64,000 bases of DNA, taken from assembly GCF_014652655.1 (NCBI RefSeq), contig NZ_BMZF01000008.1, positions 1-64,000 on the forward strand, read 5' to 3'. Below the pieces are notes generated by a model, which saw nothing but the letters and a program-made list of their open reading frames with translations, was not told where the DNA came from and made no database searches. This document shows positions 1 through 64,000 of this stretch, in pieces (position 1 is the first letter of the stretch; each line of letters opens with the position of its first letter). Made by a program: the position numbers and the translations under genes. This DNA comes from Paramylibacter ulvae (GTDB taxonomy: Bacteria; Pseudomonadota; Alphaproteobacteria; Rhodobacterales; Rhodobacteraceae).

Positions 1-301
1 ACGCCTGCATAAGCTCATAGATGAAGAATACTTTACTTGATATAAACGCGAATATAAGGAAACCGAATTCGTGAGGATACTTTACTTGGATTGTCGGCAT
101 CGAAGTAAAAAACTCAACGAAGCCAAGCGTTTTTAAGAATTCAAATTCCTGTTTATACAGTGGCCAGTCAAATCCAAGCTCGTAGCGAAATCCAACGAAA
201 TACATATTTAACAATACGAAGCAAAATAGTGTTGCTCGACTTTGGCGTTTCATCAACGCGACAAGTCCATGCAAACCAAAAAATGTAATGTACGGAAGCA
301 T
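1..301 (-). CDS. EpsG-like membrane protein, 5' part, cut by left window edge
   Basis: An open frame begins at the ATG at 301-299 and runs 100 codons without a stop to the window edge. The product starts MLPYITFFGLHGLVALMK and contains a hydrophobic stretch followed by VGFRYELGFDWPLYKQEFE. That segment resembles the loop of EpsG/Wzy-type polysaccharide polymerase-like proteins, in which an arginine and a glycine-aspartate pair precede a tyrosine. The start lies two bases after the flippase stop, so the two genes are probably one operon. The family call rests on this short motif and on the neighbour; the rest of the protein is outside the window. Confidence 0.55.
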   Translation of the reverse strand, partial: MLPYITFFGLHGLVALMKRQSRATLFCFVLLNMYFVGFRYELGFDWPLYKQEFEFLKTLGFVEFFTSMPTIQVKYPHEFGFLIFAFISSKVFFIYELMQA

Positions 302-303
302 AA

Positions 304-1611
304 CTATGAATTCACCTTTGCCGCCGACCGCCATTTCAACGCCATTGCCAAAATAACAGCCATCACTAGCTCTGTTATCGCAAGGCTTATTGCGATGCCG
401 CCAAGGCCATAGCCGCTTGTGATCAGAATATATAATACACCCGCTTTGATCGCGAGTTTGATCCCAGATATGACAAAGGTTAAACGCTGACCGCCCGAAA
501 TCAACAACACTTGGGTTAAGATTAGCGCCAAAACAATGGGGCCAAGTGATAGCGCGTGCAGGCGAAAAACGCTTGCGGTGCGAAGGGCATCCGATGCTTG
601 GAACGTTCCGTTTTCATAAACGATGCTTACAATCGGTGTGGCCAGCAAAGACAGACAAATCCCCGCCAGCGTGGCAAAGCCTGTCACCAAAATAATCGTG
701 CGTTTATGTTGTGCTGTGACCCGTCCCGTGTCACGCAAGCTGCGCGCGAGTCGCGGGGCAAGTATCAGATTGGTTGATGTTCCCAATACCGCCGCCGCCG
801 CCATGACCAAGGCATAGCTGTATTCAATCACTGCAAGTGTGCCGATTTCCATATTACTGGCGACTGCGCGATCCATAAGGCGCCCGCCCGACAATAATAT
901 TTGTGTTAAAAACACCAATCCAAGCGGCAAAAGCAACGGGCGCAGATGATCCCAATTTGGCCCTGCGGATAATGCCAGCATAACCCGCCGCCGTCCCGTT
1001 TTGCCAATGGCAAAAATATGCACCAGCAATACGGACAGCCCCGCCGCCAATGCCGAAATCGCCGTGGCGGTGACATCGCGTTGGCTGATGAAAAAGACAA
1101 AAATAGCCAGCACAATGACAAATCCGCCCGAACGCATCAATTGCGCGCTTGCCCCTGGCCAGATTTTTCCACGCACGCTCATTGCGGCGCGCAACGGCAA
1201 GGACAAGATCACCATCAAGAACATGCCCCAACACAGATAACCCGCATTGATCAGCGCCACTTGCTCCCCACCAATAATACCGGGTGCCAACAATCGCGCC
1301 TGCAATGGCATGGTGATCAACCCGATCACAAACACACCCAACGCAATCACACCCGTTGCCCATAAAATTTGGCGCAACGCATGGGCGGGGTGGGATTTTT
1401 CACCCATCACCAACACGGGGATCAGGATTGAAACAAAGGATACGGCCAAGCTATCGCTTAATATACTGGGCAGGCCAAATGCGACGCGAAATATTTCCAA
1501 TTCACGCGATGTGCCGAAAATATACGCCAATAATATTTCGCGTAGCAGCCCAGAAAACAAACCCAAGGCAACAAGGGCAGGGATGACGTAAACGGAAAAA
1601 CGGCGTAACAT
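304..1611 (-). CDS. MurJ/MviN-like polysaccharide flippase
   Basis: A 435-residue integral membrane protein with about a dozen hydrophobic segments. It opens with a MviN-like N-terminus (GLLREILLAYIFGTSRELEIFRVAFGLPS around residues 21-50), the pattern in MurJ-type lipid-linked oligosaccharide flippases. It is shorter than housekeeping MurJ (about 500 residues) and lies directly upstream of an EpsG-like gene. It therefore more likely exports a lipid-linked polysaccharide repeat unit for a surface polymer than peptidoglycan lipid II. This is inference; a Wzx-type flippase is the alternative. Confidence 0.75.
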   Translation of the reverse strand: MLRRFSVYVIPALVALGLFSGLLREILLAYIFGTSRELEIFRVAFGLPSILSDSLAVSFVSILIPVLVMGEKSHPAHALRQILWATGVIALGVFVIGLITMPLQARLLAPGIIGGEQVALINAGYLCWGMFLMVILSLPLRAAMSVRGKIWPGASAQLMRSGGFVIVLAIFVFFISQRDVTATAISALAAGLSVLLVHIFAIGKTGRRRVMLALSAGPNWDHLRPLLLPLGLVFLTQILLSGGRLMDRAVASNMEIGTLAVIEYSYALVMAAAAVLGTSTNLILAPRLARSLRDTGRVTAQHKRTIILVTGFATLAGICLSLLATPIVSIVYENGTFQASDALRTASVFRLHALSLGPIVLALILTQVLLISGGQRLTFVISGIKLAIKAGVLYILITSGYGLGGIAISLAITELVMAVILAMALKWRSAAKVNS

Positions 1612-1699
1612 TGAAATTCCAATAGGTGCAATTTCACTGGGTCATACTGTGATGTTGACTATGCTTGCAAGGAATAAGCGATTTTGCCGAAGCAAGAAA

Positions 1700-1742
1700 A
1701 ACAAATGTTATTTTTGACAAAAATATAACATAATGTAACATT
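1700..1742. promoter_or_regulatory. Candidate operator/promoter of the TAXI-TRAP operon
   Basis: The segment 1700-1711 reads AACAAATGTTAT and is identical, over 12 bases, to 8039-8050 between the BKACE and glutamate dehydrogenase genes. It is followed by TTGACA-like sequence (1714-1719) and an AT-rich stretch holding ATAACATAATGTAAC (1725-1739). The site is 77 bases upstream of the binding-protein start. A shared regulator binding site is inferred; the regulator is not identified. Confidence 0.4.
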
Positions 1743-1787
1743 GACGCGAGTCGGTGTTTTGCCGGCGTAGTTTATTGGGAGAAATCT

Positions 1788-2759
1788 ATGAAATTTCTAA
1801 GCTCTTTCGCAGGGACACTTGCGGCGGCCACGATGGTGGCTGGTGTGGCTTCTGCTGCTGACGATACATTTATTACGATTGGTACCGGTGGTGTAACGGG
1901 TGTTTATTATCCAACGGGCGGTGCGATCTGTCGTTTGGTGAATAAAGGCCGCAAAGATCACGGTGTACGTTGTTCTGTGGAATCCACTGGTGGTTCTGTG
2001 TACAATATCAACACAATCAAAGCTGGCGAATTGGAATTTGGCGTGGCCCAATCCGATTGGCAGCACCACGCATATCACGGCACTTCAAAATTCGAAGAGT
2101 CAGGCCCATTCGAGGCACTTCGCGCCGTATTCTCCGTACACCCAGAACCGTTCACAGTTGTGGCGCGCGCTGATGCGGGCATCACAAACTTTGACGATCT
2201 TAAAGGGAAGCGCGTGAACATCGGTAACCCTGGTTCAGGTCAGCGCGGCACAATGGAAGTGTTGATGAATGCCAAAGGTTGGACAAATGATGATTTGGGT
2301 CTGGCATCAGAGCTGAAAGCATCTGAACAGTCTGCAGCGTTGTGTGACAATCAGATTGATGCGATGGTTTACACCGTTGGCCACCCATCTGGTTCGATCC
2401 AAGAGGCAACAACCGCATGTGATTCCGTTTTGGTAAACGTTGCGGGTGCCGAAGTGGACAAGTTGATCGCAGACAACCCATATTACCGTTCTGCAACCAT
2501 CCCAGGTGGCATGTATCGCGGCAATGATGGCGACACAGCAACATTTGGTGTTGGCGCAACATTCGTATCATCATCTGCGGTTCCTGCCGATGTTGTATAT
2601 GTTTTGGTGAAATCTGTTTTTGAAAACTTTGACGATTTCAAAAAGCTGCACCCTGCATTTGCCAATTTGACACAAAAAGAAATGGCAACGGCTGGTTTGT
2701 CAGCACCGCTTCATGATGGCGCTGCGAAATATTACAAAGAACAAGGTTGGATTGAATAA
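1788..2759 (+). CDS. TAXI-family TRAP transporter solute-binding protein
   Basis: A 323-residue periplasmic protein with a cleavable signal peptide (about residues 1-23, ending GVASAA). The mature protein starts with [24 protein letters not shown], the hallmark N-terminus of TAXI binding proteins, and keeps the second conserved part [21 protein letters not shown] near residue 145. It presents the ligand to the fused permease encoded next. TAXI proteins often bind small dicarboxylates or amino acids such as glutamate; the ligand cannot be read from sequence. The start has the Shine-Dalgarno sequence GGGAGAAA. A hairpin after the gene probably keeps its expression above that of the permease. 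Confidence 0.93.
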
Positions 2760-2773
2760 TCCGACATGAATAC

Positions 2774-2803
2774 GGGGGAGGGGCGATTGCTCCTCCCTTT
2801 TTT
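2774..2803 (+). terminator. Hairpin with T-tract between TAXI binding protein and permease
   Basis: GGGAGG (2776-2781) pairs with CCTCCC (2792-2797) and is followed at once by six T. It sits 16 bases after the binding-protein stop, and the permease follows in the same direction. It is a partial terminator or mRNA-stabilising stem, giving more binding protein than permease. Confidence 0.75.
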
Positions 2804-2877
2804 CGCTGTGGGGACACATGGCGATAAGGGAGAAAATTAAGTTCAGAAAACTGAACAAATTTGGGAGATGAAACATA

Positions 2878-5490
2878 ATGGCCGAGAATAAACAAAACGC
2901 GCCCCTGTCTGATGCAGAGCTTCAGGATATGGTGGCATCTGCGGATGCCGGTGCGCGAAGCCCTGCGGGGTCTGTTGGAACATTCCTTGCGGTTTTGGCA
3001 ATTATTTGGTCTGTGTTTCAGATCGTATTGGCATCGCCAATTTCAAATATGATTTTACCGGGTTCGGTGATTAACAGTTCGCGTCAAATCCATTTGGGAT
3101 TTGCGATATTTTTGGCCTATATGGCCTATCCCGCATTTAAAACCAGCCCAAGGCATTACATTCCCTATCTGGATTGGGGGCTTGGGATATTGGGCACGTT
3201 TTGTGCGCTTTATGGTTGGATATATTACGCCGAATTGGTGAACCGACCAGGTTTGCCAACATCGCTGGATATTTTTGCTGCTGCCACGGGTTTGATTCTG
3301 TTGTTCGAGGCCGCGCGTCGTGCGCTTGGCCCAGCGATGGCGATCGTTGCGGTTGTGTTTTTATGTTACGTTTTCTTTGGCGCGGCATCTTGGGTGCCAG
3401 AGGTTATCCGCTGGAAAGGCGCATCGTTGAACAAAGCGATGAGCCATATGTGGATCACATCAGAGGGCGTGTTTGGTATCGCGCTTGGCGTATCAACGAA
3501 ATTCGTGTTCTTGTTCGTACTGTTTGGCGCATTGCTGGATAAGGCGGGCGCGGGCAACTATTTCATCAAAATGGCTTTTGCCGCCCTTGGTCACCTGCGT
3601 GGTGGCCCCGCCAAGGCGGCGGTGGTTGGTTCGGCCGCCACGGGTTTGATTTCAGGTTCATCCATTGCCAATGTTGTGACAACAGGGACATTTACAATCC
3701 CGTTGATGAAACGCGTTGGGTTTAGTTCCGAACAGGCGGGCGCGGTCGAGGTTGCATCATCCGTGAACGGGCAAATCATGCCACCCGTGATGGGTGCGGC
3801 GGCGTTTTTGATGGTTGAATATGTCGGCATTTCATATGTCGAGGTGATCACCCACGCATTCCTGCCCGCAACGATTTCATATATCGCATTGGTATATATC
3901 GTGCATTTGGAAGCGGTGAAACGCAACATGCCAACCTTGCAAAAAGCAAGCGGTAAGGCCGCTGGCGTTTTGGCAACCGCATTATCAATGCTTGGGTTTT
4001 TCCTTGGCTTTGCGGCGTTGTGTTATGCCACACAATATCCGGTGCGATGGATTACATCCGCGCTTCCTGCGGGATCTGGTATGATCTTGGCCATTCTATT
4101 GGCGGCGATTTATATTGGCCTGTTGTACATGGCCGCACAGGTTCCCGATTTGGAACCCGATGATCCAAACGATCCAAATATCGTTTTGCCAGAGGTAACT
4201 GAGATTTATAAATCTGGTCTGTATTACCTGTTGCCGATTATTGTGTTGGTTTACTTCCTGATGATCGAGCAGAAATCACCCGGTCTGTCCGCGTTTTGGG
4301 CGACATCGCTGTTGATTTTCATCCTGATTACACAGCGCCCGCTCAAGGCCATTTTCCGCGGTGAAAGCGAAATGGCCGAACGGTTCAAAGATGGTGTAGC
4401 TGATTTGTTGCAAGGGCTGATTGACGGTGCGCGCAATATGATCGGTATCGGTCTGGCCACGGCGGCGGCGGGTGTGATCGTGGGTACGGTGACATTAACA
4501 GGGATTGGTCAGGTGATGGCCGATCTGGTGGAATTCGTATCTGGTGGTAATCTGATCTTGATGCTGGTCTTTGTTGGTATCTTGTCACTTATCCTTGGGA
4601 TGGGGTTGCCCACGACGGCGAACTATATCGTGGTGTCATCGCTGATGGCGGGTGTTGTTGTGGAATTGGGTGCGGCGAACGGTTTGATCGTGCCCTTGAT
4701 CGCGGTGCACTTGTTTGTGTTTTACTTTGGGATCATGGCCGATGTAACGCCCCCTGTGGGGCTGGCAAGTTTTGCCGCCGCTGCCGTATCTGGTGGTGAT
4801 GCGATCAAAACAGGGTTCATCGGATTTTTCTATAGCTTGCGTACGGTGGCCTTGCCGTTTGTGTTCATCTTTAACACCGATTTGTTGTTGATTGATGTCA
4901 CCATGATGCAGGGCATTGTTGTGTTCCTTGTATCCACAGTGGCGATTTTGGTGTTCACGGCGGGAACCATGGGGTTCTGGATGACGAAATCAAAAATCTA
5001 CGAAAGTCTTGCGTTGATCTTGATCGCGTTCATGTTGTTCCGTCCTGATTTTTTCCTCAATTACATGGCGCCAGAATTTGAAACAAAACCTGCAAGCGAA
5101 GTATTTGCAATGGCGGAAAATTCCGATGCGGGTGGTAGTTTGCGCGTGCGTTTGATTGGCGAAAGCATCGATGGCAACGCGGTTGATTCACAGTTCTTGT
5201 TGCCCCTTGGTGATAAGTCTGGCGATGGCGTGGCGCGTTTGTTTGACAATGCGGGGATCGAGTTCCGCGAAGAGGAGGGCAAAATTTTGGTTGATAACCT
5301 GAACTTTGGCGGACCTGCGGAACAGCTTGGCATTGATTTCGATTGGGAACTGGCAGAATTGCAAGTGAAGGCAGATCGCATGGCAAAAGAAGTATTCTTT
5401 ATCCCTGCGTTCATTTTGCTGGGGTTGATTTACATGCTGCAAATGGCGCGTAAGCGTCGCGAAGATGGCTTGGTAGGAGAGCAAGCATGA
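2878..5490 (+). CDS. Fused TAXI-TRAP permease (DctQM-like) with C-terminal DUF3394-like part
   Basis: An 870-residue inner-membrane protein that combines the small and large TRAP permease subunits in one chain, as usual for TAXI systems. The N-terminal third has the four-helix DctQ-like part. The middle has the DctM-like part with GSAATGLISGSSIANVVTTGTFTIPLMKRVGF (about residues 250-280) and LILGMGLPTTANYIVV near residue 570. After about residue 690 there is a soluble stretch and a last helix that fit a DUF3394-like tail. It works with the binding protein just upstream, driven by an ion gradient. The stop overlaps the UspA start (ATGA at 5487). Confidence 0.92.
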   Translation: MAENKQNAPLSDAELQDMVASADAGARSPAGSVGTFLAVLAIIWSVFQIVLASPISNMILPGSVINSSRQIHLGFAIFLAYMAYPAFKTSPRHYIPYLDWGLGILGTFCALYGWIYYAELVNRPGLPTSLDIFAAATGLILLFEAARRALGPAMAIVAVVFLCYVFFGAASWVPEVIRWKGASLNKAMSHMWITSEGVFGIALGVSTKFVFLFVLFGALLDKAGAGNYFIKMAFAALGHLRGGPAKAAVVGSAATGLISGSSIANVVTTGTFTIPLMKRVGFSSEQAGAVEVASSVNGQIMPPVMGAAAFLMVEYVGISYVEVITHAFLPATISYIALVYIVHLEAVKRNMPTLQKASGKAAGVLATALSMLGFFLGFAALCYATQYPVRWITSALPAGSGMILAILLAAIYIGLLYMAAQVPDLEPDDPNDPNIVLPEVTEIYKSGLYYLLPIIVLVYFLMIEQKSPGLSAFWATSLLIFILITQRPLKAIFRGESEMAERFKDGVADLLQGLIDGARNMIGIGLATAAAGVIVGTVTLTGIGQVMADLVEFVSGGNLILMLVFVGILSLILGMGLPTTANYIVVSSLMAGVVVELGAANGLIVPLIAVHLFVFYFGIMADVTPPVGLASFAAAAVSGGDAIKTGFIGFFYSLRTVALPFVFIFNTDLLLIDVTMMQGIVVFLVSTVAILVFTAGTMGFWMTKSKIYESLALILIAFMLFRPDFFLNYMAPEFETKPASEVFAMAENSDAGGSLRVRLIGESIDGNAVDSQFLLPLGDKSGDGVARLFDNAGIEFREEEGKILVDNLNFGGPAEQLGIDFDWELAELQVKADRMAKEVFFIPAFILLGLIYMLQMARKRREDGLVGEQA

Positions 5491-5906
5491 AGAAGATTTT
5501 ATGTGCCGTTGATCTGGGCCAATCAGACAAAAGTGCGGATGTATTGAAACAAGCAAATGCGCTCGCGCAATTGCAAGGATCCAAGTTAAGCGTGATCACC
5601 GTTGTGCCCGATTTTGGCATGAGCATCGTTGGGTCATTCTTCGACAAAGGGTCGCTTGATAAAGCATTGGCAAAGGCGAACGCAGATTTGCACAGCTTTG
5701 TTACGGAAACGCTTCCAGATACCAAGGTGCAACATATCGTTGCCCTTGGCACAGTTTACGAAGAAGTGTTAGAAGCCGCCAAAAAGCTGAAGGTTGATTT
5801 GGTGGTGATCGGGGCGAATAAACCCGACCTTAAGGATAAGATGTTAGGCCCGAACGCAGCGCGCGTTGCGCGCCACGCAAAGGCATCTGTTTACATCGTG
5901 CGCTAA
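5487..5906 (+). CDS. UspA-type universal stress protein of a TRAP operon
   Basis: A 139-residue single-domain Usp protein: an N-terminal strand with the conserved Asp (ILCAVDLG), a central VALGTVYEEVLEAAKKLKVDLVVIGANKP and the C-terminal RVARHAKASVYIVR. It overlaps the permease stop by four bases, so it is translationally coupled. In the TRAP-associated UspA TeaD, the protein binds ATP and tunes transporter activity, and that role is likely here. The ATP-binding glycine motif near residues 109-126 is recognisable but not textbook. The gene meets the aminotransferase end to end on the other strand with no spacer. Confidence 0.88.
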   Translation: MKKILCAVDLGQSDKSADVLKQANALAQLQGSKLSVITVVPDFGMSIVGSFFDKGSLDKALAKANADLHSFVTETLPDTKVQHIVALGTVYEEVLEAAKKLKVDLVVIGANKPDLKDKMLGPNAARVARHAKASVYIVR

Positions 5907-7232
5907 TTAATTGGGCAGAACCGCATCAAAGGTTTTGCCCAGTTTTTCAACCAGCTGATCCATGTGATTGTCATTCAGGATAAATGGTGGAGCAAGCAAC
6001 ATGTGATCGCCCAATTTGCCATCACGTGTACCCGACATCGGATAACAAATCAGACCGTTTTCAAAAGCGGTCTTTTTCATTTTCGCACCCAGTGCGAGCG
6101 ATGGGTCAAACGGCGATTTGGCGTCGCGATCAGATACAAATTCCATCCCAAGGAACAATCCGCGCCCACGAATATCACCGATATGTGGATGTTGCCCAAA
6201 TGTGTTTTCCAACATCTGTTTTAGCTTAGCACCTTGTTTCTGAACACGTGTGATGAGATCACGATCCAGCAATGCATTCACCACCGCAAGCCCCGCTGCC
6301 GTGGCAACAGGATGGCCGATATAGGTATGGCCATGTTGAAAAAACCCGGACCCGTTTTCGATAGCAGCGTAAATTTTATCGCTGCATAGCATTGCCCCGA
6401 TGGGTTGATACCCTGCGCCCAACCCTTTGGCGATGCACAGAATATCAGGCGCTACGCCATCAACATCAGCCGCGAAAAGAGAACCCGTGCGCCCCATGCC
6501 ACACATGACCTCGTCCAAGATCAGCAACACACCGTATTTGTCGCAAATTTCGCGGATGCGTTTGAAATACCCATCGACGGCGGGAACCGCACCCATTGTG
6601 GCCCCAACGACAGGTTCTGCCATGAATGCCAAAACAGTTTCGGGTCCCAGACGAATGATCTCGTCTTCTAATTCTTGGGCCATACGCTGGCCGTATTGAT
6701 GTGTAGTTTCACCATCATTGCGCCCGATGTATTCGTAACATGGGGCGATGTGGGATACGTTGATTAACAAGGGATCAAATTGCGCGCGTCGCCACGCATT
6801 GCCACCCGCCGCCAATGCGCCAAGCGTATTCCCGTGATAGCTTTGACGTCGCGCGATCAAATGTTTGCGTTCGGGTTCGCCGTTTTCCAAATGATATTGG
6901 CGTGCAAGTTTGATTGCGGATTCAACCGCCTCTGATCCGCCAGAAACGAAATACACTTTGTCGAGCGGTTTTGGGGCATGCTCAATTAACAGGCTCGCCA
7001 GATTTTCCGCGGGTTCGGAGGAAAGAAACCCCGTATGGGCAAAGGCAACCTTGTCCAATTGAGCCTTGATCGCATTGGTCACATCAACATCGCCATGCCC
7101 CAGACAAGACACCGCCGCACCACCCGATGCATCCAAATATCGTTTGCCATTCGCGTCAATTAAATAACATCCTTCGCCGCCAACCGCGATGGGGGGGATA
7201 TTTTTGGTGTGGCGTGGGAAAACATGTGACAT
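5907..7232 (-). CDS. Class III (omega) aminotransferase, PLP-dependent
   Basis: A 441-residue fold-type I aminotransferase of the class III group. Visible features are VSGGSEAVESAIKLARQY for cofactor phosphate binding (about 97-113), SYHG (131-134), the Asp that holds the pyridine nitrogen in LILDEVMCGMGRTG (Asp240) and the Schiff-base lysine in IAKGLGAGYQPIGA (Lys269). It moves an amino group from a primary amine or omega-amino acid to a 2-oxo acid. Its neighbour, one base downstream of the BKACE stop, suggests that it makes the beta-keto acid that the BKACE enzyme cleaves. The substrate is not determined by sequence. Confidence 0.88.
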   Translation of the reverse strand: MSHVFPRHTKNIPPIAVGGEGCYLIDANGKRYLDASGGAAVSCLGHGDVDVTNAIKAQLDKVAFAHTGFLSSEPAENLASLLIEHAPKPLDKVYFVSGGSEAVESAIKLARQYHLENGEPERKHLIARRQSYHGNTLGALAAGGNAWRRAQFDPLLINVSHIAPCYEYIGRNDGETTHQYGQRMAQELEDEIIRLGPETVLAFMAEPVVGATMGAVPAVDGYFKRIREICDKYGVLLILDEVMCGMGRTGSLFAADVDGVAPDILCIAKGLGAGYQPIGAMLCSDKIYAAIENGSGFFQHGHTYIGHPVATAAGLAVVNALLDRDLITRVQKQGAKLKQMLENTFGQHPHIGDIRGRGLFLGMEFVSDRDAKSPFDPSLALGAKMKKTAFENGLICYPMSGTRDGKLGDHMLLAPPFILNDNHMDQLVEKLGKTFDAVLPN

Positions 7233-7233
7233 G

Positions 7234-7989
7234 TCAAATCTCGTTTATCAGGGCGCGTGCAAGTGCAACGGTTTGCGCGTTGTTTTGTGCCAGTGTTCCA
7301 TCTGGCAAATGTAGGTTATTTTCAAACCCGATGCGAATATTCCCACCCCGTTGTAATGCACGTTGCGCACAGGCCAATTCGTTTTGGCCAAAGGCACAAA
7401 CAGCCCATTCCAATGACATGTTGTTCGCCGCATCCAAAAATGGAAGTAGATCATCGGGCAGGGCGTTGATGGGAGGCGTGTATTGCCCCAACACAAAAAT
7501 CACACTGTTCATGGTTTCGGGAATGATCGCGGTTTCAACCCAATGTTTATATTGGGCAATATCGGGCAGGCCATAGATGATATGTTGCACATCAATACAG
7601 GCCTCTTTCGCAAAACCATAGACATGGGACGCCAAATCGGGACTGCGTGCAATTTCGCGAATGGATACGCTTGCACGGTGGGGGCGGGTATCTTGCAGGC
7701 AGCGCAATTGCGTGTGGACATCGAAAATCCCGCCGCTTTCGGTTGTGATTTGAATGGGCATGTCGGGAACACGTTCAGCCACGCCCGCAATGGTTTCGCG
7801 ATATCGCCCGGCATCCAAGCTGTGCGAGCCATCATCGTTGCGTACATGTAGATGCAATATATCGGCTCCGGCATCATAACATTCGGCGGCACATTGCACG
7901 ATTTCATCCAACGAGACGGGAAGGGCGGGGTGATCGGATTTTTGTTTACGCGCGCCATTTGGCGCCACCATCAAAGTTGGGTGTGACAT
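7234..7989 (-). CDS. BKACE family beta-keto acid cleavage enzyme (DUF849)
   Basis: A 251-residue TIM-barrel enzyme of the 3-keto-5-aminohexanoate cleavage (Kce) family. It condenses a beta-keto acid with acetyl-CoA to give acetoacetate and a new CoA ester. The ATG at 7989 is chosen over a TTG 54 bases upstream. It has GGAATTGGAA in front, begins MSHPTLMVAPNGAR as family members do, and puts the zinc ligands of LHLHVRND at His46 and His48, the numbering known for Kce. The third ligand is probably Glu223 in RIGFENN. It is co-transcribed with the class III aminotransferase downstream. Substrate unknown; amino-substituted keto acids or dehydrocarnitine are known for other members. Confidence 0.88.
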   Translation of the reverse strand: MSHPTLMVAPNGARKQKSDHPALPVSLDEIVQCAAECYDAGADILHLHVRNDDGSHSLDAGRYRETIAGVAERVPDMPIQITTESGGIFDVHTQLRCLQDTRPHRASVSIREIARSPDLASHVYGFAKEACIDVQHIIYGLPDIAQYKHWVETAIIPETMNSVIFVLGQYTPPINALPDDLLPFLDAANNMSLEWAVCAFGQNELACAQRALQRGGNIRIGFENNLHLPDGTLAQNNAQTVALARALINEI

Positions 7990-8035
7990 TTCCAATTCCA
8001 AATTGGCGTGCAGAACGGGCACGCATCTCCTTGAA

Positions 8036-8051
8036 TATAACAAATGTTATA
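8036..8051. promoter_or_regulatory. Palindromic candidate operator between BKACE and glutamate dehydrogenase
   Basis: TATAACAAATGTTATA is a 16-base dyad, symmetric at 14 positions. It lies 47 bases from the BKACE start and 80 from the dehydrogenase start. Its core AACAAATGTTAT recurs exactly at 1700-1711 before the TAXI-TRAP operon, which suggests common regulation of import and breakdown. Confidence 0.45.
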
Positions 8052-8130
8052 CTTGGACAAATAAAAAACACTGTGATTAACTCATTCTAGTTTCACCGCA
8101 TTGTTTAGGAACATTCAGAAGGATCACATG

Positions 8131-9546
8131 ATGCCACGCAACAAAGAACCGTCTTTTCGTAAATCCGTAGATATGATGTTTGACAAGGCGGTTGGCCTGT
8201 TGAACCTCTCGCCTGGGCTGGAAGAAAAAATCCGCGTTTGTAATTCGACCTATACCGTGCGTTTTGGGGTGAAACTGCGTGGCGATATTCATACATTCAC
8301 AGGATATCGTTCGGTGCATTCAGAGCACAAAGAACCGGTAAAGGGCGGCATTCGTTTTGCAACATCTGTGAACCAAGACGAGGTCGAAGCCTTGGCCGCG
8401 CTGATGACGTATAAATGTGCCTTGGTCGAAGCGCCGTTTGGCGGATCAAAGGGTGGTTTGCACATTGATCCAAACGCATGGGAAGCGGATGAATTGGAAC
8501 GCATCACGCGCCGATTTGCGTTTGAGCTAATCAAGCGTGATTTGATCCACCCGTCACAAAACGTGCCCGCACCCGATATGGGCACGGGAGAGCGTGAAAT
8601 GGCGTGGATTGCCGATCAGTTCCGCCGCATGAACACAACCGAAATCGATTCAGAGGCTTGTGTCACAGGCAAACCGTTGAACAAGGGCGGCATCGCGGGG
8701 CGGGTCGAGGCGACAGGGCGCGGTGTGCAATATGCATTGCAAGAATTTTTTCGCCATCCCGATGATGTGAAAATCGCGAATATGACCGGCACGCTTGATG
8801 GTAAACGCATTGTGGTTCAGGGGCTTGGGAATGTGGGATATCACGCGGCCAAGTTTTTGGCCGAAGAAGATGGCGCATTGATCACAGCCGTGATTGAACG
8901 CGACGGTGCGGTGATTAATGACAAGGGTTTGGATATCGAAGAATTATCAGGCCACATCCGCGCCAACGCAGGTGTGAAAGGTTTCAAAGGGGGGGAATAC
9001 GTCAAAGACGGATCTGCCGTTTTGGAAAAAGAATGCGATATTCTGATCCCCGCCGCGATGGAAGGTGTGATCAACATGGACAACGCAGATCGCATCAAAA
9101 CCAAGCTGATTATCGAGGCTGCGAATGGCCCTGTGACCGCGGGAGCGGATGAAATTTTGCATAAAGCGGGCGTCGTGATTATCCCTGATATGTATGCCAA
9201 CGCAGGTGGTGTGACGGTGTCATATTTTGAATGGGTAAAGAACCTAAGCCATATTCGGTTTGGTCGTATGCAGCGACGCCAAGAAGAAGCGAGCAATATT
9301 TTGTTGATCCAAGAAATGGAACGGCTTGTCGGCAAACCTGTGTCTCAAGAATTCAAAACCAAGTTTTTCCAAGGTGCGGGTGAATTGGAATTAGTGCGCT
9401 CTGGATTGGAAGACACGATGCGAACATCCTATCAATCAATGCAATATGTTTGGCATAGCCGCGATGATGTGGACAGCCTGCGAACCGCGGCCTATCTGGT
9501 GTCATTGGGGCGTGTTGCAGATAGTTATAAGGCGCTTGGCCTATAA
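8131..9546 (+). CDS. Glu/Leu/Phe/Val dehydrogenase, probably NAD(P)-glutamate dehydrogenase
   Basis: About 471 residues. The N-terminal catalytic domain has HSEHKEPVKGGIRFA and KCALVEAPFGGSKGGL with the substrate and catalytic lysines. VPAPDMGTGEREMAWIAD follows, and the Rossmann domain has VVQGLGNVGYHAA. It interconverts glutamate and 2-oxoglutarate plus ammonium, so it can regenerate the amino acceptor for the divergent aminotransferase. The frame opens earlier at a TTG (8101), but AGAAGGA at 8117-8123 points to the ATG pair at 8128/8131; 8131 has the better spacing. Its end overlaps the PP2C gene on the other strand by six bases. Confidence 0.9.
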   Translation: MPRNKEPSFRKSVDMMFDKAVGLLNLSPGLEEKIRVCNSTYTVRFGVKLRGDIHTFTGYRSVHSEHKEPVKGGIRFATSVNQDEVEALAALMTYKCALVEAPFGGSKGGLHIDPNAWEADELERITRRFAFELIKRDLIHPSQNVPAPDMGTGEREMAWIADQFRRMNTTEIDSEACVTGKPLNKGGIAGRVEATGRGVQYALQEFFRHPDDVKIANMTGTLDGKRIVVQGLGNVGYHAAKFLAEEDGALITAVIERDGAVINDKGLDIEELSGHIRANAGVKGFKGGEYVKDGSAVLEKECDILIPAAMEGVINMDNADRIKTKLIIEAANGPVTAGADEILHKAGVVIIPDMYANAGGVTVSYFEWVKNLSHIRFGRMQRRQEEASNILLIQEMERLVGKPVSQEFKTKFFQGAGELELVRSGLEDTMRTSYQSMQYVWHSRDDVDSLRTAAYLVSLGRVADSYKALGL

Positions 9547-10290
9547 TATAAGCGAGACACAAATCGCAAGGTTATCTTGGTTTGGGTTTTCCTGTGCATC
9601 AATTGCCTCGGTGATTGATGCACAAATTTTATCAGCGGTGCGCGGTGCGCTTAATGCAATTTTCAACAGTTGTTGTATTTTTAGGCTGTGAATGCCATCG
9701 GTTGCGGTGATCAATACATCACCCTTTCGAATTTCAAATGGCGTTGTGCGCAGATCAACGCGTGCGATGTCCCCACCCATAATAACAGAGGTCAGCGCGG
9801 CGCGATGGGGATGTTCGGCAGCGGCCTTTTGTGAAATTTGCCCCGCCATTGCCATTTGGTCAATTTGAATGGCCATGGAATGATCTTCGTTTAATCGCAA
9901 TATTTTTTCATCGCGGATCAAATAAAATGGGCTGTCGCCAACGGAGGCCCAGAATATTTCACCCTTTGAAATAACCACGGCAACAAGCGTTGTGCCCATG
10001 CCCATCGTTTGTGGGTTTCTGGCGATATAGTTGGCCAGCGTTTTATTCGCACGATCAACAGCCGTTTTCAGTTGATCAGGTTGGTTTTGTTCAGGAGTGC
10101 GCAAGGTGGTGTCCACGGCCTCCACCGCAAGGGTTGCAGCGATATCGCCCGAAGTATGCCCCCCCATGCCATCGGCGATGATGATATATCCATTTTCGCC
10201 CGATGCATCGAACCCATAATGCAGCACGTCCTCTTGCACTTGGCGTGCACCCTTGGACATCGCCCATGCGGTTTGGGTTTTCAATGTCAT
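9541..10290 (-). CDS. PP2C-family Ser/Thr protein phosphatase
   Basis: A 249-residue single-domain PPM/PP2C phosphatase. All metal-binding motifs are present: QED (Asp21), IADGMGGH (Asp40, Gly41), MGTTLV, SVGDSPFYLIR, ITATDG and NQDN (Asp239). It has no signal peptide or membrane segment, so it is cytosolic. Its ATG overlaps the kinase stop by four bases, giving a translationally coupled kinase-phosphatase pair. It presumably removes phosphate from the kinase or the kinase's targets. It is the last gene of the RpiR-TAXI-kinase-phosphatase operon. Confidence 0.92.
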   Translation of the reverse strand: MTLKTQTAWAMSKGARQVQEDVLHYGFDASGENGYIIIADGMGGHTSGDIAATLAVEAVDTTLRTPEQNQPDQLKTAVDRANKTLANYIARNPQTMGMGTTLVAVVISKGEIFWASVGDSPFYLIRDEKILRLNEDHSMAIQIDQMAMAGQISQKAAAEHPHRAALTSVIMGGDIARVDLRTTPFEIRKGDVLITATDGIHSLKIQQLLKIALSAPRTADKICASITEAIDAQENPNQDNLAICVSLIL

Positions 10291-11645
10291 GGCTGTTGCA
10301 CCATCATTGAAAGATTGGCGAGCACAACTCCATCACCACGGCGCACGGAAAATACCGCCTTTGGCAGGTTTTGTTGTTCCAGTTTTCGCAAAACATTTTC
10401 CAATTCTGTAATCCGCCCAACCGATACGCCCAACACACGTTCGGCCAGCAAAATATCCCCAATTTGCATATCGGTGCTGCCCGCAATCGGTGGCGTGGTA
10501 ATTTGTAGAATTACGTTATTGCCGTATGGAATTTCGGCAATTTCCATGCCGTTGGAAAATTGATACGTTCCATTTTGCTGACTGGTCAAAACGGGTGCTT
10601 TGAAAATATCGTTGTTTATGGGCGGTGTTATCATCGCCGCAGTTTGAACGGTTTTGCTGGCATCATTTGTGGCCCAAATGCCAATCGCAACAAGTGCAAT
10701 GGCAAGGGATACAAATGCCATTTTCCTGCGCAACACGGGTTTGGGTTTTGGTGGAGTGGTTGCAATATAATTGAGCCATTGGTGCCCGTTTTGCAATCGT
10801 TCCTTTGGTGATACATTCATGGCGCGATCAATTGCGATCAATAATCCAGGCACATGTTCGGGATGCGTCCCTGACAGGGGAATATATGGATCATCTTTTT
10901 CCTGTGCCAAGGCCAAAAGGCGTGCTTGGCTTTCGGCGGGGGCGGTGCCGGTGATCGCGTGATACAACGTAGCGCCAAGCGCATAAAGATCGCTTGATGG
11001 AAATTGTTGTGCGCCCGAGACGTAAAACTCTTGGGGTGAGTATCCTTCTTTGGTGACGCGGATGGATGTCATTTTGGGGCCATGTTGGCTGGCCTCTTGT
11101 TTGGCTGCGCCAAAATCGATCAAAACGGGATTGTCGTTTTGATCGATCAAAATATTGTCGGGTGAAATATCGCGGTGCAACATGCCGCTTGCATGAATGG
11201 TATCCAAGGCATCCAAGAGTTTAATCGCAATGGAATGAATGGTGCTGGATGAAAGATTACCCTGTTCGATCCGATCGGTCAGTTCCTGACCATCTATAAA
11301 ATCCATCGCCATATAGGCAGTTTGATTTTCATCGAACACCTGATGCACCTTAACAATATTGGGGTGTTCAAATTGTGAAAGATTACGTGCCTCTTCGACG
11401 AATGCTTTGACGATGGAGCGAAATTCTTCGCGGTGACTGATGGCGCGGGTCCCCACATCCAGACCAGAGCGGCGGCAAATGGCACGCGGGAAACATTCCT
11501 TGATCACCATCGGGCGATCAAGGCTGTCCACCGCCAAATACGTAATGCCAAACCCGCCATCATTCAGAAATTTTTCAATCGTGTATTGCCCCTGTAACAA
11601 GGTCGTGCCGATTGGCAATGGGTCTGAGAATTGATCCAGTTGCAT
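10287..11645 (-). CDS. Membrane-anchored Ser/Thr protein kinase with periplasmic PDZ-like domain
   Basis: A 452-residue Hanks-type kinase. The glycine loop is LNDGGFGITYLA (27-38), the ATP lysine Lys49 (VIKE), the helix-C Glu about 84-85, the catalytic loop HRDISPDN (157-164) and the metal site DFG (177-179), so all catalytic residues are intact. Between lysine and helix C is the CFPRAICRR insertion seen in one proteobacterial kinase subfamily. One membrane helix follows at about 309-326. The remaining 125 residues carry a PDZ-like segment (MQIGDILLAERVLGVSVGRITELENVLRKL) and should face the periplasm. The gene abuts the TAXI binding-protein stop, so the periplasmic part may sense that protein; this is inference. 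Confidence 0.9.
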   Translation of the reverse strand: MQLDQFSDPLPIGTTLLQGQYTIEKFLNDGGFGITYLAVDSLDRPMVIKECFPRAICRRSGLDVGTRAISHREEFRSIVKAFVEEARNLSQFEHPNIVKVHQVFDENQTAYMAMDFIDGQELTDRIEQGNLSSSTIHSIAIKLLDALDTIHASGMLHRDISPDNILIDQNDNPVLIDFGAAKQEASQHGPKMTSIRVTKEGYSPQEFYVSGAQQFPSSDLYALGATLYHAITGTAPAESQARLLALAQEKDDPYIPLSGTHPEHVPGLLIAIDRAMNVSPKERLQNGHQWLNYIATTPPKPKPVLRRKMAFVSLAIALVAIGIWATNDASKTVQTAAMITPPINNDIFKAPVLTSQQNGTYQFSNGMEIAEIPYGNNVILQITTPPIAGSTDMQIGDILLAERVLGVSVGRITELENVLRKLEQQNLPKAVFSVRRGDGVVLANLSMMVQQP

Positions 11646-12578
11646 TTATTGCACCGTTTCCGATTGTGCCAATAATCGTGCCATCGGCAAAAAACGCCGC
11701 CAGCCGGGCACGGTGGCGCGGGGTGAAAATTCTTGCCATTTTGTGTGGCGTGCGGGGTTTTTAAATGCGTCTTGGTTTTTCAATAGTGCGTCGCAAAATG
11801 CGGCCAACGCGTGATAGCGCGGCGTGTTTTCGTCCAGATCATCAAACACCGCCAATATAGCGCCCACCGAGATCGTTTGCACAAACCCGTTTTCGATCAG
11901 AGCAGGGTAGTCATCGGATTCAAAAATAGATGGTTGATACGTGCTGGCCAGCAGGGCCGAAAACGGCAGTGGAATCAGGCGCAGATTATCACCCACCGTC
12001 ACCCCATTTAAAAAAGCTGTTGGTTTGCCCGCAACAAACATCATCGCGTCGATATCACCCGATTTCAAACTTTCAAGTGCATCGGTGTGGCGCAGGTGAT
12101 GTTCGCTAACGCTAATATCCAGAAATTTTAGAACCAAGCGGGATGTGGATTCAGACCCGCTCCCTGTGCCGCCGGTGCTGACGTTTTTACCAGACAGGTC
12201 ATAGATCGAATGAATGTTGGAATCGCGTCGCGCCAGCACGTGCAATTCTTCGTTATAGATTTTGGCGATGTAGGATATTTTATCCAATGCGGGCGCGTTT
12301 GGATCGGTCAGGCGAATTTGGGTGAGCACATCAGATTGCACCAAACCCATATCGACATAATCCAAGTTGAGGATATCGTGAATATTACTTTGAGATCCAC
12401 GCCCAAGCATCGGGATAATGCGCAAATTATCCGTTTCATCCAACACCGCGGATAAATCCGCACCGATTTTGACATAGGTGCCCGTGGCGTTGCCCGTAAT
12501 CATGCCAATGTCATTATCATTCGCAGATGCGCAAGTCGCGGTGATCAGGAAAAGCGCGCTTAAGAAATTTCGTAACAT
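11646..12578 (-). CDS. Orphan TAXI-type solute-binding protein in a kinase operon
   Basis: A 310-residue TAXI-family protein. The frame is open 29 codons further, but the ATG at 12578 has GGGGGG in front and gives a clean signal peptide (MLRNFLSALFLITATCASA). The mature part has MITGNATGTYVKIGADLSAVLDE and IYDLSGKNVSTGGTGSGSE, the two conserved TAXI segments. No permease is encoded in this operon. It starts 10 bases after the RpiR stop and runs directly into the kinase gene. A sensory role, handing ligand status to the kinase, fits better than transport but is inferred. It could instead serve the fused permease at 2878-5490. Confidence 0.87.
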   Translation of the reverse strand: MLRNFLSALFLITATCASANDNDIGMITGNATGTYVKIGADLSAVLDETDNLRIIPMLGRGSQSNIHDILNLDYVDMGLVQSDVLTQIRLTDPNAPALDKISYIAKIYNEELHVLARRDSNIHSIYDLSGKNVSTGGTGSGSESTSRLVLKFLDISVSEHHLRHTDALESLKSGDIDAMMFVAGKPTAFLNGVTVGDNLRLIPLPFSALLASTYQPSIFESDDYPALIENGFVQTISVGAILAVFDDLDENTPRYHALAAFCDALLKNQDAFKNPARHTKWQEFSPRATVPGWRRFLPMARLLAQSETVQ

Positions 12579-12588
12579 TGCGCCCCCC

Positions 12589-13464
12589 TTAAAATGGCGA
12601 AGACCCGTCCATTCGCGCCTTGAGCTCTTGATATGATTTGATGTTATCTTGGGCTTGCTGACCACCTTCTTTGACCAGTAGATGAATCAGACTTTCCAAT
12701 ATGGACATCACACCCAGATAACAGGCAAACCCATGCGGGCTGTCCATTTCAGCGGTGAGCACGGCATCTGGTTTCAGATCGGCAAGGGGCAGTTGTGAAT
12801 CGGTGATGATTAACAAACCCAGCCCCTTTTCCCGCGCAAATTTACAGGCATTGACCGTGATTTGGCTGTACGGTTTTACGGTGATGGCGAGCAATACATC
12901 CTGATCAGAGGCGAAATTGAGATCATCAATCGGGTTGGCCATATCACGCGGGATCAATTGCACATTTGGCAAGACGAGCCGCACCACATGTTGGAAATAA
13001 TAGGCCAGCGAATAGCTGGCGCGTGTGGCGGTGACATAAACCGTGCGGGCCTGTGTTAAACGGGTGATAAATGCATTGGCCTTTTCTGGCGTCATTTGGC
13101 GCAAGCTGTGTTTCAAAATCGACATGGCGTTTTCGGCGGAATTGGCCAGTGCGGTGCCTGTTTCACCCTCGAACGATAATTCATCGAGCCAGTTCGAATT
13201 GATGATTGGTTTTGATGATGCGCGCAATGCTCGGCGAAACGGATCGCGGAATTCTTCGAAACCGGGATAGCCAAGTTCACGCGCAAGGCGCACCAATGAA
13301 TAGGTGCTGACCCCGATTTTTTCCGCAGTTGATCGAATAGGATCAATGCCAAAATCGGCAGGGTGATCAATGACGTATTTTGCAGCCAGCTGTAATGTCG
13401 GGGGCAGATCCGAATATTGTTCGCGGATCATTCCCAATACTTTGTTTTGCTGTGCCGTACCCAT
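12589..13464 (-). CDS. MurR/RpiR-family transcriptional regulator
   Basis: A 291-residue protein with an N-terminal helix-turn-helix of the RpiR type (about 20-85, including TAEKIGVSTYSLVRLARELGYPGFEEFRDPFR) and a C-terminal SIS sugar-phosphate-type domain (ARTVYVTATRASYSLAYYFQHV and the following DVLLAITVKPYSQITV). SIS domains in this family usually bind phosphosugars. It is the first gene of the operon with the TAXI protein, kinase and phosphatase, so it probably controls that operon. Its own promoter should lie in 13465-13546. Confidence 0.87.
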   Translation of the reverse strand: MGTAQQNKVLGMIREQYSDLPPTLQLAAKYVIDHPADFGIDPIRSTAEKIGVSTYSLVRLARELGYPGFEEFRDPFRRALRASSKPIINSNWLDELSFEGETGTALANSAENAMSILKHSLRQMTPEKANAFITRLTQARTVYVTATRASYSLAYYFQHVVRLVLPNVQLIPRDMANPIDDLNFASDQDVLLAITVKPYSQITVNACKFAREKGLGLLIITDSQLPLADLKPDAVLTAEMDSPHGFACYLGVMSILESLIHLLVKEGGQQAQDNIKSYQELKARMDGSSPF

Positions 13465-13546
13465 TCAAATGGCCCCTTAATATGCGTGTTGCACGTTTAT
13501 ACGACATTGAATGGTGATTGCACCAGTGGCGAGTTGTTTTAACATC

Positions 13547-14305
13547 CTAATACAGTGCACGTAAATTTTTTGCACCAAGCGAGAGCAAACCAACATCTGA
13601 TCCCACGGCAACAAATTTTGCACCTGCATCGATATATCCTTGGGCCAGATTTTGGTCTGATGTCAAAATGCCCGCGGCCTTGTCCGATGAAATTATTTTG
13701 GCGATGGCTTCGTTAATTGCGTCTTGGACGGCGGGGGTTTCTGGTTTGCCGGGGTATCCCATGTCGGCGGCCAAATCGGCGGGGCCGATGAAAATCCCGT
13801 GGACGTTGTCGATGTTTAGTATTTCATCAAGGTTTTGCAACGCTACGCGGCTTTCCACCTGTAACAACAAACAAATTTCTGCGTCTGCGGTGGAAACATA
13901 ATCGGCGATCGCATTGAATTGAGATGCCCGCGCAAGTGATGCGCCAACGCCGCGTGTACCGTTTGGCGGATATTGCACAGCCTTTGCCATTTCTTGGGCG
14001 TGTTCGGCGGTTTCAATCATGGGGATCAAAATTGTTTGTGCACCCAAATCCAACACCTGTTTGACCAACCATGTTTCACCGATGGGAATACGGACCACGG
14101 ATGATGCATCGGTTTGGGCGATTGCGTTCAGTTGTGATTGCATGGATTGCAAATCATTTGGCGAATGCTCGCCATCAATGACCAACCAATCAAATCCGCG
14201 CCGTGCACAGATTTCAGCAACCAATGGGCTGGTAAGACCCAACCATAAACCGATTTGTGTGTCGGTGTTTAGGCGTTTTTTGAACTGATTTACGGGTGCG
14301 GGCAT
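13547..14305 (-). CDS. HpaI/HpcH-type class II aldolase
   Basis: A 252-residue TIM-barrel aldolase of the HpcH/HpaI family (2,4-dihydroxyhept-2-ene-1,7-dioate or 2-keto-3-deoxy-sugar-acid aldolase). Visible residues are His47 in DGEHSPND, Arg72 in VVRIP, the metal ligands Glu151 (QVESR) and Asp177 (GPADLAADMG), and PNGTRGVGAS near 115. It reversibly splits a hydroxylated 2-keto acid into pyruvate and an aldehyde. It is 80 bases upstream of the RpiR gene on the same strand. No other gene of a homoprotocatechuate pathway is nearby, so the substrate is open. Confidence 0.87.
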   Translation of the reverse strand: MPAPVNQFKKRLNTDTQIGLWLGLTSPLVAEICARRGFDWLVIDGEHSPNDLQSMQSQLNAIAQTDASSVVRIPIGETWLVKQVLDLGAQTILIPMIETAEHAQEMAKAVQYPPNGTRGVGASLARASQFNAIADYVSTADAEICLLLQVESRVALQNLDEILNIDNVHGIFIGPADLAADMGYPGKPETPAVQDAINEAIAKIISSDKAAGILTSDQNLAQGYIDAGAKFVAVGSDVGLLSLGAKNLRALY

Positions 14306-14442
14306 ATGCTAATTCCTTTATAAGAATGTTCACGATAGGGCGAGATTTACGCCCAAGCAAGTGGCGCATTTTGCGTGGTTACAATTTGAAACATCGCCGT
14401 AAAACATCCACAGTGTGAATTGGGACGAACAGAGAGGGTGTT

Positions 14443-15246
14443 ATGCAACAAGCCAAAGATTTTCACGACGAATGTCATGCGCTCGCCGATGTGATTGAAA
14501 CAATATCATCACAGGAGTTTGAGCAGAAAACACAGTTTAAAAACTGGACCATCAACGATGTGATCGGACATTTGCATATGTTTAATCATGCCGCCGAATT
14601 AACGTTGCGCGATAGTGCGTTGTTCGATCCATTTTGGGCGCGCATTACCCAACAATTGCAAATGGGTAAATCGCTGTTGGAAACTCAATATCCGTGGCTG
14701 GATGGATTGGCGGGGCGCGAATTGTTTCAGGCGTGGAAAGATGGGAGTGAAACACTTGCCAATATTTATGCAAAGGCCGATCCAAAACAGCGCGTGAATT
14801 GGGCTGGTCCACAGATGAGCGCGCGATCATCAATTACCGCACGGCAAATGGAAACTTGGGCGCATGGGCAAGCGGTGTTCGATGTATTGGGTGTTGGGCG
14901 CACGGATACGGATCGTATCAAAAACATCGTGTTTTTGGGGGTGAATACATTTGGCTGGACGTTCGAAAATCGCGGGTTGGCTGTGCCAGTGGATGTGCCA
15001 TATCTAAAACTTACCGCGCCGTCGGGGGTGGTTTGGGAATGGAACGCGCCAAACGATCATAACGCAATCATTGGCAAAGCGATTGAATTTGCACAGGTCG
15101 TAACACAAACGCGCAATGTGGGTGATACCGCACTAAATATTTCGGGAAAGACCGCACAATCTTGGATGGATATGGCGCAATGCTTTGCTGGCGGTGTTGA
15201 AAATCCACCAGCAAAGAGTCAACGATTCATGCTGAGAAAAAATTAA
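14443..15246 (+). CDS. TIGR03084-like protein, DinB/maleylpyruvate-isomerase-like fold
   Basis: A 267-residue protein whose first 170 residues look like the metal-binding four-helix DinB/maleylpyruvate isomerase fold. The three spaced histidines are in VIGHLHMFNHAAEL and RQMETWAHGQAVFDVLG. The C-terminal part is a small beta-rich domain ending GDTALNISGKTAQSWMDMAQCFAG. The pattern matches the TIGR03084 group, whose biochemical role is not known. It stands alone, divergent from the aldolase, so context says little. Confidence 0.75.
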   Translation: MQQAKDFHDECHALADVIETISSQEFEQKTQFKNWTINDVIGHLHMFNHAAELTLRDSALFDPFWARITQQLQMGKSLLETQYPWLDGLAGRELFQAWKDGSETLANIYAKADPKQRVNWAGPQMSARSSITARQMETWAHGQAVFDVLGVGRTDTDRIKNIVFLGVNTFGWTFENRGLAVPVDVPYLKLTAPSGVVWEWNAPNDHNAIIGKAIEFAQVVTQTRNVGDTALNISGKTAQSWMDMAQCFAGGVENPPAKSQRFMLRKN

Positions 15247-15250
15247 AAAA

Positions 15251-15276
15251 GTTTGTTCAATTAAAACTGAACAAAC
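15251..15276. promoter_or_regulatory. Perfect inverted repeat, candidate GbsR-like operator
   Basis: GTTTGTTCA (15251-15259) and TGAACAAAC (15268-15276) are exact 9-base arms around an 8-base AT-rich spacer. The site lies 66 bases before the GTG of the regulator. No T-run follows, so an operator for autoregulation is more likely than a terminator for the preceding gene. Confidence 0.55.
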
Positions 15277-15341
15277 TGGACATTTGCGATCATGGCATCT
15301 ATATAGCGATCAAATTAGTTGTAATAGATCGGAGCAGTTCA

Positions 15342-15812
15342 GTGCAAAAACAAGTCGAAATCGGTTCAGTGCGCGCCGAATTTATCGAAAAAATTGGTGT
15401 CAGCGCCCAAAACGAAGGATTGCCACGGATCGCGGGGCGCGTTCTGGGTACGTTGATATTCGACGGAAAACCTGCATCGTTTAGCGATTTAGCGGAATCA
15501 CTGTTGGTGAGCCGCGGTAGCATCAGCAACAGTGTGCGTCTGTTGGAGGAACGTTTGTTGATAAAACGCGTTGCCAAAGCGGGGGATCGCCAAGATTATT
15601 TTCAACTGGCGGATAATCCATACACATCAATGCTGGACGGCGTGGTTAACCGTATTGCACGCGTGAAGCTGGAAATTGACGAAAGTTTGGCACAAATTCC
15701 CGATGACGCGGGTGGTCCACGCGCGCGATTGGCGCAATACGCAGGGTTTTACGGTGCGATGGTGACAGGGTTGGAAGATGCCTTGAATAACCTTCGCCAA
15801 GATAAATCTTAA
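15342..15812 (+). CDS. GbsR/MarR-like transcriptional regulator of the RND operon
   Basis: A 156-residue winged-helix protein. It has RIAGRVLGTLIFDGKPASFSDLAESLLVSRGSISNSVRLLEERLLIKRVAKAGDRQDYFQL, the typical GbsR-type DNA-binding domain, followed by a helical dimerisation tail. It starts at GTG 15342 behind GGAG. It lies 55 bases upstream of an RND adaptor gene and a perfect palindrome precedes it, so local control of the efflux operon is likely. The inducer is unknown. Confidence 0.83.
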   Translation: MQKQVEIGSVRAEFIEKIGVSAQNEGLPRIAGRVLGTLIFDGKPASFSDLAESLLVSRGSISNSVRLLEERLLIKRVAKAGDRQDYFQLADNPYTSMLDGVVNRIARVKLEIDESLAQIPDDAGGPRARLAQYAGFYGAMVTGLEDALNNLRQDKS

Positions 15813-15867
15813 TCTCTCTAATTTTAATACCGACTATGAAAATTTGGCAAAGCCAAAGGATAAAATG

Positions 15868-17040
15868 ATGTCTGATACAGAAAACAACAAAGCTCAATCG
15901 CTTACGTTTAACGATGACGCGGGTTCGTCGCGGCCCAAGTGGCTGGCGGGGGGCATTATCCTGTTGTTGGTCTTATGGATGGGAAGCGGATTTATTTTTC
16001 CAAGCAAAGCCACCGAAGATGTCAGTGATAAGGATAAGGCGAAAAAACTGGTCACCGTTTCCGTTTCCAATTCCAGCGCAGAACCTGTGGTGCAATTTTT
16101 TGTTGCCGAAGGCCAAGCACAGCCAGATCGTGACACATCATTGCGAAGCGAAACATCAGGTAATATCGCCGAAATTTTGGTTCAAAAGGGTGCGATGGTG
16201 AAGGGCGGCGATGTGATCGCGCGGTTCGACCCTGCTGAACGTGCATCTGATTTGCTCCGCGCCCAAGAAGAATTGGCACGCGCACAGCGTGAATTTGATA
16301 ATTCAGAGGCGTTGTTAAAACGTGGTGTTGCAACCGCGGATCGCGTTGCAAGTGCGCGCGCAACATTGGCATCTGCAACCGCAGGTGTGGCAACGGCGCA
16401 AAATGCGATTAACAACACGGAAATTTCCGCACCATTTGATGGGCGTCTTGAAACATTGGATATCAATATTGGTGAATATGTGAGCGCGGGGGCCGATGTT
16501 GCGCGGGTTGTTGACAATACACCGCTGACCGTTTCGGTACGCGTCCCACAACAAACATTGCGCAAATTGAAAGTTGGCCAAGAGGCGAACGTTCAATTTA
16601 TCACTGGCGAAACCCGCAAAGGCAAAGTTAGCTTTGTTGGCACAAGTGCAGATGCCGCAACGCGCACGTTTTTGGCAGAGATCAGCGTTGAAAACGACGA
16701 TGGTGAAATCCCAGCGGGTGTGAGCGCCGAAATTCGCGTACCCGTCAGCGAAAGCGTTGCCCATTTCATGTCCCCTGCAATCCTATCACTGGATACCGAT
16801 GGCACGCTGGGTGTGAAAACGGTGGATGATGCAAACAAGGTTGTGTTCAACAAAATCGAAATTGTACGCGCGCAAACTGATGGGATTTGGGTGACTGGAT
16901 TGCCCGATCAGGCCAAGATTATAACCATTGGTCAGGGCTATGTGGCCAATGGCGATGAGATCAATCCGCAGATTGACGAACCCATGCAGAAGTCTGCCAT
17001 TTCGGGTGAAACAACACGCTACGCGGAATTGAACAAATGA
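15868..17040 (+). CDS. RND efflux periplasmic adaptor (membrane fusion) protein
   Basis: About 390 residues. One N-terminal membrane anchor (WLAGGIILLLVLWMGSGFIF), then a lipoyl/barrel half (SGNIAEILVQKGAMVKGGDVIARFD), a coiled-coil hairpin (RAQEELARAQREFDNSEALLKRG to ATAQNAINNTE), the second half (APFDGRLETLDINIGEYVSAGADVARV) and beta-barrel parts. It bridges the inner-membrane pump to an outer-membrane channel. The ATG at 15868 is preferred over an upstream TTG because AAAGGA ends seven bases before it. It overlaps the permease start by four bases. No outer-membrane channel is encoded here. Confidence 0.9.
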   Translation: MSDTENNKAQSLTFNDDAGSSRPKWLAGGIILLLVLWMGSGFIFPSKATEDVSDKDKAKKLVTVSVSNSSAEPVVQFFVAEGQAQPDRDTSLRSETSGNIAEILVQKGAMVKGGDVIARFDPAERASDLLRAQEELARAQREFDNSEALLKRGVATADRVASARATLASATAGVATAQNAINNTEISAPFDGRLETLDINIGEYVSAGADVARVVDNTPLTVSVRVPQQTLRKLKVGQEANVQFITGETRKGKVSFVGTSADAATRTFLAEISVENDDGEIPAGVSAEIRVPVSESVAHFMSPAILSLDTDGTLGVKTVDDANKVVFNKIEIVRAQTDGIWVTGLPDQAKIITIGQGYVANGDEINPQIDEPMQKSAISGETTRYAELNK

Positions 17041-20000
17041 ACGGTATAATTGACGCTGCATTTTCCCGTTCGCGCGTTGTTGCGTTAACGCTGATTATGA
17101 TCCTGATAATCGGGGCGATTTCATATGTTTCGATCCCCAAGGAATCCAACCCTGAAATTCCAATTCCGTTGATTTACGTTTCAACGGGTTTGGATGGTAT
17201 TTCACCCGAGGATAGCGAACGCCTGTTAGTGACTCCGCTTGAAACAGAGCTCAGCTCGTTAACAGGGTTAAAGCAAATTGATGGCAACGCGGGTGAAGGA
17301 TACGCCAGTGTGCAGCTTGAATTTGAACCCGGGTTTGATGCCGATTCTGCAATGGACAAAGTTCGCGAAGCCGTTGACCGTGCGAAATCCGATTTGCCGA
17401 CTGATGCAACCGACCCTGTGGTCACGGAAATCAACACCGCGTTATTCCCGATTTTAACAACCATCCTGTCGGGTTCTGTGCCAGAGCGCACATTAAATAA
17501 CCTTGCCGAAGATCTAAAAGATCGACTGGAAGGTGTTGAAGGTGTGTTAGAGGTGGATGTTGGTGGTTCGCGCGATGAATTGTTAGAGGTTCTGATCGAT
17601 CCAACGGTTTTTGAAACCTACAATATTTCATTTGATGAATTGATCGGACAGATCACGCGCAACAATATGTTGATTGCGGCGGGTGCGATTGAAACGGGGG
17701 CAGGGCGCTTGGTGCTTAAGGTGCCAGGCCTGATCGAAGATATCCAAGATGTAATGGAATTGCCCGTCAAAGTACGCGGCGATACCGTGGTTACATTTGC
17801 CGATGTCGCCACAATACGGCGCACATTCGAGGACCCATCCAGCTTTGCGCGCATCAACGGACAGCCCGCCTTGGCGTTGGAAATTAAAAAACGCTCTGGT
17901 GCCAATATCATTGAAACCGTTGCCGCCGCCAAAGAGGTGATTTTGGATGCACAGGCCACTTGGCCCGAAAGCGTGAAAATCAATTACCTGCAAGACGAAA
18001 GCAAACAAGTCAAAGACATGTTAAGCGATCTGGAGGCAAATGTTATTGCGGCTGTGATCTTGGTGATGATTGTGATTGTTTACGCGCTTGGCATTCGATC
18101 CGCGGTATTGGTCGGGTTGGCCATTCCAGGGGCGTTTTTGGCGGGTGTTACCGCATTGTTGGCAATGGGGTACACAATGAATATCGTTGTGCTGTTTTCC
18201 CTGATTTTGGTTGTGGGCATGTTGGTTGATGGTGCGATTGTGACCACCGAATTAGCAGATCGTAAATTGCAAGAAGACATGCCCCCCAAAGAGGCATACG
18301 CATTTGCCGCCAAACGTATGTCTTGGCCGATTATTGCATCGACCGCCACAACATTAAGCGTGTTTTTCCCGCTGTTGTTTTGGACAGGTACTGTCGGCGA
18401 ATTTATGAAGTTCTTACCGATTACCGTGATTATGACGCTTGGTGCATCATTGTTTATGGCGCTGATTTTCATCCCTGTTGTTGGTGGAATTATTGGCAAA
18501 CGCCCGCCGCAATCGGCGCGCGATAAGGCAACATTGCATAACGCCGAAATAGGTGATCCGCGCAAAATGGGTGGATTTACGGGTGGTTATGTTCGCCTAT
18601 TGCAATGGGCGATTTTGCGCCCCGGTGCGACCGTCTTGTTTGCCATTGCAATGTTGCTTGGATCGTTTGGGTTGTACGGACAGTTGGGCAATGGGGTTTC
18701 GTTTTTTCCATCGGTTGAACCCGATTTCATGCAGGTACAGGTGCGTGCGCGGGATAATTTTTCAATTTATGAACGCGACGGTTTGGTGCGATCTGTTGAG
18801 GAACGTTTGTTAAACTATGATGAAATCAAAAGCGTTTATGCAAAAACTGCCGCCGATCAACAATCAGACGAAGAGGTGATTGGCTCAATCCAGCTTGAAT
18901 TATTGGATTGGGATAAACGACGCACCGCGGCACAAATCGGCGAAGACATTCGCGAGGAAATGACTCAAATCGCGGGTATTGATGTACAGGTTCAAACCGA
19001 AAGCGGTGGCCCAACGGCGGGTAAGCCCGTGAATTTGAAAGTCGTCTCAAATGATCGTGCGGCGCAAGAAGCCGCGGTGGGGGAAATCGTTGATCGCATG
19101 GATAAAATCGGTGGATTCACAGATGTGACCGATACGCGCCCATTGCCAGGTGTGGAATGGAGCATCAAGGTTGATCGATCAGAGGCCGCGCGTTTTGGTG
19201 CAGACATTAGCCTGCTTGGCCAAGCAATTCGCCTGTTAACGCAAGGGATCACCGTTGCCGATTATCGCCCAGATGATGCAGATGGCTCGGTGGACATTCG
19301 TGTGCGTTTCCCATCCCAAGACCGCACATTCGAAGAATTGCAAAGCCTTCGTGTGCCAACAAATGCTGGCTTGATTCCGATTTCGAACTTTGTAACATTC
19401 GAACCTGCACCACGCACGGGCACTATTCGTCGGATTGATCAAAAACGGGTGATTTCGATCGAAGCAAATGTTGCATCAGGTGTGTTAGTAAATGATCAAA
19501 TCAATGTATTACGCGCCGCATTGGAAAAAACTGAATTTCCATCCAGCGTGACGTGGTCATTTGCGGGTGAAGCACAGGATCAGCAAGATGCCATGATTTT
19601 CCTGATGGGTGCGTTCGCGTCCGCGATTGGTATGATGTTCATCATCTTGGTGACGCAATTCAACAATTTCTATGAAGCGTTCGTTGTGATGTCAGCGATT
19701 ATCTTTTCGGTGGCGGGGGTTTTGTTGGGCTTGATCGTAACTGGCCGCCCGTTTGGTGTTGTGATGGGTGGTATCGGGGTGATCGCGCTTGCGGGTATTG
19801 TGGTGAATAACAATATCGTTTTGATCGATACCTATAACGATCTGAAACGTGAAGGCATGTCACCGCTAGAGGCCGCATTGCGCACAGGTGCGCAACGTTT
19901 GCGCCCTGTTGTATTGACCTCTATCACGACTGCATTGGGATTGATGCCGATGGTGATAGGGTTGAATATCAACTTTTTCACGCGGGATATTGTTTATGGC

Positions 20001-20168
20001 GCACCGTCAACACAATGGTGGACAGAACTGTCCAGCGCAATCGCGGGGGGACTGGTGATTGCCACGATCCTGACATTAATTGTGACGCCTGCGATGTTGA
20101 TATTAGGGGAAAAACGCCCCAAGCGGGTAAACACGCCTCCGGTTGAACCCGTTGCGGCGGATATATAA
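17037..20168 (+). CDS. RND efflux permease with atypical proton-relay residues
   Basis: A 1043-residue inner-membrane pump with about 12 helices and two large periplasmic loops, as in AcrB. It starts with VVALTLIMILIIGAISYVSIPKESNPEIPIPLIYV. The helix-4 motif is VGMLVDGAIVTTELAD, where AcrB has two adjacent aspartates; here only the first is kept. Helix 10 reads IVVNNNIVLIDTYND, with Asn where AcrB has its relay lysine. The same pattern occurs in a subgroup of RND pumps. It is coupled to the adaptor by ATGA and is closed by a terminator at 20174. Confidence 0.92.
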   Translation: MNGIIDAAFSRSRVVALTLIMILIIGAISYVSIPKESNPEIPIPLIYVSTGLDGISPEDSERLLVTPLETELSSLTGLKQIDGNAGEGYASVQLEFEPGFDADSAMDKVREAVDRAKSDLPTDATDPVVTEINTALFPILTTILSGSVPERTLNNLAEDLKDRLEGVEGVLEVDVGGSRDELLEVLIDPTVFETYNISFDELIGQITRNNMLIAAGAIETGAGRLVLKVPGLIEDIQDVMELPVKVRGDTVVTFADVATIRRTFEDPSSFARINGQPALALEIKKRSGANIIETVAAAKEVILDAQATWPESVKINYLQDESKQVKDMLSDLEANVIAAVILVMIVIVYALGIRSAVLVGLAIPGAFLAGVTALLAMGYTMNIVVLFSLILVVGMLVDGAIVTTELADRKLQEDMPPKEAYAFAAKRMSWPIIASTATTLSVFFPLLFWTGTVGEFMKFLPITVIMTLGASLFMALIFIPVVGGIIGKRPPQSARDKATLHNAEIGDPRKMGGFTGGYVRLLQWAILRPGATVLFAIAMLLGSFGLYGQLGNGVSFFPSVEPDFMQVQVRARDNFSIYERDGLVRSVEERLLNYDEIKSVYAKTAADQQSDEEVIGSIQLELLDWDKRRTAAQIGEDIREEMTQIAGIDVQVQTESGGPTAGKPVNLKVVSNDRAAQEAAVGEIVDRMDKIGGFTDVTDTRPLPGVEWSIKVDRSEAARFGADISLLGQAIRLLTQGITVADYRPDDADGSVDIRVRFPSQDRTFEELQSLRVPTNAGLIPISNFVTFEPAPRTGTIRRIDQKRVISIEANVASGVLVNDQINVLRAALEKTEFPSSVTWSFAGEAQDQQDAMIFLMGAFASAIGMMFIILVTQFNNFYEAFVVMSAIIFSVAGVLLGLIVTGRPFGVVMGGIGVIALAGIVVNNNIVLIDTYNDLKREGMSPLEAALRTGAQRLRPVVLTSITTALGLMPMVIGLNINFFTRDIVYGAPSTQWWTELSSAIAGGLVIATILTLIVTPAMLILGEKRPKRVNTPPVEPVAADI

Positions 20169-20173
20169 ATTCA

Positions 20174-20198
20174 AAGCGTCCCAATGGGGCGCTTTTTT
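20174..20198 (+). terminator. Intrinsic terminator after the first RND operon
   Basis: AAGCGTCCC and GGGCGCTT form a stem with a four-base loop and one internal mismatch, followed by six T at 20193-20198, just after the permease stop. Confidence 0.85.
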
Positions 20199-20287
20199 GT
20201 TTCTCTCCTTGTTCATGATTGAATTTTAGCGTTTATTCAGCGTTAAATCACCCTGTCCAAATCCAAAATCAGAGCAGCGATAGAAAC

Positions 20288-21217
20288 ATGAATACAACGC
20301 CGAGCCATTCCACGCATGACGCCCAAGAAGACATGCGCAACCAAGATATCCTGATTTACGTCAACGGTGAAATTGTGCCGCGCGATCAAGCGCGCGTTTC
20401 GGTTTATGACAGTGGTTTCATGTTGGGTGATGGCATGTGGGAAGGTATGCGTTTGTACAACGGCAAATGGGCGTTTTTTGACGAACATATGGATCGCTTG
20501 TTCAACAGTTGTAAGGCGGTATCACTTGATATCGGTATGGATCGCGCAGGCATATTAGACGCGCTGACCAAAACCGCGGCAGCGAATAATATGACGACGG
20601 ATGTGCATTGTCGGTTGATGATTACACGCGGTGTAAAGGTGAAACCGTTTCAACATCCAGCATTGTCACAATCGGGTCCAACCATTGTGATTATCATGGA
20701 GCATTCAAAACCCGCAGAAAGCTTGCACAAAGCAGGCATTCGTTTGGCGACCGTGCCACAGGTGCGCGGATTGCCAATGTCTCAAGATGCAAAATTTAAT
20801 TCTCATTCGAAATTGAATTGCGTGATTGCCTGTCTACAAGCGGAACAGGCGGGCGCGGACGAAGGATTGATGTTGGATCCGCATGGGTTTGTGAACACGA
20901 CAAATGCGTGCAACTTTTTCATCGTGCGCGGTGGTGCGGTTTGGACATCAACGGGCGATTATTGCATGAACGGTGTCACCCGCCAAAAGGTGATTGATTT
21001 GTGCCGCGCCAACGATATTCCCGTGTTCGAGAAAAACTATTCCCTTTACGAGGCTTACGGTGCGGACGAGGCATTTTTGACCGGAACCTTTGGTGCGCAA
21101 ACTCCAGTGGCCGAAATTGATGGAAAAAAGATCGGTGTGCTTGACGGTGCAGGTCCAATGACGCAACGCTTACAAAAGCTTTATAAACAATTGATTAGCG
21201 ACCATATTGCATCCTAA
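20288..21217 (+). CDS. Class IV aminotransferase (D-amino acid / branched-chain type)
   Basis: A PLP enzyme of fold type IV, about 309 residues. It has IYVNGEIVPRDQARVSVYDSGFMLGDGMWEGMRLYNG, the Schiff-base lysine in SHSKLN and the phosphate-binding GVTRQKVIDLCRANDI. The substrate side chain is not clear from sequence; branched-chain, D-alanine and aminodeoxychorismate-lyase activities share this fold. The frame is open from a TTG at 20219; ATG 20288 is chosen, though ATG 20333 (MRNQDILIYVNG, behind AAGAAG) would also fit the family. The gene stands alone between a terminator and aroQ. Confidence 0.82.
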   Translation: MNTTPSHSTHDAQEDMRNQDILIYVNGEIVPRDQARVSVYDSGFMLGDGMWEGMRLYNGKWAFFDEHMDRLFNSCKAVSLDIGMDRAGILDALTKTAAANNMTTDVHCRLMITRGVKVKPFQHPALSQSGPTIVIIMEHSKPAESLHKAGIRLATVPQVRGLPMSQDAKFNSHSKLNCVIACLQAEQAGADEGLMLDPHGFVNTTNACNFFIVRGGAVWTSTGDYCMNGVTRQKVIDLCRANDIPVFEKNYSLYEAYGADEAFLTGTFGAQTPVAEIDGKKIGVLDGAGPMTQRLQKLYKQLISDHIAS

Positions 21218-21345
21218 CACTGCGTAGAGTGCTTTTGCCATTGCGCAACACTCGTTTTGCAAATCATGCGAGCGCTGGATTTGACGCATAATTCATTTAT
21301 ACAAGCGATGTTGTATCATCGTAAAATTGCCAAGGAATATCGCCA

Positions 21346-21786
21346 ATGGCGCATAAGATTTACATATTGAATGGGCCAAACCTGAACCTGTTGGGGAAAC
21401 GCCAGCCCGAAATCTATGGTCATGCGACGCTTGCAGATGTGCAAGCGGATTGCAAAGCATTGGCGGGTGACTTGAATTGTGAAATCAGCATGCATCAGTC
21501 CAATCACGAGGGTGAAATCATTGATATGATTCATCATGCCCGCGTTGATGGGGCAGGGATTATCATAAACCCTGCGGCGTATTCCCATACATCTGTGGCA
21601 ATTTTGGATGCGCTCAATACATTCGATGGCCCAGTGATTGAAGTGCATATTTCAAATATCCATAAACGCGAAGCGTTTCGCCATCATTCATATGTATCGG
21701 CGCGTGCGGATGGGGTAATTGCAGGGTGTGGTGTGGATGGATACACATTGGCGCTGCGCCATCTGGCGCGATTGTTAAACCAATAA
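21346..21786 (+). CDS. aroQ: Type II 3-dehydroquinate dehydratase
   Basis: A 146-residue protein of normal family length that removes water from 3-dehydroquinate in the shikimate pathway. Seen residues are [16 protein letters not shown] (Arg19 and the catalytic Tyr24), NPAAYSHTS (Asn75, His81), EVHISNI (catalytic His101) and the C-terminal [14 protein letters not shown]. It forms a dodecamer in known members. It has its own upstream spacer of 128 bases and is probably monocistronic. Confidence 0.95.
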
Positions 21787-21809
21787 TCGAATTTCAAAAT
21801 CAATATTGA

Positions 21810-22403
21810 TTAAGCTCGCAACGCTTCCACTTCGCGTGCCATGTCTTCTGCGAGATCGGACAGTTCTGCTTGGTTTGTTTCTTGGTGAAGTTCCAGGCGC
21901 AAAGCTGTGACATTGGCTTGATACCGACGCGCCAGTCGATCTGGTGACATGTCCGATTTCAATTCACCAAGCGTTTTTGCCGCCGTGAACGCCGCCGCAA
22001 TTTCCCCGCGCATGGCTTCCAAATATTGGCGCGATCGATCCGCAATCACTGCGTCCGTTGTGCGTGTATCCACCATTGTTTTGGTCAACATGCATGCTTT
22101 GCGAGTGATATCGTTCGCTGATAACAATGGATAGCTGCGCAAATGATCAGCCAGACCTTGCAATGGGGATGTCGCCTCTGCGATTTTTGCTTTGAACAGG
22201 GTGCGAAAGGTTTCTGAATATTTTTCCAAAGCAAGCAGATATAGGTTTTCCTTACTCTTGAACGCGGCATAGATGCTGCCCGGTTTCATGTTTAGCGCCG
22301 CTTCCAGATCCTTGAGCGATGTAGCATGATAGCCCTTATCCCAAAACAGGCACATGGCGGCATCCAGCGTTTCATCACGATCATAAGTGGCGGAGCGGGG
22401 CAT
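21810..22403 (-). CDS. TetR-family transcriptional repressor
   Basis: A 197-residue repressor. The start is the ATG at 22403, which begins MPRSATYDRDETLDAAMCLFWDKGYHATSLKDLEAALNMKPGSIYAAFKSKENLY, a complete TetR helix-turn-helix; the open frame reaches further only inside the dsbA-like gene. It lies five bases after that gene's stop, so the two are one transcript. Candidate operators are the long inverted repeat at 23797-23839 and the related sequence at 23985-24004. Confidence 0.88.
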   Translation of the reverse strand: MPRSATYDRDETLDAAMCLFWDKGYHATSLKDLEAALNMKPGSIYAAFKSKENLYLLALEKYSETFRTLFKAKIAEATSPLQGLADHLRSYPLLSANDITRKACMLTKTMVDTRTTDAVIADRSRQYLEAMRGEIAAAFTAAKTLGELKSDMSPDRLARRYQANVTALRLELHQETNQAELSDLAEDMAREVEALRA

Positions 22404-22407
22404 GAAA

Positions 22408-23061
22408 TTAAGTCTCTTCGTTTTCCAGATGGTGCAAGATGTTGGTGTAATTTTCAACTCCTTGCGCACCTGTCACAAGATGTTTTTGATTAAACACCAC
22501 AGCTGGTACGCCTTGAATGCCTTGGCGTTGCCAAAACTGTTCTGCTTCGCGCACTGTGTTAGCAAAACGTTGGTCATCTAAAACGGCAACCGCTTCTTTG
22601 CGATCAAGGCCGATTTCGCTGGCAATATCGGCCAATACGGCGACGTCTGACAAATCACGACGGTGGGTGAAATGGGCACTAAAAAACGCCTGTTTCAAAT
22701 CATCTTTGCGCCCTTGTTCGCCTGCCCAATGCAACAATTGGTGGGTGTTGAATGTGTTGTGCATACGAAAACCTTCGGCCCATTGAAATTCAAACCCCAG
22801 ATCGGCACCAAGTGCGGTCATGCGCGCGCGGCTGTCTTCGGATTCTGCGCGGGTTGATCCGTATTTTTCAGCAACATGTTCAAACCCGTCCTGACCTTCG
22901 GGAGGCATGTTTGGGTTCAATTCGAAAGGATGCCAGTGAATTTCATGCGGTGTTCCAGTGGATTCTAATGCGCGCGACAGCTGGCGATAACCAATGATGC
23001 ACCATGGGCACATCACATCAGATATGATGTCGATGCGAAGAGGGGACTTTGCAGAGGTCAT
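22408..23061 (-). CDS. DsbA/FrnE-family thiol oxidoreductase
   Basis: A 217-residue thioredoxin-fold protein with the active site Cys18-Pro-Trp-Cys21 in ISDVMCPWCIIGYRQL and the FrnE-type end GIQGVPAVVFNQKHLVTGAQG with the cis-proline. It has no signal peptide, so it acts in the cytosol, unlike periplasmic DsbA. It is co-transcribed with the TetR gene and lies next to an AhpD-like protein, which suggests a thiol or electrophile stress function. AAGGAA precedes the ATG. Confidence 0.9.
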   Translation of the reverse strand: MTSAKSPLRIDIISDVMCPWCIIGYRQLSRALESTGTPHEIHWHPFELNPNMPPEGQDGFEHVAEKYGSTRAESEDSRARMTALGADLGFEFQWAEGFRMHNTFNTHQLLHWAGEQGRKDDLKQAFFSAHFTHRRDLSDVAVLADIASEIGLDRKEAVAVLDDQRFANTVREAEQFWQRQGIQGVPAVVFNQKHLVTGAQGVENYTNILHHLENEET

Positions 23062-23170
23062 GATAGTTCCTTAATTGAAAACTTTGCGATCACGTGCCCA
23101 GCATAAACGGGAAACGTTGAATGCGAAAGTGTATGGCGGCGCGGTCAGTGTGATCGCGCCGTCGATGGTG

Positions 23171-23734
23171 TTAGGCTGCTTTTTCGGTTCGCGACCAAGC
23201 AAATTTTTCGAACACTTTGTCCACTGGTGTTTGTGCCAAATGGTTGGTGTAGTTCGACATGATTTTTTGGCTGTAGCCCAAGATGACGTCTAAGATGTTT
23301 TGTTTGGTGAAACCTGCGTCCAAGAATGCTTGTACGTTTTCATCGGCGACGTAGCCGCGATCACGCACCAATTGCAATGTGAATGTGCGCAACGCTTCGA
23401 GACGCGCAGTTGGCAACGGTGTTTCATTGCGCAACGCGTCGGTGATTTCATCGTCAACTTTCATCATTTTGGCAATACCAGTGTGCGCAGGCACACAATA
23501 ATGACACTCGTTTTCAACGTTGATTGTTTGCCAAACAACGGTCAGCTCGTCTTTGTCAAAGCTCGAGTTCATGAATAGTTCGTGCAATTTTTGATAACCT
23601 TCCAACAGGCTTGGCGATTCTGCCATGACGGCGTGCAAACCTGGTAGGCGACCGTTTGCAGCAATGGATTTTGCAACGAGTGGTTTTGATGCTTCTGGTG
23701 CGGTTTCTTCTGTGTGGGTTGTAAAGTTAGTCAT
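23171..23734 (-). CDS. Carboxymuconolactone decarboxylase/AhpD-like protein
   Basis: A 187-residue all-helical protein with the redox motif Cys77-His-Tyr-Cys80 followed by His84 (NECHYCVPAHTGIAKMM), as in AhpD-type peroxidase-associated proteins. The rest fits the CMD fold (DEITDALRNETPLPTARLEALRTFTLQLV). AAGGAGAG precedes the ATG. A 43-base inverted repeat 63 bases upstream is the probable target of the nearby TetR protein, so this gene is likely derepressed by an oxidant or electrophile. Substrate unknown. Confidence 0.86.
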   Translation of the reverse strand: MTNFTTHTEETAPEASKPLVAKSIAANGRLPGLHAVMAESPSLLEGYQKLHELFMNSSFDKDELTVVWQTINVENECHYCVPAHTGIAKMMKVDDEITDALRNETPLPTARLEALRTFTLQLVRDRGYVADENVQAFLDAGFTKQNILDVILGYSQKIMSNYTNHLAQTPVDKVFEKFAWSRTEKAA

Positions 23735-23796
23735 TGGTCTCTCCTTGAAACTGTTTGCGCTGCGTGTTGCATTGCTTGTGAGATGTCTACTTTTAT

Positions 23797-23839
23797 TTTG
23801 AGTGATTGCTCAAGTATAATAATTGAGCAATCACTCAAA
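23797..23839. promoter_or_regulatory. 43-base perfect inverted repeat, TetR-type tandem operator
   Basis: TTTGAGTGATTGCTCAA (23797-23813) and its exact reverse complement (23823-23839) flank nine AT-rich bases that contain TATAAT. Each arm is itself a TTGAG...CTCAA dyad of the size a TetR dimer binds. The TATAAT inside suggests that repressor binding covers the promoter of the AhpD-like gene or of a divergent one. Confidence 0.7.
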
Positions 23840-23959
23840 TGTGAGAATCAACTGTGCAACGTGATCTGAAAGGGAGGTTGGCGCCCGCTTAATACGTGGT
23901 CGGTGATCAAGGTATCCCTGAAATTGATTTCCAGCGAAATAGCGGTTGTCAGTCTAAAT

Positions 23960-23983
23960 AATGTTATGTTATATGATAACATT
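23960..23983. promoter_or_regulatory. Zur box upstream of the zinc locus
   Basis: The core GTTATATGATAAC (23968-23980) matches the known Zur pattern GTTAT-N3-ATAAC. It is embedded in a larger dyad whose outer arms are AATGTTAT and ATAACATT. The site is 60 bases upstream of the ZrgA-like gene, as expected for zinc repression of this operon. Confidence 0.75.
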
Positions 23984-23984
23984 G

Positions 23985-24004
23985 TTGAGCAAGTGATTGT
24001 TCAA
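23985..24004. promoter_or_regulatory. Third TetR-like operator copy beside the Zur box
   Basis: TTGAGCAAGTGATTGTTCAA ends in GTGATTGTTCAA, one base different from GTGATTGCTCAA in the inverted repeat at 23797. It begins one base after the Zur box, so the zinc operon may answer to both repressors. Confidence 0.45.
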
Positions 24005-24042
24005 TCCCGATTTTTATACCTTTCTGAAAAACAAACAGGAAC

Positions 24043-24684
24043 ATGACAATGAAATTACTGCCGTATATTGCATTTGCCGTAGCTGCCGCCCCTGCATTCG
24101 CCGAAGAAAAGCGCCAAATGGATGCTCACGAGCATGGTGTAGGCCAGATGAATATCGCGATTGAAGATTCCAAAGTCGTGATTGAACTGCATGCACCTGG
24201 AGCGGATATTGTTGGATTTGAATATCCGGCAGAGAGCATTGAAGACCGTACAAAGATAGAAGCAGCGGTTGCGATGCTTGCAAAACCACTTGATCTGTTT
24301 GTATTCCCAGCCGCGACAGGGTGTAGTGTGGTTGAAGCAACAAGCGAGCTGGAAGGCGGCGAGCACCACGATCATGAAGATCACGATGATGAGCATGGGC
24401 ATGATGATCATGAACATGACGAAGACCATGCGCATGAAGAAGGTCACGATGAGAATGATGAGCATGATGACCATGATGAACACGCATCTGGCCACACCGA
24501 ATTTCATGCAGAATATGAGCTGAATTGCACTAATCTTGACGCATCGGGTGAAATTGCATTCGATTATTTCAAGACATTCCCGAATGCGAAGGAACTTGAA
24601 ATTCAGGTCATTTCAAAAGACGGCGCAACAGCGGTTGAAGTTGAACGCGATACGCCTACACTGGCATTGAAAGATCTGCTTTAA
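24043..24684 (+). CDS. zrgA: ZrgA-like periplasmic zinc-binding protein (DUF2796)
   Basis: A 213-residue secreted protein with a signal peptide ending AFA-EEK. The mature N-terminus RQMDAHEHGVGQMNIAIEDSKVVIELHAPGADIVGFEYPA is the DUF2796 signature. Residues about 105-155 are a run of His, Asp and Glu that should bind many zinc ions. In Vibrio the Zur-regulated zrgABCDE operon encodes a zinc importer; here the same order follows (ABC ATPase, FtsX-like permease, DUF3299 proteins) behind a Zur box. It should collect zinc in the periplasm. Confidence 0.9.
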   Translation: MTMKLLPYIAFAVAAAPAFAEEKRQMDAHEHGVGQMNIAIEDSKVVIELHAPGADIVGFEYPAESIEDRTKIEAAVAMLAKPLDLFVFPAATGCSVVEATSELEGGEHHDHEDHDDEHGHDDHEHDEDHAHEEGHDENDEHDDHDEHASGHTEFHAEYELNCTNLDASGEIAFDYFKTFPNAKELEIQVISKDGATAVEVERDTPTLALKDLL

Positions 24685-24696
24685 ATTGGAAATATC

Positions 24697-25398
24697 GTGT
24701 CGAAAGATACATCAATATTAACGCTTAAAGATGTTCGCTACCGCTGGTCGGGGCGGGCATCTTTTGAATTGTCGGTGCCGCAATTTAGCGTCAATCGCGG
24801 TGAAACGGTTTTGCTATTGGGTGAAAGCGGTTCAGGAAAATCCACGTTGCTGTCGCTAATTTGTGGCACGATTATCGCGCAAAACGGCATCGTGGATGTT
24901 GGCGGAACGGATATTGGCGCGCTGTCGGCGCGCGAACGTGACCAATTTCGCGCGGAACAAATCGGATTGATTTTTCAACAGTTTAACTTGCTTCCATATG
25001 CGACTGTTTTGGATAATATTTTGCTGCCATTGCGGTTTGCAAAATCACGACGCCAAGCCGTGCCTTCGCCAAATGCCATGGCAAGCCAACTTTGCGATGA
25101 ATTGGGATTGCCCAGCGATGTTATTCATGCGCGTGCGGGCACGTTGAGTGTGGGTCAACAACAACGTGTTGCGGCGGCGCGGGCATTGATTGGCAACCCG
25201 CCGTTGATTATCGCGGATGAACCAACTTCTGCGCTTGATGCGGCAACGCAATTAACATTTCTAAAGCTGTTGTTTGATCAATCGCGTCAGCATGACACAA
25301 CATTGTTGATGGTAAGCCATGATGCCCGCTTGGCCGATCAATTTGATCGCGTCGTGAAAATGTCCGATGTCGCAGAAAACAAGAGAGAGACAACATGA
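24697..25398 (+). CDS. ABC transporter ATPase of the zinc (Zrg) system
   Basis: A 233-residue LolD/MacB-type ATPase with Walker A GESGSGKST (42-50), Q-loop FQQFNLLP, signature LSVGQQQ (150-156), Walker B LIIADEP (170-176) and switch histidine in LMVSHDARLADQFD. It starts with GTG 12 bases after zrgA and overlaps the permease ATG by four bases. It powers the FtsX-like permease encoded next. Confidence 0.92.
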   Translation: MSKDTSILTLKDVRYRWSGRASFELSVPQFSVNRGETVLLLGESGSGKSTLLSLICGTIIAQNGIVDVGGTDIGALSARERDQFRAEQIGLIFQQFNLLPYATVLDNILLPLRFAKSRRQAVPSPNAMASQLCDELGLPSDVIHARAGTLSVGQQQRVAAARALIGNPPLIIADEPTSALDAATQLTFLKLLFDQSRQHDTTLLMVSHDARLADQFDRVVKMSDVAENKRETT

Positions 25399-26645
25399 TG
25401 TTGCGCCTTGCATATGGCTCGTTGATTGCGCGGGCATTGACCGTGGCGATGACCATCATTGCCATCGCATTGTCTGTCGCGTTGTTTTTAGGTGTGGAAA
25501 AGGTGCGCACCGGTGCCAAGGCCAGTTTTGCCGACACGATTTCGGGCACTGATTTGATCGTTGGTGCGCGTTCGGGTTCGGTACAATTATTACTGTATTC
25601 CGTATTTCGCATCGGGAATGCCACGAACAATCTCACGTGGGAAAGCTATCAAGACATCGCTAACCGTTCAGAGGTTGATTGGATTGTTCCCATTTCCTTG
25701 GGCGACAGCCACCGCCAATTTCGCGTGATGGGCACAACGTCTGCATTTTTTGAGCGTTATAAATATCGATCAGGTCAATCGCTGACGATGAAAGAGGGCG
25801 CGGCAATGTCCGATCTTTTTGATACGGTGATTGGTGCGGATGTGGCCGCGACGCTTGGTTATGAAATCGGGGATCCTATTGTTGTCGCGCACGGTTTGGC
25901 ATCGTTTAGCAATCATGATGATCAACCGTTTCGCGTATCGGGCATTTTGGAAAAAACGGGTACACCGGTTGATCGAACAGTAATTGTAAGCCTGCAAGCC
26001 ATCGAGGCCATTCATGTAGACTGGCAAACAGGTGCAAGAATCCAAGGGCAAACCACACCTGTTGATGTGATTAGGAAAATGGATTTAACCCCAACGGCGA
26101 TAACGGCCGCATTGGTTGGGGTTAAGGGTCGCTTTCAGATTTTTGGATTACAGCGCGCCATCAATGAATATACGGAAGAACCGCTTTTGGCGATATTGCC
26201 CGGTGTTGCATTACAAGAACTGTGGCAAATTGTTGGTATTGCTGAAACGGCGCTGATCGGTGTGTCTGGCATGGTGGTGGTGACGGCGCTGATCGGGATG
26301 ATGGCGACAATTTTTTCCAGTTTGAACGAGCGCCGCCGCGAAATGGCAATTTACCGCGCCATGGGTGCCAAACCACGGGTGATCGTAAGCCTGCTGGTAT
26401 TAGAAGCGGCATTGATGGCGGCAATTGGCGCATTGCTTGGGTTGGCGTTATTATACATTGGATTGTGGCTGGCACAGCCACTGGTCGATCAGGCATTTGG
26501 CCTATGGCTCCCGATCGAAGCACCAAGTATGCGCGAATTTTGGGTATTGATCGGTGTTATCATCGCTGGCGCAATTGTGAGTATGGTTCCTGCGATTAGG
26601 GCTTATCGAATGTCAGTTGCTGATGGTATGATGGTACGGATTTGA
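25395..26645 (+). CDS. FtsX/MacB-type ABC permease of the zinc (Zrg) system
   Basis: A 416-residue membrane protein: one N-terminal helix (LTVAMTIIAIALSVALFLGVEKV), a periplasmic domain of about 230 residues and three C-terminal helices (GVSGMVVVTALIGMMATIFSSLNERRREMAIYRAMGAKPRVIVSLLVLEAALMAAIGALLG). The sequence ERRREMAIYRAMGA is the cytoplasmic coupling segment of this family. Transport of zinc or of a zinc-bearing protein complex is inferred from the Zur box and ZrgA. Confidence 0.9.
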   Translation: MMLRLAYGSLIARALTVAMTIIAIALSVALFLGVEKVRTGAKASFADTISGTDLIVGARSGSVQLLLYSVFRIGNATNNLTWESYQDIANRSEVDWIVPISLGDSHRQFRVMGTTSAFFERYKYRSGQSLTMKEGAAMSDLFDTVIGADVAATLGYEIGDPIVVAHGLASFSNHDDQPFRVSGILEKTGTPVDRTVIVSLQAIEAIHVDWQTGARIQGQTTPVDVIRKMDLTPTAITAALVGVKGRFQIFGLQRAINEYTEEPLLAILPGVALQELWQIVGIAETALIGVSGMVVVTALIGMMATIFSSLNERRREMAIYRAMGAKPRVIVSLLVLEAALMAAIGALLGLALLYIGLWLAQPLVDQAFGLWLPIEAPSMREFWVLIGVIIAGAIVSMVPAIRAYRMSVADGMMVRI

Positions 26646-26661
26646 TGAAAGGGGTCGGATA

Positions 26662-27168
26662 ATGCAATTGTCACGTCGTCAATTGATTACAAGCGCCGCT
26701 GCAAGCGCCGCGTTGCCACGTGTTGCATGGGCAGTTGAAGCGCGGGAAATCAAATGGGATGATTTGATCCCCCCCGGTGTTCCGTATTCCGAGATTATCG
26801 GCGAAGGTGAAATGGATGAACAAAACGATACATGGAACCCGATTTTTGATGAAAATGCGACCAAGCTAAACCCTGCATTTGACGGGGCATATATCAAGAT
26901 GCCTGGTTTTATCATCCCCATGGAAATGTCTGTGGGCGGTGTAAGTAGCTTTGTTTTGGTGCCCTATGTCGGTGCCTGTATTCATACCCCACCGCCGCCG
27001 CCAAATCAGTTGGTGTTTGTGACAACACAAAAGGCTTGGCCAAGCAAAGATATGTGGGAGGCCGTCTGGGTCACTGGCGAAATTCGCCATGAATTACAAA
27101 CCACCGAGGTGGCCGAAACAGGTTATACATTGGCTGCGGATAAAATGGAGATCTATGTATGGGAATGA
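26662..27168 (+). CDS. DUF3299 protein, first of a tandem pair
   Basis: A 168-residue exported protein with a signal peptide (LSRRQLITSAAASAALPRVAWAV; the double arginine hints at Tat export). The DUF3299 core is clear: PGFIIPMEMSVGGVSSFVLVPYVGACIHTPPPPPNQLVFV. The cysteine followed by a histidine and a proline run is the family's most conserved part and may be a metal site. It belongs to the Zrg operon; its exact role in zinc uptake is not known. Confidence 0.87.
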   Translation: MQLSRRQLITSAAASAALPRVAWAVEAREIKWDDLIPPGVPYSEIIGEGEMDEQNDTWNPIFDENATKLNPAFDGAYIKMPGFIIPMEMSVGGVSSFVLVPYVGACIHTPPPPPNQLVFVTTQKAWPSKDMWEAVWVTGEIRHELQTTEVAETGYTLAADKMEIYVWE

Positions 27169-27671
27169 CCCGAATACATCGACGGTCCGTATTGGCGGGG
27201 CTATGTGGGATCAGTGTTATCCCACCTTTTGCCAATGCTGCCGAGGAATATGTTGATCTTGAGTGGACAGATTTAGTACCAAAAGGGCAGGTAATTATAC
27301 CGCAGGAAATTCAAGAGCTTACACAGCATAGCCAATCCACTCCGCGTGGCAAACAACCACAATCAACGGGTGTGCGCAGCGATTGGAATGGCCAGACTGT
27401 ACGCTTGCGCGGTTTTATTGTGCCCATCGATTATTCGGGCACCGGCGTCACCGCGTTTATATTGGTGCCATTTGTTGGTGCCTGCGTGCACGTACCACCA
27501 CCCCCTGCAAATCAGTTGGTGTTCGTTACCACAGAAACACCCTATGAAAGTTCGGGGCTGTATGAACCTGTGAATGTGACGGGGATGTTTGGCACAGCGT
27601 CCACAACGACACAGCTTGCGGAAATTGCCTATGCTTTGTCTGCTGATCGTATCGAACCATACGGCGATTAA
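27159..27671 (+). CDS. DUF3299 protein, second of a tandem pair
   Basis: A 170-residue paralogue of the preceding gene, with a signal peptide (IHRRSVLAGLCGISVIPPFANAA) and the same core RGFIVPIDYSGTGVTAFILVPFVGACVHVPPPPANQLVFV. It overlaps the first copy by ten bases; a second ATG at 27165 would give a four-base overlap, but GGAG at 27147 favours 27159. The two proteins differ clearly outside the core, so they are an old duplication and may work as a heterodimer. Confidence 0.87.
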   Translation: MGMTRIHRRSVLAGLCGISVIPPFANAAEEYVDLEWTDLVPKGQVIIPQEIQELTQHSQSTPRGKQPQSTGVRSDWNGQTVRLRGFIVPIDYSGTGVTAFILVPFVGACVHVPPPPANQLVFVTTETPYESSGLYEPVNVTGMFGTASTTTQLAEIAYALSADRIEPYGD

Positions 27672-28072
27672 TAATCACCGTACTACCGAAGCGCAAAACG
27701 CCGTGCGAATAGCAATTTTTGCCGCTTCTGTCGGTTCGTCATCTTTACCCGCGCTACCCGCCATCACCAATTTTGACGCAGGTGTTGGCCGAAAACTAAA
27801 TCGTTCATTGACCACACAAAGCCCCGTATGAAGCGATGATCGGCCCAAAGAAATTTGCTTCTTATCAGTGATAGGTCCCTGAGACACAGGTTCGTTTGCA
27901 TCAATTCCACATTTATTGTGTAAATTTTAACTGCTACCATTGTTAAAATATGGTTTTAACATATTGTATTCCTTGCAATATGTTTCAAAAAACAGTTTGG
28001 TAATATTAATAACATGGGCACATTGGCGAATCTGGAGGCTAACTGTCACGTTAAGAATAACGCGGGAATGTA
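27672..28072. other. Intergenic stretch without a convincing gene
   Basis: About 400 bases between the zinc operon and the sensor kinase. A 70-codon frame on the minus strand (27675-27887) has no recognisable motif or ribosome binding site. Bases 27900-28050 are AT-rich and likely hold the kinase promoter. A small hairpin CGTTA-AGAA-TAACG lies near 28049. Confidence 0.5.
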
Positions 28073-29887
28073 TTGAATGTGAATGATGACCGTCGCCAAA
28101 ATGAAACGAAGCTTGATCGGGTGAAAAATCAGATTTCGTTTCCAAGGGTTGCGATATGTGTATTGCTGGCGATGGCAATATTGCAAGTTGCAGTATTTTT
28201 GCAGCATGGCAATTTTGGATCGCCCAAGGAATATCCTGTTCCAATTATTGTGGGCATTGTTCTTGGCCTTATCGTTGCATCCGTAGATCACGTTGTCAGA
28301 GCGACGCACAAACGGTTGCATCTGGAGCTTGAAGAAAAAGAAAAACTATACGACATCCTGAAATTAAGCGAAGAACGCTTTTTGCTGGCAACAAAACGTT
28401 CATTTGTTTGGGATTGGGATATCGATTCAGATGCGCTCTACATGTCACCGGGGTTTGCAGAAAGTTTGGGTTATTCATCAGATGAATTAAAACAGGCGAT
28501 GAACGGTACAACCACAAATTTATTGCATCCCGACGACAAAGAACAATATCACAGGAAACTGAAGGCTCATTTGGCCGATCCCTCCGTAGGGTATATAAAC
28601 GAACACCGTTTCAGAACCAAGTCGGGGCGATATAAATGGTTCCTTGCAATTGGACAGTCTGTGGTTGACGAAACAGGACGGGCAATTCGGTTTAACGGAA
28701 CCACATCCGACATTTCAGAGCGCATAGATTTAGAGGCAAAACTAAATCAAACTCAGAAAATGGAAGCAATCGGAACCTTAACTGGTGGTATTGCCCATGA
28801 TTTCAACAATTTACTAGCGATTATCATGGGTAATCTCGAATTGTTGAAAGACGAGGTCAACAATCCTGAACATAAACAATTGATTCAAAATGGAATGGAA
28901 GCATCCCAACGTGGCGCAGAGCTCACACGTAATATGCTTAGCTTTGCGCGAAAATCACGGTTGGAACCAGCAGTTATCGAATTAAACCAGCTCATTCTAA
29001 ATTTGAAAAGTTGGACGGGGCGCACGTTATCCGCAGCGATCGAAATCGAAACGTCCCTGCTCGCTGGCCTATGGCCCATAGAGGCCGATAGAAGTTCGAC
29101 TGAGAGTGGCTTGTTAAATCTGATACTTAATGCGCGCGACGCGATGCCTAACGGCGGCAAGCTGACGATTGAGACGTCCAATGTGCGCGTTGATGATGAT
29201 TACGTTGAACTGCGCGGCGAAGAAATTGCGCCGGGGCGATATGTATTGTTAGCTGTAAGCGATACAGGGCAGGGTATTGAAACGGAAAACTTAGAAGCCA
29301 TTTTCGAGCCTTTTTTTACCACGAAAGCCGTAGGTTCTGGCTCGGGGCTTGGGCTTTCTATGTTAGAAGGATTCATGCGCCAATCAGGGGGTACTGTGCG
29401 TGTTTATTCAGAGTTGGATGTTGGTACGACGTTCAAGCTCTACTTTCCTGCGTGCGAACGCGCAGAAGTTGTTGAAAAAACAACTAATACCACCTCGCCA
29501 AAGCGCAACGTAGATGATCGTCCAACAATTTTAATGGTGGACGATAATATTCAGGCTTTGACGGCCTATCGCAGCATGCTGATGAAAGCGGGCTTTCATA
29601 TTGTGGATGCGGTTTCAGGCGACGAAGCATATGCCAAGTTCGTGGAAAACCCCGCCGTTGATCTGTTGTTGACCGATATTGTGATGCCAGGAGAGTTGCA
29701 GGGCACAACCTTGTCCAAGGAGCTACGAAAAACCAAACCTGACTTGCCGGTAATATATATGTCTGGGTATGCTGCAGAGGCGACCGTTCATGGGAATGGG
29801 CTTCGCGCGACAGATATTCGTTTGATGAAACCATTCGGTCGTACGGATCTTCTGCGGGCAATCAACAAGGCACTTTCGCGTGATTGA
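28073..29887 (+). CDS. PAS-containing hybrid sensor histidine kinase with receiver domain
   Basis: About 604 residues. Two membrane helices near the N-terminus (VAICVLLAMAILQVAVFLQ; PVPIIVGIVLGLIVASVDHVV), a short coiled coil, a PAS domain with PAC (about 100-215), the H-box GGIAHDFNNLLAIIMGNLELL (His near 242), the ATPase part with LNLILNARDAMPNGG and GSGSGLGLSMLEGF, and a C-terminal receiver TILMVDDNIQALTAYRSML with phospho-acceptor Asp535 in LLTDIVMPG. No output domain or separate regulator is nearby, so its target is unknown. The start is uncertain (TTG 28073 or GTG 28079). Confidence 0.88.
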   Translation: MNVNDDRRQNETKLDRVKNQISFPRVAICVLLAMAILQVAVFLQHGNFGSPKEYPVPIIVGIVLGLIVASVDHVVRATHKRLHLELEEKEKLYDILKLSEERFLLATKRSFVWDWDIDSDALYMSPGFAESLGYSSDELKQAMNGTTTNLLHPDDKEQYHRKLKAHLADPSVGYINEHRFRTKSGRYKWFLAIGQSVVDETGRAIRFNGTTSDISERIDLEAKLNQTQKMEAIGTLTGGIAHDFNNLLAIIMGNLELLKDEVNNPEHKQLIQNGMEASQRGAELTRNMLSFARKSRLEPAVIELNQLILNLKSWTGRTLSAAIEIETSLLAGLWPIEADRSSTESGLLNLILNARDAMPNGGKLTIETSNVRVDDDYVELRGEEIAPGRYVLLAVSDTGQGIETENLEAIFEPFFTTKAVGSGSGLGLSMLEGFMRQSGGTVRVYSELDVGTTFKLYFPACERAEVVEKTTNTTSPKRNVDDRPTILMVDDNIQALTAYRSMLMKAGFHIVDAVSGDEAYAKFVENPAVDLLLTDIVMPGELQGTTLSKELRKTKPDLPVIYMSGYAAEATVHGNGLRATDIRLMKPFGRTDLLRAINKALSRD

Positions 29888-30051
29888 TTTTTTCTTGGGT
29901 TTCGAGGGGTGTTTAATTTCTTTAGAGCCAGTTTGAAGTGATTACTTTTTTATTTTTCTGAATTTCGCAAAACTTAGTACAAAACTTTAAGAACATTGGC
30001 CTCGCTAATAAATTTCTTCACAAAATTTGGACATCAGTTTTCTCAGACCCA

Positions 30052-30077
30052 ATTCCTTTTCAGCCATGAAAAGGAAT
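30052..30077 (+). promoter_or_regulatory. Perfect hairpin that contains the ribosome binding site of the HTH gene
   Basis: ATTCCTTTTCA (30052-30062), loop GCCA, TGAAAAGGAAT (30067-30077): 11 exact pairs. The AAGGAA that would serve the ATG at 30082 lies in the right arm, so the folded RNA would hide it. It could also be a DNA operator for the encoded HTH protein. Confidence 0.65.
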
Positions 30078-30081
30078 AGAA

Positions 30082-30462
30082 ATGTTAACCACATATGAAA
30101 CCGCCCTACATTTTGGACTGACGAGTGCGACGGTGCGTCGGTATGCGCGTGCGGGCAAAATTATTGGGCACACGGTGCTGCGCGATTATAGATTTAGCTG
30201 GGAAGTGATTTGGGGATGTGAGCAGGGGCCAATGCCGCGCGGGAGGCGCTGTGCGCTCTATAAAATACCCTTGTTAAACAAGGCAGAGCTCGGAACTCTA
30301 ACAGGGCATAGTGTGCGTACGATTGAACGTTGGATTGATGCTGGGCTACCAACACGCAATGTATTTGCCAATGTGCGTATCAATAAGCATGACGCGTCAT
30401 GCTGGCTTAAAACTGAATATGGCTTTGACTTGTCGGCCGCGTCTCAGCGGGACCTGCCATGA
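30082..30462 (+). CDS. Small protein with two helix-turn-helix domains, excisionase-like
   Basis: A 126-residue basic protein. The first unit (TYETALHFGLTSATVRRYARAGKIIGHTVLRDYRFSW) and the second (LNKAELGTLTGHSVRTIERWIDAGLPTRNVFANVRINKHDASCWL) both look like MerR/excisionase-type winged helices, in which a helix-turn-helix is followed by a short hairpin. Such proteins direct tyrosine recombinases, so an excisionase or control factor for the two recombinases downstream is likely. It starts five bases after a hairpin that covers its ribosome binding site. Confidence 0.65.
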   Translation: MLTTYETALHFGLTSATVRRYARAGKIIGHTVLRDYRFSWEVIWGCEQGPMPRGRRCALYKIPLLNKAELGTLTGHSVRTIERWIDAGLPTRNVFANVRINKHDASCWLKTEYGFDLSAASQRDLP

Positions 30463-30758
30463 TGGTGTTTTACACAGATATGACATGCGTATTCGCGACA
30501 GAGCATTCTTTTGGAAATATTTTGCACAAAGGCCCCCAAACAGGAATTGGGGTTATGTTTGTTGGCCTGTTTGTAAATCCCTGCGTTTCGACGACAGACT
30601 GTGCAAATAGGCAGGTTCTGAAGAATTTTTACGCTGCGTATAAATTGGGTATCTCACTGGGCTCCAATCGGTGCGCTTTCTCCATGTGGTTTGTCGTTCA
30701 GGTCGTTTCTTGTGAACGCCGTGGACGACAAACCACATTTTTTAAATAGGAGAGCAAA
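30463..30758 (+). other. Structured leader between HTH gene and recombinases, possible small ORF or RNA
   Basis: About 296 bases. A 96-codon frame starts with ATG at 30459, overlapping the HTH stop, but its product (cysteine- and phenylalanine-rich, no motif) looks unlike a real protein. The stretch has several stems, including CCCCAA/TTGGGG (30534-30552), and ends in the large hairpin at 30684-30743. An untranslated leader or small RNA is the better reading. Confidence 0.4.
30684..30743 (+). terminator. Long-stem hairpin with T-run directly before the recombinase genes
   Basis: ATGTGGTTTGTCGT (30684-30697) and ACGACAAACCACAT (30725-30738) are exact 14-base arms, with a weaker inner stem GTTCA/TGAAC. 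T30738-T30743 follow directly. It looks like a terminator or attenuator that stops transcripts coming from the HTH gene 16 bases before the recombinase start; a recombinase binding site is the alternative. Confidence 0.6.
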
Positions 30759-32705
30759 ATGACAATTCTAAACAACAAAGGATTCAAGGTTGGGACAACC
30801 ATATTTTTATCAGAGGTTTTGAAATGGGCCGAAGAGAATGGGGAACCTTATGGCAGCATATGTGAATTAAAGAAAGTGCCTGCTCGCCTTGGCCTTTGTG
30901 ACCAAGATCTCGGTTCTATCTCCGCCGATCTACAGTATTTTGAAATTAAAATCGCAACATCACCTTATGGGACGGTATCGAAGTCAAAAGATCTGGAAGT
31001 ACTGCGCAAGCGGGCTAACTCGCGGTTGCGCTCATTACTGAAACGCTTTCACGCAGATCGTGGAAACATGCCAAAGCAAGTTGGGCGCGAAGAGTGGACA
31101 CAATTGATAATGGCGGTTCAAGCCTTTGAAGGGTTTGCGGATCGCGGTGCGGTTTTTACAACTGGGCAATCGCGAACACTGACTTCTTTGCGCGCACGGG
31201 CAAGTGTTGCACCCGTTGATCTCTGCCAAGGGGAGGTTGATCGCATCGTTAAAGTCGCGAAATCTGAAAAACGCCGCGCCATCACGAAAGGTGTTCGATT
31301 TTTAAATCGGTTGATCACAGAATTTGGCGATCATCCCGCGTTTATGGGATTGATCCCCACAAAACCATTTATCGTTCCCGCAGGGTCTGATCGGGCAAAG
31401 CGCATTTTGTGGAGCAGCTTACCACAAGAACTGCGCGTATCGGTGGAAACCGTAATGGACGCAATGTTGGCAACACCTGAAACCATCTCAGCGGCACATA
31501 TCGCTCGCATCCATGCCGGTGAAGATAAAGATCAAGTGAGAAAAGAACTTACTCTTTTGATGACAGACAAACGCGTTGTGCCTCAGAATGCAGAAGCGGC
31601 GAAGGCTGGTTATAAGAGTGCTGTGACATGGCTTGTGCGCGCCGCCGAGGAATTAGGGATGGATCGCAATCAGTTTGCGGATTTGGAAAGCTTGATGAGC
31701 CTTGAGATCATGCGTGCGGCTTGTGATCAGCAAATTGAACGAAGTAAAAACTCGTCTACGTTAAAGGATGCAAACAAAACGCAATCTTTGATGTCACGCC
31801 TAACTGCTTTGCGGACCTTAGCCACACATGGATTGAAGAATGAAGACCTTATCTTACACATTAATTTGCTTCGTGGCCAACACGGTCAAGGTCATAATGA
31901 GCGCAAGCGTCGTAGATCGGAACATGCTGATGAAGTATGTCGGGTTATACAACGTCATCCACATCTTGCAGCGAACTTTGTGAATGCTCCCCAAACAATT
32001 GCAGATATAGCGGAAAAACGGATCACTGCTGCACGCGAACAGGATAATGACGAGGCTGAGCAACGCGCATTGCGTCTTTATGCTACCGCTGTTGCCTTTG
32101 CAGTACAGGTCTCGCGTCCGATCCGTACCTCAAACCTTATACGTCTGCGTCATCGTGCAAGTGAGGATTTGCTTGGGAATGTGGAATGGCTGGACAATCG
32201 TAAACACGCGCGTCTGACATTCAAAGAGAACGAGGTTAAAAACAGCAAAGTCATTGTTGTGCATCTGCTGGGTGCAGAAGCGCTGATACTTGAGAAATGG
32301 TTATCGAAATATCGGCTGCGGTATTGTGAACTGCGGGGTATCGCTGACAGTGTATATGTGCTGCCAGGAGATGCGACGCCACGATTGGGAAAGGGCAACA
32401 TCTCGCTACCAAGGGGTTGTGTAAGCCCAAGTACGATGTCGGAGCTTTGGGATGATGGTGCCAAAATAATTGGTCTTAATCTGACACCACATGAATCACG
32501 ACATGTAGTTGCCACGCTCATTCTTGCGATCGAACCTGGTAATTTTTCAAAGGTGGCGTCTGTCCTTGGAGATACGACTGAAACAGTCATGAGCCACTAT
32601 GGGCGCGATAGTGGTGAGCAGGCAGCCTGTGATGTTCTGAAGGCGATTAAAGCTCAGCACCCGGGCGTATTAAATCGAATGAAAAACAGAGAACATAGAA
32701 AATGA
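30759..32705 (+). CDS. Large tyrosine recombinase A with altered catalytic histidine
   Basis: A 648-residue protein. The C-terminal 200 residues are a tyrosine-recombinase catalytic domain: Arg456 in RPIRTSNLIRLRH, His578-x-x-Arg581 in TPHESRHVVATLIL, and the nucleophile Tyr614 in SHYGRD. Where most members have LGH, this one has LGD (Asp605). The first 430 residues are helical and unlike short phage integrases, close to the size of TnpB-like recombinases. GGAG stands before the ATG. Its stop overlaps recombinase B by four bases, so the two are made together and probably act together. Confidence 0.82.
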   Translation: MTILNNKGFKVGTTIFLSEVLKWAEENGEPYGSICELKKVPARLGLCDQDLGSISADLQYFEIKIATSPYGTVSKSKDLEVLRKRANSRLRSLLKRFHADRGNMPKQVGREEWTQLIMAVQAFEGFADRGAVFTTGQSRTLTSLRARASVAPVDLCQGEVDRIVKVAKSEKRRAITKGVRFLNRLITEFGDHPAFMGLIPTKPFIVPAGSDRAKRILWSSLPQELRVSVETVMDAMLATPETISAAHIARIHAGEDKDQVRKELTLLMTDKRVVPQNAEAAKAGYKSAVTWLVRAAEELGMDRNQFADLESLMSLEIMRAACDQQIERSKNSSTLKDANKTQSLMSRLTALRTLATHGLKNEDLILHINLLRGQHGQGHNERKRRRSEHADEVCRVIQRHPHLAANFVNAPQTIADIAEKRITAAREQDNDEAEQRALRLYATAVAFAVQVSRPIRTSNLIRLRHRASEDLLGNVEWLDNRKHARLTFKENEVKNSKVIVVHLLGAEALILEKWLSKYRLRYCELRGIADSVYVLPGDATPRLGKGNISLPRGCVSPSTMSELWDDGAKIIGLNLTPHESRHVVATLILAIEPGNFSKVASVLGDTTETVMSHYGRDSGEQAACDVLKAIKAQHPGVLNRMKNREHRK

Positions 32706-34042
32706 AACATAGATTAACGGTTGAGGAGCGTATGGCCTCGGCACCACTGGCGGTGCAAAATGCAGTCTTGGCGCAAAGTCACCCCTTAGAGCCTGGCGCG
32801 GTATCGGTGATGGGGCGGTTCTTTGATGCGCTGGAATTGCGTGGTGAAGCGCATGACAACCCGTCCACAGCGGTGTTTACGGATGCGGCAAAATCTGAAT
32901 CAACCTTAGCCACGTTACTAAAATCTCTTGAAACTTATGCACCACAAATCTGTACTGCTGCGGGGCGCGATTTGCGTCGGGACTATTATCGCGCACGTAC
33001 TGAGGCGCAAACTCAAGATCGACCTAATGAAGGTGCAGTGATTCCTGAAACCGCTCCTTCAAAGTGGCCCGCTGCTTGGCAGGCTAAATACGTCGGCATT
33101 TATCATGCGCCAAACCTTAGGCCGGCCACAAAGAAACGCCATATCGCATCAATCTCGCGCTGTGCTGATTTACTGTTGGTTGCGGGCGCTGATGCAACCT
33201 TGGATTATCTGACGGGGTATTTATTGGCACAAGAACTGCGCAAGCGGGGTATTAAACATAAAACCATTGCAGGCTATCTCGGTGGATTGCTCGCTTTAGA
33301 AAAATACAGTGAAGCAGACGGGGTCACAGTCGCGAGTTTAAATAGCCTTATTCAACAGCATCTGACCGATGCAAAATTTGAGGATAAAGAAAAGCTGCCA
33401 AGGCTGCAGACGATCATGGCACAGGGTGGGTTTGCATTTATTGCGGAAACCGCGGGACAATTGCGATCAGCGGCAGCCGCGCGGGCAGGGTGGACATTGC
33501 AAAAACAAAGGTTGCTGCAAATGGTTGCGCTGTTAGCGGTTCACATGAACAAGCCTGCAAGAACCAGCGATGTGGCGCGCTGGGTGATTGGTGTTAACTT
33601 GATCCGTCATCCCAGTGGTTTGTGGGAGCTGGTTTGGGAGCAACAAAAGACAAGTGTGGAAACTGAAGCGGGTTTATTGTGGGAAGAGGTCTCGGAAATA
33701 CTTGATGAACTCATCCTTGGCGGGCGCCCTGATCGCACGATTCATCAGCGCTATGATACGTTGCAAGGGGCAAACTGGTTGACCTTAGAGGATAGGTGTT
33801 TGGCATCAAAATTGCCAAGCCAGCTTATCAAGGAAGCAATTGGCATACCCAGCCATGATTTGCGCACATTGGCGGCGGATTACCTGCGGCTACATGATCC
33901 AGAAACGGCGCCAAATACCATTAGAACCCATCTTGGGCATTCCACGTTTGAGGCCGGCAAAGAGTATAGCATTCTGTGTGAAAATGATGTGGCGGATCAA
34001 ACTTGGAAAGACATCCGCGAGACCGTCAAAGCTAAGCTATAA
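32702..34042 (+). CDS. Tyrosine recombinase B, partner of the preceding gene
   Basis: A 446-residue protein with the full catalytic set: Arg287 (KPARTSDVARW), His385-x-x-Arg388 (SHDLRTLAADYLR), His413 (HLGHST) and the nucleophile Tyr422 (KEYSILC). Residues about 115-215 form a core-binding-like helical domain (LRPATKKRHIASISRCADLLLV; KRGIKHKTIAGYLGGLLALEKY). It differs strongly from recombinase A, so the pair is not a recent duplication. Because A has Asp at one catalytic place and B has the usual His, the two may do different cleavage steps; this is inference. Confidence 0.8.
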   Translation: MKHRLTVEERMASAPLAVQNAVLAQSHPLEPGAVSVMGRFFDALELRGEAHDNPSTAVFTDAAKSESTLATLLKSLETYAPQICTAAGRDLRRDYYRARTEAQTQDRPNEGAVIPETAPSKWPAAWQAKYVGIYHAPNLRPATKKRHIASISRCADLLLVAGADATLDYLTGYLLAQELRKRGIKHKTIAGYLGGLLALEKYSEADGVTVASLNSLIQQHLTDAKFEDKEKLPRLQTIMAQGGFAFIAETAGQLRSAAAARAGWTLQKQRLLQMVALLAVHMNKPARTSDVARWVIGVNLIRHPSGLWELVWEQQKTSVETEAGLLWEEVSEILDELILGGRPDRTIHQRYDTLQGANWLTLEDRCLASKLPSQLIKEAIGIPSHDLRTLAADYLRLHDPETAPNTIRTHLGHSTFEAGKEYSILCENDVADQTWKDIRETVKAKL

Positions 34043-34062
34043 ACAGATGAATTCCCATCCGA

Positions 34063-34110
34063 TTTGAATCTCTGCGCAATCTTCTTTGTGAGATCGCGCA
34101 GAGGTTCAAA
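34063..34110. repeat. Large inverted repeat after the recombinase genes
   Basis: TTTGAATCTCTGCGC (34063-34077) and GCGCAGAGGTTCAAA (34096-34110) pair at 14 of 15 positions around 18 bases. It starts 20 bases after recombinase B. No T-run follows, so it is either a weak terminator or a binding/recombination site of the element. Confidence 0.6.
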
Positions 34111-34139
34111 CCTTCTGAAGCCTCAAAATAAACTGAACC

Positions 34140-34161
34140 AATATTGGGTGGTGCCAATATT
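34140..34161. promoter_or_regulatory. Perfect inverted repeat before the two small genes
   Basis: AATATTGG (34140-34147) and CCAATATT (34154-34161) around GTGGTG. It lies 92 bases before the first small gene and 29 bases after the previous repeat, a suitable place for an operator of the small-gene pair. Confidence 0.5.
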
Positions 34162-34253
34162 AAACATCAATCGTGACGCCAAACCGAAAGGAAAAACCAA
34201 GCCGTTCTTGAGCCAAGGTAATACCGCCTCTGGCACCAAAAAAGGAACATCAT

Positions 34254-34634
34254 ATGTTCGATTTTCTCAACGATCCGCTGAACGAGCTGCGGGAATTTGC
34301 ACTGACCCATCAAGAGGTTTTGCAAAACATCTCCTCCCTCTTGGGCGGAGGGCGCGCGCTGCGCCGCACACAACACTTACTCGACCGCGTTGCAATGGCA
34401 CCAAAGCTGACGCGCTATATGATCAATGAACTGAACCAGCTGCGCAGCTTTCTGTACTTTGATGATGAAGCGCACAACCCCTATGGCAATCATCCATCGT
34501 CTGATGTGATGCCCCATCCCGAAACGCCGATTATCGAGGATATTTGTCTGCTAAGCGACGGATTTAACGATGTGCTGATGCGCCTTGGCAAAGCTGAAAA
34601 CATTCCACTGTTGCAAAAAGGGGGCTTGTTATGA
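34254..34634 (+). CDS. Unknown 126-residue protein, first of a coupled pair
   Basis: Not recognised. The product is soluble, mostly helical and has no signal peptide (MFDFLNDPLNELREFALTHQEVLQNISSLLGGGRALRRTQHLL). An acidic histidine-rich stretch lies in the middle (LYFDDEAHNPYGNHPSSDVMPHPETPII). AAGGA stands before the ATG. It overlaps the next gene by ATGA, so the two products are probably partners. The size is close to TnpC of Tn554 (about 125 residues), but no sequence likeness is claimed. Confidence 0.6.
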   Translation: MFDFLNDPLNELREFALTHQEVLQNISSLLGGGRALRRTQHLLDRVAMAPKLTRYMINELNQLRSFLYFDDEAHNPYGNHPSSDVMPHPETPIIEDICLLSDGFNDVLMRLGKAENIPLLQKGGLL

Positions 34635-35047
34635 GAACGACCCTTTATGACCGTTTGGATGAATATGTCTTGCCTGCAATTCAAGCGGGGCGTTGCTTTG
34701 CCCAAGCTTGGGAAAACTGTTGTGATCAGACGCCTGGCTTACGCTACAATGGCTTTGCACCAACGATAGCGCGGCTTTTGGAGTGCGAAATCCTTACCGC
34801 CAAGGACAGGGATATCATCCAGGAAATGGGCGGTTACATCCGCGCTGAGCTCAACGCCATGGTGCAGGGCTACGGCGATGTCGCACTGTCCCAATCGACC
34901 CATGATCATGAGGTTGTTGACCCACTTCAAGAAGCACTGCGACAGCTCGCAGAAGAATGGAAATCACTCACCGCACTTCATCAAAACATCCATGATGTGA
35001 AAGCCGCAATCCATTTCCATAACTGGGTTTTGAAAGAGTTGCCCTGA
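34631..35047 (+). CDS. Unknown 138-residue protein, second of a coupled pair
   Basis: Not recognised. A helical, soluble protein (LYDRLDEYVLPAIQAGRCFAQAWENCCDQTPG at the start; a long C-terminal helix pair DPLQEALRQLAEEWKSLTALHQNIHDVKAAIHFHNWVLKELP). It overlaps its partner by four bases and is followed by a GC-rich hairpin. It may be element cargo, an accessory recombination factor or part of a two-protein system; the sequence does not decide. Confidence 0.6.
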   Translation: MRTTLYDRLDEYVLPAIQAGRCFAQAWENCCDQTPGLRYNGFAPTIARLLECEILTAKDRDIIQEMGGYIRAELNAMVQGYGDVALSQSTHDHEVVDPLQEALRQLAEEWKSLTALHQNIHDVKAAIHFHNWVLKELP

Positions 35048-35067
35048 TCATTACAAAACAAATGAAC

Positions 35068-35088
35068 CCCGCGGTGTTTGATCGCGGG
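35068..35088 (+). terminator. Hairpin after the small-gene pair
   Basis: CCCGCG (35068-35073) and CGCGGG (35083-35088) around nine bases, with GGTTTTG a few bases later. Probably the end of the element's transcript. Confidence 0.5.
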
Positions 35089-35244
35089 ATTCAGGTTTTG
35101 AGACATGTTTTTCTAGTAAACTAACTGGATACGCCGAGGCTACGTGCACGAATATCCACCCCCATTTACCATATCGAACAGGATAGGTGTGCGGGAGGCA
35201 TATTATATTACAATAAACAATTACACGATGTTCGAAAACATAAC

Positions 35245-35859
35245 CTATTCAATCTCGCCTGTAGTTGTCTTTGCGCCAAAGAGATCTCCATCGATCACAC
35301 CATATTTTGCTTCCAATTCGTGTAAAGCATCGCATTCTACTGAACCGCGGGCGAAACGATAGTCTTCCGAAAGAAAGCTTTTTTCTCTACCCGGAGTTGC
35401 TGCCGCAGTAAATAAAGCAACGTTTTGGATTGCGAGATATTCCATCATTTGTTCATAAGTGGCTTTATACTCGAACTGCCAAGCAAGCGCTAAATCGACA
35501 ACGACATGAGAAACCTCCTCGACACTTAACGCTTTTAGGAAGTAAGCGGAAGTTCTGTTCGAAAACCAAGTATCTTCAACAGAGGCTTTAAAAATTTGAA
35601 AGTTTTCACGTTTTAAGAGGTGCTCATACGATAATGCGTGGTTGATATATGCTTCCAGAAAGGCACTCGATCCCGATATCTGATCTTCAAAATTAACAAG
35701 TTTATTCGCGGCGCTGTGCATTCCAAAGGAAAGTTTTGAGATAAGCTGAGCGTCACTACACATCTCGTAGACATAGTCTAATTCAGCACGGTAAATAGCA
35801 GCACCTGGGATATCGTTAAGGCCTGGTTTTTTTGGTTCTTCAATGATGATATTCATCAA
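35245..35859 (-). CDS. Unknown 204-residue protein in AT-rich DNA
   Basis: Not recognised. A soluble, helical protein (YRAELDYVYEMCSDAQLISKLSFGMHSAANKLVNFEDQISGSSAFLEAYINHALSYEHLL) without signal peptide or membrane helix. It lies between the recombinase element and the SulP gene in DNA clearly richer in A and T than its surroundings, which suggests recent arrival, perhaps as cargo of the element. An inverted repeat lies 19 bases upstream of its start. The function is open. Confidence 0.6.
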   Translation of the reverse strand: MMNIIIEEPKKPGLNDIPGAAIYRAELDYVYEMCSDAQLISKLSFGMHSAANKLVNFEDQISGSSAFLEAYINHALSYEHLLKRENFQIFKASVEDTWFSNRTSAYFLKALSVEEVSHVVVDLALAWQFEYKATYEQMMEYLAIQNVALFTAAATPGREKSFLSEDYRFARGSVECDALHELEAKYGVIDGDLFGAKTTTGEIE

Positions 35860-36363
35860 TTTTTTTCCTGAATTTAGGCTGTGAATATGGGTTCACAGCG
35901 GTTTAATTTATGAGATCATCCAAGAATTTGAGTGATCCTATGGAACATATTAGGTTCTTTAAAAAAGCAGGAAGCGGATTGAGTAAGTTTTTTTCAAAAA
36001 AGATAAAAATCGGAACTGGCTCTCCGCAAATTTGAAGCCTTCATGTTGAAAAATACGTGTTTTTTATCGGGTTATTGTGAATGTTCAGTTGGTAAAATAA
36101 ATTTTTTTATTTAACTATTTAGCCGTTTTCGACTACATTGATTTCTTTTTCATGCTTAATTTCCAATTGTTAAGATGAACCGGAGACTCTCCATTATTCA
36201 AATGCTCATATTTGTTCCAAAGGCGTTGACGTCAGAGCAGCATAAACCCAGCTCGCGGATTTATTTAGGTTAAATTAATCCGCTTTGTTGAGTATTTCAG
36301 TGGCTGTACAGCTGGAGGTTTTGTGCATTTCTGGCTGCACAAATAGTGTTCTCATCTAATTTT
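35860..36363. other. AT-rich intergenic stretch
   Basis: About 500 bases with no credible gene. Seen are the repeat at 35878-35899 and TTTGTGCA/TGCACAAA (36320-36327 and 36336-36343). The latter lies about 20 bases after the SulP stop and may be a weak terminator for that gene. Confidence 0.55.
35878..35899. promoter_or_regulatory. Perfect inverted repeat upstream of the unknown AT-rich gene
   Basis: GCTGTGAA and TTCACAGC are exact 8-base arms around six bases, just upstream of the minus-strand start at 35859. An operator is likely; the spacing inside TGTGA...TCACA is eight, not the six of a CRP site. Confidence 0.45.
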
Positions 36364-37629
36364 TTATCGATCAGGTGGAATCCAATCTTCTTCTAATTCT
36401 GCATTGCCATGACGCAAGCGCAAGGCAAGCCCCAAGAGAACACCAACACCGATAGCGACAGTTAAGTCAGAGAAGACAGTGAGAACCAAGGTTAAAATGA
36501 GTAGAACCTTGTCGGAGGTCCGTGTCTGTACATAGCCGCGCCATTTGTGCGGTTCACTCATGTTCCATGCTGTCAGGATAAGCAATCCAGCAAGAGCTGG
36601 CATTGCCATTAACCCTGCAAGGGGTGCGGCTAAAATCATGATGAGTAAAATGGTTAAGGCATGAACGATACCTGCGACAGGTGTCTTGCCGCCAGCGCGC
36701 ACATTCGTTGCGGTTCGCGCAATGGCTCCTGTTGCTGGCAGTCCGCCAAACAGAGCGGATCCGACATTGGCAAAACCTTGGGCCAATACTTCTGCATTGG
36801 GTCTGTGATGGCCTCCGATCATTTTGTCAGCAACCATCGCGGACAATAAGGATTCAATGCTGGCAAGGAATGCGATAATAAGAGCAGAAGGGAGCAATTC
36901 TATCATACGCGAAACACTGATGTCGGGAAGTGCCGGTATTGGTAGAGTCCTTGGTAATTCTCCAAACTGTGAAAAGATTGTGTTCACTGGCAGTGCCGCC
37001 ACAACCACAACAGCCGAGGTCATTCCGACGGCAACGATCAGACCTGGAAATTTTGGCGCCAATCGCCTCAGCAAAACAATGAATATCATTGTCGCGAGCC
37101 CAATCGCCAATGCATGGGGATTTAGAGTTTCTCGCGCCGCCCAGAGAACATCAATCTTTTCTACGAATTCTGCTGGTACGTCTTCGATCGCAAGCCCGAA
37201 CATATCTTTTATCTGGCTCGTTGCGATGATAACAGCGATCCCAATCGTAAACCCATTTATCACGGCCTCTGGAACATAGGCCACTAAGCTGCCGGCGCGA
37301 CAAAACCCAGCGATTAGCATGATCAATCCCGCCATGAAGGTCGCCAAAACGAGTCCATCATAACCATGCTCAGCGATTACACCAAAGACGACCACGATAA
37401 ACGCACCCGTCGGGCCTCCAATTTGTACTCGACTCCCCCCCAAGAGCGAGATTAAAAACCCAGCTACGATTGCGGTAACTAAGCCTTTTTCTGGACCTGC
37501 ACCTGACGCTATTGCGATTGCAAGACTTAAAGGTAACGCGACCATCGCTACCGATACGCCTGCGAACAGGTCGCTGGCAAACTGGGTACGATCATATGTG
37601 GCTAGAGTTGTTAGAATTTTTGGCTTCAT
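36364..37629 (-). CDS. SulP-family anion transporter lacking the STAS domain
   Basis: A 421-residue membrane protein with the SulP signature regions: FASDLFAGVSVAMVALPLSLAIAIASGAGPEKGLVTAIVAGFLISLLGGSRVQIGGPTGAFIVVV and FGGLPATGAIARTATNVRAGGKTPVAGIVHA. It carries sulfate, bicarbonate or another anion. Typical members have over 500 residues and end in a cytosolic STAS domain; this one stops about 25 residues after the last helix. The stop is followed by a normal intergenic region, so the short form is probably native. It is divergent from the second RND operon. Confidence 0.9.
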   Translation of the reverse strand: MKPKILTTLATYDRTQFASDLFAGVSVAMVALPLSLAIAIASGAGPEKGLVTAIVAGFLISLLGGSRVQIGGPTGAFIVVVFGVIAEHGYDGLVLATFMAGLIMLIAGFCRAGSLVAYVPEAVINGFTIGIAVIIATSQIKDMFGLAIEDVPAEFVEKIDVLWAARETLNPHALAIGLATMIFIVLLRRLAPKFPGLIVAVGMTSAVVVVAALPVNTIFSQFGELPRTLPIPALPDISVSRMIELLPSALIIAFLASIESLLSAMVADKMIGGHHRPNAEVLAQGFANVGSALFGGLPATGAIARTATNVRAGGKTPVAGIVHALTILLIMILAAPLAGLMAMPALAGLLILTAWNMSEPHKWRGYVQTRTSDKVLLILTLVLTVFSDLTVAIGVGVLLGLALRLRHGNAELEEDWIPPDR

Positions 37630-37859
37630 ATAAAAATTTAAGACAATCGAACCTGAAATTGCAACTGATTATGAAGCACAGACTGTGACCAAACTGTCCT
37701 AATGAGTGGCGTCGTCCACCGCACTCGTACTAATTAATCTCTTATGGTTAAACTCACGCCAAAATCGTAAACTTTTTTCGACGGAAAGGTTTTTGACCCG
37801 CGTATGAGATTAAGCAACACTTGATGTTTAAACTTTTTGTACCGCTAAGGGGATTTTGC

Positions 37860-38999
37860 GTGAAACAACTCTTATCAATACTCGCAGGGGCTGCCATATT
37901 GATTGTGGCCTATGTGTTCACCTTTGGAATTCCTGATCGCATTGTGAAAACGATAGGATTTTCGGATTCCAACGAAACGACCGCTTCTTCGGGTGGGGGC
38001 GCAAACGGAGCGGCAGGCAGATCCGGCCGTGGCGGTGGTGCAACCACAGTGGTGCTTGCTCCATTAGAAGAGCAGAGCCATACACTCGTTCTACGCACAA
38101 TTGGAAGTGCGACATCACTGAGCAATGTCGATGTTGTTACCAGCGATTCTGGTGAAATTGTTGCGGTGTCCATGGAGCCAAATGTGTTTGTAGAAAAGGG
38201 CGATGTATTGCTGCGCTTGGATGATCGTGCCCAGCGTTTAGCGGTTGAAATCGCTCAAACCGAACGCGATGATGCAAAATCCACAGTTGATCGATATACC
38301 TCTCTGCGTTCTGGTGGAAATTTAACAATTTCTGATGTTGCAGCCTCTGATGCCGAAGTTGCGCTACGACTTGCTGAATCAAATTTGGCATTGGCGCAGG
38401 TTGCGCTGGATGATCGCACGATCCGTGCCCCAATTTCGGGGACATTGGGATTAACGACATTGGAAGAAGGCACATATGTAAGTGCAGGTGACACTGTGGT
38501 TACGATTGATGATTCAACGGTTCTTATCGCGCAATTTGAGGTGCCTGAACGTTCAATCAGTTTGTTAGAGCGCGGAAAAAAAGTTCTTATCGGGACACCA
38601 ACATATGCAGGGCGCGTGTTCGAAGGATCAATTACGGCATTTGATAGCCGCCTAGATAGTGTCACGCGCAGTGCGACAGTTCATGCGCAAATCGATAACA
38701 CTGATGGTTTGTTATTGTCTGGCATGACATTCACGGTGCGGATGAATGAGGATACCGCACCCTTGCCCGTTGTGCCATCCACGGCCATTACGTGGGATCG
38801 AAATGGGGCTGGAATTTGGGTATCAACCAATGGCAAAGTGTCTCGCCATTCGGTTGCTATTCGATATCGTGAAGGCGACCAAATTTGGGTGGAAACAGAT
38901 GTGCCACTTGGTGCCAGCATCGTTGCCGAAGGTGCTGCTAAATTGCGTGAAGGTGCTCAGGTTTCCGACGCGAATGCGACCGGAAAGCCAAATTCATGA
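37860..38999 (+). CDS. RND efflux periplasmic adaptor, second system
   Basis: About 379 residues. The start is GTG 37860, six bases after AAGGGGA (37847-37853); it gives the N-terminus VKQLLSILAGAAILIVAYVF, a clear membrane anchor or signal. A glycine- and serine-rich linker follows, then lipoyl halves (SGEIVAVSMEPNVFVEKGDVLLRLD; APISGTLGLTTLEEGTYVSAGDTVV), a coiled-coil hairpin and the beta-barrel. It resembles MdtA/MexA-type adaptors. The stop overlaps the permease ATG by four bases. No outer-membrane channel or regulator is adjacent. Confidence 0.9.
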   Translation: MKQLLSILAGAAILIVAYVFTFGIPDRIVKTIGFSDSNETTASSGGGANGAAGRSGRGGGATTVVLAPLEEQSHTLVLRTIGSATSLSNVDVVTSDSGEIVAVSMEPNVFVEKGDVLLRLDDRAQRLAVEIAQTERDDAKSTVDRYTSLRSGGNLTISDVAASDAEVALRLAESNLALAQVALDDRTIRAPISGTLGLTTLEEGTYVSAGDTVVTIDDSTVLIAQFEVPERSISLLERGKKVLIGTPTYAGRVFEGSITAFDSRLDSVTRSATVHAQIDNTDGLLLSGMTFTVRMNEDTAPLPVVPSTAITWDRNGAGIWVSTNGKVSRHSVAIRYREGDQIWVETDVPLGASIVAEGAAKLREGAQVSDANATGKPNS

Positions 39000-41900
39000 G
39001 CCTAGAGAAAAAAATGCATCGTGCAGGGTTTGCCGACACATTCGTTGCCCGCCCGATTTTTGGTATCGTTATTAACCTGTTGATTATTGTCGCAGGATTA
39101 GCCGCGCTCAGCAGTGTTGACGTGCGCGAAATGCCAGATGTTGATCAACCCGTTTTATCGGTGCGCACAACATATGATGGTGCCGTGCCCGCCACGGTTG
39201 ATCGCGAAGTGACACAGGTACTGGAAGACGCGCTCAGTGCGTTAGACGGACTTTCATACATGGAATCGGAATCAAGTTCTGGGTCCAGCCGGATCACCAT
39301 CGATTTAACCGATGGAACGGATGTGAATGTTGCGGCAAACGAGGCGCGCGAAATTGTTTCCGAAACAACGCGATCCTTGCCAGATGATATTGATGACCCC
39401 TCCGTTAGCAAAAGCGACAGCAACGCAGACGCGATCATTCGATTGGCTCTCTTGGGCAATGCGAGTTTGGATTCACTTACCCAAATCGCAGAAGGTTTGG
39501 TTTATGAACGCCTGTCAACCATTGATGGCATTGCCGAAGTCACCGTTCGGGGTAACCGGTCGAACGAGTTTCGTGTCACATTAAACATGCCGTCCTTGCT
39601 GAGCCGTGGTCTCACGATTTTTGACGTCAGCGAGACACTGACGGATTTGCGAGACGACACACCACTGGGTGAGATCGAGAGCCAAAACCAAACGCTCGCC
39701 CTCAGTGTTGCCAGTAAAAATGTCACCGTTGAAATGATTGAAGCTCTGCAAGTTAATGCGACAACACGCATTGACGATATTGCTTTGGTGCAGCTTATTC
39801 CAGAAGACAGTAGCGTTTTTACGCGCGTGAATGGTCAAACCGCTGTTGGGCTTGATATTACACGTCAATCTGTGGGCAACACACTTGAAATTTCGCGCGC
39901 GGTCAATGTGGCGGTCGAGGAACTGCAATCAGATCTGCCCGATGGCGTAAAGCTTTTGATAACCACCGATGACGGCATTTTTGTCGAAGGGTCATTATCA
40001 GAGGTGGTAAAATCCATTTTGATGGCCACTGGGATTGTTGTTGCGGTTATTTTCCTGTTCTTACGGTCTGCGCGTGCGACGCTTATTCCTGCGATCACGA
40101 TACCTGTTGCATTGATTGGTACGCTTGCGGCAATCTGGATCAGTGGTTTTTCTGTCAATACAATCAGCCTCCTTGCGTTGGTTTTGGCCACGGGGATGGT
40201 GGTGGATGATGCCATTGTGGTGATCGAAAATATCGTACGTAAACGTCGTGAAGGGATGGGTGCATTTGCGGCCGCGGCGGCGGGAACAAACGAAGTTTTC
40301 TTTGCCGTGATTTCAACCACCGCTACACTGGCTGCGGTGTTCATTCCGATTTCATTTTTACCTGGCCAAGCAGGCGGGGTGTTTTCCGAGTTTGGTTTTG
40401 TATTGGCGTTTGCGGTGACATTGTCATCAATAACCGCGCTCACACTCGCACCTGTATTGGCGGCATTGCTCGATCCGGGAAAGCCCAAGAAAAACCAAGA
40501 CAACGAACCAATCGAGCGCAATCGTTTTGAACTTGGCTTTGATCAGATCATGGATCGCGCCATTCGCGCCCCATTGGTCGTGGTCTCAATTGCAGGTGCA
40601 TTTGTGATTTTTGCCCTTGGTGCGGCATTTACATTGCCATCAACGGTTACACCTGCCGAGGATCGGGGATTTTTTTTGGTTCAGGCGCGCGGCGCAAGTG
40701 ATACCACGGTGAACTACCTTGATAGTCAGGTGATGGACGTCGAAGAAATTTTGTCCAGCTATACCCAGACGGGCGAAATCGAAACGGTCCAAAGCATTGT
40801 TGGCGTTCGCGGCGGCACCAACGCATTTATTATCGCGCGTTTGCCAGATTGGAAAGATCGCGATTTTTCCCAAGGTGAACTGGTTGCAAAAATCAGTAAA
40901 CAGCTCTCCACGGTTCCAGGATTACAAGTGAGTGCGCGTTCAACCAATAGTCTTAACATTCGTGGTGCAGGTAGCGGGCTTAGCTTTGCTGTGACTGGCA
41001 CAAATGTAGAAGCAATCACCAGTGCGGCGGATGATCTTGTCGCTGCGATGGGGCAGGATGCGGCGTTCTTGAACCCGCAATTGTCCAATGACAGTGTGAA
41101 TGCACAACTTGAGGTGATTGTGGATAACGTCGCCGCAAATGATATGGGGTTGTCGTCTTCAGAAGTATCGGCACTTGTAAGCGCACTTGTTCAAGGTGAT
41201 GTTGCGGTAAGTGTGTTTGAAGACGATACCGAAATTGATGTGAATGTTGTTCCCGGTGGTCCACCGATTGATGATCCGTCTGATATTGCATCAATGTCAT
41301 TGCGTTTGGATGGTGGTGCATATGTGCCGTTATCAACGATTGCATCGCTTGAAACCGTGGTAACGCAAGCCCAGATCGAGCGTCAAGGTGGCGCGCTTTC
41401 CGTCGCCGTGCAGGCCAATTTGGGCGAGGGGGCCGATATGTCCACGGCCATGTCGCGCCTAACAGACATTGCCCAGGAAATTTTGCCCGATGGAATGCGC
41501 ATTGTTTTCACCGGAGAGGCAGCAACCTTACAAAGCAGCACCAACGCAATGTACACCGTTTTTGGTGTGGCACTTTTGGTTGTTCTTTTGGTTCTGGCAG
41601 CACAATTTGAAAGCTTTGCCAGTGCTGTTGTGATCATGATGACGGTACCCTTTGGATTGGCGGCGGCATTGTTGGCGATATCACTCACGGGCGGTTCGTT
41701 GAATTATTACAGTCAGATCGGTTTGGTGATGTTGATTGGGGTTATGGCAAAAAATGGGATTTTGATTGTAGAATTCGCCAATCAACTGCGCGAAGCGGGG
41801 CAGGACATTGATTCCGCCATTCGGAATGCGCTGAGCCTTCGAATCAGACCTGTGATGATGACGATGGTGTCCACCGCATTTGGCGGTTTGCCATTGGTTT

Positions 41901-42082
41901 TAACCTCGGGTGCTGGCGCAGAGGCCCGCGTGGCCGTTGGCTGGGTGATTGTTGGCGGACTTGGCTTTGCCACCGTTTTCACACTGTTTTTGACACCTAT
42001 ATTTTACCGTTGGATTGCCGTATGGGGCGCTACCCCTGGTGCATCCGCAAAACGTTTACAGACAGAAGTGTCTGTCCAATGA
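38996..42082 (+). CDS. RND efflux permease, second system
   Basis: A 1028-residue AcrB-type pump. The relay residues are classical: the double aspartate in LATGMVVDDAIVVIENIVRKRREGMG and the lysine in GVMAKNGILIVEFANQL. It also has the start FADTFVARPIFGIVINLLIIVAGLAALSSVDVREMPDVDQP and the FLPGQAGGVFSEFGFVLAFAVTLSSI region after helix 6. It is clearly distinct from the permease at 17037. Substrates are probably hydrophobic compounds, but cannot be told from sequence. Confidence 0.92.
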   Translation: MSLEKKMHRAGFADTFVARPIFGIVINLLIIVAGLAALSSVDVREMPDVDQPVLSVRTTYDGAVPATVDREVTQVLEDALSALDGLSYMESESSSGSSRITIDLTDGTDVNVAANEAREIVSETTRSLPDDIDDPSVSKSDSNADAIIRLALLGNASLDSLTQIAEGLVYERLSTIDGIAEVTVRGNRSNEFRVTLNMPSLLSRGLTIFDVSETLTDLRDDTPLGEIESQNQTLALSVASKNVTVEMIEALQVNATTRIDDIALVQLIPEDSSVFTRVNGQTAVGLDITRQSVGNTLEISRAVNVAVEELQSDLPDGVKLLITTDDGIFVEGSLSEVVKSILMATGIVVAVIFLFLRSARATLIPAITIPVALIGTLAAIWISGFSVNTISLLALVLATGMVVDDAIVVIENIVRKRREGMGAFAAAAAGTNEVFFAVISTTATLAAVFIPISFLPGQAGGVFSEFGFVLAFAVTLSSITALTLAPVLAALLDPGKPKKNQDNEPIERNRFELGFDQIMDRAIRAPLVVVSIAGAFVIFALGAAFTLPSTVTPAEDRGFFLVQARGASDTTVNYLDSQVMDVEEILSSYTQTGEIETVQSIVGVRGGTNAFIIARLPDWKDRDFSQGELVAKISKQLSTVPGLQVSARSTNSLNIRGAGSGLSFAVTGTNVEAITSAADDLVAAMGQDAAFLNPQLSNDSVNAQLEVIVDNVAANDMGLSSSEVSALVSALVQGDVAVSVFEDDTEIDVNVVPGGPPIDDPSDIASMSLRLDGGAYVPLSTIASLETVVTQAQIERQGGALSVAVQANLGEGADMSTAMSRLTDIAQEILPDGMRIVFTGEAATLQSSTNAMYTVFGVALLVVLLVLAAQFESFASAVVIMMTVPFGLAAALLAISLTGGSLNYYSQIGLVMLIGVMAKNGILIVEFANQLREAGQDIDSAIRNALSLRIRPVMMTMVSTAFGGLPLVLTSGAGAEARVAVGWVIVGGLGFATVFTLFLTPIFYRWIAVWGATPGASAKRLQTEVSVQ

Positions 42083-42263
42083 AAATGCGATCGACTTGAA
42101 ATGTATCTCGTGTGATCATTTTGGCCGCGCCAAGTGCGTTTGCACTACAGTTGGACGTTGTTTTAACATCACCATAACCGCAAATATTGCCGGCAAAACG
42201 CGGTTGTGGACATCGTTCGCTTGGATATATTGAACGGATCATTACACATACTAAGGAAAAGAA

Positions 42264-42974
42264 ATGTCAGGCAATAAATCCGTAATCATCGCCAGTTTGT
42301 TTTTGGGGGCAGGGATCGCCGCCGCAGGGTATTTTGTAAGTCAAACAACCCTAAATGAACGTACAGGTGCGAATACTGCGCGTGTGAAAGGCTTGTCCGA
42401 ACGCGTGGTTCAGGCGGATACGGGGCGCTGGTTGTTGTCTTTTTCGAGCTTTGGTCGCGATGTGACACAGGTGACAGATGTTTTTGAACAAACCCAAGCA
42501 AAAAGCGTGCGCATTCATGATATTCTGACTGCGGCAGGGTTTAGCGATGATGAATTGCGTTTCACACCATTGCGTAAATCTGATTACACCGATCGTGATA
42601 ACGAAGGCAAAATTATTGACCGTTATTTTTTGGTATCGGGGAGCATTCAAATCACCACGAGTGAGCCGCAAAAAATTGATCCCGCCCGTCAACCGATATT
42701 CGATTTAGCCAAAGATGGCATTGATGTCGCACAGGACAGCCTGCGATACGAATATACCAAATTGAACGACATCAAACCTGACATGTTGCGCGAGGCAACG
42801 GAAAATGCGCGCATTGCGGCAAATGAGTTTGCATCCAATGCGGGCGTTTCTGTGGGTGGTATTCAATCCGCGTCCCAAGGTGGATTTCAAATTGACGCCC
42901 ATTCGGGCAGCACATCGGCATTGGATAAACTGGTGCGTGTGGTCACGAACATCACGTTCTACTTAGAAAATTAA
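42264..42974 (+). CDS. SIMPL-domain (DUF541) exported protein
   Basis: A 236-residue protein with an N-terminal membrane anchor (VIIASLFLGAGIAAAGYFVSQTTL). The SIMPL fold follows: ARVKGLSERVVQADTGRWLLSFSSFG, a helix RIHDILTAAGFSDDELRFTPL, and the C-terminal ATENARIAANEFASNAGVSVGGIQSASQGGFQI. It is probably periplasmic and anchored to the inner membrane. Family members are linked to envelope stress and oxidative damage, but no activity is established. AAGGAAAAG precedes the ATG; 181 bases separate it from the RND genes. Confidence 0.86.
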   Translation: MSGNKSVIIASLFLGAGIAAAGYFVSQTTLNERTGANTARVKGLSERVVQADTGRWLLSFSSFGRDVTQVTDVFEQTQAKSVRIHDILTAAGFSDDELRFTPLRKSDYTDRDNEGKIIDRYFLVSGSIQITTSEPQKIDPARQPIFDLAKDGIDVAQDSLRYEYTKLNDIKPDMLREATENARIAANEFASNAGVSVGGIQSASQGGFQIDAHSGSTSALDKLVRVVTNITFYLEN

Positions 42975-43259
42975 ATCGCGGTGTGCGGTTAAGTTCACCC
43001 TTTTCGATGACTTTTTGCATATACCAATTCACGCTGCTCATATTTCTGCTGTCTAACATTTGCATATTAATTCTCCTTTCGAATGCCGCCGTTACGCGGG
43101 TGATATATCCGCTGTTAAAATTAATTCGTCTTCGTCACTGCTTTCGACGGCAGCGCCCAAGCTATCGATGCGAATTGCAACCGTCGATCAGAACCAGTAT
43201 TTTGGGTGATTGCTCACCGTTTTATAAAAGCATCTCCCAAGCGTGAATACAGTGTCCTA

Positions 43260-44294
43260 TCAATGGCCCAACAGGGCAACGCCTGCCAATACAAACAGGG
43301 CAATAAACACAGTTTCCGCAATGATGAGCCCAATTGCCTGACCGCCGACATCAAGAATGCGTTTCAACGATGTTTTCATTCCTACCGCAGCAATTGAAAT
43401 CAGCAATGCCCATCTGCTCAATGATGACATGATTTCAACAACAACCTCTGGAATAAAGCCAAGCGAGTTCAAAGTGGCAAATATCAAAAAACCTACCACA
43501 AATGTTGGGAGGATGGGCGGACGTTTGCCATCTGTGTTGCCATCTTCTGCGTGACGGCGGACAATCATCGAAATCACTAAAACGATAGGTGCTAACATGG
43601 CGACACGGATCAATTTGACCAGCGTAGCAACCTCGCCAGCCTCATCCGAAACAGAGAACCCAGCACCCACAACCTGTGCAACATCATGGATTGTACCGCC
43701 CAGAAATACGCCGGATACTTCGTCATTAAATTCAAAAATCTCAGTCAAAATTGGATAAGCGATCATCGCAATTGTAGACAGAACAGTCACCGATAACACC
43801 GTGAAAATAAGATTACGTTCGGAATGTTCGTTTTTGGGCAAAACAGCAGAAATTGCCATCGCTGCGGACGCCCCACAGATCGCGACAGATCCACCCGTGA
43901 GCAAGCCAAAGCGCCACCCGCGTCCTAAAAAGCGTGCGCATAAAATACCAAAAAACGTCGTCAATACCACGCCTGCAATGACAACTGCAATTAACCGAGG
44001 GCCAAGGCCGATCATCAACTCAACCGAAATACGTGCACCCAACAACGCCACACCGAACCGCAGCACCGTACGAGACGTAAATTCAATCCCAGGTTTACAG
44101 ACGCCTTCTTCTGCGAGAAAGTGAAACGCAATTCCGAGAAGCAGAGCCATTAACATGGCGGGTGCACCATAGTGTTCCGATAAGAATTGAGCAGCGGCGG
44201 CAACGACGATGGATACAAGGAAGCCTCTCCAGTATTTTTGAATAATATCCATTGCACGCGAAAAGTTTGCCGTAGCTGTGTGTTCTAACATCAT
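43260..44294 (-). CDS. YeiH-family (UPF0324) putative sulfate/sulfite exporter
   Basis: A membrane protein of about 344 residues with some ten helices and the family motifs MALLLGIAFHF, FGVALLGARISVELMIGLG, GGSVAICGASAAMAISAVLP and GGTIHDVAQVVGAGFSVSD. Xsc releases sulfite inside the cell; YeiH-type exporters near xsc genes are thought to remove sulfite or sulfate, and that fits here. The longest frame starts at a TTG inside the T-run of the upstream terminator, so ATG 44294 (or 44291) is preferred. Confidence 0.85.
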   Translation of the reverse strand: MMLEHTATANFSRAMDIIQKYWRGFLVSIVVAAAAQFLSEHYGAPAMLMALLLGIAFHFLAEEGVCKPGIEFTSRTVLRFGVALLGARISVELMIGLGPRLIAVVIAGVVLTTFFGILCARFLGRGWRFGLLTGGSVAICGASAAMAISAVLPKNEHSERNLIFTVLSVTVLSTIAMIAYPILTEIFEFNDEVSGVFLGGTIHDVAQVVGAGFSVSDEAGEVATLVKLIRVAMLAPIVLVISMIVRRHAEDGNTDGKRPPILPTFVVGFLIFATLNSLGFIPEVVVEIMSSLSRWALLISIAAVGMKTSLKRILDVGGQAIGLIIAETVFIALFVLAGVALLGH

Positions 44295-44315
44295 AGTAAG
44301 TCTCATCAAAAAAGA

Positions 44316-44353
44316 CGCCCCCTCCTTGCGAAGGGAGGAGGAAGGAGGGGGCG
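44316..44353 (-). terminator. Strong terminator between xsc and the exporter gene
   Basis: On the minus strand CGCCCCCTCCTT (44342-44353, reversed) pairs over 12 bases with AAGGAGGGGGCG (44316-44327, reversed) and is followed by TTTTTT (44308-44313). The T-run ends about 14 bases before the exporter start, so exporter expression probably depends on read-through or its own promoter. Confidence 0.8.
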
Positions 44354-44359
44354 AGGGGC

Positions 44360-44384
44360 AGCTGAAACAAATTTTGTTTCAGCT
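44360..44384 (-). repeat. Perfect 25-base palindrome just after xsc
   Basis: AGCTGAAACAAA, one T, then TTTGTTTCAGCT: 12 exact pairs with a single central base. It begins ten bases after the xsc stop, directly ahead of the terminator. In RNA it would form a hairpin with the inner A-T pairs open; in DNA it could bind a regulator. Confidence 0.7.
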
Positions 44385-44394
44385 CGGGACAAGT

Positions 44395-46176
44395 TTAAGC
44401 GGAGCGGCGATTTGGCCGCATATCGCCAGCATCGATACCCGCGACGCTCACTGGTTTTTTCATCGCATCACGACGGAATGGTTCACCAAGTTCTTGGTTA
44501 AGCAAAACTTCGATAAAGGTTGTTTTTCCTTCTTTCATCTGTGCGGTGACAGCAGTGTTCAGCGCCGTTGTCAATTCTTCCATTGATGTGACGGCAACAC
44601 CTTCAACACCACAAGAACGCGCAATGCCAGCATAGCTCACTTCTTGTGCAAGTTCGGTGCCAACAAAGTTGTCATCGAACCAAAGAGTGGTGTTACGTTT
44701 TTCGGCACCCCATTGGTAATTGCGGAAAATCACCATTGTGATCGCAGGCCAATCGTCACGACTTACAGATACCATTTCGTTCATCGAAATGCCAAATGCA
44801 CCGTCGCCTGCAAACCCAACAACAGGTATATCAGGGCACGCAATCTTGGCGCCACAAATCGAAGGGAACCCGTAACCACAAGGTCCAAACAAACCAGGGG
44901 CAAGGTATTTGCGCCCGTCTTCAAACGATGGGTATGCGTTACCAATAGCGCAGTTATTCCCGATATCAGAAGAGATAATTGCATTTTTGGGTAGCGCAGA
45001 TTGAATTGCACGCCACGCCATACGCGGGCTCATTTTACCAGGTTCACGATCGCGAGCGCGTTCATTCCATGATGTACCCGGATCGTCATCTTCGTGATCC
45101 ATCGATGTTAACTCTTGCGCCCAGCGTGATTTAATGTCCGCAATTGTTTCTTTGCGTTCTTTGCGCCCTGCATCACCTGCATCATCGGAAAGTTGCGCCA
45201 GTAGGGCTTGGGCAACTTTTTTGGAATCACCGACAATACCAACTGATACACGTTTGGTTAGGCCGATACGGTCAGGGTTGATGTCCACCTGAATAATTTT
45301 GGCGTCTGTTGGCCAATAATCGATACCGTAACCAGGCAAGGTTGAAAACGGATTCAACCGAGAGCCAAGAGCAAGTACGACATCAGCCTTTGAAATAAGT
45401 TCCATTCCAGCCTTTGAGCCATTGTAACCCAAAGGGCCCGCGAAGAGCGGATGACTACCAGGGAACGCATCGTTATGTTGATAGCCAACGCAAACTGGCG
45501 CGGTCAGCTGTTCCGCCAAGGCCATTGAATCACCGATTGCATCACCCAGAACAACACCAGCACCGTTTAAAATCACTGGGAATTTTGCTTCGGACAACAT
45601 TTTGGCTGCCTCTGCAACGGCATTTTCACCACCAGCGGGGCGTTCGAATTCCACCACCGCAGGCAAATCAATATCAATAACTTGTGTCCAATAATCGCGT
45701 GGGATGTTGATTTGAGCGGGCGCACTGGCGCGTTTTGCTTGCAAGATCACACGATTAAGAACCTCTGCCATACGCGATGGATCACGAACTTCTTCTTGAT
45801 AGGCAACCATATCTTCGAGCAATGCCATCTGCTCGACTTCTTGGAAACCACCTTGGCCGAGCGTTTTATTGGCGGCTTGTGGTGTGACCACCAAAAGCGG
45901 AGTGTGATTCCAATACGCAGTCTTAATCGGCGTAACAAGGCTGGTAATACCCGGCCCGTTTTGTGCGACCATCATTGACATATCACCAGAGGCACGGGTG
46001 AAACCATCGGCCATCATGCCAGCATTACATTCATGCGCACAGTCAAAAAACTTGATCCCTGCTGCGGGGAATAGATCAGAAATAGGCATCATTGCGGATC
46101 CGATAATTCCAAAAGCATGGTCAATACCGTGCATTTGAAGCACTTTTACAAAAGCTTCTTCCGTTGTCATTTTCAT
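44395..46176 (-). CDS. xsc: Sulfoacetaldehyde acetyltransferase
   Basis: A 593-residue thiamine-diphosphate enzyme that turns sulfoacetaldehyde and phosphate into acetyl phosphate and sulfite. The N-terminus MKMTTEEAFVKVLQMHGIDHAFGIIGSAMMPISDLFP is the known Xsc start, with GGAGAC eight bases before ATG 46176; the ATG at 46182 is too close to that site. The TPP-binding part is FAGDGAFGISMNEMVSVSRDDWPAITMVIFRNYQWGAEKRN. It lies between an IseJ-like dehydrogenase and a YeiH exporter, so isethionate is the likely growth substrate. No phosphate acetyltransferase (pta) is in the locus. Confidence 0.95.
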   Translation of the reverse strand: MKMTTEEAFVKVLQMHGIDHAFGIIGSAMMPISDLFPAAGIKFFDCAHECNAGMMADGFTRASGDMSMMVAQNGPGITSLVTPIKTAYWNHTPLLVVTPQAANKTLGQGGFQEVEQMALLEDMVAYQEEVRDPSRMAEVLNRVILQAKRASAPAQINIPRDYWTQVIDIDLPAVVEFERPAGGENAVAEAAKMLSEAKFPVILNGAGVVLGDAIGDSMALAEQLTAPVCVGYQHNDAFPGSHPLFAGPLGYNGSKAGMELISKADVVLALGSRLNPFSTLPGYGIDYWPTDAKIIQVDINPDRIGLTKRVSVGIVGDSKKVAQALLAQLSDDAGDAGRKERKETIADIKSRWAQELTSMDHEDDDPGTSWNERARDREPGKMSPRMAWRAIQSALPKNAIISSDIGNNCAIGNAYPSFEDGRKYLAPGLFGPCGYGFPSICGAKIACPDIPVVGFAGDGAFGISMNEMVSVSRDDWPAITMVIFRNYQWGAEKRNTTLWFDDNFVGTELAQEVSYAGIARSCGVEGVAVTSMEELTTALNTAVTAQMKEGKTTFIEVLLNQELGEPFRRDAMKKPVSVAGIDAGDMRPNRRSA

Positions 46177-46216
46177 TTTCATGTCTCCATTTAGTATGTG
46201 TAATTAAAGGGGGGGG

Positions 46217-47830
46217 CTATTGCCGGTCTTCTAAAATCATGTCACTTGCTTTTTCACCGATCATAATTGTGGGGGCATTGGTGTTACCCGAAACGATATC
46301 TGGCATGATTGATGCATCCGCCACCCGAAGCCCCGCAATGCCGCGCACACGCAAACGATCGTCAACCACAGCCATGTCATCATGCCCCATCCGACAGGTG
46401 CTGGTTGGATGATAGATTGTTTGGCTGATATTCCGCGCGCATTGGAGCAGTTCTTCGTCGGTCTGAGGATCATTATCGGGTACATGTTCGCGCACCACGA
46501 ATGGGCTCAGTGCCTTGGTTCGGGTCATTGCGCGGGCAAATTTAACGGCACGGATCGCACAGAGCTGATCGGCGGTTGCTGACAAATAGTTCGGAACGAT
46601 CTTGGGGTAATCCACAGCATTTGGCGAAGCAATATGAATATGGCCGCGGCTTTCTGGACGGAGCTGACAGACAGACGACGTAATGCCCGAAAACGGGTGC
46701 ATTTCGATACCTGGTTTATCAGCACTAAGAGGTTGAAAATGAAACTGGATGTCGGGCGTTTCCAAACCTTCCATGGATTTAGCAAACACACATACTTGGC
46801 TCGCACCAAGGCTCATCGGCCCCTTTCGGAACAATGCGTAATTCAACCCAATTCCCATGCGTGGCACGAACCGATTGATTGCATCATTCAATGTTTGGGC
46901 GTTTACCTCATAGACAAGGCGTATTTGCAAGTGATCTTGTAGGTTTTCGCCAACCCCTGCCAATTCATGTCGTACTTCGACACCAGCATTGCGCAGGACA
47001 TCACCGCGCCCAATCCCTGACAGTTCTAAAATTTGTGGAGAACCAATGGCGCCGGCTGATAAAATGACCTCGCCACCAGGATTCAACATTAACTCATGCG
47101 TTTGCCCTTTGCGCGAATAGCGCACGCCAACAACACGGCGCGTATCCGTTTGGTCAAAGATCAGGGATTCAGTATGTGCATGGGTGATGACCTCTAAATT
47201 AGGACGTTTCTTAACGGGGTTCAGAAATGCGCGCGCACTGGAACAGCGAAAACCATCACGTGCGGTTTGATGAAAATAGCTCACGCCTTCTTGTTCTTCA
47301 CCATTATAATCGTAGTTACGCGGAACACCCATTTCCATCGCCGCTTCTATAAATGCCTGCGAGATGTCGCTTTTGGCGCGGATCATCGATACGGACAAAC
47401 CCCCATCGCCACCGTGGTATTCATCGCCACCTTTTTCATATGATTCTGAGCGCTTGAATAACGGCAATACATCATCATATCCCCAGCCTTTGTTCCCGCG
47501 CTGTGCCCAACCGTCGTAATCTTGTTTCTGACCGCGCACATACAATAAACCGTTGATCGAACTGGACCCGCCAAGTGTTTTGCCACGTGGCCAATCAAGT
47601 GATCGTCCATTCAATCCTGGGTCGGGTTCAGATTTGTAACACCAATCCGTATTTGGATTGTGAAGTGTCTTAAAATATCCAACCGGAACATGAATCCAAG
47701 GATTGATGTCGCGGCCGCCAGCTTCCAGAAGAATGACCCGATTCGCGGGATCAGCGCTCAGTCTATTCGCAAGGACACAGCCTGCTGATCCTGCTCCAAC
47801 TATCAGAAAATCGGCTCTTTTCTGCGCCAT
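46217..47830 (-). CDS. GMC flavin oxidoreductase, probable isethionate dehydrogenase (IseJ-like)
   Basis: A 537-residue FAD enzyme of the glucose-methanol-choline family, with the dinucleotide motif FLIVGAGSAGCVLANRLS, the GMC signature RGKTLGGSSSINGLLYVRG and the C-terminal active site IYHPTSTCRMG followed by GLRVADASIMPDIVSGNTNAPTIMIGE. Start ATG 47830 is set by GGAGGAAAC; the TTG before it is part of that site. Choline dehydrogenases share this sequence pattern. The place 40 bases before xsc and opposite a TRAP importer with an IclR regulator points to oxidation of isethionate to sulfoacetaldehyde (inference from known ise loci). Confidence 0.85.
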   Translation of the reverse strand: MAQKRADFLIVGAGSAGCVLANRLSADPANRVILLEAGGRDINPWIHVPVGYFKTLHNPNTDWCYKSEPDPGLNGRSLDWPRGKTLGGSSSINGLLYVRGQKQDYDGWAQRGNKGWGYDDVLPLFKRSESYEKGGDEYHGGDGGLSVSMIRAKSDISQAFIEAAMEMGVPRNYDYNGEEQEGVSYFHQTARDGFRCSSARAFLNPVKKRPNLEVITHAHTESLIFDQTDTRRVVGVRYSRKGQTHELMLNPGGEVILSAGAIGSPQILELSGIGRGDVLRNAGVEVRHELAGVGENLQDHLQIRLVYEVNAQTLNDAINRFVPRMGIGLNYALFRKGPMSLGASQVCVFAKSMEGLETPDIQFHFQPLSADKPGIEMHPFSGITSSVCQLRPESRGHIHIASPNAVDYPKIVPNYLSATADQLCAIRAVKFARAMTRTKALSPFVVREHVPDNDPQTDEELLQCARNISQTIYHPTSTCRMGHDDMAVVDDRLRVRGIAGLRVADASIMPDIVSGNTNAPTIMIGEKASDMILEDRQ

Positions 47831-47904
47831 ACGCGTTTCCTCCAAGCTTCAAAATATGGGATTCGAAATTTCCCTTGCGTAAGCCATCATTAATGCACTA
47901 TTAA

Positions 47905-47921
47905 TGAGACCACAAGTCTCA
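47905..47921. promoter_or_regulatory. Perfect palindrome between the two arms of the isethionate locus
   Basis: TGAGAC-CACAA-GTCTCA, within the wider near-symmetric ATTAATGAGAC / GTCTCAATAAT. It is 75 bases from the dehydrogenase start and 26 from the binding-protein start, a good position for the IclR protein to control both operons. Confidence 0.6.
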
Positions 47922-47946
47922 ATAATTAACTTTCGGGAGGAAAGAA

Positions 47947-49179
47947 ATGAGTACATCTAACAATCTGCGTGGTATTTCACGCCGTGATCTATTTAGGGTC
48001 GCTGGTAGATACGGTATGAGCTCAACGCTTTTGGCGGCGGGTAGCTTTGGCGGTGCGATGAGCCTTGCCAATCTTGGTCGTGCGGCTGAGTCAACTTATG
48101 AAAAACGCTTTTCAAAGCCGGCCAAACATACACTTAAATTTGGTGCATCTGGTTTTAATGCGCGAAATCTTTTAATTGAACGCGCTGGCGCATTGGAATT
48201 TGCGCGCGATTTAGAGAGCCGCACGGATGGCGAAATTCGCATCGAGTTCATTGGCGACAATCAAATCTGTGGCCAAACGTCATGCGTTGAGAAAACCCAA
48301 CAAGGCATTGTCGATATTTATGCAGCGTCAACTCAGAATTCCGCAGGCGGCGCGCCTTATTTGAATGTACTTGATTACGCGTATATGTTCCCTGGCCGTG
48401 CGTCACAGTATCACTTCCTTTATAGCCCTGAATCACAACGTATTTTGCGTGATCCGCTTGAAAAACGTCATGGTTTAAAATTTTTGTTTAGCCATTGCGA
48501 GCTGCGCGGGATTCAATTGGGTCTTAAATACAAAGACGCGCCAACGGTGACCAAATTGGAAGAGCTGTTTGGCACCAAAAACCGTGTCACGGGTACACAA
48601 CTTGGGCGAATTGCTATGCAAGCGCTGAATCTGAACCCCGTGCCTGTCGCTTGGGAAGAAACTCTTGATGGTTTGAAGCAAGGCTTGATCGACGGGGCGG
48701 AAACCTGGGCATCCGCTGTGGCATATGCGAATATGTCACCTGTTGTGTCACAGTCTGTTGATTTGAAATTCTTCTGCGGAACCGAGCACACTTCAATGAG
48801 TTCATCTGTGTTTGACTCGCTTGATGGTCATCTCCAAGACGCGGTTATGGAATCGTCCTACTGGGCACAAACCCACGTCCAAGCCGCCAACGAAGCCGCG
48901 CTTGTTAAAACGGTTGGTCATTCTGATCCCCAACTTCCTGGTACTGTGTTTGCAGAAAACAATGTTCGCAACGCCTTCTTGGCGGATGATCAAATCAAAA
49001 TGGCCGAAGAGATGTGTTCACCTGAATTCCAGCCACAGCTTTGGGAAGGCTGGCGCGAGCGTTTGAATAAATGGGCAGGTGGTATTGATACCTATCAAGA
49101 AATCTATGACATTGCCCGTCAGGTTCCAAAAGATATGAAACCAGAAAATGTCGAACCCCGCCGTTGGTGGAAGGGTTAG
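47947..49179 (+). CDS. DctP-type TRAP binding protein, probably for isethionate (IseK-like)
   Basis: A 410-residue periplasmic protein with a Tat-type leader (GISRRDLFRVAGRYGMSSTLLAAGSFGGAMSLANLG). The mature part has the DctP fold (HTLKFGASGFNARNLLIERAGALEFARDLESRTDGEIRIEFIGDNQICGQTSCVEKTQQGIVDIYAAS), with the strictly placed Arg of the sulfonate/carboxylate site probably in the GTQLGRIAMQALNLNPVPVAWEE region. GGGAGGAAAG precedes the ATG. The two permease genes follow after a pair of hairpins. The ligand is inferred from the xsc locus. Confidence 0.88.
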   Translation: MSTSNNLRGISRRDLFRVAGRYGMSSTLLAAGSFGGAMSLANLGRAAESTYEKRFSKPAKHTLKFGASGFNARNLLIERAGALEFARDLESRTDGEIRIEFIGDNQICGQTSCVEKTQQGIVDIYAASTQNSAGGAPYLNVLDYAYMFPGRASQYHFLYSPESQRILRDPLEKRHGLKFLFSHCELRGIQLGLKYKDAPTVTKLEELFGTKNRVTGTQLGRIAMQALNLNPVPVAWEETLDGLKQGLIDGAETWASAVAYANMSPVVSQSVDLKFFCGTEHTSMSSSVFDSLDGHLQDAVMESSYWAQTHVQAANEAALVKTVGHSDPQLPGTVFAENNVRNAFLADDQIKMAEEMCSPEFQPQLWEGWRERLNKWAGGIDTYQEIYDIARQVPKDMKPENVEPRRWWKG

Positions 49180-49198
49180 ATAAAAATAAAACTTAGGC

Positions 49199-49257
49199 GA
49201 CCGACGTCATTTCGGCGTCGGTCAATCAATTTGTGTGGAATGCCAGAAAATTCTGGC
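49199..49257 (+). terminator. Two consecutive hairpins between TRAP binding protein and permeases
   Basis: First GACCGACG/CGTCGGTC (49199-49206, 49216-49223); second GCCAGAA-AA-TTCTGGC (49242-49257). There is no long T-run. They probably protect the binding-protein mRNA and lower permease expression. The TAXI operon has a hairpin at the same place. Confidence 0.55.
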
Positions 49258-49277
49258 TGACACGTCAGGGAGGACGT

Positions 49278-49946
49278 ATGGCAATCTTGTCAGGAATCGG
49301 GGACATATTCAGTGCATTTGCATCTCAAGATAGCTTTGAAATTCGCAACGCATTGAAATCCGACGCAGCTTGGGTTTTTGGAACGATGGCAACGGCGATC
49401 AGCGGGTTGCTTGTTTTATGGATCTATAAAAAAGTACCCTTGTTGGATCGTCATTTGGAACGCACTATTATGGTTTACAGCTATCTTGCGATTGCGTTCA
49501 TCATCTTTTGGGGCGTCATTGATCGGTTTGTATTTTCCAATCAACAGCCGTGGTCAACAACCATACCGCCGTTATTATTCATGATTATGGCATGGTTTGG
49601 TGCCGCATTTAACGTGCGCTTACGCACACATCTTAGCTTTTCTGAATTTAGAACCATTATGCCACGCGCTGGTCAAATGGCCTGTCTTATACTGGATGCG
49701 GTATTATGGTTTACGTTTAGCGTCATCGTTTTGGTGACAACGGCGCGCATGACTGCGTTATCGGCATCAAATTTTCAAATTGTTCTGGGGACAGACAATA
49801 TAATGCAATGGTGGTTTTTGATTACTGCACCAATGTCATTTGTCTTGATGGCCGCACGTGTTTTTGAAAACCTCTTTGAGGATATTGCAAATTTCCGCAG
49901 CGGTCAGCCGTTGATCAAACAAGCTGTGATCGGGGGAGACCTGTAA
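49278..49946 (+). CDS. TRAP small permease subunit (DctQ-type, IseL-like)
   Basis: A 222-residue protein with four membrane helices (SDAAWVFGTMATAISGLLVLWIY; YSYLAIAFIIFWGVIDRFV; then the DctQ core RLRTHLSFSEFRTIMPRAGQMACLILDAVLWFTFSVIVLVTTARM). ATG 49278 is chosen because GGGAGGA stands just before it; the frame is open 15 codons earlier from a GTG. It ends on the base where the large permease begins. Confidence 0.87.
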   Translation: MAILSGIGDIFSAFASQDSFEIRNALKSDAAWVFGTMATAISGLLVLWIYKKVPLLDRHLERTIMVYSYLAIAFIIFWGVIDRFVFSNQQPWSTTIPPLLFMIMAWFGAAFNVRLRTHLSFSEFRTIMPRAGQMACLILDAVLWFTFSVIVLVTTARMTALSASNFQIVLGTDNIMQWWFLITAPMSFVLMAARVFENLFEDIANFRSGQPLIKQAVIGGDL

Positions 49947-51304
49947 TGACTGATGGAACATTTGTAACGCTCATTTCACTTGGTGTGACCGTGCTCTTTA
50001 TGCTCGGTGTGCCCGTTCTATTGGTCATTGCCTATTGGGTGATTGGTTGTTCATTCGTCCTTGGCCTCACGCTTGATAATATGGGTGCAGAATTGCTCAA
50101 TGTATTTAACAAAGGTTTTGCACTGCTTGCGATGCCGTTGTTTATTCTAACAGGGGATTTGATCAATCAATCTGGTATCGCGCGGCGATTATCTGATTTT
50201 GCTTATTCCTGTTTGGGTTGGTTGCGCGGTGGGCTTGCCATGGCATCATTGGGTGCGTGCGGCTTGTTTGCCGCGATTTCTGGTTCAAACTCGGCAACAA
50301 CGGCCACGATCGGTTCGATGTTGCACCCCGAAATGGTCAAGGGTGGTTACGACGAACGGTTCTCTGCTGCAACCGCCGCAGCGGGTGGTACCGTTGGGAT
50401 CATCATCCCACCATCAATCATTTTCATTGTATATGGGTTTTTGCTGAACTTACCAATTTCGGACCTGTTTGTTGCTGGTATCGTTCCTGGAACTATGATG
50501 GTTGTGGGGATGCAGCTTGCCTGCTGGATCATCTGCCGTATCAATGGATGGGGTTATCTAATTCCATTGCAACTAAACCGCGTTTTGAAAACAGCATTTG
50601 GCGCTTGGCTTGGATTTTTCGCGATCGGCCTTGTTCTGTGGGGAATTTACACAGGTAAATTTTCACCGACAGAAGCAGCGGGTGTGACCGTTGGGTTTTG
50701 TATCATTGCAGGTTTAATAAGCCATCCATTGAACAAAATCATGGGGTCTGATCGTGATAAACCTGTTGCGGACAAAAGTTATCTTGAGATGTTCGTTGTT
50801 GAAGGATTCACTATTCCACAAATCCCGTCAATTGTCGTGCGATCTGCACAAATCAGTGGAATCTTAGCGCCGCTGATCGCCGTGTCTGTGGTGATGCAAC
50901 AAATCTTGTCGTTGCTTGGCGCACAACAAACCATTGGCGATTTCGTAACGTCGATGGGTGGTTATTACGCTGTATTATTCACCTCGATGGTCATCGTGTT
51001 CTTTTCTGGAATGGTATTGGAAAGCTTGCCAGTCACGATCATCCTCGCACCAATTCTTGCGCCCATCGCGGCATCGGTTGGGATTGATCCAGTGCATTTT
51101 TCTGTGATCTTTCTTGTTGGTGCCTCTATCGGGTTCATTACGCCGCCTTATGGGCTCAACCTCTATGTGGCGTCTGGTGTAACAGGTGTTCCATACTTCC
51201 GGTTATTGCGCTATACAGTTCCTTACCTTGCAGCATTGATTGGCGTTTGGGTACTCGTAGCACTTGTTCCTGAATTTGCGTTGGCTCTGCTGCCAAACAG
51301 ATAG
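49946..51304 (+). CDS. TRAP large permease subunit (DctM-type, IseM-like)
   Basis: A 452-residue membrane protein with about 12 helices. DctM hallmarks are seen: LLAMPLFILTGDLINQSGIARRLSDFAYSCLGWLRGGLAMASLGACGLFAAISGSNSATTATIGSMLHPEM, GGTVGIIIPPSIIFIVYGFLLNLPISDLFVAGIVPG and VGASIGFITPPYGLNLYVASGV. It is the translocation channel for the ligand delivered by the binding protein. Confidence 0.92.
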   Translation: MTDGTFVTLISLGVTVLFMLGVPVLLVIAYWVIGCSFVLGLTLDNMGAELLNVFNKGFALLAMPLFILTGDLINQSGIARRLSDFAYSCLGWLRGGLAMASLGACGLFAAISGSNSATTATIGSMLHPEMVKGGYDERFSAATAAAGGTVGIIIPPSIIFIVYGFLLNLPISDLFVAGIVPGTMMVVGMQLACWIICRINGWGYLIPLQLNRVLKTAFGAWLGFFAIGLVLWGIYTGKFSPTEAAGVTVGFCIIAGLISHPLNKIMGSDRDKPVADKSYLEMFVVEGFTIPQIPSIVVRSAQISGILAPLIAVSVVMQQILSLLGAQQTIGDFVTSMGGYYAVLFTSMVIVFFSGMVLESLPVTIILAPILAPIAASVGIDPVHFSVIFLVGASIGFITPPYGLNLYVASGVTGVPYFRLLRYTVPYLAALIGVWVLVALVPEFALALLPNR

Positions 51305-51313
51305 GCGAGACGC

Positions 51314-52096
51314 ATGCCCGACGATCACGTTTCTTCGAAAGAAAATCAAATCCCTACCAATCTTCGGCTTTTGATGATCATAGAAGAGATTGCAAAACTT
51401 GGGGTATCAGTTAGGCCAACCGATCTCATTCAGACGATTGGCCTTCCAAAACCGACCATTCATCGGCTTTTGCAAACCGCAGAAGCCGAAGGTTATTTGC
51501 AACGCGATATTGATGGGCGGTCTTATAGCCCTGGCGATCGATTGCGGGCATTGGCCGCTAACACTATATCATCAGAGCGCGTACGTACAGCGCGCCTGGC
51601 CATCATGAAAGGTGTGGCCGAGGAAATTGGCGAAACCGTAAACTTGGCCACTCCTGACCGAGAAGGAATGACATATCTTGATCGAGTCGAGACTAAATGG
51701 CCACTCAGAATACAGTTACCCAGAGGAACGCAGGTTCCATTTCATTGCACTGCAAGTGGTAAACTATATCTATCTTCCCTGCGATCAAATACACTCTCGG
51801 GTGTGTTAACTGCCAATCCTTTGAAACAGTTAACTGAACACACAATTATATCACCGGATGAACTTCGTGATGAATTGAGCAAAACCAGAGAACGCGGATA
51901 TTCGACCGACAATGAGGAATTTATGATCGGGATGATTGCAATTGGTGTGCCAATACCAAGCCCCAATGGTAGACTTCTGGCCACATTGTCCACCCATGCA
52001 CCAGTCATGCGCTGCTCCCTCGAACACTTGATGGAATATCTTGAGCCGTTGAGAAATGCGGCTGAGAAATTGTCAGGTCTCAATGAAGACCAATAG
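51314..52096 (+). CDS. IclR-family transcriptional regulator of the isethionate locus
   Basis: A 260-residue regulator with an N-terminal winged helix (LRLLMIIEEIAKLGVSVRPTDLIQTIGLPKPTIHRLLQTAEAEGYLQRDIDGRSYSPGDRLRALA) and the IclR effector domain (GETVNLATPDREGMTYLDRVETKWPLRIQLPRGTQVPFHCTASGKLYLSSL). It starts nine bases after the large permease and is co-transcribed with the importer. It should sense the substrate or sulfoacetaldehyde and act at the palindrome at 47905. Confidence 0.9.
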   Translation: MPDDHVSSKENQIPTNLRLLMIIEEIAKLGVSVRPTDLIQTIGLPKPTIHRLLQTAEAEGYLQRDIDGRSYSPGDRLRALAANTISSERVRTARLAIMKGVAEEIGETVNLATPDREGMTYLDRVETKWPLRIQLPRGTQVPFHCTASGKLYLSSLRSNTLSGVLTANPLKQLTEHTIISPDELRDELSKTRERGYSTDNEEFMIGMIAIGVPIPSPNGRLLATLSTHAPVMRCSLEHLMEYLEPLRNAAEKLSGLNEDQ

Positions 52097-52176
52097 GCGT
52101 CAATAGCTTGAGAGCAATGTGTTTTCAGATTTGTTGATATTAGCGTACTCGCGAGACATTTTCTGTAATCTTCATA

Positions 52177-52870
52177 TTGAAGAAGGAGGATGTTCCTTTG
52201 AATGATGATCAACGGGCAATTCGCCGTAAACTTCGTATTTTGAATTATGCCGCCGAATTTGGGTCTGTCGTTAAAACTTGTCGTTATTTCGGCATTGGTC
52301 GCGCGAGCTTTTATCGCTGGCGTGCAGCCTATCTCGAACACGGTGAAGCTGGCCTGATTGACAAATCACCGATCCCTAAATGGCATGCAAACAGAACCGC
52401 TCCTGAGATCGAAGAAAAGGTGGTTTACCTGCGTAAGAAATATCACCTCGGTCTGATCCGTATTTCTTGGTACATGGCGCGCTATCACGAAATACAAATA
52501 TCGGATGCTGGCGTTTATCGTATTTTGAAATGCAATGGCTTGAATCGAGTTCATCGATCATATCATTGAAAAGTTCCCATTCCGTATTTGTGAAATCAGA
52601 ACCCCCTTTCGAGCATCGCTTCGCAATACCCTATCGGGCGGCGGATAATAGTCATGAATTCCAAGCTAAGTTCCATTGGCATGTCGAAGACAAAGGCATT
52701 CGCCACGCATACATCAAACCCAGCTCACCGCAACTTAACGGAAAAGTGGAGCGTTCGCATCGCTCTGATCAACAAGAATTCTATCAATTGCTCAGCTATA
52801 AGGGAGATGTGGATTTGGAAGCTAAACTGGCCGAATGGGAGGCGTTCTATAATTTTCCAATAATGATAGT
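52177..52870 (+). pseudogene. Broken IS481-type transposase
   Basis: The first 125 residues (LNDDQRAIRRKLRILNYAAEFGSVVKTCRYFGIGRASFYRWRAAYLEHG to ILKCNGLNRVHR) are a normal IS481-family helix-turn-helix part. Then the frame breaks: the first catalytic region is missing. IIEKFPFRICEIRT follows in another frame, about 40 foreign bases come in, and the end DNSHEFQAKFHWHVEDKGIRHAYIKPSSPQLNGKVERSHRSDQQEFYQLLSYKGDVDLEAKLAEWEAFYNF is in a third position. The last motif (usually YNYHRPH) is also lost. The gene is dead; no clear terminal repeats remain. Confidence 0.88.
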
Positions 52871-53009
52871 TATGTTAATAGTTAAGGTATTTCACCAATA
52901 TCATTTGTGTTCTCACGCTACTTTCAAAAAACTGTGTTCTATCCCGATTGAAACTATCTCAGTGAAAAATTCGTGTATTTAGGAACACAAGCATGAAAGG
53001 GATAGATCA

Positions 53010-53474
53010 ATGAACCGCCGTAAATTTATAATGACCTCTGCAATTTTACCATTTTCAGCAAACTTGGGTTTTGCATCTGAAGGCACATTTGAAATCACTC
53101 GCACAGAAGCCGAATGGCGTGCAATGTTGACGGATCTGCAATTTGCAGTGATGCGCAACGAGAAAACAGAGCGTGCGGGATCAAGCCCGTTGGATAAAAA
53201 CTATGCCGATGGACAGTATATTTGCCGCGGCTGTGATTTGGCGTTGTATTCGTCAAAAACCAAATTTGACAGCGGCACAGGCTGGCCGAGTTTTTATCAA
53301 AGCCTGCCAAACGCGATCGGCACCAAAGAAGACAACACATTGTTCGCAACCCGCACAGAAGCACATTGCCGTCGCTGCGGGAGCCATCTTGGCCATATAT
53401 TTGACGATGGTCCAAAACCAACGGGTAAACGCCATTGCCTGAATGGTGTGAGTTTGAAATTCGTAAAAGCTTAG
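53010..53474 (+). CDS. msrB: Peptide-methionine (R)-S-oxide reductase, exported
   Basis: A 154-residue MsrB with an N-terminal signal peptide (MNRRKFIMTSAILPFSANLGFAS), so it repairs oxidised methionine in the periplasm. The zinc ligands are Cys72, Cys75, Cys120 and Cys123; the catalytic cysteine is Cys143 in RHCLNGVSLKF, where many members have RYCINSASL. The core FDSGTGWPSFYQSL and CGSHLGHIFDDGP are standard. No separate resolving cysteine is visible, so thioredoxin-like partners may reduce it directly. Its end overlaps tamB on the other strand by four bases. Confidence 0.93.
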   Translation: MNRRKFIMTSAILPFSANLGFASEGTFEITRTEAEWRAMLTDLQFAVMRNEKTERAGSSPLDKNYADGQYICRGCDLALYSSKTKFDSGTGWPSFYQSLPNAIGTKEDNTLFATRTEAHCRRCGSHLGHIFDDGPKPTGKRHCLNGVSLKFVKA

Positions 53475-56400
53475 TAATCTTTTTCGAAAAACACGCCAAC
53501 ACTGCTTGCGCCGGTTTCTTTTACGGAACCGCGCAAGGTGACGTTTTTATTAACATCAAGGTTGATTGAAACCGTGGATTTATCCCGTTCGGCGATGGTG
53601 ACCGTGGTGTAAACATTTTCTGATAAATACTTACCTGCGCGAACACCAATATCGCCATCGTCATCAACCACGACATTGAAATCATCCAAATCCAATTTGC
53701 TACGCAGTTTGCTTGCAAATGCGATACCGCCCTTGCCGGATAATTCGCGCAAGCCTGATGCCAATTGGATTGCTTGGAATGGTGAAATTTCATTGAGGTT
53801 TTTGCCAAAAATCATATGCGATAATATTTCGTCCTCGGGTAATTCTGGTGTGGATTCCAAACTGATCTGTGGATCAGAAACCAATCCTGAAACGATAACC
53901 GAGGTGGTAAAATCGCTTGATGTTGTTGTGGCGACGACACGGATACGCGGGTCAAGTGACCCGATCATGGTCATTGATGCTTCGCTAAGATTAAAGCGTT
54001 TACCAAGAATATCCATGCGTCCACGAATAAGGTTAAACGCACCCGTTGGAACGACATTTTGCGTGGTCCCCATGAAACGAATGCGTCCACCTAATTCGGC
54101 ATCTAACCCACGCCCGCGTACAAACACCCGCGATGGCGCGCTCAATACGATGTTTAATTTTATCGGTGCCACGGATGTGGTGTCATCGGTTTGTGCGCGC
54201 ACAAGTCCTGCACGTTGGCGTGTTTGAAACGACAAATTAGGTTCATTCACATGCGCAATTTCGGGTAAAAAGGAAAGCGTTGGAATAAGCTGCGCCTTTA
54301 AATTCACTTCCGTATCCGACAGGGCAACCTGCCCTGACAGCGTCGGCCCGTTCAACGCGGGCCCGGTCAGGTTAAGCGTACCATTCAAAACAGTTGAATA
54401 AAAATTGCGATCCTTTTTACGGGCGTTATTGACGTTGATGTCTAAATCCACAGGAAACCCTTGGGATTGGTTCAGTTCGATGCGCCCATTGAGCGAAACA
54501 CTTCCCCCCTGTCCCAGATTGGCCTGCATTTGGGTTTGGGCGGTGCCGTTGGAAATGTTGGTGGTTGATTGAATGTCGCTCAGCGTGATTTGTTGTGATG
54601 GAAAAACAAAGCTTGCGCCTGTGGTGGTGACTTGCCCAGACAATGCATCCAAACTTGGCTGGCCGTTAATGCTAACATCGAAATTTGCGTTACCGCGAAC
54701 CTTGGCCGAATTTGCGGCCAAGTTCCGATCAAGCAACGCCAGCGGCGCATTACCGGTTGCGCGAATATCCCATGCACCAGAACCTTTGGGCACCCGCCCA
54801 GAAATCGCCGCAGACAACCCGCCAATACCCACCGTTTGCAGATCTACGAGGATATCATCCCCGCTCTGGCTCGCGCTACCAGTAAGTGTTAATGGTCCGG
54901 TCAAGGTTTCAGAAATGATCCTAGCGTTGTTTAATCGCGCGGACAAACTCGCTGATAAATCATCGCTACTGAGCTGGCCAGAAGCCTCGCCAGATAATTG
55001 TGGATTTACGATTTTGAGGTTTTCAAAACGTATTCCACCTTCTGTGCGTTTGGCAGACATGGAAAACGTGTTGCGTCCCGCGATAAACCGATCAACCGAT
55101 GGGTTGTTTAACGACAGGTTGTTGCCCGTGATGTCCAATTCTAAATCAAATTCGCCTGTTAACAATGCTGTTTGACCAGTGGCAGTTATTTCGGTGTTAC
55201 CATTAACAGGCTGGCCGATTAGCCCTGCAAACGCAGATAGATCTTTGATGGATGCAACAATGTCACCTTGTGTTAATAGCGCAGTTTCCAGCCCAGCGAT
55301 ATCGCCCTCGACGCTGGCACGAAAATTGCCATTTGATACTGAAAGATTGCTAAACGTGATGGGCTGGTCTTTGTTCCAAACAATATTTGCCGAACCAGAA
55401 ACGCGTTCACCCATGGCGCGTGCCAAATTTGAATCAGTGTGTTTTATGCCATCCAAAGTGACATCAACATCAGCAGACAATAGCAAATCTGACGGTGATT
55501 TTTGCAAGAATGCGGGCGCAATTTTGCCACCACCGCTGATTTTTGAAAGTGCGACGCTCAATCCATCGCGCGACAAACCTGTTGCGGTGATTTCACCGCT
55601 CCACGGTTGTTCATTTGAATAAGCAATTGATACAGTGCCCGATTGAACAATCGTTTTCGCCCCAGATATTGGCAAAACAATTGGCGCACCTTGCGCATCG
55701 GCAAGACGAGCACGTAATTCGATGTTTGAGGGGGTGTAATCGGGAGCGAGTTCAAGTCGACCTTGTGCCGCGAGGGTCGCCGTGACCAAGTTAAATTCCG
55801 GCAAAGACGTCGAACCATCGGCGCGGCGTTCAATCAACCCTTTGAGTGTTGCCCGCTCGCCAAAAAACGGGCGGTACTCTTCTTGGAACAAAGGTGCCAA
55901 ATTGCCGATCGTGTCAAAGCGAAGCGAAAGCCCGTCTTCTTGCCCGTCGATCCGCAAAGGAGAGGCCACAAATTGTCCGTTTATCCGCTCTACCCCATCC
56001 GTGGCCAAGGAAAGCCCCGTGGTGAAATTATCTTGTGGGCCTTCTCCGTTTAGGGTTAGCGCAAGTGCGGGCGCATTTGGAATATTCAACAGTTGTGCAA
56101 CCAACCCATTTGCATTTTCTTGCGCGTCTAAATCCAAACTAATTGTTTGCGCTAGCCCATTGTAAATGGTGTTTAGTTCAAATTTACCTGATTTATCAAG
56201 ATGTTCTGCCAAAAGTGACACATCCACATCACCATCAATTAATGTAATGCGCCCATCTGCTCGCAAACTGGCAGGTTGCCCCAAAACAGGTTCCAGCAAA
56301 TGTAATTCAGTGGCGGACAGATTTTCGATTTCGATTGAAACGGGCAACTCGGGAATGCGAAAACTGCCAGATTCTATGGTGGTTTCTTCGCTGGCTGGGG

Positions 56401-56716
56401 TGCGTAGCACGGTGATTTTATCAGCGGCCAATGTTTGGACTTCGACGCGACCACGCAACAATGCGGATCGCGTCCAGCTCAGAGCGGCACCTTCGATATC
56501 AAGCCATTTGCCATCCGCATCTGAAATTTCAATACGCTCTATCTTGGCATCCGAACTGAATGTGCCCTGCATTCCAGTAATCGTGACGTTGAAATTTGGT
56601 GATGCGAGCGTGTCCTCGATCAACTGTTCAAGGTAAGGTTTTTTGTCAACCTGAGCAAAGCTTGGCACTGTCAGAACAGCCATGATAAAAAACAGAAATG
56701 CGCGAAAAATTTTCAA
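53471..56716 (-). CDS. tamB: Translocation and assembly module protein TamB
   Basis: A 1081-residue protein with an N-terminal signal anchor (MKIFRAFLFFIMAVLTVPSFAQ), a very long beta-rich middle of repeated strands, and the conserved DUF490 C-terminus (GAFNLIRGRMDILGKRFNLSEASMTMIGSLDPRIRVVATTTSSDFTTSVIVSGLVSDPQISLESTPELPEDEILSHMIFGKNLNEISPFQAIQLASGL). It spans the periplasm and works with TamA in outer-membrane protein insertion and lipid transport. The start is a TTG overlapping the tamA stop (TTGA); it is kept because it gives a complete leader. Confidence 0.93.
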   Translation of the reverse strand: MKIFRAFLFFIMAVLTVPSFAQVDKKPYLEQLIEDTLASPNFNVTITGMQGTFSSDAKIERIEISDADGKWLDIEGAALSWTRSALLRGRVEVQTLAADKITVLRTPASEETTIESGSFRIPELPVSIEIENLSATELHLLEPVLGQPASLRADGRITLIDGDVDVSLLAEHLDKSGKFELNTIYNGLAQTISLDLDAQENANGLVAQLLNIPNAPALALTLNGEGPQDNFTTGLSLATDGVERINGQFVASPLRIDGQEDGLSLRFDTIGNLAPLFQEEYRPFFGERATLKGLIERRADGSTSLPEFNLVTATLAAQGRLELAPDYTPSNIELRARLADAQGAPIVLPISGAKTIVQSGTVSIAYSNEQPWSGEITATGLSRDGLSVALSKISGGGKIAPAFLQKSPSDLLLSADVDVTLDGIKHTDSNLARAMGERVSGSANIVWNKDQPITFSNLSVSNGNFRASVEGDIAGLETALLTQGDIVASIKDLSAFAGLIGQPVNGNTEITATGQTALLTGEFDLELDITGNNLSLNNPSVDRFIAGRNTFSMSAKRTEGGIRFENLKIVNPQLSGEASGQLSSDDLSASLSARLNNARIISETLTGPLTLTGSASQSGDDILVDLQTVGIGGLSAAISGRVPKGSGAWDIRATGNAPLALLDRNLAANSAKVRGNANFDVSINGQPSLDALSGQVTTTGASFVFPSQQITLSDIQSTTNISNGTAQTQMQANLGQGGSVSLNGRIELNQSQGFPVDLDINVNNARKKDRNFYSTVLNGTLNLTGPALNGPTLSGQVALSDTEVNLKAQLIPTLSFLPEIAHVNEPNLSFQTRQRAGLVRAQTDDTTSVAPIKLNIVLSAPSRVFVRGRGLDAELGGRIRFMGTTQNVVPTGAFNLIRGRMDILGKRFNLSEASMTMIGSLDPRIRVVATTTSSDFTTSVIVSGLVSDPQISLESTPELPEDEILSHMIFGKNLNEISPFQAIQLASGLRELSGKGGIAFASKLRSKLDLDDFNVVVDDDGDIGVRAGKYLSENVYTTVTIAERDKSTVSINLDVNKNVTLRGSVKETGASSVGVFFEKDY

Positions 56717-58506
56717 AACGCTTGCCCAATTCCGATGTAAAAATTGACATTGCTTGTTGATAGGTCATCCGCTGGAAATCCGACATCAACGCGAATGGGG
56801 CCAAGACCTGTTTCAAATCGTACACCCACGCCAACACCAGCATGGCTATCGCCACTGGTTAAAAACGAAGATGTGCTGCCGATATAACCATAATCTGCAA
56901 AGATTACGCCGCCCAAATTGTCACGAATTGGGGCCCGTAACTCGGTGCTAACACCAGTAAAGGATTTGCCGCCAGTTTTTTCATCTGTGCCAAAGGGTAC
57001 GCCCAATACCTGGTAATCTTGTCCGCGTACCGTGCCGCCGCCGCCAGAATAATATAGATAGTCGGCTGGCAGCTCTTCTAAGGCTGGGCCATATACGGCG
57101 CCCAACTGCGTACGCCCGGCCAACACAAATTTATCGTCCGCACCAAACCCATGATATACCCGCCCATCGAACGCCATGCGCATGCCCGTGTATGATCTGT
57201 TTCGTTCATAAAATGGTTGCGCTTCGAGAGATGCGTAAATCCCCTTTGTTGCAGAAATTTCGCTGTCGCGACTGTCGTAAGTGACACCAAGCGGTGCACT
57301 TAGCAGGCGAAAATTTCGAAATCCAAAAACATCATTTGTGTCAATGTTGCGATACCGAACGCCTGCATATGTCGACAATCGGTCATTGATATCATGGTCA
57401 AAGTTCAAACCGACCGTATATGCACGAATGCTATAGTCAGGTTCGTCGTCACGTTCAAAGTTAAGCGAAAATGTTGCATCTGTGTCAGGGCTTAGTGTTG
57501 CAGGGCGGGTCAGGCTGACCCCGACGTTGTAATCAATGCCGTCGGTGGTTCCTCCGATGCCAGACGCCACGGCATCAAAACGCAAGGATTCCCCGCCACC
57601 TAACAGATTGCGGTGTAACCAAAACCCTTCCAGCGTTAATCCTTCATCGGTTGATATCGTCGCCCCTGCCCCAATGCGGCGTGGTTTTGCCTCTGCCACG
57701 GTGGCGGTGATGGGGATGGTGCCGTCAGGGGAAACTTGATCCGCTTCTGTTATGGCGACGGTTGTGAATGCCCCGGTGTTGCGTAAACGACGGCCCGCTG
57801 CTTCTAACTCCAGCGGGTCAAAGTTTTCACCCGTTGGCAAACCCGCGATTTTACGAACGCGATTTTCGCGCATCCGTTGATTGCCACGGATTATCAAGCT
57901 ACCAAATTTTGCGATGCGACCAGGCTGGATCGTAAATGATGCATCCAGTGTATTGCTGGTGTGATCGGCGGTGATGTTTTGATCGGTAACTTTCGCGGTG
58001 GGGCGGCTGGCATTTCGCCATGCATCAATTGAATCATCGACCGCTTCTTGGATCACGGATGATTTTGCGACTTCGCCTGTTGTGAATTCTGGTGCCAATT
58101 TTGTGTCAGAAGGCAGCGGGCGCACTTGGGCGGTGCCAAATTTAAATGCGTCACCCTGTTTGATCGACACAATAGCAGAAGTAATTTCACCAAGTGTTTC
58201 GAATGGCGAAAGGGTTGCAGCCTCTTTTCCGTTTAGGGTGATGCTGATTTCTGCGCCGTAATACCCATTTTCGTATAATACGCTTAAAAATCGCTGATAA
58301 TCCGATTGCGCCGCTGCCAAAATTTCGGTGCTGGTTTTGTCTTGTTCCAACAAGGCTTGACGTAAAAGGGATGTAAAACGGATGCTTTTCGAAATTTCTT
58401 TGCTAACAACAAATTCCAACCGTTCGCTTTGGGCAACGCTAAATTGCGAATAACCAAATGAAAATAAGGCGATACCAGTGGTAATTAACGTCAATGACGC
58501 ACGCAT
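56713..58506 (-). CDS. tamA: Outer-membrane Omp85-family protein TamA
   Basis: A 597-residue protein with a signal peptide, three POTRA-like repeats in the first half (the last one FGSLIIRGNQRMRENRVRKIAGLPTGENFDPLELEAAGRRLRNTGAFTTVAI) and a C-terminal 16-strand barrel. The barrel ends GVGVRFETGLGPIRVDVGFPADDLSTSNVNFYIGIGQAF, closing on phenylalanine as usual, and GGGTVRGQDYQ is the conserved loop-6-like motif. It is coupled to tamB by a four-base overlap. AAGGGAC precedes the ATG. Confidence 0.94.
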   Translation of the reverse strand: MRASLTLITTGIALFSFGYSQFSVAQSERLEFVVSKEISKSIRFTSLLRQALLEQDKTSTEILAAAQSDYQRFLSVLYENGYYGAEISITLNGKEAATLSPFETLGEITSAIVSIKQGDAFKFGTAQVRPLPSDTKLAPEFTTGEVAKSSVIQEAVDDSIDAWRNASRPTAKVTDQNITADHTSNTLDASFTIQPGRIAKFGSLIIRGNQRMRENRVRKIAGLPTGENFDPLELEAAGRRLRNTGAFTTVAITEADQVSPDGTIPITATVAEAKPRRIGAGATISTDEGLTLEGFWLHRNLLGGGESLRFDAVASGIGGTTDGIDYNVGVSLTRPATLSPDTDATFSLNFERDDEPDYSIRAYTVGLNFDHDINDRLSTYAGVRYRNIDTNDVFGFRNFRLLSAPLGVTYDSRDSEISATKGIYASLEAQPFYERNRSYTGMRMAFDGRVYHGFGADDKFVLAGRTQLGAVYGPALEELPADYLYYSGGGGTVRGQDYQVLGVPFGTDEKTGGKSFTGVSTELRAPIRDNLGGVIFADYGYIGSTSSFLTSGDSHAGVGVGVRFETGLGPIRVDVGFPADDLSTSNVNFYIGIGQAF

Positions 58507-58680
58507 TTGTTGTCCCTTCCATTGTATCGTATCGCGCCTTGTCTATTGCAGACAATGATCTTTGGGATAGCTTGCCAAAATGGGCGGCATTGGGCAAATC
58601 ACAATACAATACTGCTTATTTAGTTGGTCGCGAGACCACTGCAAGTATATTTATTGTGATCAGCGAAAAGAAGTGGGTTT

Positions 58681-60300
58681 TCAGCGCGCAGGATACCAAT
58701 ATTTGGCATCTGGATCATCGCGATCAAGCACCACAAAGTTATTGGCGAACACGCGATATGGTTGGCTCCAATCGCCATCCGGCCATTTTATGCGCACCTG
58801 CGCACGTTCGGCGACACCAAGTCCGAAATGGATAAAGCCCAAACGCCCTGATGCGTGACCCCCGCCAATTTGCACCGTGTGTGTTTGGGTCAAATTTCCT
58901 GTTTTCACGGAAATTTTTGCACCCACGGCATTTCGATTTACCCCAGTGTTGCGAAGCTCAACCGCGAGGAAATTTCCAAACGGGGCGTATCCCCACTCGG
59001 TTTTACGGCCAAGATTGCGAAACAGGCTCACGGGCTCTTCGCGGTTCACCACCAACAGATCCAGCATTCCATCCGCATTGAAATCCTCAATAACTGCCCC
59101 ACGCCCACGCCGTGGTAATGCGATCCCAGCCGCCCCGCCTTGTTCGCTAAACTTTCCATTGGGCAATCCCATCAACATATTGTCGGGGTCTACTTCTGCA
59201 AAATCGGGCATACGTTCAACATTGCCCTTTGCAATGTATAAATCGGTGCGCGTGTCATTGTTGAAATCGGCAAATTCCGTGTGCCAACCCGTTGATGGTT
59301 TCAGATCATCACCTTGATAGGGGCGATGCGCAGTGGCCGCGCGTTCATATGCCATGTCGCGGTAAATTGGGCTGTCTTCCTCCGCGTCCTCGTCCAAGGT
59401 TTGAAGCATCGTATCGCCCATGGACGACAAAGCATAATCGGGGCGCCCATCGGCGTTTAGATCTGTTTGCGCTATGCCCATACCCCAGATAATTAACTTT
59501 TGCCAACCATCGCGCGCATCAAATTGTTCTGGACGCCCGCCATTGTTGAGATTCCACAGCTGTTCATAACCACCGCGATGATATTGGCGATCATTGGTGA
59601 CGCGCAAATCAAACTGACCGCGGTTGTTCCAATCTGTGAACATAATCGACAAGGAACAAAAACTGGGTGAAAGCGATTGATTTTGATCGTATTCCCCGTT
59701 CGGATTTGGGCGCGCCAATACATTGTCCTCACAGGTGCCCCACGGTGAACCAGGTGCATCGCGATCAATGTAATTGGCAAATGCCAAGGTTGGGTTTGCC
59801 GCGTCTTGTTCCCAGATTGCCGAAAACCCGGTTGTCCAGGCATCGCCGCCATCAAAGACAAAATGATCGTTTGCTTTGGCAAAAGTGCAATCGCCAAGCC
59901 CGCGCAAGATCTGGTTTTGACCAACGCGCAAAACCATCAGATCCACATGCGCGTCATTGTCAAAATTGATTGGATATGCACCCGTTACTTTGGTAATTTC
60001 ACCCGTTGCGGATATAGGTTGTTCTGAAAACGTGATGTCTTGGCCTGCCTTGGATGTATTGCGAAACAGCTTCGCCGGCATTTCGCCACCAGCGATAAAC
60101 AAGTCATTCATACGGTCATTGTTGCAATCAAAACTGGCCGCACCACCGCCAACAAAATATTCGAACGGGCCGCGATATTGGTGATCGATGCCAGCGATTT
60201 CAGCTTGTTCAACAAATTGTGGAACATCGCCGAAAAATTCTGACTGGGCGAATGCTGGGTTTGTAATTGTCAATGAAACGAGCGCAACAATGGTTTTCAT
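58681..60300 (-). CDS. Exported FG-GAP/VCBS-repeat protein with ASPIC/UnbV domain (CRTAC1-like)
   Basis: A 539-residue secreted protein: signal peptide (MKTIVALVSLTITNPAFAQ), then calcium-binding FG-GAP-type repeats (DCNNDRMNDLFIAGGE; NFDNDAHVDLMVLRVG; DLNADGRPDYALSSMG; DFNNDTRTDLYIAKGN; DFNADGMLDLLVVNRE) and a C-terminal ASPIC/UnbV domain (RNAVGAKISVKTGNLTQTHTVQIGGGHASGRLGFIHFGLGVAERAQVRIKWPDGDW). The repeats should form a beta-propeller. It overlaps the di-haem gene by ATGA. CRTAC1-type proteins are found with redox enzymes, but their role is not known. Confidence 0.88.
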   Translation of the reverse strand: MKTIVALVSLTITNPAFAQSEFFGDVPQFVEQAEIAGIDHQYRGPFEYFVGGGAASFDCNNDRMNDLFIAGGEMPAKLFRNTSKAGQDITFSEQPISATGEITKVTGAYPINFDNDAHVDLMVLRVGQNQILRGLGDCTFAKANDHFVFDGGDAWTTGFSAIWEQDAANPTLAFANYIDRDAPGSPWGTCEDNVLARPNPNGEYDQNQSLSPSFCSLSIMFTDWNNRGQFDLRVTNDRQYHRGGYEQLWNLNNGGRPEQFDARDGWQKLIIWGMGIAQTDLNADGRPDYALSSMGDTMLQTLDEDAEEDSPIYRDMAYERAATAHRPYQGDDLKPSTGWHTEFADFNNDTRTDLYIAKGNVERMPDFAEVDPDNMLMGLPNGKFSEQGGAAGIALPRRGRGAVIEDFNADGMLDLLVVNREEPVSLFRNLGRKTEWGYAPFGNFLAVELRNTGVNRNAVGAKISVKTGNLTQTHTVQIGGGHASGRLGFIHFGLGVAERAQVRIKWPDGDWSQPYRVFANNFVVLDRDDPDAKYWYPAR

Positions 60301-61715
60301 TCTGCCACCTCAATGCGCAGCGTTTTTAAAAATGCCACGATTTCACTTCGTTGTTTTTCGGGGGCATTTTCATAAGAATCTTTAGATGATTTTGCACTGC
60401 CACCATGTGCGCGTATTATGGCATCAAGCGTGGTGAAATCGTTGCGATGTCCATAGGGCGCGGTGGACCCAAGACCCCATAATTCTGCGGTCATGAAAAT
60501 ATCGCGCCCCACAAAGCGTTGCGAAAACAACTCGTTTCCAAGCAATTCATTTTCAGGGTCGGTGATTTTGTGCCGCTTCAAGTCACCAAACAATGGAACC
60601 ATGACCTGCCCTTGTTCGTTACGTTCAAGTGACTTTACCCAATCCAGTTGCGACAAATCGTAGATTGCAGGCTTGGCGACATCATGTTGGTTTAATGTCC
60701 CAGCCGCATCAACGGGACCAGGGTCATAAAAGTGTAGTGAATTCAATGGCAGCGCTGTGCGGTGACAGGACGTACAGCCAAAATCATCAAAATGCTCTGC
60801 CCCTATTTGTGCAGCATCTTGCCATGCACCATCACTGGGTTGCCAAACGGTTGGCGCAGGCAGGCTTGCTTGCCAAGCGACAAGTGCGGATACATCTGCG
60901 GGCGAAAATTCATTCTCGTATCCATCCTCGTCAAAATCCTGTTCACCCGTCCAACGTACACCAAATCGTTCGCTGGCTTGCATCCCGTGATGATGGTTCG
61001 ATGCATTTACGGTAAACTGTCGTAGTGATGTCATAACCCCTTTTTGGCTAAACGGACGAATGACCAAATCGGTATCGACACCATCTAATTCAGATAGATC
61101 AACCATGCCATCAGGCGTAGCGGTGATATGGCCAAATGATATGTCTTTGGTAATCAGCGCAACGCGGACAGCGCTGCCAGTATCGCGTGCGTTCGACAAT
61201 GCCCGTGTGCGTTGTGACACCAAATCGACGGTCATTTCACGCGCTAATAATTCGATCAATCCCGACCCAAACAAATGGTTCGTACCCCGTTCGTTTGAAA
61301 ATTCAGGGTCGGTGGTATCAAAATCGTGGTTGTTAAATCCCTCCGATAAAAACACATTGGCCACAAAATCACCTGCGCCACCGTCGAACGGTTGATTGTG
61401 GCATGATGAACAGGCGTTTGCATCCAATCCCGAAGTCCGCGCAAATGTTTGGCGTAATGCGCGCCGCGGTTTTGTTGGTATGATGGCCTGTGTCGCCATT
61501 GGACGACCTGCACCGTCTTTCTCTGTGAATTGTGCTGTGAACAACGCTTCGCCAATAGTACGAAGATGTTCCAATTGCGTTTTACTTTGCAATCCGTGTG
61601 GAATGTTTTCAATCGCGCCAATCGATGGTGTTTTCTCGGCCCAAGCGGTATCAGATTGCGCAACGCCTTGTTGCCCAAATAACATCAATATTAGTGAACA
61701 AATAACTGTTTTCAT
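60297..61715 (-). CDS. Di-haem oxidoreductase (DUF1111 family), exported
   Basis: A 472-residue secreted c-type cytochrome with a signal peptide and two haem sites: Cys102-Ser-Ser-Cys105-His106 (ACSSCHNQPFDGGAG) and Cys314-Thr-Ser-Cys317-His318 (GCTSCHRTALPL). The end TAELWGLGSTAPYGHRNDFTTLDAIIRAHGG is typical of the DUF1111 'thiol oxidoreductase'/MauG-like group. It is probably a periplasmic peroxidase or oxidase. It sits between a ROK regulator (stop and start share one base) and the ASPIC/UnbV protein, forming a three-gene operon. Confidence 0.88.
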   Translation of the reverse strand: MKTVICSLILMLFGQQGVAQSDTAWAEKTPSIGAIENIPHGLQSKTQLEHLRTIGEALFTAQFTEKDGAGRPMATQAIIPTKPRRALRQTFARTSGLDANACSSCHNQPFDGGAGDFVANVFLSEGFNNHDFDTTDPEFSNERGTNHLFGSGLIELLAREMTVDLVSQRTRALSNARDTGSAVRVALITKDISFGHITATPDGMVDLSELDGVDTDLVIRPFSQKGVMTSLRQFTVNASNHHHGMQASERFGVRWTGEQDFDEDGYENEFSPADVSALVAWQASLPAPTVWQPSDGAWQDAAQIGAEHFDDFGCTSCHRTALPLNSLHFYDPGPVDAAGTLNQHDVAKPAIYDLSQLDWVKSLERNEQGQVMVPLFGDLKRHKITDPENELLGNELFSQRFVGRDIFMTAELWGLGSTAPYGHRNDFTTLDAIIRAHGGSAKSSKDSYENAPEKQRSEIVAFLKTLRIEVAE

Positions 61716-62998
61716 TATTTTTTACAGCGTTTGAATTTTCGTGTTGCGATTTCTGTTTTGTCAAATTCGCGCAATGTGACAAAGGAGTTACTTTCAAATG
61801 CCAGGCGATCTTCGTTTGGTTCAAAGCTTACATTCGGAGGCTGACCCATGCGGACAAGAAAGCTGTCTTGTAACTGTTCCTCTAATCCGGGTTTTAACAG
61901 GTCATAAAATTGTAACCCTGCACCAACAATTGTAAGTGGCATAGGCCCCAATACGTTAAACAAACGCGAAAGCGACAAGCCAAGCGCCGCGCCCGCTTGG
62001 CGAAATGCAAATTCTGTCATGCGATCCCCAGCGCGAGCCGATTGTGCCAATCTGTGCATCTGATCCAAGGGGATGAAATTCGCGGGGATAACATCGGTGG
62101 GTGCTTCGAATGCGGTGCGCAAAATACCGTAAAATCCCGCATAGGTTTCCAAACATCCATTTGCGCCACATCGGCACAATGGCCCCTGTGCGATATGGGG
62201 CATGTGCCCAAATGATGGCGCTGAAAGCTCTATTTCTTTGTGTTGGTTCACCCGCGCAACACCAAGCCCAATATTGTCAGACAGCCAAACAACCGCATGT
62301 CGATCGCCCGCCGTAACGGTATCGTTTTGCACCGCACGTCTCATGACATTATGTGCAACATAACAAATTTCGTTGTGTAGCTTAACCTCTGCGTGCCAGT
62401 CATCGTGCAACAATTCGCGAAAGTTTATTTTTTGATTGCCAAAAACAGGCGACCAAAGAAGCGATTGTTCTTGCGTGTCCACCTCGCCTTTGGTGGTAAT
62501 GGAAATGACTTTTATTTGGCTTTGTTTGATCTCCGATCGTGCGACAAAATCAGCGAGCTGTTTTTTGATCATTTGGCCGAATTTGACCGCATCGGTTTGC
62601 GTGTTGTCGCGGCCAAAAACCTGTCGGTCTTTTAATGTGTTTTTGTAATCCAATAGCGAAAATTCGATGCGTTCCGCGGAAATGCGCAGCACTACAAAAT
62701 ACGCGAAATTGGCACATGGTGTGAATGAAATTCGTGGGCGTCCGCGTCCGCTGGCAGGTGATTGTTCGACCTTTTCCAACACGCCTTCTTCTAAAAATTC
62801 ACCGGTGATTACCGATACGGTTCCCGATGCCAAACCTGTTTTTTCAGCGATGACCGTATGTGACAATGGTCCAAATTCACGCAATGAATTCAATACCATG
62901 GCACGATTGTTATGGCGCAAACCCTCGGTTGTTATCGCGGTTTGTATAAATGACATTTGCTTGCGCCCTTGCGGTTTTTCGGTGTGCATGTTCGACAT
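61715..62998 (-). CDS. ROK-family transcriptional regulator
   Basis: About 427 residues. The N-terminal winged helix (NRAMVLNSLREFGPLSHTVIAEKTGLASGTVSVITGEFLEEGVLEKVEQ) is followed by a sugar-kinase-like ROK domain with the zinc motif CRCGANGCLE (GHMPHIAQGPLCRCGANGCLETYAG). It is divergent from a xylF-like gene, so xylose or a related sugar is the probable effector, as for XylR-type ROK repressors. ATG 62998 is used; ATG 62956 behind AAGGG is also possible. It leads the operon with the di-haem and ASPIC/UnbV genes. Confidence 0.87.
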   Translation of the reverse strand: MSNMHTEKPQGRKQMSFIQTAITTEGLRHNNRAMVLNSLREFGPLSHTVIAEKTGLASGTVSVITGEFLEEGVLEKVEQSPASGRGRPRISFTPCANFAYFVVLRISAERIEFSLLDYKNTLKDRQVFGRDNTQTDAVKFGQMIKKQLADFVARSEIKQSQIKVISITTKGEVDTQEQSLLWSPVFGNQKINFRELLHDDWHAEVKLHNEICYVAHNVMRRAVQNDTVTAGDRHAVVWLSDNIGLGVARVNQHKEIELSAPSFGHMPHIAQGPLCRCGANGCLETYAGFYGILRTAFEAPTDVIPANFIPLDQMHRLAQSARAGDRMTEFAFRQAGAALGLSLSRLFNVLGPMPLTIVGAGLQFYDLLKPGLEEQLQDSFLVRMGQPPNVSFEPNEDRLAFESNSFVTLREFDKTEIATRKFKRCKK

Positions 62999-63002
62999 CT
63001 TA

Positions 63003-63019
63003 TTGCCGTTGAACGGCAA
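63003..63019. promoter_or_regulatory. Perfect palindrome at the ROK gene start
   Basis: TTGCCGTT-G-AACGGCAA: eight exact pairs around one base. It covers the ribosome-binding region of the ATG at 62998, suggesting autoregulation by the ROK protein. Confidence 0.5.
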
Positions 63020-63029
63020 AGTTGCAATC

Positions 63030-63085
63030 TTTTTCTCGACTCACGAGTTGACCTGCTCACGCTTTCGTGTTTATTTTTCTCGACT
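63030..63085. promoter_or_regulatory. Two direct copies of a 12-base motif in the ROK-xylF promoter region
   Basis: TTTTTCTCGACT at 63030-63041 and again, exactly, at 63074-63085. The copies start 44 bases apart, close to four DNA turns, so they face the same side of the helix. Paired regulator sites with looping are plausible. Confidence 0.5.
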
Positions 63086-63158
63086 ATTGTGAAAAATAGA
63101 ATCGCAGTAGAAAATCGGCGGACAGGTTCCGCAAATTTTAAGTTCTTGGGAGGAACAT

Positions 63159-64000
63159 ATGAAAAAGTTTATCACAGCGGCGCTTGCCGCGTCCGTTGCT
63201 GTATCTGCACTTGCGACAAGCGCAAACGCAGAAGGTAAAAAAATTGGCGTTTCTTGGTCTAACTTCCAAGAAGAACGCTGGAAAACCGACGAAGCCGCAA
63301 TGAAAGCAGCGATTGAAGCAAACGGTGACGCCTATATTTCGGCGGATGCTCAGCTATCTGCCGCGAAACAACTTACAGATGTTGAAAGCCTGATCGCGCA
63401 AGGCGCGGATGCGTTGATTATCCTGTCAGTTGATTCAGGTTCCGTTGGTTCTGCCGTGGACAAAGCCGCAGCCGAAGGTATCCCTGTTTTGGGCTATGAC
63501 CGATTGATCGAAGACCAGCGGGCATTTTACCTGACTTTCGACAACAAAGAAGTTGGCCGCGTGATTGCACGTTCCATCGTCGCTGCTGTGCCAGAAGGAA
63601 ACTATGCCATCATCAAAGGTGACAAGGGCGATCCAAACGCATTGTTCCTGCTTGAGGGCATGATGGATGTAATTGGCGCCGATGTTGAAGCTGGCAAAAT
63701 TAAAATTGTTGGTGAAGCATTCACGGATGGCTGGAAGCCTGACAATGCACAGAAAAACATGGAACAAATTCTGACGGCAAACGACAATAACGTTGATGCG
63801 GTTCTGTCTGAAAATGACGGCATGGCGGGTGGTGCAATTGCTGCACTTGCTGCGCAGGGTATGAACATTCCTGTATCTGGCCAAGACGGTGATCATGCTG
63901 CGTTGAACCGTGTTGCACGCGGTACGCAAAACACATCCGTCTGGAAAGACGCACGTGAATTGGGCAAGGCTGCGGGTTCAATCGCCGCGATGCTGGCCGA
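63159..64000 (+). CDS. xylF: D-xylose ABC transporter binding protein, 3' end outside window
   Basis: An open frame of 280 codons from ATG 63159, behind GGGAGGA, to the window edge. A signal peptide ([24 protein letters not shown]) precedes a type I periplasmic sugar-binding fold: [90 protein letters not shown] and [37 protein letters not shown] and SGQDGD are typical of XylF. ATPase and permease genes are expected beyond the edge. The divergent ROK protein probably controls it. Confidence 0.88.

Follow-up and report, generated by a model that had tools for sequence, protein, structure and literature searches.

Judged from sequence comparison, the conserved unit in the window (the whole 64,000-nucleotide stretch of Paramylibacter ulvae DNA that was analysed) is an HTH gene, a non-coding site of about 145 bp and a coupled pair of large tyrosine recombinase genes, INT1 and INT2, and not a block of five genes. 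The site, at 30466-30614, is our main finding and was absent from the earlier note on this DNA. We read the unit as a site-specific recombination module that acts at its own site, most likely for the resolution of circular DNA, a proposal to which we would give close to an even chance; action at its own site is in any case more likely than the insertion of islands. As far as searches of databases and open-licence literature go, the module matches no described element, in keeping with the earlier suggestion of an undescribed family. All five ORFs (HTH, INT1, INT2, S1 and S2) are present in the ORF calls, and the features are as follows.

30082..30462, plus strand: HTH, 126 aa, two winged-helix domains (HTH_17, excisionase/MerR-like)
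30466..30614, plus strand: conserved non-coding site of about 145 bp, directly downstream of HTH
30531..30567, plus strand: palindromic core of the site, arms GGCCCCCAAACAGG / TTATGTTTGTTGGCC, spacer ATTGGGG at 30546-30552
30684..30738, no strand: inverted repeat just upstream of INT1, 24-nt arms, 88% complementary
30759..32705, plus strand: INT1, 648-aa tyrosine recombinase, catalytic domain about 430-640, long N-terminal part
32702..34042, plus strand: INT2, 446-aa tyrosine recombinase, modelled as Cre-like
34063..34110, no strand: stem-loop after INT2 and before S1, 20-nt arms, 90% complementary
34254..34634, plus strand: S1, small protein, homologues in 33/45 sources
34631..35047, plus strand: S2, small protein coupled to S1

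Recombinases and helper protein

The catalytic residues of INT2 (R287, K316, H385, R388, H413 and Y422) are invariant over the 24 rows of its alignment, as are those of INT1 (R453, K494, H578, R581 and Y614) over 22 rows. Both proteins combine the tyrosine recombinase fold with the R-K-HxxR-(H/W)-Y set, INT1 having LGD instead of LGH ahead of the tyrosine, so that an aspartate replaces the second histidine. INT2 has no match in Pfam or NCBIfam; its predicted structure (pLDDT 87.6) gave, in a structure search, Cre or Cre-derived Tre chains as the best 28 matches (E from 3.7e-5), and the model is that of a Cre-like tyrosine recombinase in which no residue of the R-K-H-R-H-Y set is missing. One of these 28 matches is titled only product synapse complex. 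INT1 matches the integrase family phrog_1 (E 4e-6), and its fold search was led by XerA and Cre (probability 1.00, E 2e-3 and 5e-3), with no match at E<=1e-3.

The HTH protein matches PF12728 in Pfam (E 8e-8, with two stretches at the loose limit of E<=1) and the excisionase/regulator family phrog_66 in PHROGs (E 3e-7); homologues occur in 41/45 sources, and it is likely an accessory or directionality protein. A defence role was considered and not adopted, the PADLOC matches being to the HTH domain (mad1) and, weakly, to P0006 (E 0.03).

Most of what the earlier note had described is borne out by these results: two dissimilar large tyrosine recombinases of 648 and 446 residues, on which ORFs, catalytic residues and folds agree; Arg, HxxR and Tyr in place in both; a two-domain excisionase-like protein; ATGA overlaps coupling INT1 to INT2 and likewise S1 to S2; and inverted repeats before and between the blocks (30684-30738 and 34063-34110). 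The stretch 34040-34150 folds 4.8 s.d. better than its shuffles (z -4.8), and Rfam gave nothing credible over 29000-37000 (best E 1.9). Judged by eye, similar hairpins lie 5' of INT1 in four other loci (L042, L069, L082 and L083), and comparable stem-loops lie between the INT2 and S1 positions in several.

The conserved unit and its site

Homologues of the module are found mostly in Rhodobacterales. INT1 relatives at E<1e-100 occur in 9 of the 394 sampled family genomes, its own included, and 28 loci came from one alignment scan of the genome contig collection, made with one short pattern; together these are more than chance would give. Direct scanning of that collection with P0002 gave no match, and no relative was found in the viral contig collection with query A1 or in the phage collection with P0002. 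Divergence in INT1 follows that in INT2 (Spearman 0.93, 325 pairs) and that in HTH (0.82, 351 pairs). For S1, no such correlation is seen with either recombinase (0.09 for INT1 and 0.04 for INT2, 276 pairs), which suggests that S1 is associated cargo, not co-inherited with the recombinases, and S2 of the window type occurs in only 2/45 sources, the window and L044, other small proteins taking its place elsewhere. The five genes, earlier taken as a set, are on this basis not one. Breaks at the centre of the stem-loop were seen in L073 and L075 and bear on whether S1-S2 are cassettes inserted at the stem-loop that follows INT2; the second half of the stem-loop was not found in either locus.

A decaying remnant, carried by larger islands and now without function, would account for the interruption of INT1 or INT2 in L041, L058, L076 and L078 (some of which may be sequencing errors) and for the fragments in L051 and L052, but nothing in the window copy is interrupted, every catalytic residue is in place and the site is complete. 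INT1 and INT2 also co-diverge tightly, and we consider this explanation very unlikely.

Other neighbours recur beside the unit. A helicase gene, HEL, lies next to the module in 29/45 sources and is missing from the window's own genome; of its relatives in 16 plasmid records, 8 are annotated as helicase, toprim or primase and 8 as hypothetical, and no solved structure is closely related to HEL (best E 0.63). To the right of the operon, on the other strand, 14/45 sources have one or two additional recombinase-like genes (RINT). In blastp, INT2 matched RINT at E 0.004 and a coiled-coil protein at E 0.025, and such E values are therefore near noise. The coiled-coil neighbour was considered as KfrA and matched no KfrA family, a result that makes the resolution reading slightly less likely.

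The core of the site is palindromic, its arms being separated by 7 bp, and GCACA/TGTGC-type motifs lie farther out around it (e.g., 30520-30529 and 30600-30607). A model built from four other loci only, with the window left out, found the window site at E 3.7e-9 and, searched on both strands, detected the site in 35/45 sources, each time at a single position; with a refined model, applied to the module strand, the count was 36/45. Two gene orders occur, HTH-site-INT1-INT2 and INT1-INT2-HTH-site, and across both the spacing from HTH to the site is 36-63 nt in 34/36. The window's spacer compares with a family consensus of ATCGGCG. Over 30 distinct sites, 69% of the pair positions in the core are complementary, against 24-36% when the arms are slid by 1-4, with little covariation (41/1000 shuffles were equally high).

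Allowing one mismatch, a core pattern written from these same loci located the core at the module in 17/17 module-bearing genomes searched, with three other matches in all 17 together. One of these three lies 2 kb from a weak INT1-like match in G454. The exact core occurs in 10 of the 394 family genomes (seven at the module, one beside a lone HTH and two without HTH), and the reversed-core control gave one match. No such site was found in the distant relatives L053-L055, nor a core within one mismatch at the second, distant INT1-like genes of G451, G454 and G103. These absences, the extra match in G454 and the scant covariation of the core count against our reading.

The position of the site between HTH and INT1 in most sources, its near-constant spacing and its repeated short motifs would also suit an operator, promoter region or origin bound by HTH and regulating INT1-INT2, with recombination taking place elsewhere, and G411, a genome with no INT1 match, has a lone HTH-site pair. 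Against this, in L042, L077, L080, L082 and L083 the site follows all three genes (in L082 at a distance of 1.56 kb from HTH), so that it cannot serve as the promoter of INT1 in these loci. The palindrome, with its conserved and asymmetric spacer of 7 bp, moreover looks like the core of a tyrosine recombinase site. We regard the regulatory explanation as quite unlikely.

For recombination at the site itself, we envisage that INT1 and INT2 would be made together and would probably bind as a mixed complex to the palindromic core (12-bp arms, 7-bp spacer), where we infer that catalysis takes place with both enzymes cooperating. HTH, and perhaps the recombinases too, would occupy the outlying GCACA/TGTGC motifs and so set topology and direction. 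The outcome would most likely be the resolution of multimers or cointegrates of the carrier plasmid or excised island, as by Cre, TnpI and TnpS/TnpT, and the presence beside the module of HEL, related to plasmid primase/helicases, would fit DNA that sometimes replicates as a circle. Resolution as the purpose is read from the architecture, and integrases and resolvases have folds and sites in common.

Islands, plasmids and the edges of the window element

The module occurs on plasmids and genomic islands of marine bacteria (in R. marinus TCYB24, three plasmids of one strain each carry a different module), and near-identical module-bearing islands are found in two genera, so DNA with the module moves horizontally, as had been supposed. 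Ends could be placed for three islands, in P. batsensis and O. granulosus, where the island ends in a Phage_integrase gene at dusA, and in G129, where it ends in such a gene at tRNA-Ser; the module is internal in all three, and insertion there is therefore explained by another integrase. The proposal that the element is mobile by its own recombinases holds as to horizontal movement and not, in these islands, as to the recombinases responsible.

Positions 29893-52854 of the window have no counterpart at the corresponding place in G020, the congener whose DNA matches best. The right edge is not a clean insertion, since it carries a broken transposase (rve_3) and an SDR gene of G020 is missing. 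The contig that holds the window copy is 131 kb long, and a histidine kinase gene shared with G020 is 0.2 kb away from the module; this contig has no Pfam-detectable integrase, and the window has no tRNA genes. This setting of the window copy, like the lack of HEL in its genome, counts against the resolution reading.

The main rival to resolution is a self-contained integrative element of Tn554, GInt or SE type, in which INT1 and INT2 would cut out and integrate the segment at 29.9-52.9 kb, or some smaller unit, the cargo beginning after INT2. The absence of the segment from G020, the variable cargo and the near-identical islands in two genera all suit it, and HTH starts 0.2 kb inside the left edge, a position like that of gin operons, which the available text of PMC5385486 places at the left end of GInts. 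Integration through the site would, however, leave a second core or half-site, and a single intact site is present: at up to one mismatch, the 17 module-bearing genomes gave no further core beyond chance level; at up to three, the window gave no further half-site; and the right half-site, with one mismatch, has one other match in its own genome against two for the control. With the unclean right edge and the placed island ends, this counts against integration through the site and makes a self-mobile element unlikely.

Two-recombinase modules are usually filed as mobile-element integrases; in this case the sequence suggests that the module has a compound site of its own, and its carriers are plasmids and islands already owning another integrase. 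If circles are indeed resolved, these islands would pass through a plasmid-like stage. The new enzymes, together with a palindromic site whose spacer is 7 bp, are also a possible genome-engineering tool. A more specific proposal, which we think somewhat unlikely, is a new family whose two large tyrosine recombinases, unrelated to each other in sequence, act with a double winged-helix partner on the 145-bp site and, with the primase-type helicase, form a maintenance block that lets Rhodobacterales islands live partly as replicating, multimer-resolving circles.

Relation to known systems

Cre/loxP resembles the module in that INT2 has a fold closest to Cre and the site a short core with inverted arms and a short spacer, and XerCD/dif likewise uses two recombinases. 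Unlike in both, INT1 and INT2 are larger and coupled, and the site, which adjoins the genes, extends with its outlying motifs over about 145 bp.

TnpS/TnpT-rst of the Tn4651 type and TnpI-IRS of Tn4430/Tn5401 share with the module a tyrosine recombinase, a compound site and, for TnpS/TnpT, a helper; their sites have inverted repeats and extra motifs beside the genes, as set out in the available part of PMC7157771. A core-plus-accessory site next to recombinase and helper genes is present here too, but the module has two large catalytic recombinases and not one, its helper, in contrast to that of TnpS/TnpT, is a double winged-helix protein, and no Tn3 transposase was found among the annotated neighbours on four plasmids.

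The Tn554 family also pairs a long (over 600 aa) with a shorter tyrosine recombinase in adjacent genes (PMC3414803, in the part available), whereas here HTH precedes the recombinases, in place of TnpC. As stand-ins for Tn554 itself we used pNL1 proteins, taken as Tn554-like from Table 2 of the same paper, their size and their annotation. As single sequences, one of them cut at 354 aa, they gave hhalign probabilities of <=0.6% and no blastp match below E 0.05, and profile comparison gave one weak match, of INT1 to a 463-aa gene (39.7%, E 3e-4). With its 648- and 446-aa recombinases, HTH first and no significant similarity to the pNL1 proteins, the gene set is, as previously noted, unlike Tn554 and RIT; no ends of an element of either kind were found.

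GInt (ginABCD) and SE (intA-tfp-intB-srap) are likewise multi-gene tyrosine recombinase operons of islands with variable cargo. GInts have three tyrosine-recombinase-like genes plus ginD, with the operon at the island's 5' end and short direct imperfect repeats flanking (PMC5385486, available text); the module's operon has two recombinase-fold genes, not three, and is internal in the three islands with placed ends. Judged by gene content, it also differs from SE, which has terminal inverted motifs C/C'; the available text of PMC10214605 reports no Tfp/Srap homologues in Alphaproteobacteria. The module has a conserved intact site beside its genes, of a kind that the available portions of the GInt and SE descriptions do not mention. 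Finally, two module-bearing islands sit in dusA, like the family of dusA-specific integrase islands described in PMC4482086 (in the part available), but their integrase is a separate end gene, not INT1 or INT2.

Genes and proteins of the module

All five genes lie on the forward strand, with ATGA overlaps joining INT1 to INT2 and S1 to S2:

30082-30462, +, HTH, excisionase-like protein, 126 aa
30759-32705, +, INT1, larger recombinase, 648 aa
32702-34042, +, INT2, smaller recombinase, 446 aa
34254-34634, +, S1, small protein, 126 aa
34631-35047, +, S2, small protein, 138 aa

The earlier note had described two dissimilar, coupled recombinases with their catalytic residues in place, an excisionase-like partner and a pair of coupled small proteins, and all of this holds. 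The catalytic residues are invariant in the alignments of INT2 (24 sequences) and INT1 (22 sequences) from which we built structure models, INT1 having Asp at the position where the second His is usual. INT1 is recognised as an integrase by PHROGs alone (E 4e-6) of the four profile libraries tried, none of which gives a recombinase match for INT2. The predicted structure of INT2 is good (pLDDT 87.6, pTM 0.61), and its 28 top matches among solved structures are all chains of Cre or of Cre derivatives (E from 3.7e-5); that of INT1 is fair (pLDDT 81.5, pTM 0.44), with XerA and Cre at the top (probability 1.00, E 2e-3 and 5e-3) and no solved structure matched at E≤1e-3. HTH matches HTH_17 (PF12728) and phrog_66, an excisionase/regulator family (E 3e-7).

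The proposal that gene sizes and order are unlike those of known elements, and the family possibly undescribed, also stands: in the parts of their descriptions that we consulted (PMC5385486, PMC10214605, PMC3414803), GInt, SE and RIT have gene sets that differ from the module, the nearest layout to HTH-site-INT1-INT2 being TnpS/TnpT-rst (PMC7157771), and no published description was found in open-licence papers. The Tn554-like and trio recombinases of pNL1 have no significant similarity to the module's, save a weak match of INT1 to one trio member. This trio (pNL1, 102783-108180), whose coupled genes encode 463, 595 and 741 aa, resembles the GInt/SE type by size and lies on an alphaproteobacterial plasmid.

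The conserved unit and its distribution

INT1 occurs once in its own genome. Of 394 family genomes, 30 contain a match to it at E≤1e-3, which in nine (own genome counted) is strong (E<1e-100), while the one INT2 match among 61 relatives is the own genome itself. Plasmid records are matched by INT1 (13) and INT2 (9), one strain carrying different modules on three plasmids; 50,697 phage records hold no INT1 relatives. Scanning genomic contigs by alignment gave 28 loci, with Rhodobacterales in the record titles except for one MAG labelled Alteromonadaceae.

Conservation was assessed with iterated profiles in 45 sources (window 20001-50000 and loci L040-L083, four exact duplicates included). INT1, whose presence was the selection criterion, is found in 45, INT2 in 44, HTH in 41, S1 in 33, the helicase-like neighbour HEL in 29, a coiled-coil protein in 19, further recombinase-like genes (RINT) in 14, and window-type S2 and X6 in two each. 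Among unbroken single genes from 29 sources, divergence of INT1 correlates with that of INT2 (Spearman 0.93, 325 pairs), HTH (0.82, 351 pairs) and HEL (0.67, 171 pairs), while S1 gives 0.09 against INT1 and 0.04 against INT2 (276 pairs); in 14 HEL-bearing loci S1 tracks HEL (0.43) and not INT1 (-0.02; 91 pairs each). Because of this pattern, the conserved unit, as judged from divergence, is HTH-INT1-INT2, with HEL partly joined to it and S1 gained or lost; the five genes, which the earlier note treated as one element, do not form one set.

HEL relatives on plasmids are annotated as of plasmid primase/helicase type in 8 of 16 records, and a Sulfitobacter pontiacus plasmid (L161) has two HEL-type helicases near a distant INT1 relative. 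KfrA was dropped as the identity of the coiled-coil protein, since no family search backs it. A 204-aa protein (window 35245-35859, minus strand) has no convincing family (best E 0.03) and a relative (31%) on the Roseivivax plasmid pTHAF40_a, where HTH follows ~3.4 kb to its right. INT2 and HTH are separated in L069 (8500-9280) by an AbrB-like gene plus another small ORF, a pair that by eye resembles a toxin-antitoxin system and is missing from L082, which is 89% similar.

The non-coding site

In loci ordered INT1-INT2-HTH, similarity stops at one shared point ~140 bp past HTH. A DNA model built from four such stretches (L042, L077, L082, L083), the window left out, matches a single place in each of 35 of the 45 sources (E≤1e-5, both strands searched), and scores the window at E 3.7e-9. 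The site is ~145 bp long and has two direct GCACA-type motifs, a core of consensus CCCCAAACATAA-ATCGGCG-TTATGTTTGGGG (window 30531-30567) and then an inverted TGTGC-type motif. A refined model, made from the sites themselves, finds 36, adding the weak case L043 (E 3e-6, HTH on the opposite strand). The nine without a site are L051 and L052 (deleted or fragments), L053-L055 (distant), L071 and L078 (INT1 incomplete, HTH not seen), and L069 and L070 (close to contig ends). By eye, L053 and L054 have a different inverted repeat around TTTACGGSCCAAAT between HTH and INT1, at the main group's site position, and L055 a short related stretch, also between HTH and INT1.

The exact core occurs in 10 of 394 genomes (seven at the module, one beside a lone HTH in G411, two without HTH) and the reversed control in one. 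With one mismatch it lies at the module in all 17 module-bearing genomes, which together hold three extra matches; this pattern derives from the same loci and so tests copy number, not discovery. No second half-site was found in the window within three mismatches, and the right half-site has one other match in the own genome (control two). Across 30 distinct sites, 69% of pair positions in the core arms are complementary (slid arms give 24-36%), with hardly any covariation (41 of 1000 shuffles equally high). In G411, HTH and site stand alone (L157, C15 ~19300-19600): the stretch of 20 kb holds no module recombinase, and the genome as a whole gives no match to INT1.

A purely regulatory site appears improbable to us. 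The distance from the HTH match end is 36-63 nt in 34 of 36 cases (L082 has a gap of 1.56 kb). Because the site accompanies the module in two gene orders, it is more than just the promoter of INT1.

Islands, and how the module may work

In the three islands whose ends were placed, the module appears not to be the island integrase, contrary to the notion of a mobile element moved by its own recombinases. An island common to Pseudooceanicola batsensis and Oceanicola granulosus (51 and 42 kb, aligned parts 96.5-99.9% alike) sits in a Dus-family gene (dusA, judged by the N-terminus), has a 415-aa Phage_integrase gene at its dusA-side end, and carries HEL-HTH-INT1-INT2 internally. In G129, compared with G460, a 20.8-kb insertion adjoining tRNA-Ser(CGA) has at its end a Phage_integrase gene of 365 aa (PF00589, E 7e-16), and INT2 stops 2.7 kb from this edge. 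The RINT genes, one or two per source in 14 of 45, are found to the right of the module. The P. batsensis HTCC2597 and O. granulosus HTCC2516 islands (L079, L081), in two genera, have copper/sulfur-type genes by eye, and G458:C14 and G459:C22 carry another insert, ~9 kb, adjoining the tRNA-Ser(CGA) that bears the G129 island.

At the matching place, G020, the congener with the best DNA match, has no counterpart of window 29893-52854, synteny being lost at 29892 and regained at 52855; it is not, however, a clean insertion. G020 carries an SDR gene there, and the right edge (52180-52860) holds a broken transposase (rve_3 domain, IS481-like by eye) with copies on C13, C2 and C1 of the own genome, so this case is silent on which act brought the DNA in. 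Cargo parts have relatives elsewhere in G020 and in other congeners. Copies of a ~116-bp dispersed repeat (36122-36250) occur in congeners and in the own genome; several of the latter lie at the ends of contigs (C1, C2, C11).

The layout is that of a controlled tyrosine-recombinase reaction: a palindromic short-arm core whose spacer is 7 bp, motifs lying outside it, and two recombinases assisted by a winged-helix protein. The module may act at its own site in resolution between sister copies. The lone intact site fits this better than integration, which would split it, and we consider it unlikely that the module moves its own element. The plasmid-type helicase points the same way, as does the strain whose three plasmids each bear a different module. 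According to PMC11724359, a dimer resolution system is a requirement of circular replicons. We give resolution a nearly even chance, set slightly lower because the KfrA label fell.

The locus L046, chosen after its mosaic comparison had been seen, switches ancestry near the site. Left of it, DNA windows give 0.70-0.90 with L047 vs 0.57-0.90 with L057/L058; from the core rightwards, they give 0.68-0.85 with L057 and 0.57-0.93 with L058 vs 0.40-0.72 with L047. This may hint at exchange at the site; homologous recombination would do as well. Among the proteins of L046, HEL is nearest to L047 and HTH to L048 and L079, and the S genes and RINT resemble L047 again.
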